A stretch of 35,070 bases of DNA, taken from positions 1 through 35,070 of IMG/VR virus record IMGVR_UViG_3300043425_000986; one strand, given 5' to 3'. Source of the stretch: a virus. The position numbers were made by a program, and so were the translations under genes. Of this stretch, positions 1 through 35,070 are shown piece by piece (position 1 is the stretch's first letter; every line of letters begins with the position of its first letter). The notes below the pieces were generated by a model. The model was given only the letters and a program-made list of their open reading frames with translations. It was not told the DNA's origin and did no database searches.

Positions 1-110
1 TCGCGGATTGCCTGTACAAGAACGGCAACGTCTATCTCCAGCTCTGCAATGCTGCCGGGGTCTCCTGCACTGAAAGCCGGGCACAGCGTAATCCGAAGGT
101 GTCCGCGTGA
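1..110 (+). CDS. C-terminal part of first early gene (same gene as 34514-34963)
   Basis: This is the last 36 codons of the gene complete at 34514-34963, interrupted only by the arbitrary break of the circle. It ends in TGA at 108-110, which overlaps the GTG of the next small ORF. It differs from the full copy by Asn instead of His near the C terminus because of the single mismatch in the terminal repeat. Function unknown; see the full-length entry. Confidence 0.85.
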   Translation, partial: ADCLYKNGNVYLQLCNAAGVSCTESRAQRNPKVSA

Positions 111-217
111 GCTCGCGCTATCGTTTCCGCCTCCATCACATCCTGTTCCCGGCGCTGTTTCTGACGCCCGGGGAACGGGCGGCCCTTCGTCGGATTCTTC
201 GATCCCGAGACTGTCGA
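1..217. repeat. Terminal direct repeat closing the circular genome
   Basis: Bases 1-217 match 34854-35070 at every position except base 90 (A) against 34943 (C). Both ends cut through the same early gene, so this is assembly overlap of a circular or circularly permuted molecule, as expected for a headful-packaging P22-like phage, rather than two gene copies. The mismatch changes Asn to His in the overlapping gene and may be a population variant or an assembly error. Confidence 0.93.
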
Positions 218-253
218 GGCCGTGATATCGCCGACGGGGGACCGAAGCCATGA
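107..253 (+). CDS. Small ORF of 48 codons, translationally nested
   Basis: A GTG start at 107 overlaps the TGA of the preceding gene (GTGA), and its own TGA at 251-253 overlaps the ATG of the RusA gene (ATGA). The predicted peptide begins VSSRYRFRLHHILFPALFL and is very basic (about ten Arg), with a short hydrophobic patch around residues 11-19. I recognise no family. The double four-base overlap fits the tight packing of this operon and suggests translational coupling. It could instead be a fortuitous frame that merely lets ribosomes run through to rusA. The gene also lies at 34960-35070 because of the terminal repeat. Confidence 0.5.
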   Translation: MSSRYRFRLHHILFPALFLTPGERAALRRILRSRDCRGRDIADGGPKP

Positions 254-615
254 GGGCGGTGTTCTCGTTGCCGTGGCCTCCCTCGGTGAATTCGTACTGG
301 TGCACGATGCGGGGCGGCCGGAAATTCCTGAGCCCCAAGGCCAAGGCATTCAGGGCCGACGTGATCGATGAGGTGCTGCTCCAGTCGGTGCCGGGCGAAC
401 GGTTCGACGGCTCCGAGCGCCTGAGGATGCATGTGGCGCTATTCCCGCCCGACCGTCGGATCCGTGACATCGACAACGTCCAGAAGAGCCTCTGGGACGC
501 GCTGACACACGCCGAGGTGTACGCGGATGATTCGCAGATCGACGCCGTGACGATCGAACGTATGGGCATCGAGCGCGGCGGTCGCGTGATCGTGACGATC
601 GAACGGATGCACTGA
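250..615 (+). CDS. rusA: RusA-family Holliday junction resolvase
   Basis: The 121-residue product matches RusA-type resolvases in length and layout. The N terminus LPWPPSVNSYW is the usual first strand and turn. DIDNVQKSLWDAL at about 74-86 carries the paired acidic residues and the lysine that bind metal and cleave, and DDSQID at about 94-99 adds another conserved acidic pair. RusA dimers resolve four-way junctions made during phage recombination and replication, and in lambdoid phages the gene sits in the late-early region as here. The ATG at 250 overlaps the previous stop (ATGA), so coupling decides the start. The nuclease aspartates look intact. Confidence 0.9.
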   Translation: MRAVFSLPWPPSVNSYWCTMRGGRKFLSPKAKAFRADVIDEVLLQSVPGERFDGSERLRMHVALFPPDRRIRDIDNVQKSLWDALTHAEVYADDSQIDAVTIERMGIERGGRVIVTIERMH

Positions 616-646
616 ACGTCGAACAGCTTGACATCGCTTTCTCCCG

Positions 647-674
647 TTGCCCATAAGATAGTCTTTGATATACT
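647..674 (+). promoter_or_regulatory. Rightward sigma70-like promoter with GATAGTC in the spacer
   Basis: TTGCCC (647-652) and TATACT (669-674) are 16 bp apart, and GATAGTC (657-663) lies in the spacer. The stretch is almost identical to the promoter at 9074-9101, which also has GTTGCCCATA before it. It drives the ParB-DUF4417, terminase and portal genes. The heptamer inside the spacer suggests an operator that overlaps RNA polymerase. Confidence 0.75.
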
Positions 675-764
675 AATATCGTGGCCTTTTTGTTTATCCC
701 GTCGCCGAAATCTTCCGGATAAAAAAGCCCTTCCGCCCCCGAAAAGCCTTTCCGACACCGACAG

Positions 765-1979
765 ATGACCCCTTCTCCGACACCGAAAGGCCTCTCGGCC
801 TCGAAACCTCTCCCGGCGGCGAAAGCCTCGGAAAGGGTTCTCTCGGTCTCGGAAGTCCCGACCTCGGAAGTCGTTCCGTACTCGAGGAACGCACGCACGC
901 ACGGGGACAACCAGGTGCGTCAGATCGCGGAATCGATGAGGCGTTTCGGCTTCATTAATCCGCTTCTCGTCGACGAGACGAGGAAACTGATTGCCGGACA
1001 CGGAAGGCTGCTCGCGGCGAAACGTCTCGGCCTCGACAGGGTTCCCGTCATCGAGATCTCTGGTCTTTCCGAGTCCGAAAAGCGCGCCCTGGTGATCGCC
1101 GACAACAGGATCGCCGAGGGATCCGGCTGGGACTTCGACCTTCTGCACTCTGAGCTGTCTGATCTGGCGCGCCTTGGTTTCGACGTCGAGATCACCGGTT
1201 TCGACCTCGACAGTCTCCCCGGTCTCGATCCCGAGCCCGAGACGTTCGACGAGGTGTCGGAAGAGCTTCCGGGGGCGAAAGCCTTGAAGGACGAGATCAG
1301 GATCGACTCGACCCTGCGTTACGGCATCCCGGAGCTTCGCGCCGACATGCTGGCCGAGATTCCCGCGAATCTTCGGAGCTGGGCCGGGCCCGACGCGACG
1401 CCAGACGACGGCGTGTCGACGTGGCTCTGGCAGTACCGAAGCGATGGCATCCGGGGCCTTCCGCGTGATCGCTTCGTCGGCGCGTTCTACGTCGACGATT
1501 ACCGGTTCGAGCCGGTCTTCGCGAATCCGGCGAAGTACGCCACCAAGCTGCTCAATATGGGCGCGCGGATTCTCATCTCGCCCAACTTTTCGATCTGGGT
1601 CGGACAGCCTTCCGCCGCCGGGATCTGGTCGACCTATCGGGCTCGATACATCGCCAGGTACTTCCAGGAGGCCGGCATCGCGATCATCCCGGACGTCAAT
1701 TTTTCCGATGCCGATAGTTTTGACTATTGTCTGCTGGGAATCCCGAAGAACGCGCCCGCGATCGCCTTCCAAGTGCAGACGGTCGCCGACGACGACGAGA
1801 TGGCCCGGTGTGTCTACGGCATCGAGCGTTCCGTCGCCGAGCTCGAGCCCCGCTCTGTTCTCGTGTACGGCGGCCCGAAGACCCATGAAATCTTGAAGCG
1901 CTGTCGCCTTTCGGTGCCTGTTGTCTTCATCGAGAACCGCGCCGCAGCGCGAAGGAAAGTCCTTGAGGACAGGAGCTAA
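765..1979 (+). CDS. ParB/Srx-like nuclease domain fused to DUF4417
   Basis: 404 residues in two parts. Residues about 25-150 match the ParB-like domain that normally precedes a DNA methyltransferase in phage proteins: RNARTH (41-46), GHGRLLAAKRLGL (78-90), LVIADNRIA (109-117), then the usual helical segment ending GFDLDSL. A methyltransferase with a DPPY-type motif should follow, but none is present. Instead residues about 225-395 resemble DUF4417: FYVDDYRFEPVFANP, ISPNFSIW, IWSTYRARYIARYFQ, GIAIIPDVNFSD, SFDYCLLGIP and VLVYGG. ParB-type domains bind and hydrolyse nucleotide and may bind DNA; DUF4417 has no established activity. The first 35 codons are a degenerate repeat. SD is weak at 765. 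The gene sits just before the terminase genes. Confidence 0.85.
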   Translation: MTPSPTPKGLSASKPLPAAKASERVLSVSEVPTSEVVPYSRNARTHGDNQVRQIAESMRRFGFINPLLVDETRKLIAGHGRLLAAKRLGLDRVPVIEISGLSESEKRALVIADNRIAEGSGWDFDLLHSELSDLARLGFDVEITGFDLDSLPGLDPEPETFDEVSEELPGAKALKDEIRIDSTLRYGIPELRADMLAEIPANLRSWAGPDATPDDGVSTWLWQYRSDGIRGLPRDRFVGAFYVDDYRFEPVFANPAKYATKLLNMGARILISPNFSIWVGQPSAAGIWSTYRARYIARYFQEAGIAIIPDVNFSDADSFDYCLLGIPKNAPAIAFQVQTVADDDEMARCVYGIERSVAELEPRSVLVYGGPKTHEILKRCRLSVPVVFIENRAAARRKVLEDRS

Positions 1980-1982
1980 GAG

Positions 1983-2183
1983 ATGAACGGATTGATTGGA
2001 TACGGCGGAAGCGGTGCCTATCGCGCGCGACGCGCCGAACGCGAGGCCAAGAACCCGCTGATGAAGGACCTTCGGCTTTCGCGCCAACGCGCCAACGCGT
2101 CGATCAGGAAGTCTGGCGGGCCCGCGAAGCGGCGTCGGCAGTACGAGGGCGAGATGGCCCCGACTCAAGGCTACATGGGATGA
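1983..2183 (+). CDS. Small basic protein, unknown
   Basis: A 66-residue protein with a good SD (AGGAG inside the end of the previous gene) before ATG 1983. It is strongly basic (many Arg/Lys in RARRAEREAK, RLSRQRAN and KRRRQ) with a glycine-rich N terminus, as in nucleic-acid-binding or packaged small proteins. Its TGA overlaps the ATG of the next gene (ATGA). I do not recognise a family. Being wedged between the ParB-DUF4417 gene and the terminase operon suggests a DNA-packaging or replication accessory role, but that is only inference from context. Confidence 0.7.
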   Translation: MNGLIGYGGSGAYRARRAEREAKNPLMKDLRLSRQRANASIRKSGGPAKRRRQYEGEMAPTQGYMG

Positions 2184-2533
2184 CCGACTGCGGGATCGCT
2201 TGCGCGTCGGTGCTTAGCCGTCTCGATTTCGGGACGGTTTCGCGCTACGCGAGGCGTTCCCGGGGCCGGGGGATTTCGGTGTCGGAAATGGTCCGTCTTC
2301 TGTCAGTTCTCACGAAGTCGAGAGTCTCGGCGTCGAGGTCTTGCGCGCCCGTGAGGCTTGCGGCCTCGTCATTGCTCTCGGCGGCGTTACTCATCCGGCG
2401 TCCGGTAGGCCTTCGGCGTCGGCACTGGGTCGCGTTCGTCGACGGAAAGCCCTTCGATCCCGAGATTGGACGGCATCGGAAGGTCTACCCCAGGGATGGC
2501 TGGATCGTCGACGTGATCGTCGAGGTGAAGTGA
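2180..2533 (+). CDS. Papain-like (C39-type) cysteine peptidase fold protein
   Basis: 117 residues. The start MTDCGIACASVL resembles the nucleophile block of C39-like cysteine peptidases, with Cys4 at the head of a helix. His82 in RHWVAFVDG and Asp93 in PFDP follow in the order Cys-His-Asp expected of the fold. The middle (20-75) is Arg/Ser-rich and not obviously conserved. There is no substrate evidence: C39 enzymes cleave double-glycine leaders, but phage relatives of this size have no assigned role. ATG 2180 overlaps the previous stop and the last base of its own TGA is the first base of the TerS ATG. The fold call rests on motif spacing only. Confidence 0.6.
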   Translation: MTDCGIACASVLSRLDFGTVSRYARRSRGRGISVSEMVRLLSVLTKSRVSASRSCAPVRLAASSLLSAALLIRRPVGLRRRHWVAFVDGKPFDPEIGRHRKVYPRDGWIVDVIVEVK

Positions 2534-2961
2534 TGAGCGACGACACAGGCAAGAAGTCCCCGGGGCGCAAGCCCTTCACGCCCACCGCCCACCAGAGACA
2601 GATGGTGAAGACCCTTGCGGGTTACGGGATGCGTGAGCCCGAGATCTGCGAGCTCGTCCTCGATGCAAAGGGACAGCCAATCTCAGAGAAGACGCTGCGC
2701 AAGTACTTCAAGCGTGAGCTAGGGAGCGGGCACGTCACGGCCAACTCCAAGGTAGCGGACACGCTTTATCGGATGGCGACGTCCGGCGCGAACGTGGCCG
2801 CAACGATCTTCTGGATGAAGACCCGCGCCCGATGGCGCGAGACCGACAGGCTGGAGATCACGGGAGGCGATGCCGATTCCAACCCCGTGGCGGTCGCTAT
2901 CGTCCCCGCGAAGGTTTCGACACCGGAAAGCTCTTCCGGCGGCGAGGGAGAGGATCGATGA
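2533..2961 (+). CDS. terS: Terminase small subunit (TerS)
   Basis: 142 residues from ATG 2533, which shares its A with the preceding TGA. I reject the longer upstream frame because it overlaps the C39-like gene completely. Residues about 15-60 form a helix-turn-helix-like segment (HQRQMVKTLAGYGM, EICELVLDAKGQPISEKTLRKYFKREL). VAATIFWMKTRARWRETD further on is the hallmark C-terminal segment of small terminases of this group, and the tail is acidic and disordered. TerS recognises the pac site on concatemeric DNA and regulates TerL. Position immediately before terL supports the call. The tail contains a near-palindromic CGGAAAG/CTTCCG stretch at about 2931-2942. Confidence 0.85.
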   Translation: MSDDTGKKSPGRKPFTPTAHQRQMVKTLAGYGMREPEICELVLDAKGQPISEKTLRKYFKRELGSGHVTANSKVADTLYRMATSGANVAATIFWMKTRARWRETDRLEITGGDADSNPVAVAIVPAKVSTPESSSGGEGEDR

Positions 2962-3134
2962 ACGAGGCACAGATCATCTCCTCGATCGTCCTGTGTGTCG
3001 TCGGCTGGGCCTGCGCTCTCTGGGGCGTTGAATGCGCGCCTACCCCGAGGGCTCGTCTCATCGCCTTCACGCTCGGCGCCCTTCACTGCCTCCCCTTGCT
3101 GTCCGGCCTCTGGGTCGCGGCGATTGCCGGCTGA
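2958..3134 (+). CDS. Small two-helix membrane protein
   Basis: 58 residues; ATG 2958 overlaps the TerS stop (ATGA). Two hydrophobic helices are visible, about 6-25 (IISSIVLCVVGWACALWGV) and 34-57, joined by a short loop containing Arg residues. It is therefore probably an inner-membrane hairpin protein. I recognise no family. Its place between terS and terL is unusual for a holin, which this phage encodes elsewhere. It could be an accessory holin or antiholin, a superinfection-exclusion protein, or an uncharacterised morphogenesis factor. Confidence 0.65.
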   Translation: MNEAQIISSIVLCVVGWACALWGVECAPTPRARLIAFTLGALHCLPLLSGLWVAAIAG

Positions 3135-3152
3135 CGTAGGCGGGAGGTCTCG

Positions 3153-4535
3153 ATGCCGAAAGCCAAGCCCCCCGTGATCTGGGAGCCCACCCAGAAGCAA
3201 GCGGAATTCCTATCCTGCGACGCCGAAGAAGTCCTGTACGGCGGGAGCGCGGGCGGGGGCAAGTCGGACGCCCTCCTCATCGATGCGCTTGGCCTGGCCC
3301 AGGGGGCCATCCAGATCTCCGGATATACGGCGCTTCTCGTTCGCAAGACCTACGGCGACCTTGGGCAGCTCATCAAGCGCTCGATGGATCTCTATCCCCG
3401 GATCGTTCCGGGCGCGAAATTCACGCAAACGAAGAACGTATGGGACTTCCCCTCGGGTGCTCAGGTCCTCTTCGCCTATGCCGACGCCGAGAGCGACAAG
3501 GACCGATTCCAGGGCAAGGAATTCCAGTACATCGCGATCGACGAGCTCACGCAACACCCCACGCCGGGCCTCTACGAGAACTTGATTTCACGCCTCCGAG
3601 CCCCGGAGCGTATGAAGATCAAGAAGTACGTCCGCGCGACCTGTAACCCCGGGGGCCCGGGGCATGCATGGGTGCGGCAGAGGTTCGACATTCCCGATGA
3701 CGGAAGGTCTTCCGGCGTCGATGTGGATCTCGGCGGCGGAAAGACCTGGCGCAGACGTTTCATCCCGGCGCGTATCACGGACAACCCGCATCTGTCGGGT
3801 ACCGGCTACGCGGAACAGCTCTCGATGCTCTCCGAGATGGAGCGTCGGGCGCTGCTGGAAGGGCGTTGGGACGTCGTCGAGGTACGCGGGCAGATCTACA
3901 AGGCCGAGCTCGAGGCGCTTGTCCGGGGCGATCGCCTGACGTCGGTCCCCTACGAGCCGAACCTTCCGGTGCACACCGCCTGGGACCTCGGGATCAACGA
4001 CCCGACCGCGATCTGGTTCTTCCAGATCCACGGCCGCGAGGTCCGGGTGATCGACTATTACGAGTCGAACAACGAGGCCATCCCGCATTTCGTCAAGGTC
4101 CTCCGGGATAAGGGCTACATCTACGGCGACCACTGGGGCCCCCACGACATCGTCGTCAGGTCGTTGAACGATGGCCTCTCCCGTTTCGACACCGCCAAGG
4201 CTCTCGGCGTCACTTTCAAGATGGTCCCGCGCGGAAACATCGCAGACGGGATTCACGCGGTCCGGATGGTGCTGCCGCGTGTGTGGATGGACAAGGAAAG
4301 GTGCAAGCGCGGCTGGGAGGCGCTCACCAACTACAGGTCCAAGTGGAACGAGGCGATGGGGACGTTCAGCGCCGAGCCCATCCACGACTGGGCGTCGAAC
4401 GGATCGGACGCGTTCCGGTATCTCGCCACCGTCGTCAACAAATCGTCACCGAAATCTTCGGCGCCGAAATCGATCTACTCCGGCTTCGATTACTCATATT
4501 CAGCGGGCGGAGAGGCCGGCTGGATGGCCTCCTGA
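3153..4535 (+). CDS. terL: Terminase large subunit (TerL)
   Basis: 460 residues with SD GGGAGG just upstream. The ATPase half has Walker A GGSAGGGKS (30-38), Walker B YIAIDE (126-131) and the coupling motif ATCNPGGPGHAW (162-173). The C-terminal half carries an RNase H-like nuclease beginning HTAWDLGINDPTAIW (first acidic residue about Asp278). The protein docks on the portal, pumps DNA into the procapsid and makes headful cuts. Length and motifs are those of a functional terminase of the Terminase_6/P22-like type. The downstream portal gene follows after about 10 bases. Confidence 0.95.
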   Translation: MPKAKPPVIWEPTQKQAEFLSCDAEEVLYGGSAGGGKSDALLIDALGLAQGAIQISGYTALLVRKTYGDLGQLIKRSMDLYPRIVPGAKFTQTKNVWDFPSGAQVLFAYADAESDKDRFQGKEFQYIAIDELTQHPTPGLYENLISRLRAPERMKIKKYVRATCNPGGPGHAWVRQRFDIPDDGRSSGVDVDLGGGKTWRRRFIPARITDNPHLSGTGYAEQLSMLSEMERRALLEGRWDVVEVRGQIYKAELEALVRGDRLTSVPYEPNLPVHTAWDLGINDPTAIWFFQIHGREVRVIDYYESNNEAIPHFVKVLRDKGYIYGDHWGPHDIVVRSLNDGLSRFDTAKALGVTFKMVPRGNIADGIHAVRMVLPRVWMDKERCKRGWEALTNYRSKWNEAMGTFSAEPIHDWASNGSDAFRYLATVVNKSSPKSSAPKSIYSGFDYSYSAGGEAGWMAS

Positions 4536-4545
4536 GCGGTAACCC

Positions 4546-6885
4546 ATGGCAAAGAACAAGAAGCGCGTCGAAGCGCGAAGAGACGACGACGACAGCGATT
4601 TCCTCAAGGAAGCGCGCGAACGATTCGAGCGGATCGCCTCTGACGAGTCGGACGAGCGCGTCCAGATGCTCGACGACATCAAATTCCAGGCGGGCGAACA
4701 GTGGCCGGAGAAGCTTCGCGCCGACCGTGAGCGCGGGCCGAACGCCCGCCCCTGTCTCGTCGTCGACAAGCTTTCCCAGTACCACAGGCAGGTCGTCAAC
4801 GATTCGAGGCAGAACCGCCCCGGCGCGAAGATCCGCCCCGTCGACAGCCAATCGGATCCGAAGGTCGCCGACCTTCTGCAGGGTCTCGTCAGGGGCATCG
4901 AGGACGCATCGAACGCGGACACGGCCTATGACACCGCGATCTCTCACGCGGCGGGCCCCGGTCGCGGCTGGATCCGCGTGTGCTCGGAGTACTCCGACCC
5001 GGAGAGCTTTCAACAGGAGCTGCGCATCAAGCGCGTCCCGAACATCTTTTCGGTCTACGCGTCGGACTACTCGGAGCCGGACGGTTCCGACATCGATCAC
5101 GCTTTCGTCGTCGAAGAAATCGACGAAGACGAGTTCGAGGATCGATTCCCCGATGCCGAGCCCGTCGACTGGAAGGCCGAGGCCCCGAGGGTCGGCGACT
5201 GGTACGCGAACGGGAAGGTCCGCGTCGCTGAATACTGGTACACCGTACGCGAGAAGCGCCTGATGCACCTTCTCGAGGACGGCTCTGTCGTCACCGATGA
5301 AGAGGTGAAGAAGGCGATCGAGGAAGGCGTCACGCCGCCGGCGATCTCGGAGTCGAGACGTCTTGATTCCAAGCGCGTGAAGTTCGCCCTGATCTCCGGC
5401 GCGCAGGTTCTCGAACGCCGTGACGATTGGCCGGGCCGGTTCATCCCGCTCGTCCCCGTTCACGGAAACGAGATTTGGGTCGAGGGCCAGCGGCGACTGT
5501 CCGGGCTGATTCGCGCCGCGAAGGATCCGCAGCGCCTCTACAACTTCAGCCGTTCCGCGTTCGCCGAGCGTGTCGCCCTCTCGCCCAAGGCCCCGTGGCT
5601 CGTCGCCGAGGGTCAGATCGAGGGATACGAGGACCAGTGGGCGACCGCGAACACCGCGAATCACTCACATCTTCCGTACAAGCCGGTCGATCTGAACGGT
5701 CAGGCCGTCCCTCCCCCGACGCGTCTTCCGGCGGCCGACGTTCCGTCGGGCTTCGCCCAGGACATGCAGCTCGCCGAACACGACATTCAGGCGGCGGTCG
5801 GGATGTACGCGGCTTCACTGGGTGCGCCCAGCAACGAGAAGTCAGGCAAGGCGATCCTCGCGCGCCAGCGTGAGGGAGATATGTCGACCTTCCACTACCA
5901 CGACAACCTCGCCAAGGCGCAGCGCCACGTCGTCCGGATCCTGCTCGACCTGATCCCCGCCTTCTACGACACGCGCCGCGTCGTTCGCATCCTCGGCGAA
6001 GACGGGACTCACCAGCTCGCCCAGATCGACCCGAAGGCGAAAGGCGTCCAATCCGTCGGCGCGATGCAGGTCTTCAACCCTGGCGCGGGTCGATACGACG
6101 TGACGATCACGACGGGCCCGAGCTACTCGACGAAACGCCAGGAGGCGGCCGAGTACCTCACGCAGATGGTCCAGCAACAGCCGAACCTGATGCAGATCGG
6201 CGGCGATATCGTGTTCAGGGCTCTGGATATGCCGTACGCCGACGAGCTCGCCGAGCGGATGAAGCTCCTGCTTCCGCCGCAGATCGCACAGGCCGAGCAA
6301 CAGAAGAAGATGGCCGAGCTCCCGGCGCAGGTCCAGCAGGCGATGCAGATGGCCGATCAGGCCGTCCAGCAGGCTCAACAGCAGGTCCAGCAGGCCGTTC
6401 AGGCTGCCCAGCAGGCGATCGCCGAGGCCGAGGCCGCGAAGAACGACAACGCGCTCAAGCAGGCCGAGATCCAGCTCAAGTTCCGCGAGCTCCAGGTGAA
6501 AGAAGCCGAGGTCAACGCGAAGCTCTACGCCGAGCAGGCGCGCCTCTCGGCCCCGCAACCCGAGCCCGGCACCGGAAACCGTCCCGCCAACGGAAGCGGT
6601 TCCGGCGTCGTCGTCAACGTTCCGGTGTCGATTCGTTCCGGCGGCGAGAAGAAGCCCCTGAGCAATGCGCGCGCGGTCCCGATGCCTGACGGCTCGTTTG
6701 TCATGCAGGCGGAGATCGAGGACGACGAGGGCGATCCGTTGAAGGCCGTAGCGATCCCGCAGGCGGACGGGACGTTCGTCCTCGGGCGCGCGGAAAAGGA
6801 AGAGAAGCCCGAGCCGGTTCAGGTGGCGATCGCCACGCCGCTGCCCGATGGGTCTTTCGCCCTCGAAAAAACCTATATGGCCTGA
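4546..6885 (+). CDS. Portal protein (P22 gp1-like)
   Basis: A 779-residue protein directly after terL, close to the length of P22 gp1 (725). The N-terminal two thirds hold typical portal blocks: FKFQAGEQWP-like wing start (IKFQAGEQWPEKLRADRE), VVDKLSQYHRQVVNDSRQNRP, VHGNEIWVEGQRRLSGLIRAAKDPQRLYNFSRSA and GMYAASLGAPSNEKSGKAI. Residues about 580-680 are a long Gln/Ala-rich amphipathic helix (many VQQA repeats), matching the helical barrel that extends into the capsid in P22-like portals. The C terminus (about 690-779) has two similar segments of the form AVPMPDGSFVMQAEIE and AIPQADGTFVLGRAE plus a third, ATPLPDGSFALEKT: a triplicated short beta motif not typical of P22. Confidence 0.93.
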   Translation: MAKNKKRVEARRDDDDSDFLKEARERFERIASDESDERVQMLDDIKFQAGEQWPEKLRADRERGPNARPCLVVDKLSQYHRQVVNDSRQNRPGAKIRPVDSQSDPKVADLLQGLVRGIEDASNADTAYDTAISHAAGPGRGWIRVCSEYSDPESFQQELRIKRVPNIFSVYASDYSEPDGSDIDHAFVVEEIDEDEFEDRFPDAEPVDWKAEAPRVGDWYANGKVRVAEYWYTVREKRLMHLLEDGSVVTDEEVKKAIEEGVTPPAISESRRLDSKRVKFALISGAQVLERRDDWPGRFIPLVPVHGNEIWVEGQRRLSGLIRAAKDPQRLYNFSRSAFAERVALSPKAPWLVAEGQIEGYEDQWATANTANHSHLPYKPVDLNGQAVPPPTRLPAADVPSGFAQDMQLAEHDIQAAVGMYAASLGAPSNEKSGKAILARQREGDMSTFHYHDNLAKAQRHVVRILLDLIPAFYDTRRVVRILGEDGTHQLAQIDPKAKGVQSVGAMQVFNPGAGRYDVTITTGPSYSTKRQEAAEYLTQMVQQQPNLMQIGGDIVFRALDMPYADELAERMKLLLPPQIAQAEQQKKMAELPAQVQQAMQMADQAVQQAQQQVQQAVQAAQQAIAEAEAAKNDNALKQAEIQLKFRELQVKEAEVNAKLYAEQARLSAPQPEPGTGNRPANGSGSGVVVNVPVSIRSGGEKKPLSNARAVPMPDGSFVMQAEIEDDEGDPLKAVAIPQADGTFVLGRAEKEEKPEPVQVAIATPLPDGSFALEKTYMA

Positions 6886-6909
6886 TCGGGCCGATAACAA
6901 GGAAGAACA

Positions 6910-8382
6910 ATGAGCAACGTCTCCATCCTCGACGCCGCAAACGCTACAGTAAAGATCGACACCTTCCAGCGAACGGACGGCGCCGACGTCGTACAAACCC
7001 AAGCCACCGCGATCGTCGACCCCGCGAACGGCAACCCGCTCAGGCCCGCCGCCGACGGCACGATGCCCTCGAAGGTCGTCGAGTCAGTCCTGCCGATCGG
7101 GGCGGCATCAGAGGCGACGCTCGTCGCACTGCTGGCGCGCCTTCCGGCGTTGCTGTCCAGCGGCCGCATCGCGACACAGGACGCTGCCTTCGACCCCGTC
7201 GGTGAAAAGATGCTCGCTGGCACCGCTCGAGAAAAACTCTATTGCACGACTCTCGACAGCTCCGCGACCGGCGACTGGGACCTTGTGGAAACGGGCTCAG
7301 GGATGACGATCTCGGTCGGCGGCGGCGCTGTGGCCGGCTCCGTCCCGCACACTGTCATCGCGTCGGGAACGACTGCGAGCGCACGCACGGTGTTTCTTTC
7401 AAAAACGACGTTCCGCGCGCCTGTAGAGCTCAGATATCAGATCTCTTCATCGCAACGCATTGCGAACAACTCGTTGAGGATTGGTCTCGTCGAGGTCGAC
7501 CCCGTCACCGAGGCGCTGCTCACCGATACGTCGATCGTCACGGCCCCGGCTGTACTCAACGCCAGAAACGCGGCGATGGCGGAGTGGTCCGGCACGGTCG
7601 CCACGACCGGCTCGATGCTCGCCCGCGCCGGTGGTTCGGCAATTGACACAATCGCGAACGCATACGCCGCCGGGTACACGACTGTAGCGACTGGAACCAC
7701 GCCGAACTGGATCGCCGCCACGATCTTCTCTCTATCGCTTGAGCGCGACCGAGTCACGACTCGCGGCTGGGCCCTCAACGCGCTCACCAACGCGGGCGCC
7801 CAATTCGCGGCCGATCGCGTGATTCCGGACCCAACGAAGAAATACAAAGTCGCGGTGATCGTCGAGAACGGCGCGGTCGCCCCTGCGAGCAGCACGGACT
7901 GGCGTGTGCACCTCGTCAACCTGCTCGATGCGACGCGGTTCGACGTCAGCGCGCGGCACTCAGGATCAACCGACGCGACGAGGGGCTTTCCGGTCACCGG
8001 ATCTGTCGTCGTCTCGTCCGCGACGCTTGCCGCCAACTCGACGGTCATCACGAACACGGCCCCGATCATCTACGCCGACACCACGACCAACCTGGCGGCC
8101 GCCGCGACATTCACGGGCACGGCTAGAGATGGCGGAACAACCGTGACGTATCAAGACATTTCGGTACTGTGCGCGAGCCCGACAGACGGCACGCTTGAGA
8201 TCTATCAGGGGGCAGCAACACCGCCGACCTACCGGGTCAAGGCCGTCCCTGTCACCGCGAACGCCCCGGTCGAGGTGACGATGCCGCTGGCGTCCAGGTA
8301 CTGGCAGGTCAGATTCATCAACGGCTCGACCGCACAGACAGGCTCCGCGTTTCAGATCACGTCGATGATGAGAAGGATCTGA
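6910..8382 (+). CDS. Putative virion decoration or fibre protein
   Basis: 490 residues, SD AAGGAAG upstream of ATG 6910. The composition is that of a secreted or virion beta-rich protein: very rich in Ala, Thr, Ser and Val, almost no Cys, with repeated TVT/VVVSSAT-like strands and no catalytic motif. The N terminus (MSNVSILDAANATVKIDTFQ to VLPIGAASEATL) resembles the short attachment segments of head-decoration proteins. It lies between portal and scaffold, where P22-like phages rarely have a large gene, and is followed by two small ORFs. A decoration or head-fibre protein is the best inference; a tail-fibre role is less likely given the distance from the tail genes. Confidence 0.6.
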   Translation: MSNVSILDAANATVKIDTFQRTDGADVVQTQATAIVDPANGNPLRPAADGTMPSKVVESVLPIGAASEATLVALLARLPALLSSGRIATQDAAFDPVGEKMLAGTAREKLYCTTLDSSATGDWDLVETGSGMTISVGGGAVAGSVPHTVIASGTTASARTVFLSKTTFRAPVELRYQISSSQRIANNSLRIGLVEVDPVTEALLTDTSIVTAPAVLNARNAAMAEWSGTVATTGSMLARAGGSAIDTIANAYAAGYTTVATGTTPNWIAATIFSLSLERDRVTTRGWALNALTNAGAQFAADRVIPDPTKKYKVAVIVENGAVAPASSTDWRVHLVNLLDATRFDVSARHSGSTDATRGFPVTGSVVVSSATLAANSTVITNTAPIIYADTTTNLAAAATFTGTARDGGTTVTYQDISVLCASPTDGTLEIYQGAATPPTYRVKAVPVTANAPVEVTMPLASRYWQVRFINGSTAQTGSAFQITSMMRRI

Positions 8383-8383
8383 G

Positions 8384-8521
8384 ATGGACTTCCGCCCTGA
8401 CATCGCCCACATCACGGGTCCGACGGGCGCCGTGTATCAGGTATTGAACACGGACGGAGACGACTGGGACGAGCCCGCAACGCGCGCCCAGTACCAGTCG
8501 ACCGAATACTCCGAGGACTGA
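8384..8521 (+). CDS. Small acidic ORF, 45 codons
   Basis: ATG 8384 starts one base after the stop of the previous gene, and SD AAGGAT lies ahead of it. The peptide begins MDFRPDIAHITGPTGAVYQV and ends in an acidic tail, DDWDEPATRAQYQSTEYSED. No family recognised. The immediate spacing to both neighbours suggests co-translation with the virion protein upstream and the coiled-coil protein downstream; it may be a small accessory to that virion protein. Confidence 0.6.
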   Translation: MDFRPDIAHITGPTGAVYQVLNTDGDDWDEPATRAQYQSTEYSED

Positions 8522-8524
8522 TCG

Positions 8525-9064
8525 ATGCTGCTCCTACTGCTACGCAATCGAGCGGCCGTCCAGCCCCCGATCGTCATCACGCCGGACCAGCCGACCGGCG
8601 GATCGATCGGGCTGATCCTGAAGGCCAAGCGTGAGCGTTCCACCGCCGAGATCCGTCTCGAACGCGAGAGGCTCGGCATCGTCGCGCCCGAGAAGAAGCT
8701 CACAGAGGCCAAGAAGGCGATCGTCCGGCAGGCCGCCAAGACGATCCGTCAGTCCCCGAAGGATCTGACGCGCCCCGTCGATATGGTCCACGTACTGCAA
8801 GCGCTTGCCCAGCAGGCGGGCCAGGACTACGAGCGCGCACAGTACGAGATGCTCAGGCGCGAGCTCGCCCGACAGGCAGAGGAAGAGCAGGCCCTCGCCC
8901 AGGCGCTCGAGATGGCACAGACCGAACAGGCCATTCAGCAGGCGATGGAGGAGGAGCGTGAGCGCCTCCAGACTCTCGCCGCCGAGATTGCCGAGGCCGA
9001 GAGGCAATTCCGCGCCCGACAGGCAGCCGTCGTCTCAGCCCTATGGGCCTTCGTCAACCGATAG
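8525..9064 (+). CDS. Coiled-coil protein, unknown
   Basis: 179 residues beginning three bases after the previous stop. Residues 1-30 include a hydrophobic start (MLLLLLRNRAAVQPP); residues 35-60 are basic; 95-165 are a long Glu/Gln/Ala-rich heptad region (QAEEEQALAQALEMAQTEQ and onwards) predicted to form a coiled coil. It has no catalytic motif. It ends just before the promoter at 9074 that starts the scaffold-coat unit, so it belongs to the portal operon. A minor structural or assembly-helper role is plausible but not shown. Confidence 0.65.
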   Translation: MLLLLLRNRAAVQPPIVITPDQPTGGSIGLILKAKRERSTAEIRLERERLGIVAPEKKLTEAKKAIVRQAAKTIRQSPKDLTRPVDMVHVLQALAQQAGQDYERAQYEMLRRELARQAEEEQALAQALEMAQTEQAIQQAMEEERERLQTLAAEIAEAERQFRARQAAVVSALWAFVNR

Positions 9065-9073
9065 AGTTTTCTG

Positions 9074-9101
9074 TTGCCCATAGGATAGTCTTTGCTATTC
9101 T
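9074..9101 (+). promoter_or_regulatory. Rightward promoter for scaffold and coat, with GATAGTC
   Basis: TTGCCC (9074-9079), 16-bp spacer with GATAGTC (9084-9090), TATTCT (9096-9101). The segment GTTGCCCATA-GATAGTCTTTG is shared with the promoter at 647-674 apart from one base. A leader of about 75 bases follows before the scaffold ATG. The very abundant coat and scaffold proteins explain a dedicated promoter here. Confidence 0.75.
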
Positions 9102-9181
9102 ATAAGTGAGGCGGTACGTGTACGCCTCACCTCATCACCAGCACACGGTCCAACCACGGCCACCTCCCCGGCCGGAGAAGA

Positions 9182-10021
9182 ATGTCCGACGAGACGAACG
9201 CGGGAACGGATTTCACCCAGGACGGCGCAATGCCGGCCGAAGATCCGCAGGTCGCTATCGACGCCGAATCGACCACGGCAACGGAGGATGCCTCCGCAGG
9301 AGCAACGGACAACGACGACCAGGACGCAGAGCGCCCGGGCAACGTCAGCCGGAATCTCCAGAAGCGCATCGATCGGCTCACCCGGAGCCGATACGAAGCC
9401 GAAGCACGAGCTCGACACCTTGAGGAGCAGCTTCGGAACGTGCAGCAACAGCAGGAACAGTCTCCAGCAAGGCAGACACCTGACCAGCCGATTCGGCGCG
9501 AAGACTTCGAGACGTATGAGGAATACATCGAAGCGCGAGCCGAGGCGCGGGCGGTCAAGCGAATGCGCGAGGAGGTTGCGAGGCAAGAAGCCGCGCAACG
9601 GCAAGCCGCATCACAGGCACACGCTCAAAGCGTTCAGGCCCAGTGGATCGAGCGTGTCGAGTCGGCGCGTGACAAGTTCGATGACTTCGACGACGTGATG
9701 AACGGCGCGAAGGACGATCTTCCGCCTCACATCCTAGAAGCCTTGATCTATTCCGAGGACGGCGCGGATATCGCGTATCACCTCGCGAAGAACCCCAAGG
9801 AACTCGACAGGCTTGCAAAACTGCATCCAGTGGCTGCTACCCGGGAGCTGCAACGCTTCGCCGACAAGGTCGCCGGAGCCGCACAGCAAAAGGAAGTTTC
9901 CCGCGCGCCCGCGCCGACCCCGATAGCGGGGTCGAAATCGAAGGCTGGCTTCGACCCAATGAAGCTCAGCGCCGACGAGTGGGCGAGGTGGAGAAACGAA
10001 CAAGTCCGAACCCGTCGATAA
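9182..10021 (+). CDS. Scaffolding protein
   Basis: 279 residues with SD GGAGAAG before ATG 9182, immediately upstream of the coat gene, the standard position. The N-terminal 60 residues are acidic and disordered; residues about 60-170 are charged and helical (RIDRLTRSRYEAEARARHLEEQLRNVQ, then VKRMREEVARQEAAQRQA); the C terminus is short and basic with aromatic residues (MKLSADEWARWRNEQVRTRR), as expected for the coat-binding helix-turn-helix of P22-like scaffolds. It directs coat assembly and exits before or during packaging. No protease gene is seen nearby, consistent with intact scaffold release as in P22. Confidence 0.85.
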   Translation: MSDETNAGTDFTQDGAMPAEDPQVAIDAESTTATEDASAGATDNDDQDAERPGNVSRNLQKRIDRLTRSRYEAEARARHLEEQLRNVQQQQEQSPARQTPDQPIRREDFETYEEYIEARAEARAVKRMREEVARQEAAQRQAASQAHAQSVQAQWIERVESARDKFDDFDDVMNGAKDDLPPHILEALIYSEDGADIAYHLAKNPKELDRLAKLHPVAATRELQRFADKVAGAAQQKEVSRAPAPTPIAGSKSKAGFDPMKLSADEWARWRNEQVRTRR

Positions 10022-10036
10022 AAAAGATAGCGAGCC

Positions 10037-11230
10037 ATGCCCAACGCACTCCTCACCTCCCAGGTGATCACCCGCGAGTCACTCCGGGTGCTTCACTCCA
10101 AGCTGAACTTCCTCGGCAACATCAATCGTCAGTACGACCAGAGCTTCGCCCAAGCCGGCGCGAAGATCGGCGACACGCTGCGCATCCGGATGCCGAACGA
10201 ATACGTCGTTCGAAACGGCATCACGATGTCCGCTCAGGACACGAACGAGAGCTCGGTGTCGCTGCAGGTCGCGAACGTCAAGGGCGTCGACCTGAACTTC
10301 ACCTCGCAGGAGCTCGCGCTCTCGCTGGATGATTTCAGCAAGCGCATCATCGAGCCAGCGATGAGCACTCTGGCAGCGTCCATCGAAGCCGACGCGCTGT
10401 CGATGGTGCTTGAGACCCCGGTGGTCAACAACATCGGATCCGCGATTACGCTCAAGCGTGTCCTTGAAGCCCGGAAGGCGCTCCAAGACAACCTGGTGCC
10501 CGCCGGGAAGCTTATCGGCCTGCTCAACACGCAGGACAACGTCGACCTCGTCGACGGCCTGAAGGGTCTGTTCCACGACTCGAAGGAAGTGGCGTCGCAG
10601 TACCGCGACGGCATCATCGGCCGGACGGCAGGCTTCGATTTCTACGAGTCGACGCTGCTCTCCTCGCAGGCGACCGGAACCGCGGCGGCCGTGACGACCT
10701 ACACGGTCAACGGTGCGATGGCGACCGGCGCGACCCAGATCCCGGTCACTGGCGGCACTACCACGTTCAGGAAGGGCGACGTCGTGACGATCGCCAACGT
10801 CTTCGACGTCCATCCTGAGACCAAGGCCGTGAGGTCGGGTGTGCTCAAGCAGTTCACCGTCGCGACAGACTACGCGGGCGGCGCTGGCAACCTGCAGATC
10901 ATCGGATCGATCGAGGGCCCGACTTCCGCGGGCCGTCAGAACGTGTCCGCGCTTCCTGCGGCCGGCGCTGCAATCTCGAAGATCGGCGGGGCGAATGCGG
11001 TCTACAACCCATCCGTCGTGTTCCACCCGGACGCCTTCACGTTCGCGACCGCCGACCTGCCGATGCCCAACGGCGTCGACTTCAAGGCCCGCGAAGTGAT
11101 GGACGGCATCTCGATGTCTCTGGTCCGAGGCTTCAACATTTCCGATCGCAGCTTCCCATGCCGGATCGACGTGTTGTACGGCTTCAAGTCACTGCGTCCG
11201 CGTCACGCGGTGCGTGTCCTGTCGAACTGA
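10037..11230 (+). CDS. Major capsid protein (P22 coat-like)
   Basis: 397 residues following the scaffold gene by 15 bases. The start PNALLTSQVITRESLRVLHSKL, the segment GDTLRIRMPNEYVVRNG and the helix LDDFSKRIIEPAMSTLAASIEAD match the HK97-fold P22 coat family. Residues about 215-310, rich in Thr/Gly/Val (TAAAVTTYTVNGAMATGATQ and following), correspond to the inserted domain. It forms the icosahedral shell. Ends at 11230, followed by a strong terminator. Confidence 0.9.
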   Translation: MPNALLTSQVITRESLRVLHSKLNFLGNINRQYDQSFAQAGAKIGDTLRIRMPNEYVVRNGITMSAQDTNESSVSLQVANVKGVDLNFTSQELALSLDDFSKRIIEPAMSTLAASIEADALSMVLETPVVNNIGSAITLKRVLEARKALQDNLVPAGKLIGLLNTQDNVDLVDGLKGLFHDSKEVASQYRDGIIGRTAGFDFYESTLLSSQATGTAAAVTTYTVNGAMATGATQIPVTGGTTTFRKGDVVTIANVFDVHPETKAVRSGVLKQFTVATDYAGGAGNLQIIGSIEGPTSAGRQNVSALPAAGAAISKIGGANAVYNPSVVFHPDAFTFATADLPMPNGVDFKAREVMDGISMSLVRGFNISDRSFPCRIDVLYGFKSLRPRHAVRVLSN

Positions 11231-11251
11231 GCGTCTAGCTAGTCCGACCCT

Positions 11252-11294
11252 AGCGGGGGCGGGGTGAAAGCCCTTCCCCCGCTTTTTATTTTTT
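11252..11294 (+). terminator. Rho-independent terminator after the coat gene
   Basis: AGCGGGGG (11252-11259) pairs with CCCCCGCT (11276-11283), followed by a T-rich run (TTTTATTTTTT). It separates the abundantly expressed scaffold-coat unit from the neck genes. Read-through would be needed for the neck genes unless a promoter not visible here exists. Confidence 0.85.
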
Positions 11295-11304
11295 CGAGCT
11301 GGAC

Positions 11305-12015
11305 ATGGGAACCAAAGCGCGCGAACTGATCGGCCGGTCTCTCCGGATCCTCGGCGTCTCGGCAACGGGAGAAACGACCTCGGCGGAGGAGGCACAGGAC
11401 GCGCTCGCGGCGCTGAACTCGATGCTAGACGCCTGGCGCCTCGACAAGCTCCTCGTGTACGCCATCAAGTCCGAGTCCTTTCCGCTCACGGCAGGGTCGA
11501 CGACGTATTCCATCGGACCCGGGAGTACTTTCGACACCGAGAGGCCGGTCAAGATCGAGTCCGCCTTCCTTCGGGACTCTCTCGGCACCGACACGCCTGT
11601 CGAGGTCGCGACGGAGCAGCAGTACGACGCCATCCGATCGAAGGCTTCGGTCACGGGCCGCCCCGATATGCTCGTCTACCGGGCGACGGTACCGAGCGGC
11701 CAGGTGATCGTGAGCCCAAAGCCTGATGCGGGCTATACGCTGCATCTGCGGACGTGGTCGCCGCTGTGGCAGTTCTCGAGCCTCGACACCGAGGTGGACC
11801 TGCCCCCGGGATATCGTCGGCTGATCGAGTACTCGCTCGCCGCCGAGCTCTCTCCCGAGTACGAGCGGCAGATCACGCCAGAGGCGGCCGCGATCATTCG
11901 ATCGACCCGCGCGGCGATCTCGCGCGCGAACATCCGGCCGGTCTTGCTCAAGAATCCGCTCGTCGATCTCCTCGGCCCGACGGCCACGACTGACATCACG
12001 TCCGGGTGGTTCTGA
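11305..12015 (+). CDS. Neck/tail accessory factor (P22 gp4-like)
   Basis: 236 residues. The N terminus GTKARELIGRSLRILGVSATGETTSAEEAQDALAALNSMLDAW is the helical segment of gp4-type adaptor proteins that dock under the portal after packaging. LDTEVDLPPGYRRLIEYSLAAELSPEYER (about 155-195) is another conserved block. It follows coat and precedes the gp10-like gene as in P22. Some P22 gp4 homologues also hydrolyse peptidoglycan; I see no clear catalytic signature to claim that here. Its TGA shares its final A with the next ATG. Confidence 0.88.
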   Translation: MGTKARELIGRSLRILGVSATGETTSAEEAQDALAALNSMLDAWRLDKLLVYAIKSESFPLTAGSTTYSIGPGSTFDTERPVKIESAFLRDSLGTDTPVEVATEQQYDAIRSKASVTGRPDMLVYRATVPSGQVIVSPKPDAGYTLHLRTWSPLWQFSSLDTEVDLPPGYRRLIEYSLAAELSPEYERQITPEAAAIIRSTRAAISRANIRPVLLKNPLVDLLGPTATTDITSGWF

Positions 12016-13457
12016 TGCGGGTCCCGTTTATCGGCGGGACCAAGGCGTCCCGTTCGCTCAACGTCAACGCGCAGCGCACGATCAACCTCTACCCGGAGGT
12101 CGACGCAAGCGGCAAGGCTCAGGTCGTCCTATACGGCACCCCGGGCCTGAGACCGATGACGATGGGATCGGACCCGACGATCACGGGCGGCATCCGCGCG
12201 ATGTGCGTCCTGGGCGACACCCTGATGATCATCCACAGCTCGGGGCAACTGCGGCGGATCTCTCCGACAGAGCCATTCCCAGGCGTCATCATCGGCGGGA
12301 CGACGCTTCCCTCCGGTGTCGGCCCCGTCAGCATCGCGAGCAACGGAACGGTCGCAATCGCAGCAGACGGTCAGAAGCTCTGGCTCATCAAGAAGACCGA
12401 CGGGTATGTCATGCCGTGGGTCGTCCCGACGATCCCAAGTCCGTCGTCTGTCGCCTTCATCGATGGCTACTTCGTCGTCACCGACTCGTCGACAGATCGA
12501 TTCTTCATCAGCGGCCTGAACGAGTCGGAGTCGTGGGATGCGCTCGACTTCGCCAGCGCCGAGGCAAACCCGGACAAGGCTCTGGCCGTCGCGACGTTGA
12601 ACCGCGAGCTCTGGGTCTTCGGCAGTGAAAGCGTAGAGCCCTTCTATAACTCGGGAGACGCGGACTTTCCGTTCGCGCGTGTGGGCGGCGCGTACATCGA
12701 CACCGGAACGGCAGCGCCAAGATCCGTGGCCCGCGTCGACAACTCCCTCATCTGGCTCTCCAAGAGCGACAAGGGACAGGGTCAGGTCGTACGCGCTCAG
12801 GGCTACACGCCCCAGGTCATCTCGTCGCGCGCAATCGAGGAGACGATCTCTCGTCTGTCCCGCATCGACGACGCGTTCGCGTGGACGTACCAGCAGAACG
12901 GGCACCCGTTCTATGTGCTCACGTTCCCGTCGGCCGGAAAGACCTTCGTCTACGACGTATCTGTACAGGACCCCGAGGTCGCGTGGCACGAGCGCGAGAC
13001 CTTCGGGAAATCTCAGTACCGGCCGCAGTGTCACGCCTTCTATCGGGGCGCGCACTACGTCGGCGACTTCGAGCGTCCCCGTGTCTACAAGATCGATCCG
13101 GACTTCTACCTCGACGACGACCAGCCGATCCTGAGATCTCGGACGGGGCAGTACCTTCAGGCCGAACGCAACCGGATGTTCTTCAGCAGCTTCGAGATCG
13201 ACGTCGAGGCCGGCGTCGGGCTATCGACTGGGCAGGGCGTCGACCCGCAGGTCTGGCTCGAATGGTCCGATGACGGCGGGCACACCTGGTCATCCCAGAT
13301 CTATCGTTCGCTCGGTGCGATCGGAAAGACGCGCCACCGCGTGATCTGGCGAAAGCTGGGTTCCGCGCGTCAGCGAATCTTCCGGGTGTCGACGAGCGAC
13401 CCGGTAAAGATCGCCCTCATCGACGGATTCGTCGAGTTCTCCTCCGGCGGTGCGTGA
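12015..13457 (+). CDS. Packaged-DNA stabilisation protein (P22 gp10-like tail hub)
   Basis: 480 residues from ATG 12015 (TGATG overlap with the gp4-like gene); an in-frame GTG at 12006 is an alternative. The start MRVPFIGGTKASRSLNVNAQRTINLYPE is diagnostic of the gp10/DNA-stabilisation family. The rest is a repetitive beta-rich protein, consistent with a propeller-like hub (VSIASNGTVAIAADGQKLWLI, VAFIDGYFVVTDSSTDRFFISGL). It completes the hub between gp4 and the needle and retains the packaged DNA. Length equals P22 gp10 (472). Confidence 0.9.
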   Translation: MRVPFIGGTKASRSLNVNAQRTINLYPEVDASGKAQVVLYGTPGLRPMTMGSDPTITGGIRAMCVLGDTLMIIHSSGQLRRISPTEPFPGVIIGGTTLPSGVGPVSIASNGTVAIAADGQKLWLIKKTDGYVMPWVVPTIPSPSSVAFIDGYFVVTDSSTDRFFISGLNESESWDALDFASAEANPDKALAVATLNRELWVFGSESVEPFYNSGDADFPFARVGGAYIDTGTAAPRSVARVDNSLIWLSKSDKGQGQVVRAQGYTPQVISSRAIEETISRLSRIDDAFAWTYQQNGHPFYVLTFPSAGKTFVYDVSVQDPEVAWHERETFGKSQYRPQCHAFYRGAHYVGDFERPRVYKIDPDFYLDDDQPILRSRTGQYLQAERNRMFFSSFEIDVEAGVGLSTGQGVDPQVWLEWSDDGGHTWSSQIYRSLGAIGKTRHRVIWRKLGSARQRIFRVSTSDPVKIALIDGFVEFSSGGA

Positions 13458-14842
13458 TGGCCGCCGGCGTGTACTTCGACGAGGCCGAGCTTCGAAGGCT
13501 TGGCCTGAGCCTGCCAAATGTCGTGGCACTGCGCGACCTCGGCCGTCAGCAGGGCACGAGCACGGACCAGCTTTCCTCTCTGCAGTCCAGCACCGAGAAC
13601 CTGACGTCACTCGTCACGGAGGCGAGAACAGACATTTCCGATCTCGAGGCTAGAACTTCCGCCGCCGAGACCAACATCTCGACGTTGAAATCGAAGGACG
13701 AGAATCTCGACTTCAGACTTCTCGCCGCCGAGACGCAACTTCAGGGCGCGCAGCCTGCGATCCAGCTCAAGGACGAGGGCGCTAGCATCGGCGGCCCTGG
13801 TGGCGTTCGTGTCATCGACTTCGTCGGTGCGGGAGTCTCGGCGGCGGTATCTGGCTTCACCGCGACCGTCACCATTCCCGGTGGCGGAGGCGGTTTTAGC
13901 TCGATATCCCCGAACACACAAACCGCGAACTACACGCTCACGATCTCCGACGTCGGAGGAGTTGTTCGCGCCAATGCGTCGTCCGCCGTCACGGTAACGG
14001 TCCCGGCCAACGCAACGGCCGCGATTCCCGTTGGCTCCGTCGTGTACATCCGCCAGGTCGGCGACGGACGCGTCACGGTCACGGGCGAGTCGGGTGTCAC
14101 GCTTTCCGCCGCTGACACGACGACGACACGCGCCAAGTTCTCCGAGCTCAGGCTTCACAAGGTCGGGACGAACGACTGGGAGGTGACGGGCGACGCCGCG
14201 ATGCCGTCGAGCCTCTACGGCCTGATGCTCCACTGCGACGGGCCCGAGGGCATCGTACGCTTCAAAGACGACGGGCGGAACGATCTTCAGGTCTCGTCCT
14301 TGAACGTCACGCACGCCGGGGCGCAGCGCGCATTCGGCTCGACCTCGGCTCGATTCAACGCCAACGGCTACCTGACGGTTCCGTATCACGCGGACATTTC
14401 GCTTAACTCGACGCCGTGGACGATCTCGATGTTCATCCGCACCGAGACGTCGGGGTCGACCTTCATGGATTTTCGAGGATCGAATCCGGCATTCACGGCG
14501 GGCTGGGGCTTCTATCTGTTGGGCGGTGTCTTGTGCCTGTACGACGGCGTCACGGCCACGAACTTCACATCTGGGCCGACGCTCACGCTCAACGCGTGGC
14601 AACACCTTGAGGTCACGCGCGATGCATCGGGCGTGATCCGGTTCTTCCTGGACGGTGCCTTACACGGGACCGCGCTCACATTGAATGTTCCAGCGACAGA
14701 TCCGACGGGTCTCAGGATCGGGGCTCAGAACGACCTGTCCCCTTGGGCCTACTTCCAGGGAAACATCGACGAGCTGAGGATCGTGAAGGGTATCGCCGAA
14801 CACGTTTCGAGCTTCACGCCGCCGACAGGTCCCTACCGGTGA
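13457..14842 (+). CDS. Tail-needle-like protein with LamG-like C-terminal domain
   Basis: 461 residues; ATG 13457 shares its A with the gp10-like stop. Residues about 35-100 form a heptad-rich coiled coil (LSSLQSSTENLTSLVTEART and onwards), then a Gly-rich beta segment (about 105-250), then a concanavalin/LamG-like domain (about 255-461) marked by MLHCDGPEGIVRFKDDG, YLTVPYHADISL, WTISMFIRTE, WQHLEVTRDASGVIRFFLDG and NIDELRIVKGIAEH. In P22 the gene after gp10 encodes the trimeric coiled-coil needle gp26, and some relatives carry a knob at the tip. The gene order therefore suggests a needle whose tip is a carbohydrate-binding LamG fold. A side fibre is the alternative. Confidence 0.7.
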   Translation: MAAGVYFDEAELRRLGLSLPNVVALRDLGRQQGTSTDQLSSLQSSTENLTSLVTEARTDISDLEARTSAAETNISTLKSKDENLDFRLLAAETQLQGAQPAIQLKDEGASIGGPGGVRVIDFVGAGVSAAVSGFTATVTIPGGGGGFSSISPNTQTANYTLTISDVGGVVRANASSAVTVTVPANATAAIPVGSVVYIRQVGDGRVTVTGESGVTLSAADTTTTRAKFSELRLHKVGTNDWEVTGDAAMPSSLYGLMLHCDGPEGIVRFKDDGRNDLQVSSLNVTHAGAQRAFGSTSARFNANGYLTVPYHADISLNSTPWTISMFIRTETSGSTFMDFRGSNPAFTAGWGFYLLGGVLCLYDGVTATNFTSGPTLTLNAWQHLEVTRDASGVIRFFLDGALHGTALTLNVPATDPTGLRIGAQNDLSPWAYFQGNIDELRIVKGIAEHVSSFTPPTGPYR

Positions 14843-14850
14843 CGTGAGGT

Positions 14851-14877
14851 CTATCGCAGCCGAAAAAAGGCCGATAG
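14851..14877 (+). terminator. Imperfect hairpin after the needle gene
   Basis: CTATCG and GCC pair with GGC and CGATAG around an A-rich loop (GAAAAAA), with a two-base bulge. There is no T run, so termination is uncertain. It contains GATAG in both arms and lies just upstream of the next GATAGTC promoter, so it could equally be a protein-binding dyad. Confidence 0.4.
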
Positions 14878-14890
14878 CACGCCCCCATAC

Positions 14891-14908
14891 GATAGTCTAT
14901 AATATTTT
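14891..14908 (+). promoter_or_regulatory. Promoter region for ejection-protein genes with GATAGTC
   Basis: CCCATACGATAGTCTATAAT resembles the promoters at 647 and 9074 through the heptamer (14891-14897). TATAAT at 14898-14903 is a consensus -10; TATTTT at 14903-14908 sits at the same offset as the -10 of the other copies. No good -35 is seen. The ejection gene starts at 14929. Confidence 0.6.
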
Positions 14909-14928
14909 GAAGAATCAGCGGTGAACGT

Positions 14929-16407
14929 ATGACTTATCAAGAACTTAGGGAGATGCTCGCCGCTGAGCAGGCGCGGAACCCATACACATGGGTCACTAAT
15001 TCGTACTCCCCGGGCGGCGACGCGGACCCGCAGGTCACGAACGAGCAGGTCGTCAACAACTCGTTCAGCCTCCCGAACGGACAGTTCGTTCAGTACGACC
15101 CCGCGTCCGATTCCTTCCGTGTCGCCTCCGGTGACATGAAATCGGGCGGGATCCAGCGCTGGAACGTCGACAAGAACGGGACACAGGATCTCGGCTTCGA
15201 GAAGCGGAAGTCCAATTGGGTCAAGGTCCGCGACTCCGTCACGTCCGCAGCTCCATACATCCTTGCCGGCGCGGGCATTGCCGCAGGTGGCATTGGCCTG
15301 ATGGGCCTGAGCGGTCTCGGCGGCGCGGCGGGTGCGGCCGGTGCCGGTGCCGGTGCCGGTGCCGGTGCCGGTGCGGCGGGTGCTGGTGCTGGGATCGGCG
15401 GGCTGGAGGCGGCCGGTATCGCCGCCGCCGACTTGTTGCCAGGCGGCACGCTTGCATCGCTCGGATCGACGACCGGGGCCGCTACCGCCTCGGGGATCCC
15501 GCTCGGAAGCCTCGGCTCCGCCCTTGCATCCGGCGCGGGTGGCTCCGCCATCGCCCCCGCTGTCGCTGGGGCTGGGTCGAGCGGTTTCTCGATGCCGTCG
15601 CTGTCGAGCCTCGTGAGCGGCGACCTGATGAAGTACGCCCCGCAGGCGCTACAGGTCGCCTCTGGACTCTACGGCGCCCATCAGTCACGCAGAGCAGCCG
15701 AGGATCAGGCGAACGCCGTCCGTGAAGGCATCGCCGCGCAGGAACGCGCCGCCGATCGATCGTTGAACCTGATGCGCGAAATGTGGCAACAGGGGCGCGC
15801 CGACCAGATGCCCTGGCTCGAGGCGGGGCGCAACGCGCTCAACCGCATCAACGAGCTCAACACAGACCCGAACAGCTTCACGACGGACCCCGGCTATCAG
15901 TTCCGTGTGTCCGAGGGCGAGAAGGCGATCAACAGGGCGGCGTCGGCGCGTGGCTTTTCAGGGGCGACCCTGAAGGCGCTCGCGAAGTACGGGCAGAACG
16001 TTGCGTCGGATGAGTTCGGCAACGTCTACGACCGATTCGCGCGTCTTGCCGGCATGGGACAGAACCAGTCCAACACGATGGCGAATCAGGGATCGAACTT
16101 CGCGACCAGCTCGTCGAACACGATCAACAACCTCGGACAGGCTCAGGCCTCTGGTCTCGAAAGCATCGGCAACGCTCGGGCAGCCGGACGCGTCGGCGCG
16201 ACGAACAACATCCTGAGCGGCGTAGGCTCGGCGATCCAGAGCTGGGAGAACGGCCAGAACACTAACGAGATGCTCGACATCCTGCGGAAGTACCGGCAGT
16301 CCCAGACGCCAGCCTTCCCGTCGGCGCCTTCGGTCCCGTCGCTTCCTTCGGCCCGCTTCGGGGTACCCCCGAACATGCCGAATTACTTCACGACCGGGAA
16401 TTGGTGA
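14929..16407 (+). CDS. DNA ejection (internal virion) protein
   Basis: 492 residues. Residues about 105-225 are a low-complexity Ala/Gly segment with hydrophobic stretches (YILAGAGIAAGGIGLMGLSG, then (GA)n), as in proteins that enter membranes during ejection. The C-terminal half is helical and contains PGYQFRVSEGEKAINRAASARGFSGATLKALAKYGQNVASDEFGNVY, a block common in podoviral DNA-transfer proteins. First of three successive candidate ejection proteins, matching the P22 set gp7/gp20/gp16 in number and position. A six-unit GCCGGT tandem repeat encodes part of the Gly-Ala run. Confidence 0.8.
   Translation: MTYQELREMLAAEQARNPYTWVTNSYSPGGDADPQVTNEQVVNNSFSLPNGQFVQYDPASDSFRVASGDMKSGGIQRWNVDKNGTQDLGFEKRKSNWVKVRDSVTSAAPYILAGAGIAAGGIGLMGLSGLGGAAGAAGAGAGAGAGAGAAGAGAGIGGLEAAGIAAADLLPGGTLASLGSTTGAATASGIPLGSLGSALASGAGGSAIAPAVAGAGSSGFSMPSLSSLVSGDLMKYAPQALQVASGLYGAHQSRRAAEDQANAVREGIAAQERAADRSLNLMREMWQQGRADQMPWLEAGRNALNRINELNTDPNSFTTDPGYQFRVSEGEKAINRAASARGFSGATLKALAKYGQNVASDEFGNVYDRFARLAGMGQNQSNTMANQGSNFATSSSNTINNLGQAQASGLESIGNARAAGRVGATNNILSGVGSAIQSWENGQNTNEMLDILRKYRQSQTPAFPSAPSVPSLPSARFGVPPNMPNYFTTGNW
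15337..15372 (+). repeat. Six-copy GCCGGT tandem repeat in the ejection gene
   Basis: Six perfect GCCGGT units encode alternating Ala-Gly. Each unit is two codons, so copy-number changes by slippage would keep the frame and only lengthen or shorten the flexible, probably membrane-inserting segment. Confidence 0.85.
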
Positions 16408-16413
16408 TCCGCC

Positions 16414-17838
16414 ATGCCCATCGACTACAAGATTCCTCTCGGCGTCGACATCTCTCCGATCACGAGACTGTCGGACCTGAACAATCCGCAGCGGGTGATG
16501 CAGCTCGAAGACCTCCGAATGAAGGTCGACGAGCGCAACAGAGCGCTCGCCGAACAGGACGCCTTCAAGCAAGCGATGGCGGAGGCCAACGGCGATCTTG
16601 ACGCGGCCGTCCCGCTGTTGATGCAGCGCGGGCTGTACAAGCAAGGCATCGACCTTCAGACCGCATCGTCGAACAGGGCGAAGGCCGAGCGCGAGGCAGA
16701 GCGCGCGGGCCTCGAGTCGAACATCAAGCGCCACGAGCAGGCAACAGGAGCCCTTCGCGGCATCGTCGCGTCGGGTGCCGCGCCAACGGATGACGTTGTT
16801 CGTCAGGTGATCTCTCCCTTCGGGGACGAGCGATTCGTCGAGGGCTACATCAGGAGCCTTCCGACCCGTCCCGAGGATCGCGTCGGTGCGATCACCTGGC
16901 GTGGCGCTACGCCTGCGGACCTCAAGCCGCAGCTCGGAACGTCTGACGCGGGCGACCAGCAGGTCTTCACGTCTCGGGATCCTAGGACCGGCGGGGTGGT
17001 CGTGAATGGGACGTTCAGGAAGGGCGTGAGCCCCGTCGAGGCGTCCCAGGCGGCGCGGGCCGAGGCACAGATCGACCTCGCCCGACAGCGCGTCGACCTC
17101 GAGCGTCGTCGCCTCGATGCGCCGCCAGCGCGTACCGGGCAAGCCGCCGAGAACAAACCGATGCCGATGGACGCCATCAAGGCGGTCAACGAGGCGCGCT
17201 CTGGATCGTCCCAGCTCTCGGCAGTCAACGAACAGATCGACGGGATCGTCAAGAAGATCGACACGGGCGAGTTTCAGGTCAGCCCGCAGCTCAGGCTCGA
17301 CGCAACCATCAGGAACGCCACCGGCCGATCGAACGCGAACAGCCAGCAATACAGCGAGCTGAACGGGATGATCAATCGATTCGTCGAGGAGTCGCTCAGG
17401 CTGAACAAGGGCGTTCAAACCGAGGGCGACGCACAGCGGGCGGCCAACGCGATCAACATCAACCGCAACGACTCGCGGCTCTTGAAGAAATCGCTTGAAG
17501 AGCTGTCGAAGGTCAACGAGCGGCGGATCAAGCTCTACGCGCAAGACACCGAGACGATCCATAAGAACTACGGACGGGACCTTCAAGGGAACCCGATCCA
17601 GCAGGAGCCGGCGGCCCCATCGTTCGGCTCGATGCCTCCGCAGCTTCCTCCGCTTCCAGCGCCCGGAACCGTGATCGGCCGCGTGGCGCCTGGATCGGGC
17701 ATGCAGGCCCCGAAGGGTGAGTCAGGCGCTCAGAAGGTGGTCGGCGCGCGCGAGCTCGAAGCGTGGTCCAAGGAGTTCGCGATCTCGATGGAAGAAGCCA
17801 TCCGTCGCGCTGAGTCGCGTGGCTACAAGGTGCGGTGA
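16414..17838 (+). CDS. Putative second DNA ejection protein
   Basis: 474 residues, mostly helical and charged. Two coiled-coil-like regions are seen (about 28-110, LEDLRMKVDERNRALAEQD onward; and 205-240, RAEAQIDLARQRVDLERRRLD). LRLNKGVQTEGDAQRAANAI (about 328-347) is a block seen in phage internal virion proteins. A Pro-rich linker (about 395-420) precedes a short C-terminal helix ELEAWSKEFAISMEEAIRRAESRGYKVR. It has no catalytic motif I recognise. Assignment rests on this block and on its place between two other ejection-type genes. Confidence 0.7.
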   Translation: MPIDYKIPLGVDISPITRLSDLNNPQRVMQLEDLRMKVDERNRALAEQDAFKQAMAEANGDLDAAVPLLMQRGLYKQGIDLQTASSNRAKAEREAERAGLESNIKRHEQATGALRGIVASGAAPTDDVVRQVISPFGDERFVEGYIRSLPTRPEDRVGAITWRGATPADLKPQLGTSDAGDQQVFTSRDPRTGGVVVNGTFRKGVSPVEASQAARAEAQIDLARQRVDLERRRLDAPPARTGQAAENKPMPMDAIKAVNEARSGSSQLSAVNEQIDGIVKKIDTGEFQVSPQLRLDATIRNATGRSNANSQQYSELNGMINRFVEESLRLNKGVQTEGDAQRAANAININRNDSRLLKKSLEELSKVNERRIKLYAQDTETIHKNYGRDLQGNPIQQEPAAPSFGSMPPQLPPLPAPGTVIGRVAPGSGMQAPKGESGAQKVVGARELEAWSKEFAISMEEAIRRAESRGYKVR

Positions 17839-18386
17839 TGGACGACATCAAGCGGGACATCTTCGGAGATCTACAGCCCGGCGGCCCTGCGCCGGATGAC
17901 GTCAAGCGCGCGCTATTTGGCGACCTGATGGAGATGAGAGCGGCAGCTCCAAAGCCGATGGCTAGGCCTGCGCCCTCGCCCATGACGATCGATGACAGGC
18001 GCGCGATGTACGAGCGCCAGTTCGCGCAGGAGCCATTTCACAGACAGGCCCTGATCTCCGTCGGCGCCGGGGTCGAGGATGCGGGCCGACTGCTCGGTCT
18101 GATCGACGACGCGGGCGACACCGAGGCCTCCGCATCGGTAAATCAGCCGCTTCGAATCGCCGGGGCGGCGGTTCCCCTGATCGTTGGCGCAAGGGGCGGC
18201 GGCGGAACGCTTGCGATGGCGATGGGCCCGGCTAGAACCGCGCGAATGCTCAAGGGCGCGGCCAACACGGCAAGGTGGGCCGGCAATCGAACCGTCGACG
18301 CGGCGAAGAGCCAATTCGGCCAGACGGTGCTCGCAGGCGGTGTGCTGGGCGGCGCATACGCGACGCTCAAGGACCTTGTGAAGTAA
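17838..18386 (+). CDS. Putative third internal virion protein with N-terminal repeat
   Basis: 182 residues from ATG 17838, which shares its A with the preceding stop. Two copies of one motif open the protein: DDIKRDIFGDL (2-12) and DDVKRALFGDL (20-30). The middle is Pro/Ala-rich. The C-terminal 80 residues hold hydrophobic, Gly/Ala-rich segments (RIAGAAVPLIVGARGGGGTLAMAM and VLAGGVLGGAYATL) that could insert in a membrane. The repeats look like capsid- or portal-docking peptides, which is speculative. Its stop overlaps the next ATG. Confidence 0.65.
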   Translation: MDDIKRDIFGDLQPGGPAPDDVKRALFGDLMEMRAAAPKPMARPAPSPMTIDDRRAMYERQFAQEPFHRQALISVGAGVEDAGRLLGLIDDAGDTEASASVNQPLRIAGAAVPLIVGARGGGGTLAMAMGPARTARMLKGAANTARWAGNRTVDAAKSQFGQTVLAGGVLGGAYATLKDLVK

Positions 18387-19489
18387 TGGCTGCCCTCACC
18401 CCCTCCCCGCGCTTTCAGGCGTTCACCGCAGGCGGCGACCCGCTCGTGGGCGGCCGCCTGTACACGTACGTCTCCGGGACCTCGACGCCGGCCGCGACGT
18501 ACAACAGCAGCGCGGCAACGACAGCGAACACAAACCCCGTGATCCTCGATGCGCGCGGAGAGGCGGACGTGTGGCTTGCGGAGGGCGTGAGCTACAAGTT
18601 CGTCCTGAAGGACGCCAGCGACGCGACGATCTGGACGCGTGAGCCCGTGTCCGTCTCGGCCTCGGGAGGTTCCGGCGGCGGAACGACGCTTCCGTCGCAG
18701 GCAGGAAACGCCGGGAAATTCCTTACGACAGACGGGACGGCGTTGTCCTGGGGGACCCCTTCGATCCCAGACGCGATCAACACGGCGTCGTTCGTTCTCG
18801 AGGAAGAATTCCTCTACGTCACCGGGACGACCCCGGGGACGTACTCGAACCCCGTCCCCTCGACCCGTCTGTATCTCAACGGCAGCACGCTTGCCCCCAC
18901 ACTTTCTGTGACGAGTGGGGAGCCCGACCACCCCGGTGTTAGCCGCTGGAACATCGGAAACGGTGTGATGAGCGCGCTGTATTTCGGCCCAGCGTCGAAT
19001 TCGGCCGGTGTGCGCGTTGATCAGATCGATCGATTCGTGGCGATCGTGAAGTTCGGAAAGACTACCGGAACGAACTTCTTGAAGGCTGGATTCGGTGCCC
19101 AGATGGACACCTGGAATCACTTTGAGGAGCTCACCTTCGGCGGGAACGGCATCGGGTTCAGCGCAAAGGCTTATAACGCCGCAGGAAACCCCGTCATCGA
19201 GAACTGGAAGGTCTTCGCCGAGAAAGGCGGAGTCCAGTCACTCGTCTCGTCGTCCGTTCCGATTGCGGCCGCTGATACCTGGTACCGGCTGGAGGCCGTT
19301 CGCGCGAGCTCGGGCGACTGGTCAATGTACATCAACGGCTCGCTCGTCGCGACGATCACGTCCGCACAAGCCCCGACCGCATCGACGGGCCTCAACGCGG
19401 GCCTCACGTCCGGGCGCGGATGGCCCGGTGCGTACATCGATGTCGACTATCTAGGCGTCGCGCTCAAGGGCGCGGCGGGCAGGTACTAA
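18386..19489 (+). CDS. Tail fibre/spike protein 1: head-binding domain plus LamG-like tip
   Basis: 367 residues from ATG 18386 (TAATG overlap); the longer upstream frame overlaps the previous gene and is rejected. Residues 1-90 (LTPSPRFQAF, GGRLYTYVSGTSTPAATY, NTNPVILDARGEADVWL, YKFVLKDASDATIW) are a head-binding domain found at the N termini of podoviral tail proteins. A Gly/Ser linker follows, then from about 130 a concanavalin-like beta domain (FVAIVKFGKTTGTNFLKAGFG, WYRLEAVRASSGDWSMYINGS). The tip would bind the host surface. Its N terminus is paralogous to the next gene. Confidence 0.8.
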   Translation: MAALTPSPRFQAFTAGGDPLVGGRLYTYVSGTSTPAATYNSSAATTANTNPVILDARGEADVWLAEGVSYKFVLKDASDATIWTREPVSVSASGGSGGGTTLPSQAGNAGKFLTTDGTALSWGTPSIPDAINTASFVLEEEFLYVTGTTPGTYSNPVPSTRLYLNGSTLAPTLSVTSGEPDHPGVSRWNIGNGVMSALYFGPASNSAGVRVDQIDRFVAIVKFGKTTGTNFLKAGFGAQMDTWNHFEELTFGGNGIGFSAKAYNAAGNPVIENWKVFAEKGGVQSLVSSSVPIAAADTWYRLEAVRASSGDWSMYINGSLVATITSAQAPTASTGLNAGLTSGRGWPGAYIDVDYLGVALKGAAGRY

Positions 19490-19492
19490 GCG

Positions 19493-20587
19493 ATGGCATC
19501 ACTCGCTCCGCAGCCCAAGTTCTCGGCGTCGAAACCCGACGGATCCGCTCTCGTCGGCGGAAAGCTCTTCACGTACGCGACGGGTACGACGACCCCGCTG
19601 GCGTCGTACATCGACGCGTCTGGCGCGACGCCCAACACGAACCCCGTGATTCTGGATTCGCGCGGAGAATGCGACCTGTGGCTCGCGCCGACGCAGGCCT
19701 ACAGGCTCGTCTTGAAGGACGCGAACGACGTCCAGCTCTGGAGCATCGACGACATCCGCGGCTTCGATCCATCGCAGCTTCCGAGCACCACAGTCAACGG
19801 GACGCTTACCGTCACCGGATCGTCGAACTTCGGATCCGCTAGCTTCACGGGCTCGGTGTCCGTGTCCGGCTCGATGTCAGTCGCGGGCTCGAGCGTCCTG
19901 ACATCCGCCACGGGACTGGCGAACGGGACGCCACTGGACAGCATCGCCGGGACGCTATCGATCTCGAAGGGCGGCACAGGCAGCACATCGGCAAGCCAGG
20001 CGCTCACCAACCTCCTCCCGTCTCAGTCCGGGCAGGCTGGGAAGGTCCTCACGACGAACGGAACTGTTGCGTCATGGGGTACGGCGGGAGGCGCGCCAAG
20101 CGGGTCCGGACAGGTCCTTCAACGCGCGGTCGCGCAGAGCGTCGCGAACGTTGCGGTCACATCGACGATCTCATCGGCGGCGGCCCTTCCATCAAGCGCG
20201 TTCGGCCAAGAGATCCACTCCGTCGCGTTCACGCCCAAGGCGTCGAGCAGCCTGATCGAGTTCGATATCTCGTGGGCGGTCGCCTCGACGACGAGCGCCG
20301 GGACGGGTGCCGTTGCCGGAACGTCAGGGACTCTCGTCCTCGCAATTTTCGACGGCGGGACCACCGCGATCGCGGCAACGGCAATCCTTGCGGGATCGAG
20401 CGCCGGATATGTCAGGGCCCGGGTCTACGCGCCGGCCGGGAGTACGACGGCGCGGACCTACAGCGTTCGGGCGATGACGCTCGCCGATCTGACGGCGACG
20501 ACGGTCATCAACTACTCGATTTCTGGCGGCTCGCTGTTCGGCGGGACCCAGAAGAACAGCGTGACGATCACGGAGACCAGCGCGTGA
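19493..20587 (+). CDS. Tail fibre protein 2 with the same head-binding domain
   Basis: 364 residues, starting four bases after the first tail gene. Residues 1-85 repeat the same domain (LAPQPKFSASKPDGSALVGGKLFTY, NTNPVILDSRGECDLWL, YRLVLKDANDVQLWSID). Residues 95-200 are a Ser/Thr/Gly-rich repeat region with the phage-fibre motif ISKGGTGSTSASQALTNLLPSQ. The C-terminal 150 residues are beta-rich with no LamG signature. Two tail proteins with one attachment domain suggest either a branched fibre or two receptor-binding proteins competing for the same site. Confidence 0.78.
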   Translation: MASLAPQPKFSASKPDGSALVGGKLFTYATGTTTPLASYIDASGATPNTNPVILDSRGECDLWLAPTQAYRLVLKDANDVQLWSIDDIRGFDPSQLPSTTVNGTLTVTGSSNFGSASFTGSVSVSGSMSVAGSSVLTSATGLANGTPLDSIAGTLSISKGGTGSTSASQALTNLLPSQSGQAGKVLTTNGTVASWGTAGGAPSGSGQVLQRAVAQSVANVAVTSTISSAAALPSSAFGQEIHSVAFTPKASSSLIEFDISWAVASTTSAGTGAVAGTSGTLVLAIFDGGTTAIAATAILAGSSAGYVRARVYAPAGSTTARTYSVRAMTLADLTATTVINYSISGGSLFGGTQKNSVTITETSA

Positions 20588-20604
20588 CAGCCCGGGAGAC
20601 ACAG

Positions 20605-20796
20605 ATGAAAGAAGACATTGAACTGACGGACAGAGAGCTCGCGATTGCCGAGCGAGCAGCCGACATCGCGGTCAAGCGAATGATGGATGAGTTTTACAAG
20701 GGCGTCGGAAAGTCGGTCGTCCAGAGATTCCTCGTCATCCTCGGCGCGGTCGTGATCGCCTTTGCAGCGGGCAAGGGCTGGATCAGCCTGAAGTGA
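20605..20796 (+). CDS. Small membrane protein of the lysis region
   Basis: 63 residues with SD GGGAG before ATG 20605. A charged helix (ELTDRELAIAERAADIAVKRMMDEFYKGVGKS) is followed by one transmembrane segment (VVQRFLVILGAVVIAFAAGKGW). This layout, with a cytoplasmic amphipathic helix and a C-terminal anchor, is common in small proteins next to phage lysis genes. It may be a pinholin or antiholin partner of the 3TM holin at 22003. Its stop overlaps the next GTG. Confidence 0.7.
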   Translation: MKEDIELTDRELAIAERAADIAVKRMMDEFYKGVGKSVVQRFLVILGAVVIAFAAGKGWISLK

Positions 20797-21179
20797 AGGC
20801 GCGCGAAATGTCGGAATCTTTCGTCCGCTCCAAGGATAGTCTAGACAAGCGGTCCGCAGTGCCGACGAGGATGTTCGTTCACGGGAACGACGAGTCATTC
20901 GTCGCCGCGGCTATTTCCCTGATCGACCGCCTGACACACGCGGGCTTTGCGGTGCGGGTGACGAGGCGGCCGAAGAAGACGGACGTCGTGATGCTCGTCT
21001 GTCGCGTGAGCGACGACGAAGACCCGGACGTGACGCGCGGCATGGATCCGGAGGCCGTGAAGGCAGCCGATGCCCTGCTCCTCGTCGAGGACCCGCAGAG
21101 CGAGGAGTTCCCGTCATCGATTCGAAGGGCGCTCGAGTCGCTTGGACTCGTCGCGCCCGAGGACGCGGTGCTGCATTGA
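20793..21179 (+). CDS. Unknown protein, possible nucleotide-fold
   Basis: 128 residues if started at GTG 20793 (GTGA overlap); ATG 20808 and ATG 20871 are alternatives. From 20871 the sequence reads as alternating beta and alpha segments (MFVHGNDESFVAAAISLIDRL, GFAVRVTRRP, TDVVMLVCRVSDDEDPDVTRG, AADALLLVEDP), like a small Rossmann or TIR-like fold, but I can name no family. GATAGTC occurs at 20835-20841 inside the first codons, between the candidate starts. Overlap with the next gene (TTGA) indicates translational coupling within the lysis operon. Confidence 0.6.
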   Translation: MKAREMSESFVRSKDSLDKRSAVPTRMFVHGNDESFVAAAISLIDRLTHAGFAVRVTRRPKKTDVVMLVCRVSDDEDPDVTRGMDPEAVKAADALLLVEDPQSEEFPSSIRRALESLGLVAPEDAVLH

Positions 21180-21532
21180 GCCAGGGCCGCCTTCTTCTCT
21201 GGGTACTCCTCGGCATCGCCGCGACCTACGCGATCGCGGCGTCGAGTGAAGAGCCCTCCTCCGATCGATCGCAGGCGCGGGTGATTGCCGTCGCGGTCGT
21301 TCCGGATGGCGTCGTGGGGCTGACGGTCGAGCCGGTGAGCTACTGCGACCGGTCGGAACGCCTCGCGGTGTTCGCGGGAAAGAAAGCAGCGCTTGGGTGC
21401 TGGAGGCCTTCGGGTAGCGATTCGATCGTCATCCGGTGGCTCCAGTCCGAGGGCTCGGTGATGTCAGGCAAGACGAGCGTGATGGGCGCGCGGGCGTTCG
21501 ACCCGCCCGGTGTTAAGCGCGTGGAGGTGTGA
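21176..21532 (+). CDS. Exported or membrane-anchored unknown protein
   Basis: 118 residues with TTG start overlapping the previous stop. The N-terminal hydrophobic segment LLLWVLLGIAATYAIA (residues 6-21) is a signal anchor. The rest is probably periplasmic, with two cysteines (YCDRS, LGCWRP) that could form a disulphide. Sitting directly before the muramidase, it might be a spanin-like or lysis-control factor, but there is no lipobox and no coiled coil to support a spanin. Unknown. Confidence 0.6.
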   Translation: MSQGRLLLWVLLGIAATYAIAASSEEPSSDRSQARVIAVAVVPDGVVGLTVEPVSYCDRSERLAVFAGKKAALGCWRPSGSDSIVIRWLQSEGSVMSGKTSVMGARAFDPPGVKRVEV

Positions 21533-21533
21533 G

Positions 21534-22001
21534 ATGGATTTCAACGAGGCTTTCGATCGCGTCATCGGTCACGAAGGCGGCTATGTCAACGATCCGAGAG
21601 ATCCCGGCGGCGAGACCAAGTTCGGCATCTCCAAGCGCGCCTATCCCTCCGAAGACATCAAGAACCTGACGCTCGAGCGCGCCCGGCAGCTCTATCGGCG
21701 CGACTACTGGGACCGGGGAGGCATCCAGAACCTGCCGCCCTTCGCGCGCTTCGATGTGTTCGACGTCGCGGTCAACAGCGGCATCAGTGCCGCCGTCCGG
21801 ATGCTCCAGCGCGCCGTGGGCGTCGCCGATGACGGCGTTGTCGGCCCGAAGACGTTGGCGGCCGTCGGGTACACGCGCCCCGAGATCTTCCGCGCGCGTT
21901 TCGCCGCCGAGCGTCTCGACTTCTACGCGTCCCTGCCCACCTGGCCGGCGTTCGGCCGTGGGTGGGCCCGTCGCGTCGCGGCGAACCTGAGGGGCGTCTG
22001 A
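21534..22001 (+). CDS. Endolysin, GH108-type muramidase
   Basis: 155 residues with strong SD GGAGGTG before ATG 21534. VIGHEGGYVNDPRDPGGETKFGISKRAYP (10-38) is the GH108 signature, the Glu of HEGGY being the catalytic acid. LYRRDYWDRGGI (56-67) and the peptidoglycan-binding_3-like C-terminal part (VGVADDGVVGPKTLAAV, about 95-111) follow. It cuts the glycan strands of peptidoglycan after the holin opens the membrane. No signal peptide is evident, so export depends on the holin. Confidence 0.93.
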   Translation: MDFNEAFDRVIGHEGGYVNDPRDPGGETKFGISKRAYPSEDIKNLTLERARQLYRRDYWDRGGIQNLPPFARFDVFDVAVNSGISAAVRMLQRAVGVADDGVVGPKTLAAVGYTRPEIFRARFAAERLDFYASLPTWPAFGRGWARRVAANLRGV

Positions 22002-22002
22002 G

Positions 22003-22419
22003 ATGTGGCCCGCCGTTATCGCAGCCGTGAGTTCAGTGATCGACAAGGTGATCCCGGACCCGCAGGCCGCCGCCGAGGCGAAGCTCAGAGCCATCGAGCT
22101 AGGACAGCGCGGGGAACTTGCCGTCCTCGATGCGGACCTTCGAATGGCGCTCGCCCAGACCGAGGTCAACAAGACGGAGGCCGAGAGCCCGGACACGTTC
22201 CGTGGCGGCTGGCGTCCTTATATCGGCTGGGTGTGCGGGATGGGCCTGACCTATCAGTTCCTCGTCCGCCCCCTGCTCCCCTGGGTCGTCGCGCTCTTCG
22301 GCGTGTCCGTCCCTCCCCTTCCCTCGATCGACACCGAGCAGCTCCTCGCGTTGCTCTTCGGGATGCTCGGTCTCGGCGGACTCAGGACCTACGAGAAGAT
22401 CAAGAACGTGTCGAGGTAG
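22003..22419 (+). CDS. Holin of the 3TM (GTA-holin) family
   Basis: 138 residues one base after the endolysin stop. The first 60 residues form an amphipathic charged helix. ESPDTFRGGWRPYIGWVCGMGLTYQFLVRPLLPWVVALFGV (about 60-100) is the hallmark RP-x-IGW segment of the GTA_holin_3TM family, followed by a last hydrophobic segment (LLALLFGMLGLGGLRTYEKI). It sets lysis timing by permeabilising the inner membrane for the muramidase. It ends 11 bases from the convergent stop of the accessory gene at 22431. Confidence 0.88.
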   Translation: MWPAVIAAVSSVIDKVIPDPQAAAEAKLRAIELGQRGELAVLDADLRMALAQTEVNKTEAESPDTFRGGWRPYIGWVCGMGLTYQFLVRPLLPWVVALFGVSVPPLPSIDTEQLLALLFGMLGLGGLRTYEKIKNVSR

Positions 22420-22430
22420 GCATCTGCTCG

Positions 22431-22679
22431 TCAGATGATCGACGACTCAGACCAAGGGCCTAGCTCCACGCGGAACTCGCTCGCGCCGAGCGTGTGCAGA
22501 TACGATGCGAGAGCATCGAGGTGCTTGAACTTCCTGGCTCCGCCGCGTTGCGCCTCGAGGAGGTCTTCTGTGACGCCTTCACGCATCACGAGCACGAACC
22601 CGCCCGGTACGCCTCTCGCGACGAGCTCTCCGCTCTTGCCTGAGCGGATCAGTTGTCTCAGCAGCGGCGTATCAAACAC
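22431..22679 (-). CDS. Small protein divergent from the methyltransferase
   Basis: 82 residues from GTG 22679 (codon at 22679-22677). The C-terminal half EAQRGGARKFKHLDALASYLHTLGASEFRVEL resembles small proteins found on plasmids and mobile elements near partition genes; I cannot name a firm function. The promoter region is shared with the methyltransferase gene and contains a dyad (22688-22717). Its -10-like GATACT lies so close that the mRNA may be almost leaderless. Position suggests a regulator of the restriction cassette (a C-protein-like role), but it has no clear helix-turn-helix, so this is inference. Confidence 0.6.
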   Translation of the reverse strand: MFDTPLLRQLIRSGKSGELVARGVPGGFVLVMREGVTEDLLEAQRGGARKFKHLDALASYLHTLGASEFRVELGPWSESSII

Positions 22680-22762
22680 GGTAATTTGAAGTATCAGAAT
22701 TGCGGTTTTGATGCTTCGGCATTAAACTTCTGGCTCGCGTCGCGCATCATAGCGAACCGGCG
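22680..22762. promoter_or_regulatory. Divergent control region of the restriction cassette
   Basis: Rightward: TTGCGG (22700-22705), 17-bp spacer, TAAACT (22723-22728). Leftward: GATACT on the minus strand (22695-22690). An imperfect inverted repeat, GAAGTATCA (22688-22696) and TGATGCTTC (22709-22717), matches in 8 of 9 bases, overlaps the leftward -10 and spans the rightward -35 and spacer. Confidence 0.6.
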
Positions 22763-22780
22763 ATGCCAGGAGGGCAGCCC

Positions 22781-23995
22781 GTGAAATCTAGGAATGGTCT
22801 CGTCGTGTCACTGCACAAGAAGGTCGGAAAGAGCGTCGAGTTGTTCTCGGGATGCGGGGGTCTCGCGCTCGGGCTGTCGTTCGCCGGTTTCGAGCACGAG
22901 CTCCTGGTCGAGCGAGACAAGCATGCCTGCGCGACGCTCTCGCACAACAAGACGAACGGTGATCGGCTCACCGAGAACTGGACGGTCCAGTCGAACGACG
23001 TCCGAGCCGTCGACTGGAAGTCGTTCGCCGGTTCCGTGACCCTCGTGGCGGGCGGCCCTCCCTGCCAGCCGTTCTCTATCGGCGGCAAGGCAGCGGGCAA
23101 TCAGGACGAGCGTGACATGTGGCCCGAGTCCGTCCGCTCGGTGCGCGAGATCGGTCCAACCGCCTTTATCTTCGAGAACGTTCGCGGCCTTCTTCGGCCG
23201 AGGTTCTCGAGCTACGTCGACTGGATTCTGGCTTACCTCTCTAACCCTTCGGTCGTGATGCAGCCGGGCGAAACGCACGCAGACCACATGCAGCGCCTGC
23301 TATCCGTGGATGGGCCGTCCGAGTACGCGGTCCAGCTCGTCGACGTCAACGCAGCGGATTACGGCGCCCCGCAGAAGCGGAAGCGTGTCCTCTTCATCGG
23401 CTTCCGTCGCGATCAGTTCCCTGAAGCGCCGAGGTTTCCTCGTCCCACGCACTCGAACGAGCGGCTGATGTGGGACAAATGGGTGAGCGGTGAGTACTGG
23501 ACGCGCCACGGGCTGCAGCGTCCCGGCGACGATAAGATTCCCGAGATCGAGATGAGGATCGCTTCTCGTCTTCGAGAAAGCCTGATTGAACCCGATGAAC
23601 TGCCATGGCAGACCTGCCGAGACGCGTTCAAGGGCCTCGGCGAGCCTGGCACGCGCCCTGACCTGTCGAACCACTCGCCGCAGCCCGGGGCGCGCTCGTA
23701 CGCCGGACACACCGGAAGCCCGATCGATGAGCCCGCGAAGGCACTCAAGGCGGGCGTCCATGGCGTTCCGGGGGGCGAGAACATGCTGGCGCTCGAAGGC
23801 GGATCCGTTCGCTACTTCTCGATCCGAGAAGCCGCGAGACTGCAGGGCATCCCTGACGGCTATGAGTTCCCGGGGAGCTGGACGGAGTCGATGCGTCAGA
23901 TCGGCAATGCCGTTCCGGTGCACCTGTCGCGCTTCGCGGGCCAGTGGATCGCCGATCAGCTTCGTGGAGTATCGACGCGACGTCGGGCAGCCTGA
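22781..23995 (+). CDS. C5 cytosine DNA methyltransferase
   Basis: 404 residues. Motif I VELFSGCGGLALGLSFAGFE binds SAM. Motif IV GGPPCQPFS has the catalytic Cys. Motif VI FIFENVRG carries the catalytic Glu. Motif VIII APQKRKRVLFIGFR and motif X QIGNAVPVHLS complete the fold, with the target-recognition domain between VIII and IX. GTG 22781 is chosen as start because AGGAGGG lies six bases before it; ATG 22763 is in frame but has no SD. It methylates cytosines at an unknown site and should protect against the endonuclease at 24405-25217. The gene ends inside the 3' end of the convergent vsr. Confidence 0.95.
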   Translation: MKSRNGLVVSLHKKVGKSVELFSGCGGLALGLSFAGFEHELLVERDKHACATLSHNKTNGDRLTENWTVQSNDVRAVDWKSFAGSVTLVAGGPPCQPFSIGGKAAGNQDERDMWPESVRSVREIGPTAFIFENVRGLLRPRFSSYVDWILAYLSNPSVVMQPGETHADHMQRLLSVDGPSEYAVQLVDVNAADYGAPQKRKRVLFIGFRRDQFPEAPRFPRPTHSNERLMWDKWVSGEYWTRHGLQRPGDDKIPEIEMRIASRLRESLIEPDELPWQTCRDAFKGLGEPGTRPDLSNHSPQPGARSYAGHTGSPIDEPAKALKAGVHGVPGGENMLALEGGSVRYFSIREAARLQGIPDGYEFPGSWTESMRQIGNAVPVHLSRFAGQWIADQLRGVSTRRRAA

Positions 23996-24423
23996 AGAGG
24001 CCCGAGGAACGCCTTGATGGCTTCCTCGACCTTCGGTTCGTCGCGGAGTTCGCACTCCCAGACCGTCAGGACGCGCCAGCCGTCAGCGATTAGTCGTTCC
24101 TCGACCGATCTGTCGCGCCGAACGTTCGATGCGAGCTTGTCGATCCAAAATGTCTGATCCGGTCGCGGGCGCTTGTATGTTCCGCAGTCGTGTCCGTGCC
24201 AGAAGCAGCCGTGCAGGAAGATCACGGACCGTCTGCCCGCGAACACGAGGTCAGGTCGACCAGGAAGCTTCTTTCCGTGCAGTCTGTATCGATACCCCAT
24301 CGCCCAGACGAGGCGCCGAAGCTTGAGCTCCGGGGCGGTGTCCTTGCCCCGGATGCGAGACATTCGCTCGCTTCGCTCCTCGACCGTGAGCGTGTCTCGT
24401 CTGGTCAGCTCAGCTTCGTCCAA
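23956..24423 (-). CDS. vsr: Very short patch repair endonuclease (Vsr)
   Basis: 155 residues if started at TTG 24423, the usual Vsr length (E. coli 156); ATG 24363 would remove the conserved VEERSERMSRIRGKDTAPE start. LPGRPDLVFAGRRSVIFLHGCFWHGHDC contains the catalytic Asp and zinc-linked Cys/His cluster; FWIDKLASNVRRD and WRVLTVWECELR follow. Vsr nicks T:G mismatches formed by deamination of 5-methylcytosine, so it belongs with the C5 enzyme. It overlaps the restriction gene by 19 bases on the same strand and the methyltransferase gene tail-to-tail by 40 bases, unlike the same-strand dcm-vsr overlap of E. coli. Confidence 0.92.
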   Translation of the reverse strand: MDEAELTRRDTLTVEERSERMSRIRGKDTAPELKLRRLVWAMGYRYRLHGKKLPGRPDLVFAGRRSVIFLHGCFWHGHDCGTYKRPRPDQTFWIDKLASNVRRDRSVEERLIADGWRVLTVWECELRDEPKVEEAIKAFLGPLQAARRRVDTPRS

Positions 24424-25217
24424 ACCGTGTGTGGCCAAGGGGTGGGGGTCGCTGGATAAAGTATGACCCGGCCGTGAAACAAAGTGACCCGCCAAGCCCT
24501 GGGAGGCAAGGCGGGCAGCATCACCTGGTCGATCAACTGACGCATCGTCAAGTTCGGCGCAGGTATCGAAACCGGACCCTGTCGCTGGTCGATGTGACCA
24601 GTCCGGTAGTGCGCGAACTTCCCGTTGGGTAGCAGGTCGGTCCCGAACCTGAAGTCGTATGGCAGCTTCGACTTCACGAACAGGAGCAATTCCAAAAGGT
24701 TCGTGAATGCCAACGGAACGACCCACGGCAACGGCACGTCGATATCGACTGGGTACTGAACATCAAACGCGGCGGGCGCCTGCCCTTCACGGTTCTGTCC
24801 CGGGTCGTTCGATCCGAACCCGAGGTTCTGCCATGCGAGTGAGCTGCCAGCTCCGTGAACGCCAGCGTAGTGCCTTAAAAGCGCGCTCTCGACGTTTACG
24901 ACGGTGAAGACCATCACCCGGACGGCCTTGAACGAAACGTCACGAGGTCTGAGCCCGACTCGATGTGAGATGTTGTTGAAGTGGCGGCCTAGCCGGTTCC
25001 TGAATCCAGCGTCCGCGTCCGTCTTCCCGACGTACACAGCCTTTCCCTTGTGAAAGAGCGTGTAGACGCCTTGAACGTCCTCCGGCAGCGACTGAACGCG
25101 TTGAGGATGCAGTAGCGCTCGGCTGACCTTGTCGAACTCGAGCGGCAACCGCTCTGTGATCACACGGTTCAAGTCGAGCTCGAACTCCCGGTACCCGGTC
25201 GGTTTCTTCGTAGCCAT
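24405..25217 (-). CDS. GIY-YIG restriction endonuclease, Eco29kI-like
   Basis: 270 residues. GVYTLFHKGKAVYVGKTD (about 50-67) is the GIY-YIG core. FRNRLGRHFNNI gives the catalytic Arg and the following His; VESALLRHY the metal-binding Glu; and WQNLGFGSNDPGQNREG corresponds in layout to the WN-GFG-N-PG-R segment of Eco29kI. About 130 further C-terminal residues have no match I know and may set specificity. Eco29kI cuts CCGCGG and pairs with a C5 methyltransferase, as here, but the target of this enzyme cannot be read from sequence. A promoter TTGCGC (25251-25246), 16 bp, TAGACT (25229-25224) puts transcription start at about the ATG, with no SD: probably leaderless. Confidence 0.85.
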   Translation of the reverse strand: MATKKPTGYREFELDLNRVITERLPLEFDKVSRALLHPQRVQSLPEDVQGVYTLFHKGKAVYVGKTDADAGFRNRLGRHFNNISHRVGLRPRDVSFKAVRVMVFTVVNVESALLRHYAGVHGAGSSLAWQNLGFGSNDPGQNREGQAPAAFDVQYPVDIDVPLPWVVPLAFTNLLELLLFVKSKLPYDFRFGTDLLPNGKFAHYRTGHIDQRQGPVSIPAPNLTMRQLIDQVMLPALPPRAWRVTLFHGRVILYPATPTPWPHTVWTKLS

Positions 25218-25223
25218 CCGAAC

Positions 25224-25251
25224 AGTCTAGCCAGCCAAGTCCGCAGCGCAA
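25224..25251 (-). promoter_or_regulatory. Promoter of the restriction endonuclease gene, probably leaderless
   Basis: TTGCGC (-35) and TAGACT (-10) on the minus strand are 16 bp apart, and the -10 ends seven bases before the ATG at 25217, so the message should begin at or next to the start codon. No SD precedes the ATG. Confidence 0.55.
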
Positions 25252-25337
25252 CTCTTGCCGATCTACTGCTAGCCTGACGGTTTGATTGAATCTATGTCCC
25301 GATCCGAGATCGTAGAAGACAAGGAAATCTGCGTCGT

Positions 25338-25643
25338 ATGTCGAACCCGAACATCCCACCCGGCTGGTCCGCCCTTTCCCGCCGCCTCATCGCAAACATC
25401 GAGGCTCTAGCCGCCGGCCGCCCGTATCGCATCGAGTGGATGGGCGAGAAGTACGGCTCTTTGCGCTGTGACGCATCCGTTCCCGACGACGTGAGGCCTC
25501 TCGCTGACGAGATCATCTCGTTGGCTGAAGAGGCAAGCCTGAGGATCTGCTCGGTGTGCGGCGCAGCCGGGAAGATGCGCGGCGACGAGGACGGCTGGAT
25601 GTACGTCGCCTGTGACGAGCACACGCGGCCGGCGGATCGCTAG
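25338..25643 (+). CDS. Conserved hypothetical protein with zinc-ribbon-like C terminus
   Basis: 101 residues, the only rightward gene in this part; SD AAGGAA before ATG 25338. PPGWSALSRRLIANIEAL, then EKYGSLRCDASVPDDVRPLADEIISLAEEASLRICSVCGAAGKMR and WMYVACDEH, follow a pattern seen in short proteins of many phages and bacteria (W-x-L, KYG-LR, C-x2-CG, C-x2-H). The CxxC and CxEH pairs could bind zinc. Function is not known. Its stop overlaps the convergent stop of the next gene by four bases (CTAG). Confidence 0.75.
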   Translation: MSNPNIPPGWSALSRRLIANIEALAAGRPYRIEWMGEKYGSLRCDASVPDDVRPLADEIISLAEEASLRICSVCGAAGKMRGDEDGWMYVACDEHTRPADR

Positions 25644-26146
25644 CCGAGCGACGAGAAGACCGAGCCGATCGCCCTCCGGTTGATCTGTACCCGGCAGGCC
25701 GCGACGATTTCGGCCAGGCGTTCGCCGTCCACTAGATCGACAATGGACTCGTCAATCCCGTTGATGTCTGCGTAAGCGACGGCCACGAGCTGGTCCGGTA
25801 TCGAGCGAACGCACAGGCGCAGCCGGGCTTTGTCCTGATCGTCAGGTTCGATGTAGCTGTAAAGCCTTTGGGACAGAAGACAGATCAACAGCTTGGCGAG
25901 GTGTCCGTCCTCTCGTGCCTTCGCTACCCAGCGGACGAACAGCAGGATCTCGCGCGCGACGCGCTCGTTGTCGTCGTCCCAATTTTCCTGGCCGTACCCG
26001 GCGGCTACGATCTCGATCCTCGACTCGATGGCCGACAGCGCGCGACGGTCCGACTCGATCATCGCGCCGAGATCCTCGGCGTGTGCGAGTAGGTCCGCCC
26101 AGGTCCTGCAGCGCTGGAGGATCGTCTCTATCGACTGTTCAGACAT
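25640..26146 (-). CDS. Tandem paralogue A (third of three), unknown family
   Basis: 168 residues from ATG 26146, which overlaps the stop of paralogue B by eight bases (ATGTCTGA); an upstream in-frame start at 26197 is less likely. Helical. TWADLLAHAEDLGAMIESDRRALSAIESRIE (about 11-41) aligns with TPTDLLMHETSLVALLSSDRTGVLQAIKEVR of copy C. The C terminus VAACRVQINRRAIGSVFSSL aligns with the ends of B and C. No catalytic motif, signal or membrane segment is seen. Transcribed C-B-A from a common start, probably as a multi-subunit set. Confidence 0.75.
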   Translation of the reverse strand: MSEQSIETILQRCRTWADLLAHAEDLGAMIESDRRALSAIESRIEIVAAGYGQENWDDDNERVAREILLFVRWVAKAREDGHLAKLLICLLSQRLYSYIEPDDQDKARLRLCVRSIPDQLVAVAYADINGIDESIVDLVDGERLAEIVAACRVQINRRAIGSVFSSLG

Positions 26147-26609
26147 TGCCGAGCACCGACGAGATGACTTGGTCGATCTCGCGGCGGGCGAGAACACATT
26201 GGCAGTACGCCGTCGATCGGGCGTGAAGGTCCGGGGCGGGAAGCCGGTTGATCGCGTTGATGCATCGCTTGGGCATCAGCTCGAGCGCGAGTACGTGAAG
26301 CGCCTCCAGGTACTTCCCCGATCGCTTGCTTTCGCCGAACGAAGTGACGAGAAGCATCGTGAGCAGCTCGTCGTCGTCGCCCGTGTAGATCTCGGCGATC
26401 CAGCGCAAGCCCGAGATCACGCGGCGATGTTCCTCGACGCCCTGCATGTCCTTGCGTCCGACTGTCTCACGAGGACCCGGGATGCCGTCGTGTATCGCAC
26501 CGACGGCATCGAGAAACGCCTCGGGGTCCTGCTCGATCAGTCGCGCGATCTTTTCGGCGGAGAGCTTAACGCTCGACCAGGAATTGACGTGAAAGATGAA
26601 AGAAGTCAT
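26139..26609 (-). CDS. Tandem paralogue B (second of three), unknown family
   Basis: 156 residues from ATG 26609, overlapping copy C by 44 bases; CGGAG lies about 14 bases upstream. SWSSVKLSAEKIARLIEQDPEAFLDAVGAI (10-39), then RVISGLRWIAEIYTGDDDELLTMLLV, align with the same regions of A and C. The C-terminal segment LMPKRCINAINRLPAPDLHARSTAYCQCVLARREIDQVISSVL aligns clearly with MDPVRSINLMRDRDPDGLAASIDQCQSLISKALFRSVF of C. A long overlap between paralogues indicates old, stable duplication rather than a recent repeat. Function unknown. Confidence 0.75.
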   Translation of the reverse strand: MTSFIFHVNSWSSVKLSAEKIARLIEQDPEAFLDAVGAIHDGIPGPRETVGRKDMQGVEEHRRVISGLRWIAEIYTGDDDELLTMLLVTSFGESKRSGKYLEALHVLALELMPKRCINAINRLPAPDLHARSTAYCQCVLARREIDQVISSVLGNV

Positions 26610-27024
26610 CTGGGAACACGCTCCGGAAGAGGGCCTTCGAGATCAGGGATTGGCATTGATCGATTGATGCTGCGAGACCGTCCGGGTCTCTGTCTCGCAT
26701 CAAGTTGATCGACCTGACCGGGTCCATCGCGATGCCGATCTCGTGAACCACGAGGCGTGGCGCGATGTTGCTCGAGTTTCCGGTGAGGTTGAGGAACGCG
26801 AACCACGCGTCATCCCCGAGCTCGTACGCATTGATCAGCGCCTCGATGAGCGACAGGATCGCGCGCCCTTCCCACTGCTCGCTCGGGTCGTTGCGTACCT
26901 CCTTGATCGCCTGGAGAACCCCCGTTCGATCACTGGAGAGCAGCGCGACGAGGCTCGTCTCGTGCATGAGAAGGTCGGTCGGCGTTCGGATCCTTCTGAT
27001 CAGCTCGAACGTGTCGTCCGTCAT
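26566..27024 (-). CDS. Tandem paralogue C (first of three), unknown family
   Basis: 152 residues from ATG 27024, chosen because GGAGG sits five bases upstream; an in-frame GTG at 27039 is disfavoured. Blocks shared with A and B: TPTDLLMHETSLVALLSSDRTGVLQAIKEVR (about 13-43), ILSLIEALINAYELGDDAWFAFLNL and MDPVRSINLMRDRDPDGLAASIDQCQSLISKALFRSVF. Mostly alpha-helical, slightly acidic and with no recognised domain. A GATAG dyad (27054-27067) lies in its promoter. First gene of a three-gene unit that ends against the rightward gene at 25338. Confidence 0.75.
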   Translation of the reverse strand: MTDDTFELIRRIRTPTDLLMHETSLVALLSSDRTGVLQAIKEVRNDPSEQWEGRAILSLIEALINAYELGDDAWFAFLNLTGNSSNIAPRLVVHEIGIAMDPVRSINLMRDRDPDGLAASIDQCQSLISKALFRSVFPDDFFHLSRQFLVER

Positions 27025-27053
27025 CGCGTCCTCCGTCACATCGGAAGCGCAGG

Positions 27054-27067
27054 CTATCGTCGGATAG
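27054..27067. promoter_or_regulatory. GATAG palindrome upstream of the paralogue triplet
   Basis: CTATC (27054-27058), GTCG, GATAG (27063-27067): a perfect dyad of the GATAG half of the phage-wide GATAGTC motif, 30 bases upstream of the first paralogue. Suggests that the triplet is under the same control as phage promoters. Confidence 0.5.
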
Positions 27068-27123
27068 TGTGGGACACCAGGCCTTTACATGCTAGTTGGC
27101 ATAGATGCAACGCTGCCCGATGC

Positions 27124-27168
27124 GTTACTGGATGGCATGAAAACGCCCGGCAAATGCCGGGCAGTAAC
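27124..27168 (-). terminator. Terminator after the HNH gene
   Basis: On the minus strand GCCCGGCA and TGCCGGGC (27162-27145) form a perfect stem with a two-base loop, followed by G and TTTT. An outer pair, GTTACTG (27124-27130) and CAGTAAC (27162-27168), could extend the structure. It separates the HNH gene from the paralogue promoter. Confidence 0.8.
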
Positions 27169-27191
27169 GGGGGGATGAAGGCCCCGAGTGA

Positions 27192-27803
27192 TCAGGCGAC
27201 TTTCGCGTCGTACGTGTACATATCCGGAAAGTGCGCCTCGATCCACGTCCAATAGACCTCGAAACTCGGGAAAAGCCGGCTTCCCTTCGCCTGGTTCACG
27301 TAGTCCGGGATCACGTTCAGATTCCCCGGCGTGTGCAGCCCACACGCGACCTGCATTCTCTCGCCGCCGTCAGTCCTCTCGTTCGCGACAATCGGGACGA
27401 AGTGATCGACGACCCAGGGCTCGCCTGTCAGACGTGTGAACCTGCGCGCCGTGACGTACGCGACCGCCAGCTCGTGCCTCTGCTCTTTCGTCATCGAAAC
27501 AGTCGCCAGCTTCTTGCGCAGCCTCCTCATCCCCTGGCTTGCCGCCACGATCGCGCTGTAGTGCTCTGGATGGTTCTCGCGCCACCGACGCACTGCCTCA
27601 CGGTTTCGCTCGGGATACAGCGCCCGGATCTGTCTCTCGGCCTCGGCTCGGCAGGGCTTGCATCGAGACATCAGCTTTCCTTTCGTCGCCGTGAAATTCG
27701 ACTTCGAGACAAACGTCCCGCACCCCGTGCAGTACTTGACGCGTGCGACTACAGCGTTTGCGACGAGGGCGGACCGGATCAGTTCTTTTGTTAGCGTTGA
27801 CAT
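27192..27803 (-). CDS. HNH-type endonuclease with N-terminal zinc finger
   Basis: 203 residues, SD GGAGA before ATG 27803. YCTGCGTFVSKSNF and SRCKPCRAEAERQIRAL (about 24-60) form a CxxC...CxxC zinc ribbon. A basic helical middle follows. The HNH-like core is WVVDHFVPIVANERTDGGERMQVACGLHTPGNLNVIPDYVNQAKGSRLFPSF: DH in the first strand, CGLHTPGNL, then N-V-I-P and N-x2-K. This organisation is common in phage and restriction-associated HNH proteins. It may be a homing-type or packaging-related nuclease. It lies in the accessory region, so a role in inter-phage competition or restriction is possible. Confidence 0.82.
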   Translation of the reverse strand: MSTLTKELIRSALVANAVVARVKYCTGCGTFVSKSNFTATKGKLMSRCKPCRAEAERQIRALYPERNREAVRRWRENHPEHYSAIVAASQGMRRLRKKLATVSMTKEQRHELAVAYVTARRFTRLTGEPWVVDHFVPIVANERTDGGERMQVACGLHTPGNLNVIPDYVNQAKGSRLFPSFEVYWTWIEAHFPDMYTYDAKVA

Positions 27804-27837
27804 CGTTGTCTCCTCAGTTTGTGGATGGGTTGTTGAA

Positions 27838-28494
27838 TCAAAGGCCGTAGAAGAATTCGGAGCGCAGCCTCTCTGGGGTGGTCCTGTAGATCTCCTCGAG
27901 ACCGTGCTTGACGGTTAGCAGTCGCTCCAGCGGCTCGGCCTGGACGTGCGGGTCGCGGCCGAACATCGCGTCGATGCAGCGGCGCGTGTACAGCAGGGCC
28001 TCGTGCGGGGTTCGGCCCCAGCCGATCAGGACCTCCTGGTCTCCGGCGGCGAAGTCCCAGAAAACGAAGAACGAAGCGTCTCGAACGGCGACCGGCGGCG
28101 GGATGAGCTTGTGTATGTCGCGGTCCTCGGCTTTCTTGTGGACCGGGCGCGATCTGTAGGCCTCGAGGATCCGGGCGCACCAGCGGAGGTCCTCGGCGAC
28201 CTCTGCGGCGTCGCGGTCGACGCCGAATGTGAATCGGGCGCGCTTTTGCTCGTTTCCGTCGAGGTCGGCCTCGCCGCTGGCTTTGATCCGCCCCTCAAGC
28301 TCGATGTCTTTCCAGGCCGTCGCCGTCGGGTTGCCGTGGCCGGATTCGAGCGTCGAGTCGTCGAGCTCGACGAGGATGTACGTGTCGCCGCGCGCGTGTG
28401 CGTCCGCTTGCCAGCGCTCGACGTCGGCGGTCGTCACGGCCGACAGGTCGTCGATTGCGGCGGATCTGCTGGATCGGATGGATGGAATGTGCAT
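27838..28494 (-). CDS. Unknown 218-residue accessory protein
   Basis: ATG 28494 follows a short leader carrying GATAGTC on the minus strand and a second GATAG. The protein is charged: residues 28-45 (WQADAHARGDTYILVELD), a possible beta segment (ASFFVFWDFAAGDQEVLIGWGRTPHEALLYTRRCIDAMFG, about 140-180) and a helical C terminus. No recognised motif. Two features recur in the next upstream gene (28561-29169): a short DGDGEVVL/GDQEVLIGW-like strand and PERAAEAL/DAAEVAEDL-like helices, hinting at distant kinship, unproven. Function unknown. Confidence 0.65.
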   Translation of the reverse strand: MHIPSIRSSRSAAIDDLSAVTTADVERWQADAHARGDTYILVELDDSTLESGHGNPTATAWKDIELEGRIKASGEADLDGNEQKRARFTFGVDRDAAEVAEDLRWCARILEAYRSRPVHKKAEDRDIHKLIPPPVAVRDASFFVFWDFAAGDQEVLIGWGRTPHEALLYTRRCIDAMFGRDPHVQAEPLERLLTVKHGLEEIYRTTPERLRSEFFYGL

Positions 28495-28496
28495 TT

Positions 28497-28514
28497 TTGC
28501 TATCCGTGACTATC
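28497..28514 (-). promoter_or_regulatory. GATAGTC operator-like site before the 218-residue gene
   Basis: On the minus strand the leader reads GATAGTCACGGATAG: one full heptamer (28514-28508) and a second GATAG half one helical turn later (ten bases), ending close to the ATG at 28494. A convincing -10/-35 pair was not found. Confidence 0.5.
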
Positions 28515-28524
28515 TTGTGTATCG

Positions 28525-28553
28525 GAAAAATTGCCCGCCGCGTGGGGCGGGCA
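28525..28553 (-). terminator. Terminator between the two accessory genes
   Basis: Minus strand: TGCCCGCC and GGCGGGCA form a perfect stem (28553-28532) around a six-base loop, followed by ATTTTT. It ends the transcript of the acidic-protein gene, so the 218-residue gene needs its own promoter. Confidence 0.82.
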
Positions 28554-28560
28554 TTGATCA

Positions 28561-29169
28561 TTAGTTATAGCGTCCTTCGGCGAATTTGAAAGGGCAGTTC
28601 AGCTTTTTGCTTGTGTTTGCCTTCAGGTCGTAGACCTCTATCCATCCTTCGTCCACTTCGTCCATCCGCCCGTTGTTCGCCGCATCGATGAACATATTTT
28701 TCACGATCTCGATCCGCGCGTCGTTGATAGCCGCCTCTTCAGTGCCCGCCTCAGACAAAACAACCTCCCCGTCACCGTCGCTCCAGAGCACACGGAACGC
28801 GGGCTCTCCTTCAAATCCAGACGGCTGGAGATTTCTTGTCTCGTAGATCGAGTCCTCGATCGTCGCCTTCGCCGAGCCGATCCTCAGCGCCTCCGCCGCA
28901 CGTTCAGGATCAGCATCGACGCCGATCCATGCGCGCCCGACGCTCAGGTCGACCGCGATAGTTTTTGTGTCCCACTCTTTTTCCGGATGGTACATATCGA
29001 ACGCGCGAACTTCTTCGAGTCCGTCGTCCGACAGGAAAATCTCCATCCCGTCGGTTTCATTGTCTTCGTCGTGGTCTCGTCCCATTCCGTAGCCCGAGAC
29101 ACGGATTGCATCCTGCAGCTCTTCGATATAGTCTGCAGTCACGTTGAAGCATGTAGTGCGTTTATTCAT
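28561..29169 (-). CDS. Very acidic protein, possible DNA mimic
   Basis: 202 residues from ATG 29169, chosen because GGAG lies six bases upstream; the frame is open further but lacks SD. By my count about 45 Asp/Glu against about 22 Lys/Arg, with clusters such as GRDHDEDNETDGMEIFLSDDG and NGRMDEVDEGWIEVYD. Alternating strand/helix pattern. No family recognised. Highly acidic small phage proteins next to int are sometimes anti-restriction DNA mimics (Ocr, ArdA types), but no sequence similarity to those is visible, so this is a suggestion only. It precedes a terminator and follows a repeat-rich promoter. Confidence 0.65.
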   Translation of the reverse strand: MNKRTTCFNVTADYIEELQDAIRVSGYGMGRDHDEDNETDGMEIFLSDDGLEEVRAFDMYHPEKEWDTKTIAVDLSVGRAWIGVDADPERAAEALRIGSAKATIEDSIYETRNLQPSGFEGEPAFRVLWSDGDGEVVLSEAGTEEAAINDARIEIVKNMFIDAANNGRMDEVDEGWIEVYDLKANTSKKLNCPFKFAEGRYN

Positions 29170-29414
29170 TTGAAACTCCGTCATATTCAGGTTTGGTTTT
29201 TTAGCGCCTTGTTTGTTTAGCGCATGTGTCAATAATGCCCTGGATTTTTGCGCTTGTGTTGTACTCACGCCACGCGACGCAAGCTTCAATATCTCCGAGT
29301 TAATGCTCTGCCAAACCTCTAATTAAGAAGTAGAGACGCAAGGCAAATGACAGAGGGACGATTCGTCTTTCTGCGAGACAAGAACACGAGGTCATTCAGT
29401 AGCAACAGGCTGAC

Positions 29415-29451
29415 GAACGGTCGGTTCTGACCGACGAACGGTCGGTTCCGG
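29415..29451. repeat. 37-bp intergenic element, copy 1
   Basis: Contains CGAACGGTCGGTTC twice; 32 of 37 bases match 33613-33649. Includes a small dyad, ACCGAC and GTCGGT, around GAACG. Confidence 0.7.
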
Positions 29452-29503
29452 AGGCCGCCAGATCGGTCCGGGCCGCTTGTGTATATATGTATTACGCGCG
29501 CGG

Positions 29504-29523
29504 GCGTACGCGCGCGCGTACGC
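29504..29523. repeat. Perfect 20-bp CG-alternating palindrome after int
   Basis: GCGTACGCGCGCGCGTACGC is its own reverse complement and lies 6 bases past the integrase stop, within about 35 bases of alternating purine-pyrimidine sequence. It can form a hairpin, cruciform or Z-DNA. There is no T run, so it is not a typical terminator. Confidence 0.75.
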
Positions 29524-29529
29524 GTGGGG

Positions 29530-30879
29530 CTACGCGTCGGCCGGATATCGCTCGAGCACTTGGGCGAGATGCGACTGCCAGAGGAGCAGCGCGTCGGTCT
29601 TCTCACGCCAGAATTCGTGTCGGTTGTAATGTCGATTGATTAGCCCGCCGAGCTCGTGCGACAGCAGGCGCGCGCGCGTCTCTTTCTCAACGCCTAGCTT
29701 GGTGAGCTGCGTCTCGACGGTTCGACGAATATCCCCGAGCCGAAACGCCAGGCGGATCGCCTTGGCCTCGACCAGTTTCTTCGAGATGTCCGTCACGGTA
29801 TGGGACAGCGTCTCGGGCGCGATACTGTCGACGCCGGAAGATGTGCTGTGCACTAGCTCCCCGCCGTCAAGCATCCCGAGAAGTTCGCAATAGATCGCGG
29901 TGAGGGATTCCGAGAGGGGCAGCTCGTGAGGCACAGGGGCCGGCCTGCGTCCCTTGCCATCCCAGAGCGTCAACACGCCGCCCGCCACGTCTACGTCCCG
30001 AACGGTCGCGCGCGTGAGCTGGGCCGGGCGTTGAGCGCCGAGGAGGAGATGAGCGCGAAGCGTGAGGCGAATCGGCGCGGATTTGATCGTGTCGATCGCG
30101 CGCTGGTAGTGCGCCAGCTCTTCATCCGACAGGGACCGCGTCGACGTTGAACAATGATCAGCGGGGACCTTAATTCCCGATATCGGGTTGATCTCGACGC
30201 CGAAAGCCTCGAGCTCGGACGGAGCCTCCGGGTCATTCGCAGCACTCACCGCGAACGCATACGCGGAGTGAAGCATGCTTCTCAGATGCTTGGCTTCGCT
30301 TCGGTGTCCGAGGCCGAGAACTTTCGTGATCGATGATTTCAGTTGCGACACCGTCACGCTTCGCGCCGGCGAATCGACCCAGGCATACCCGAGATCGGGA
30401 TCGAGAATTCGGCGTCGGAAGGTGTTCTCGACGTCTTTGGGGCGACGCTTGCCGGCGGCTTCAAGCTTCTTGACGTAGAGGTCGAGCAGCTTCCTGAGTG
30501 AGACGTCCTTCTCGCCGCTTTTCTTGATCGCGCCGGATGCGGCGGCGGGTGTTGCCGAGGCCTTGGGATCGATGCCGCGCCTGAGCTGGTCGCGGATCTC
30601 GTCGGCCTTCGCGCGTGCCTCCGCCAGGGTGATCCCGTCCGCGTCGTCGGATGATCGGTACGGGCCGAGCGTCGCCAGCTCGCGCCTTCCGTTGCGCCCG
30701 ACGAACCGGAAATAGAACCCCTTCGCGCCGGACCGCCCGACTCTCAGGACGAGGCTTCCCGATCCCCGGGGCGATGGATCCGTGAGCCAGTAGTCCGCGG
30801 CCTGAGGCTTCGCGCCACGGATCACTTTGTCCGTGAGCAGCGCTCCCCGTCGTACTCCATCGTTGCCGTTCGTTGCCAT
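29530..30879 (-). CDS. int: Tyrosine integrase, P4-like
   Basis: 449 residues. The N terminus LLTDKVIRGAKPQAADYWLTDPSPRGSGSLVLRVGRSGAKGFYFRF is the arm-binding (DUF4102-type) domain; residues about 125-225 the core-binding domain; about 235-449 the catalytic domain, with Arg in LLGAQRPAQLTRA, HELPLS, DIRRTVET, LLSHELGG and Tyr in INRHYNRHEFW. All catalytic positions appear present. It recombines attP (31014-31064) with a host tRNA-Thr gene. The start codon region contains GTTGCC repeats that may be its own arm sites, giving autoregulation. SD is weak at ATG 30879. Confidence 0.95.
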   Translation of the reverse strand: MATNGNDGVRRGALLTDKVIRGAKPQAADYWLTDPSPRGSGSLVLRVGRSGAKGFYFRFVGRNGRRELATLGPYRSSDDADGITLAEARAKADEIRDQLRRGIDPKASATPAAASGAIKKSGEKDVSLRKLLDLYVKKLEAAGKRRPKDVENTFRRRILDPDLGYAWVDSPARSVTVSQLKSSITKVLGLGHRSEAKHLRSMLHSAYAFAVSAANDPEAPSELEAFGVEINPISGIKVPADHCSTSTRSLSDEELAHYQRAIDTIKSAPIRLTLRAHLLLGAQRPAQLTRATVRDVDVAGGVLTLWDGKGRRPAPVPHELPLSESLTAIYCELLGMLDGGELVHSTSSGVDSIAPETLSHTVTDISKKLVEAKAIRLAFRLGDIRRTVETQLTKLGVEKETRARLLSHELGGLINRHYNRHEFWREKTDALLLWQSHLAQVLERYPADA

Positions 30880-31013
30880 TCGGTTGCCACTTCGCCGATC
30901 CTTGAGACCCGCATTCTACCGTGCAAGTGGTCGCCGTTCGTCGGCAAGTCCTTGATTCTATTGGACGTTCCGCAGCTCAGACGAACAGAATGATTGGCAG
31001 AAAAACAACGGCC

Positions 31014-31064
31014 CGCTGATTCGTAATCAGTAGGTCGGAGGTTCGACTCCTCTCATCAGCACCA
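31014..31064 (+). other. attP core: 3' part of tRNA-Thr(CGT)
   Basis: From 31015 the sequence follows tRNA numbering 27-76: anticodon arm GCTGA-TTCGTAA-TCAGT (anticodon CGT), variable AGGTC, T arm GGAGG-TTCGACT-CCTCT, acceptor strand CATCAGC, A and CCA. The 5' half is absent, so this is not a gene. Integration would restore an intact host tRNA-Thr whose first seven bases should be GCTGATG. Layout matches E. coli thrW, a known integration target. Confidence 0.9.
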
Positions 31065-31080
31065 ACAAAATCAAGCACTT

Positions 31081-31107
31081 AAGGCCCTTCGGGGCCTTTT
31101 GTGTTTC
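31081..31107 (+). terminator. Terminator beside the attP core
   Basis: AAGGCCC and GGGCCTT form a stem with a TTCG loop, followed by TTGTGTTT. In the prophage it would end transcription from the restored tRNA gene before it enters the prophage; on the other strand it lies after the RHH gene. Confidence 0.75.
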
Positions 31108-31137
31108 TGGGCGGTTGCCATATGGTTGCCACAGGCA

Positions 31138-31428
31138 TCAGTCGCCGCCTTCGAGCATCACCATCTCGCCCTTCGGCAGCTTCTTGAGCCTCTCGACGGC
31201 CTCGGTGATCGCCCATTCGATCGCGATGTACCGGGGGCCCGACAGGACGGCGTCGAGCGCCTCCATCACTTCGGGCTTGATCCGCATCGAATAGAGCTTT
31301 CGGCCTGAGAGGCTGCCCGCGTTCAGGACGACAAGCCGGAGGGATGTCTTGGACGCGTTCACTTCGCGCTTCGGCCCAAGCTTCGGCCCCGATCTGGTGC
31401 GCTTCGCTGGTGCCTTGGTCGTCGCCAT
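31138..31428 (-). CDS. Ribbon-helix-helix-like DNA-binding protein, possible excisionase or regulator
   Basis: 96 residues. After a basic N-terminal tail (ATTKAPAKRTRSGPKLGPKRE), KLYSMRIKPEVMEALDAVLSGPRYIAIEWAITEAVERLKKL reads as one beta strand and two helices, the RHH pattern of Arc/CopG-type proteins. It lies between attP and the replication operon, the position of excisionases and small regulators. The ATG at 31428 directly follows a hairpin plus T run (31466-31429), so its expression may be controlled by attenuation or by RBS masking. Confidence 0.65.
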   Translation of the reverse strand: MATTKAPAKRTRSGPKLGPKREVNASKTSLRLVVLNAGSLSGRKLYSMRIKPEVMEALDAVLSGPRYIAIEWAITEAVERLKKLPKGEMVMLEGGD

Positions 31429-31469
31429 AAAAAATATCCTGGGGTAGCAGTAACCACCCCAGGATAGTC
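31429..31469 (-). terminator. Hairpin with U run abutting a start codon, overlapping GATAGTC
   Basis: Perfect 11-bp inverted repeat TATCCTGGGGT (31435-31445) and ACCCCAGGATA (31456-31466), then on the minus strand six T and the ATG of the RHH gene. GATAGTC (31463-31469) overlaps the outer arm. It has the form of an intrinsic terminator of the replication operon, and the AGGA that would be the RBS is in its second arm. Confidence 0.75.
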
Positions 31470-31486
31470 TGACAGGACACGCGAAG

Positions 31487-31807
31487 TCAATGGACGGCGC
31501 GCTTGGCCTGCTCCGCGGCGTTCAACACCTCGGCCAGACGCTCTGCCCGCTCCAGCACATAGCGGGCGCGTGAGCGGGGCCCGGTCGATCGAGCATCGAT
31601 GTACCCGACTGTTTCCTCAAAAACCTTCAGCCCGCGCTCGTCGTATCCGCGCACCCATACGCGCTGGGAGTGTGCGAACGACGACAGGCCGGAGATCCTG
31701 CTGGTCGTGCCCTTGCGCTCGACGACGTACTCGACCACCCCCCGAGGGGTGAGCAGCTTCTTCTTCGGTGGCTCGTGTGTTGATGGTGTTGTTGATGCGG
31801 TTTCCAT
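31487..31807 (-). CDS. Unknown 106-residue protein of the replication operon
   Basis: SD AAAGGAA before ATG 31807. A Pro/Lys-rich start (TPSTHEPPKKKLLTPRG) is followed by a beta-rich middle (VVEYVVERKGTTSRISGLSS, QRVWVRGYDERGLKVFEETVGY) and a C-terminal helix (YVLERAERLAEVLNAAEQAKRAV). I recognise no family. Transcribed with the DnaC-like gene 45 bases upstream; a replication accessory or control role is only suggested by location. Confidence 0.65.
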   Translation of the reverse strand: METASTTPSTHEPPKKKLLTPRGVVEYVVERKGTTSRISGLSSFAHSQRVWVRGYDERGLKVFEETVGYIDARSTGPRSRARYVLERAERLAEVLNAAEQAKRAVH

Positions 31808-31852
31808 GGGTGTTCCTTTCAGTTTCGGTGTCGGTAAGTTTCGGGGTCGGGA

Positions 31853-32614
31853 TCAGACGCGGAACGACTTCCAGTCGAACGACAGGATCAGTCCTCTGGG
31901 GCCCTTCACGCGTTCGAGGACCCGCTCGTCGAGCTCCTCGGCCAGGCGGGCGCGCGGGACGTTGGTCAGCAGGATCGTGGGGAGGCCGTTTTTGTATCGG
32001 CCATCAATCAGATCGAAGATCAATTGATAGTCGCGGTCCGTTTTGCTGTGCGTTCCGTACTCGTCCAGGACCAGCAGATGGGTTTTCTTGTACGTGTCGA
32101 GCACATACCCGATCGGCGACGCGCCCCATCCTTTCGATGCCTCGCCGAGCTCGAGGAGAAGGCTCGGCAGGCTCACGATCCGCGCCGACTTCCCGAGGTC
32201 GAGCAGCCTCCTCACCATCCCGCATGCCAGATGCGTCTTCCCGGTGCCGGGGAGGCCCGTGAAGATCATCCCCATCGGCGGCGACTGCTCGAGGACCCGG
32301 TCGAATCCCTCGACGTACTGACGGCATGTCCGATGGATCGAGGCGGCCGACTCGGACGGGGCCTTCAGCTCGTCGAGGGACGCGCGCTTGAACGCGAACG
32401 GGACGCCCGCCTGCTTGTCGCGCAGCCCTCTCCCCTCTTCCAGGTCGCGCTTGGCTTGCTCGGCGATGAGAACGGCGTTCTTCTCAAGCTGGGCCTGAAA
32501 ACACGTCGGGCAGTTCGTGGGCTTGATCTTTCCGCTCACGGCCCAGGTGTCGGCGATATATGGGCCGTGGGTGTCGCATGTGCCGGGGTGGTTGTTGATT
32601 CGAATGACTGACAT
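31853..32614 (-). CDS. DnaC-like helicase loader (AAA+ ATPase)
   Basis: 253 residues, SD GGGAGA before ATG 32614. The N terminus has a zinc-ribbon pattern (CDTHGPY, CPTCFQ). Walker A GLPGTGKTH (about 116-124), Walker B LLVLDEYG, sensor TILLTNVPRARLAEELDERVLERVKGPR with the arginine finger region: this is the DnaC/IstB group. It loads the host DnaB helicase at the phage origin. Follows the replication-protein gene by 23 bases. Confidence 0.9.
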   Translation of the reverse strand: MSVIRINNHPGTCDTHGPYIADTWAVSGKIKPTNCPTCFQAQLEKNAVLIAEQAKRDLEEGRGLRDKQAGVPFAFKRASLDELKAPSESAASIHRTCRQYVEGFDRVLEQSPPMGMIFTGLPGTGKTHLACGMVRRLLDLGKSARIVSLPSLLLELGEASKGWGASPIGYVLDTYKKTHLLVLDEYGTHSKTDRDYQLIFDLIDGRYKNGLPTILLTNVPRARLAEELDERVLERVKGPRGLILSFDWKSFRV

Positions 32615-32637
32615 TTCTATCTCCCTGATGGTGTTGG

Positions 32638-33501
32638 TTAGTTGCTGGAGAGCCAGCCGAGGTCTTCGATTGGCTCGTCGGTTCTGTAGTCCTCAGGCCG
32701 GGCCTTTCCTCCCTGGCCGAACAAAGATTTCTTGACGGTCGGCGGCGAATCCGCGAAGCGCATGAATTTCTCGACCTGCGCCGGGTCGCGGGTGATCAGC
32801 TCGAGGTCATTGAATTTCGTATTTCGGTCGTTCTCGCCCTGGTGGAACGGCGACAAGGAGCAGCCCTTTATTGCCTTCTTCAGGTCCTCGACCGTGTAGG
32901 TTTTCAGGGCCTTAAGCAGGTTCGTCTTTCGCTTGCCAGACAGGACGGCCTTTTTCGCGCCCATCGTTTCGACCCAGAACGCGAACACTTCTCGGGCTCG
33001 GGCGGCCAGCGGATCGTTCTCGGCCTCGACAGTCTCATCGACGGCTGAATGGATGACGGTGGCGGAAGCTTTCGGCTTCGATTTCCTCGCGGCGACGGAA
33101 GCCCTGCCCGCCGCGCTCTTCATCTGCCGCAGCTCCTCCATTCTTGCGTGGGCGGTGATCAGCTCGGCGACCCGGTCGGCAAGCTCGACGTCGTATAGGC
33201 GCCCGTCCGAGCAAAACACGAATCCCTCTAGGATCGCGTCGCGGTACTGCGCGAAAACTTCCGGGGCCAGGCCCGCGATGGCGGCCAGCGCGTTATCCGA
33301 TGCGGGAAGCGACGCCGCAGGACGTGAGATCCAGGCCTTCGCGCGAAGACGAATCCACGACGCGGCAACGATCGGCAGATGCGCGTGTTCCGTGTACTGA
33401 GGCGAATCGAGCAAATGCTCGACCGACAGCGGCATGGGCGGCGGCGACTGCAGGCTAAATCCCGCCGGTACAGGCGGAGGGGGAAATTCGGACAGGTCCA
33501 T
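32638..33501 (-). CDS. Replication protein (YdaU/DUF1376-like, O-protein analogue)
   Basis: 287 residues, SD GAGG before ATG 33501. The Pro-rich start leads into LPIVAASWIRLRAKAWISRPAASLPASDNALAAIAGL and DAILEGFVFCSDGRLYDVELADRVAE, a winged-helix-like region as in DUF1376 proteins. A basic Ala-rich linker (about 125-150) follows. The C-terminal part, ALKTYTVEDLKKAIKGCSLSPFHQGENDRNTKFNDLELITRDPAQVEKFM, is the helicase/loader-recruiting block of phage replication proteins. It probably binds the origin upstream and recruits the DnaC-like loader downstream. Confidence 0.8.
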   Translation of the reverse strand: MDLSEFPPPPVPAGFSLQSPPPMPLSVEHLLDSPQYTEHAHLPIVAASWIRLRAKAWISRPAASLPASDNALAAIAGLAPEVFAQYRDAILEGFVFCSDGRLYDVELADRVAELITAHARMEELRQMKSAAGRASVAARKSKPKASATVIHSAVDETVEAENDPLAARAREVFAFWVETMGAKKAVLSGKRKTNLLKALKTYTVEDLKKAIKGCSLSPFHQGENDRNTKFNDLELITRDPAQVEKFMRFADSPPTVKKSLFGQGGKARPEDYRTDEPIEDLGWLSSN

Positions 33502-33530
33502 CTGACACCTCGAAATTGATCGATGAGTCT

Positions 33531-33588
33531 ATTTTCCCGCCAACGATAGTCTTGTCAATCGCAGAATGGTTTATCAGATAGTCGATAA
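33531..33588 (-). promoter_or_regulatory. Leftward replication promoter with two GATAGTC sites
   Basis: Minus strand TTGACA (33558-33553), 16-bp spacer, GAAAAT (33536-33531). GATAGTC (33545-33551) lies in the spacer and a second copy (33577-33583) sits in a dyad TTATC...GATAA (33571-33588) upstream. Start of the replication gene is at 33501. Confidence 0.65.
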
Positions 33589-33612
33589 TCCATATCAACA
33601 GGAAAAACCTAT

Positions 33613-33649
33613 GAACGGTCGATTCTGGCCGACGAACGGTATTTTCCGG
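33613..33649. repeat. 37-bp intergenic element, copy 2
   Basis: Same order of blocks as 29415-29451 (GAACGGTCG, TTCTG, CCGACGAACGGT, TTCCGG), five mismatches in 37. Confidence 0.7.
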
Positions 33650-33928
33650 GTCCGTGAAACGTCTCGGGGCCGGGATGTGCCGGTGCCGTGAGATCGGCGG
33701 GATGTTTATCGGGGCCGGGATGGGGTGTTTCGGCGTCGGGAGTGCCGGAGATTCTGCGCGCGGCGGGAGGTCTGGCGGCGCGGAGGTGTGCGGGTAGCCA
33801 GACGGGCCCGGCAATCCTCGCGGCAGGCCGAAAACGACGAGCGGCGCGGGGTCGCGCGGCTCGGTTGGGGTGGATGGGGCTTCGAGGGTCGGCGGGCGGC
33901 GCCACGGGCCGGAGAATCGCGGACGACT

Positions 33929-34053
33929 GGGGGGAGGGGGCCGGCGGAATTGGGGGTGGGGGGTGTTAGGTATCCCCTGGATAGTTTTTTGCGCCGACAG
34001 AGTGATCCTTCGGTTGGAGGCCTGGGGAAAGGGGTTGGGTGGAGTGGGAGGGG
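33929..34053 (+). repeat. Two multi-G tracts, potential G-quadruplexes
   Basis: 33929-33963 holds runs of 6, 5, 5 and 6 G with short loops; 34024-34053 holds runs of 4, 4, 3, 3 and 4 G. Both are on the + strand beside the origin-like repeats. Confidence 0.65.
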
Positions 34054-34096
34054 TGAGGTTCGAGTGCGGAGCTTTGCGCATCTCGACATCTCTCTT

Positions 34097-34166
34097 TACT
34101 AGAAATAGAGAAACATCTAGGAACTACTAGAAAGTCCTGTATCTAGGAATCAGGACTTACTAGTAG
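34097..34166. repeat. CTAG-rich repeat cluster, candidate origin iterons
   Basis: TACTAGAAA at 34097 and 34125, ATCTAGGAA at 34115 and 34141, TACTAGTAG at 34158: five CTAG in about 65 bases. A hairpin, AGTCCTG and CAGGACT, encloses the second ATCTAGGAA. CTAG is usually rare in proteobacterial DNA. AT-rich sequence follows. Confidence 0.65.
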
Positions 34167-34308
34167 TTATCCTTATAAATATATGTCGAGTTCCATGAAA
34201 CTTTTAACTCGGCGCGGCCCGTCGGCGTCGCTTGGCTGAACGCCTCGTTTAATGGCGCAACGAAACGAATAAAAACAGGACTTCAAATGTAACCGTCTTG
34301 TTACGTTT

Positions 34309-34352
34309 AACAGGTGTTCAACACCTGTTCGAACACCTGTTGAACAGGTGTT
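34309..34352. repeat. Array of four AACASSTGTT near-palindromes
   Basis: AACAGGTGTT (34309), AACACCTGTT (34320), AACACCTGTT (34332), AACAGGTGTT (34343): four sites 11-12 bases apart, so on one face of the helix. GAAC-N4-GTTC (34342-34353) is also formed. Candidate binding array for a repressor or replication initiator. Confidence 0.75.
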
Positions 34353-34464
34353 CCCTGACACCTCTCCAGGCTCTTCCGGCAGCCCCTGAACGGCCCGTCC
34401 AATCTCTCGGCCGTCGGTGCAAAAAAATTCCCAAATAAACCGTCCCCCCGGCCAACACGAAAAG

Positions 34465-34482
34465 GATAGTCTTGGCTATACT
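34465..34482 (+). promoter_or_regulatory. Rightward early promoter with GATAGTC
   Basis: GATAGTCTTGGC (34465-34476) followed by TATACT (34477-34482), same offset as at 657-674; no -35 match. Start of transcription would be near 34489, 25 bases before the first gene. Confidence 0.65.
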
Positions 34483-34513
34483 GTACAGATGAACAGCCTT
34501 TTCATCCTCGGCC

Positions 34514-34963
34514 ATGGACCACCCTCCACCCTCCTCCCTCGTCGATCCGGACCTCGCTGGATTCGCTCGACTCGCCGCCGGGCTCATCGATAACGCGGTG
34601 CTCGATATCAGGGCTGCCAGACGCGACCAAGGCATTTCCGACGCTCATTCCAGTGGCCGCGAAACGTCCGACCGCGCGCTACGAGCGGATCCCGAGCTTG
34701 GGCTTCGCCTCGCCCGCAAAGAACGGGCCACCCGCGCCCGCTATGCCCGGCAGTGGCTGACCGACACCGCGCCGCTCGGCCACGTCTCGCCGCTGTCGTT
34801 CGCCCTGTGTTGTTCTGCGCTTGCCCTTCCCGTCTCGGAAGTCGCGGATATCGTCGCGGATTGCCTGTACAAGAACGGCAACGTCTATCTCCAGCTCTGC
34901 AATGCTGCCGGGGTCTCCTGCACTGAAAGCCGGGCACAGCGTCATCCGAAGGTGTCCGCGTGA
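34514..34963 (+). CDS. First rightward early gene; phage protein of unknown function
   Basis: 149 residues from ATG 34514, which lies 25 bases downstream of the expected transcript start and has no good SD. The segment RATRARYARQWLTDTAPLGHVSPLSFALCCSALALPVSEVADIVADCL resembles phage early proteins in which a W-I-x-SD...FSF..x-C..LGL block is conserved; their function is not established, and a DNA-binding or antitermination role has not been shown. Tail contains C-rich YLQLCNAAGVSCTES. Its TGA overlaps the GTG of the small ORF that leads to rusA. The last part is repeated at 1-110 because the genome is circular. Confidence 0.75.
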   Translation: MDHPPPSSLVDPDLAGFARLAAGLIDNAVLDIRAARRDQGISDAHSSGRETSDRALRADPELGLRLARKERATRARYARQWLTDTAPLGHVSPLSFALCCSALALPVSEVADIVADCLYKNGNVYLQLCNAAGVSCTESRAQRHPKVSA

Positions 34964-35070
34964 GCTCGCGCTATCGTTTCCGCCTCCATCACATCCTGTT
35001 CCCGGCGCTGTTTCTGACGCCCGGGGAACGGGCGGCCCTTCGTCGGATTCTTCGATCCCGAGACTGTCGA
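34854..35070. repeat. Terminal direct repeat, second copy
   Basis: Matches 1-217 with the single difference at 34943. See the first entry. Confidence 0.93.
34960..35070 (+). CDS. Small ORF, 5' part (same as 107-253)
   Basis: First 37 codons of the 48-codon ORF described at 107-253, cut by the window end; continues at position 218 on the circle. Confidence 0.5.
   Translation, partial: MSSRYRFRLHHILFPALFLTPGERAALRRILRSRDCR

What the first reader, a model, noticed from the sequence alone, without database searches (positions are those of the whole stretch)
25640..27024. Three overlapping tandem paralogues of an unrecognised family in phage cargo
The three leftward genes look unrelated at first but share blocks in the same order: a DLL-H-x-L...D..A...AI start, a helix with GDD (weaker in A), and a C-terminal P-x-R-x-IN ... 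CQ ... SVF/SVL ending (clearest between B and C). They overlap by 44 and 8 bases, so they must be co-translated. A diverged triplet kept in tight overlap next to a restriction cassette and int suggests a multi-subunit or multi-specificity system (for example immunity, toxin-antitoxin or superinfection exclusion). I know of no described system with this layout.
Basis: partly seen in the sequence, partly recalled or inferred. Interest (0 to 1): 0.8.

Follow-up and report, generated by a model that had tools for sequence, protein, structure and literature searches.

The report
Three overlapping orphan phage paralogue genes
A temperate phage carries three overlapping, strongly diverged copies of one small all-helical protein that resembles nothing in the databases searched, so the family is real and new, but what it does is still a guess.

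Summary
Global alignment scores are 42-54, against at most 13.5 for 888 unrelated ORFs. T1-T3 is the firmest pair and T2 the most diverged.

The three have no detectable relatives in Pfam, PHROGs, NCBIfam, PADLOC, PDB sequences, 50,697 phages, 72,556 plasmids, or about 1,740 sampled Pseudomonadota genomes by profile; only close relatives could have been found in IMG/VR or GTDB. T1 is predicted confidently (pLDDT 82) as a compact all-helical domain with no significant structural neighbour in PDB or BFVD. The proteins are soluble, acidic or mildly acidic, and show no enzyme-like conserved residues.

A terminator-like hairpin separates the cassette from the upstream genes. Its codon usage is phage-typical, whereas the neighbouring Eco29kI/Vsr genes look recently acquired, so it is probably not part of that restriction cassette.

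My best reading is an accessory (moron-type) cassette of helical protein-binding factors, possibly a heteromer, acting at the phage-host or phage-phage interface. The family and its homology are well supported. The mechanism and the defence role are inference.

The parts
26566..27024 (-). T1 (152 aa, pI 4.8), first gene of the triplet; predicted all-alpha domain
   Evidence: ATG with strong SD GGAGG (-9.5 kcal/mol); coding score 0.284; AF2 pLDDT 82, pTM 0.74, about 9-10 helices
26139..26609 (-). T2 (156 aa, pI 6.0), second gene, overlaps T1 by 44 nt; most diverged member
   Evidence: coding score 0.253; own SD-like GGAG (-7.0); global alignment with T1 42 and T3 54.5 vs null maximum 13.5
25640..26146 (-). 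T3 (168 aa, pI 4.8), third gene, overlaps T2 by 8 nt (ATGTCTGA); no SD, so probably coupled to T2
   Evidence: coding score 0.236; SD energy -3.0 = background median; BLASTP with T1 E 2e-5
27144..27163 (-). terminator-like hairpin (8 pairs, 7 G-C, then TTTT) between the EndoVII-like gene and T1; suggests that the triplet is its own transcription unit
   Evidence: terminator-like sites as a class are not above chance, but this one has the joint-strongest stem and lies in the intergenic gap
27025..27143 (-). leader where a promoter for the triplet is expected; no sigma-70 consensus found
   Evidence: 0 promoter-like sites; sequence
25338..25643 (+). convergent small cysteine-containing ORF (101 aa) whose TAG shares the CTAG palindrome with the T3 stop; separates the triplet from the R-M genes
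24405..25217 (-). neighbour: Eco29kI-like GIY-YIG restriction endonuclease
   Evidence: Pfam PF09517 E 7e-7, just below the gathering score; codon usage atypical, 0.046
27192..27803 (-). neighbour: endonuclease VII-like gene upstream of the terminator
   Evidence: phrog_1035 E 2.4e-20

Best explanation
T1-T2-T3 is an independent accessory (moron-type) cassette of a temperate P22-like podophage. It arose by two old tandem duplications of one approximately 150-aa soluble all-helical protein (shown by sequence; about 0.95 for T1-T3, about 0.9 for T2). One mRNA carries the three genes (follows from the overlaps). T3, and perhaps T2, is translated by termination-reinitiation (inferred from the overlap and the missing SD). 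The products most likely act by binding other proteins and not by catalysis (inferred: all-helical fold, acidic or mildly acidic surface, no conserved catalytic-looking residues). Each copy has diverged to a different partner, or the three copies assemble with each other. The most likely purpose is at the phage-host or phage-phage interface, that is counter-defence or protection of the lysogen (inferred from location and rapid divergence only).
For: Paralogy. Coding. Order and overlaps. Terminator-bounded unit in the accessory region between the lysis/MTase genes and int. T1 fold confident and all-alpha; N-terminal half of the T3 model also helical. No known family. No TM segment. Overlaps of about -8 nt are in the class in which 30-45% of gene pairs encode heteromeric complexes, against about 6% for distant pairs (PMC10666635); T2-T3 falls in it. 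Prophage accessory ('moron') loci are often highly expressed in lysogens and confer traits such as phage resistance (PMC7067206 abstract).
Against: No relative was found, so neither conservation of the triplet, co-occurrence with defence genes, nor selection can be measured. No promoter consensus in the leader. The 44-nt T1-T2 overlap is outside the overlap class tied to complexes. The T3 model is poor, and no complex could be modelled. Nothing ties the cassette directly to defence or counter-defence.
Confidence: 0.35

Rival explanations
1. Heteromeric complex: T1, T2 and T3 are subunits of one obligate hetero-oligomer (for example 1:1:1), and the overlaps fix the stoichiometry.
For: Three copies kept together; T2-T3 -8 overlap with no SD for T3; overlap class enriched for complexes 4.5-8 fold (PMC10666635); paralogous subunits often assemble (general knowledge).
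Against: T1-T2 overlap is -44 with an SD for T2; compact genomes of phages overlap genes for other reasons; no interface could be tested.
Confidence: 0.25
2. Binding-type immunity or antitoxin-like proteins: each copy neutralises a different toxin or effector by direct binding, as in arrays of immunity genes.
For: Size, acidity, all-helical fold and diverged tandem copies are common in such proteins (general knowledge); no catalytic-looking residues conserved.
Against: No toxin-like partner gene is adjacent; no hit to any immunity or antitoxin family.
Confidence: 0.1
3. Neutral or weakly selected leftovers: an orphan accessory gene duplicated and drifting, with no dedicated system.
For: Adjacent 218-aa and 242-aa genes are orphans too, so this is an orphan-rich cargo zone; phages carry many such genes.
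Against: All three frames are intact, in phage-typical codon usage, with helix-core and collinear blocks kept despite deep divergence, which suggests long-standing purifying constraint.
Confidence: 0.2
4. Component of the neighbouring R-M cassette (for example control, immunity or an accessory defence module).
For: Same strand as the Eco29kI-like REase and Vsr, about 420 nt away.
Against: Separated by a convergent gene (25338-25643) that ends at the T3 stop; codon usage of REase/Vsr is atypical (0.046, -0.078) while T1-T3 are phage-typical; no PADLOC hit.
Confidence: 0.05

Closest known systems
Prophage accessory ('moron') loci, as in P22-like Salmonella phages (PMC7067206; SieA PMC10883804; BstA PMC8585504)
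   Same: P22-like podophage backbone, cassette between late/lysis genes and int, bounded by a terminator-like hairpin, no role in virion assembly evident
   Different: No sequence relation found; SieA is a membrane protein (general knowledge), these are soluble; three tandem paralogues instead of one gene; expression not known
Short-overlap operons encoding heteromeric complexes (PMC10666635)
   Same: T2-T3 overlap of 8 nt, downstream gene without SD
   Different: T1-T2 overlap of 44 nt is outside that class; complex not shown
HEAT/ARM-type alpha-solenoids (CpcE/CpcF, PH0542, importins)
   Same: T1 is a run of 9-10 short helices; the insignificant top Foldseek matches include many solenoids
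   Different: Best E 0.77, TM-score at most about 0.37; no internal sequence repeat. Not a member by any test

Membership tests
Any Pfam / NCBIfam / PHROG / PADLOC family | profile match above cut-off | tested here: not met
   T1-T3: 0 Pfam, 0 PADLOC; only chance-level PHROG (E 0.016, 47 aa) and NCBIfam (E 0.16) for T3
Known fold in PDB or BFVD | Foldseek E <= 0.001 or TM-score > 0.5 | tested here: not met
   T1 model: best E 0.77 (PDB), 1.3 (BFVD), TM at most about 0.37. T3 model too poor to count. T2 not modelled; no library of cellular predicted structures was available
One paralogous family T1/T2/T3 | mutual full-length similarity above a calibrated null | tested here: met
   hhalign clear only for T1-T3
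Membrane superinfection-exclusion proteins (Sie type) | transmembrane or signal segment | tested here: not met
   maximum 19-residue hydropathy 0.76-1.03
Toxin-antitoxin pair | two unrelated genes, toxin and antitoxin | tested here: not met
   the three genes are mutually related and match no TA family
Prophage accessory (moron) locus | own promoter and terminator, expressed in the lysogen | tested here: inconclusive
   terminator-like hairpin upstream, no promoter consensus; expression not testable
Heteromeric complex | physical assembly of T1, T2, T3 | not testable with these tools
   no complex prediction available; overlap evidence only
Type II R-M accessory protein | co-occurrence and co-transfer with R-M genes | tested here: inconclusive
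   different codon usage and an intervening convergent gene argue against it; no relatives to test co-occurrence

The most novel reading that the evidence does not exclude
T1-T2-T3 form a hetero-oligomer of three paralogous helical subunits that constitutes a new phage-encoded defence or counter-defence system, with a fold not yet represented in solved or viral predicted structures.
Probability: 0.12. Interest if true: 0.75.

Novelty: new variant of a known kind. Interest (0 to 1): 0.4.

Why it matters
Phage accessory regions are the main source of new defence and counter-defence proteins. A diverged triplet of one orphan family, kept intact and in tight overlap, is a sharper lead than a single orphan gene because it implies selection for several versions or subunits. 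It is testable in a laboratory strain with a three-gene construct. If it only proves to be a small helical accessory family it is an ordinary addition to the catalogue of phage cargo.

Tried and rejected
Antisense artefact: rejected by codon scores. One split or frameshifted gene: rejected because each frame carries a full-length copy of the family. DNA-level recent duplication: no direct repeats of 16 nt or more in 25600-27200, so the duplications are old. Relatives: viral-contig scans for T1, T2, T3, the A1 alignment, 218 aa, 242 aa and int all empty; genome contigs with T3 empty; tblastn in phages and plasmids empty or chance. Profile search of the 12 records of portal-related phages, of the ORFs of those and two named phages and the prophage loci, and of about 1,740 genomes, mostly Pseudomonadota, gave only chance hits. 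The best of these (E 1.3e-4, 4e-4, 5e-4) were checked and lie antisense to 2-oxoglutarate dehydrogenase, in a sensor histidine kinase, and antisense to a TRAP-transporter binding protein. Internal repeat inside each protein: not found. T3 structure: pLDDT 52.6, not used. Literature searches for tandem paralogues in prophage defence loci gave nothing specific.

Full report
What was checked. The window is a whole 35,070-base virus record. Its first 217 bases recur at 34854-35070 with a single mismatch, so it looks like a closed genome of about 34.85 kb. It carries a P22-like head module (portal phrog_156, coat phrog_283, terminase, head-closure protein), tail and DNA-ejection genes, endolysin and holin-like genes, a C5-methyltransferase / Vsr / Eco29kI-like restriction cassette, and a leftward arm with integrase, a DnaC-like loader and a replication protein. 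The portal's nearest named relative is an uncultured environmental phage (52% identity, Manatee Spring), and its relatives in bacterial genomes, mostly Pseudomonadota, are at 45% identity or less. The host is therefore unknown.

The genes. In transcription order T1 (27024-26566), T2 (26609-26139) and T3 (26146-25640) encode 152, 156 and 168 aa. T1 and T2 overlap by 44 nt, T2 and T3 by 8 nt (ATGTCTGA). Codon-usage scores are 0.24-0.28 per codon, equal to the best genes outside the training set (218-aa gene 0.285, holin-like 0.275), against 0.05 for the 271-aa antisense ORF. The restriction endonuclease (0.046) and Vsr (-0.078) genes score far lower, which suggests that the R-M genes came later and from elsewhere, and that the triplet is a long-standing resident.

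Homology. Pairwise BLASTP gives E 2e-5, 1e-4 and 0.002. Against full shuffles the local and global scores lie 6-7.8 sd above the mean, and 10-residue window shuffles reach the global scores in 0 of 2,000 trials. In a search of 2,901 ORFs from this and related phages, the other two members are the top or near-top matches of each query. Against 888 unrelated ORFs of 130-190 aa the best global score is 13.5, whereas the three pairs score 42, 49.5 and 54.5. The weak point is T2: single-sequence hhalign gives prob 23 for T1-T3 but only 3-4 for the pairs with T2, close to the top of a 60-protein null. T2's membership rests on the collinear full-length alignment and on transitivity: the E-x(1-3)-R-x-(I/L) helix, the C-terminal Cys and the SV(F/L) end align consistently in the pairwise and joint alignments.

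No relatives. Pfam, PHROGs, NCBIfam, PADLOC and PDB sequences give nothing. Whole-collection scans of IMG/VR with each protein and with the alignment, and of GTDB contigs with T3, give nothing; these scans need an exact conserved peptide, so they detect close relatives only. tblastn against 50,697 phages and 72,556 plasmids gives nothing below E 1. A profile of the three in portal-related phages and about 1,740 genomes, mostly Pseudomonadota, gives only chance hits, the best of which were read and rejected. The neighbouring 242-aa and 218-aa genes were also orphans in the searches made, so the whole stretch from 25.6 to 29.3 kb, except the EndoVII-like gene, is orphan cargo.

Structure. With the two paralogues as its only alignment, T1 is predicted at pLDDT 82 and pTM 0.74 as nine to ten helices. 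T3 is poorly predicted overall (52.6), with a moderately confident helical N-terminal half. T1 has no match at E <= 0.001 in PDB or BFVD; the PDB list includes many helical-repeat proteins, but at E 0.8-6 and TM below 0.4 this is only a hint. None of the three has a transmembrane-like stretch. T1 and T3 are acidic (charge about -8 and -9), T2 mildly so. The invariant set (M, D, L, A, E, R, I, A, C, V) does not look catalytic.

Expression. A strong hairpin with a T-run lies between the EndoVII-like gene and T1 (27163-27144), and another between the 242- and 218-aa genes (28553-28532). Terminator-like sites as a class are not above chance in this region, and no sigma-70 promoter consensus was found, so an independent promoter for the triplet is inferred, not shown. 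T1 has a strong SD, T2 a fair one, T3 none. Published work shows that overlaps of a few nucleotides drive termination-reinitiation and that such pairs encode heteromeric complexes in 30-45% of cases, against about 6% for distant pairs (PMC10666635). This applies to T2-T3, not to the 44-nt T1-T2 overlap.

Interpretation. The best-supported statement is structural: a new, small, soluble, all-helical protein family present as a diverged tandem triplet in a temperate phage's accessory region. For function, binding to other proteins is more likely than catalysis. A role at the phage-host or phage-phage interface is a common fate of such cargo, but nothing here shows it. A heteromeric complex is a serious alternative or addition. 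Membership in the adjacent R-M cassette, a toxin-antitoxin pair, or membrane exclusion is unlikely for the reasons in the membership table.

Verdict. The interpretation as a defence-type multi-subunit system is unproven. The finding is a new protein family of a common kind (orphan phage cargo) with an unusual tandem layout; interest is moderate.

Noticed in passing
window 1-217 and 34854-35070: 217-bp direct terminal repeat with one mismatch (position 90): the record is probably a closed genome of about 34,853 bp.
   Followed up: partly
window 18275-19489 and 19493-20587 (+): Two adjacent genes after the tail/DNA-ejection block share 51% identity over about 88 aa (BLASTP 6e-27) and then diverge: probably paired receptor-binding proteins with a common attachment domain.
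   Followed up: partly
window 22763-25217: Phage-borne C5-methyltransferase (+), Vsr (-) and Eco29kI-like GIY-YIG endonuclease (-), with REase and Vsr in atypical codon usage: a recently acquired R-M cassette.
   Followed up: partly
window 27838-28494 and 28561-29289 (-): Two further orphan genes (218 and 242 aa) next to the triplet, no relatives found in the searches made, with a terminator-like hairpin between them.
   Followed up: partly
window 29410-29450: Repeated GACGAACGGTCGGTTC motif between int and the 242-aa gene, followed at 29480-29530 by an alternating CG/TA-rich tract (GCGCGCGGGCGTACGCGCGCGCGTACGCG): possible integrase arm sites, operator or att region.
   Followed up: no
window 25338-25643 (+): Small cysteine-containing ORF convergent with T3; the two stop codons share the CTAG palindrome.
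   Followed up: no
window 27192-27803 (-): Endonuclease VII-like (HNH) gene (phrog_1035) lodged in the cargo region, not in the replication or packaging module.
   Followed up: no
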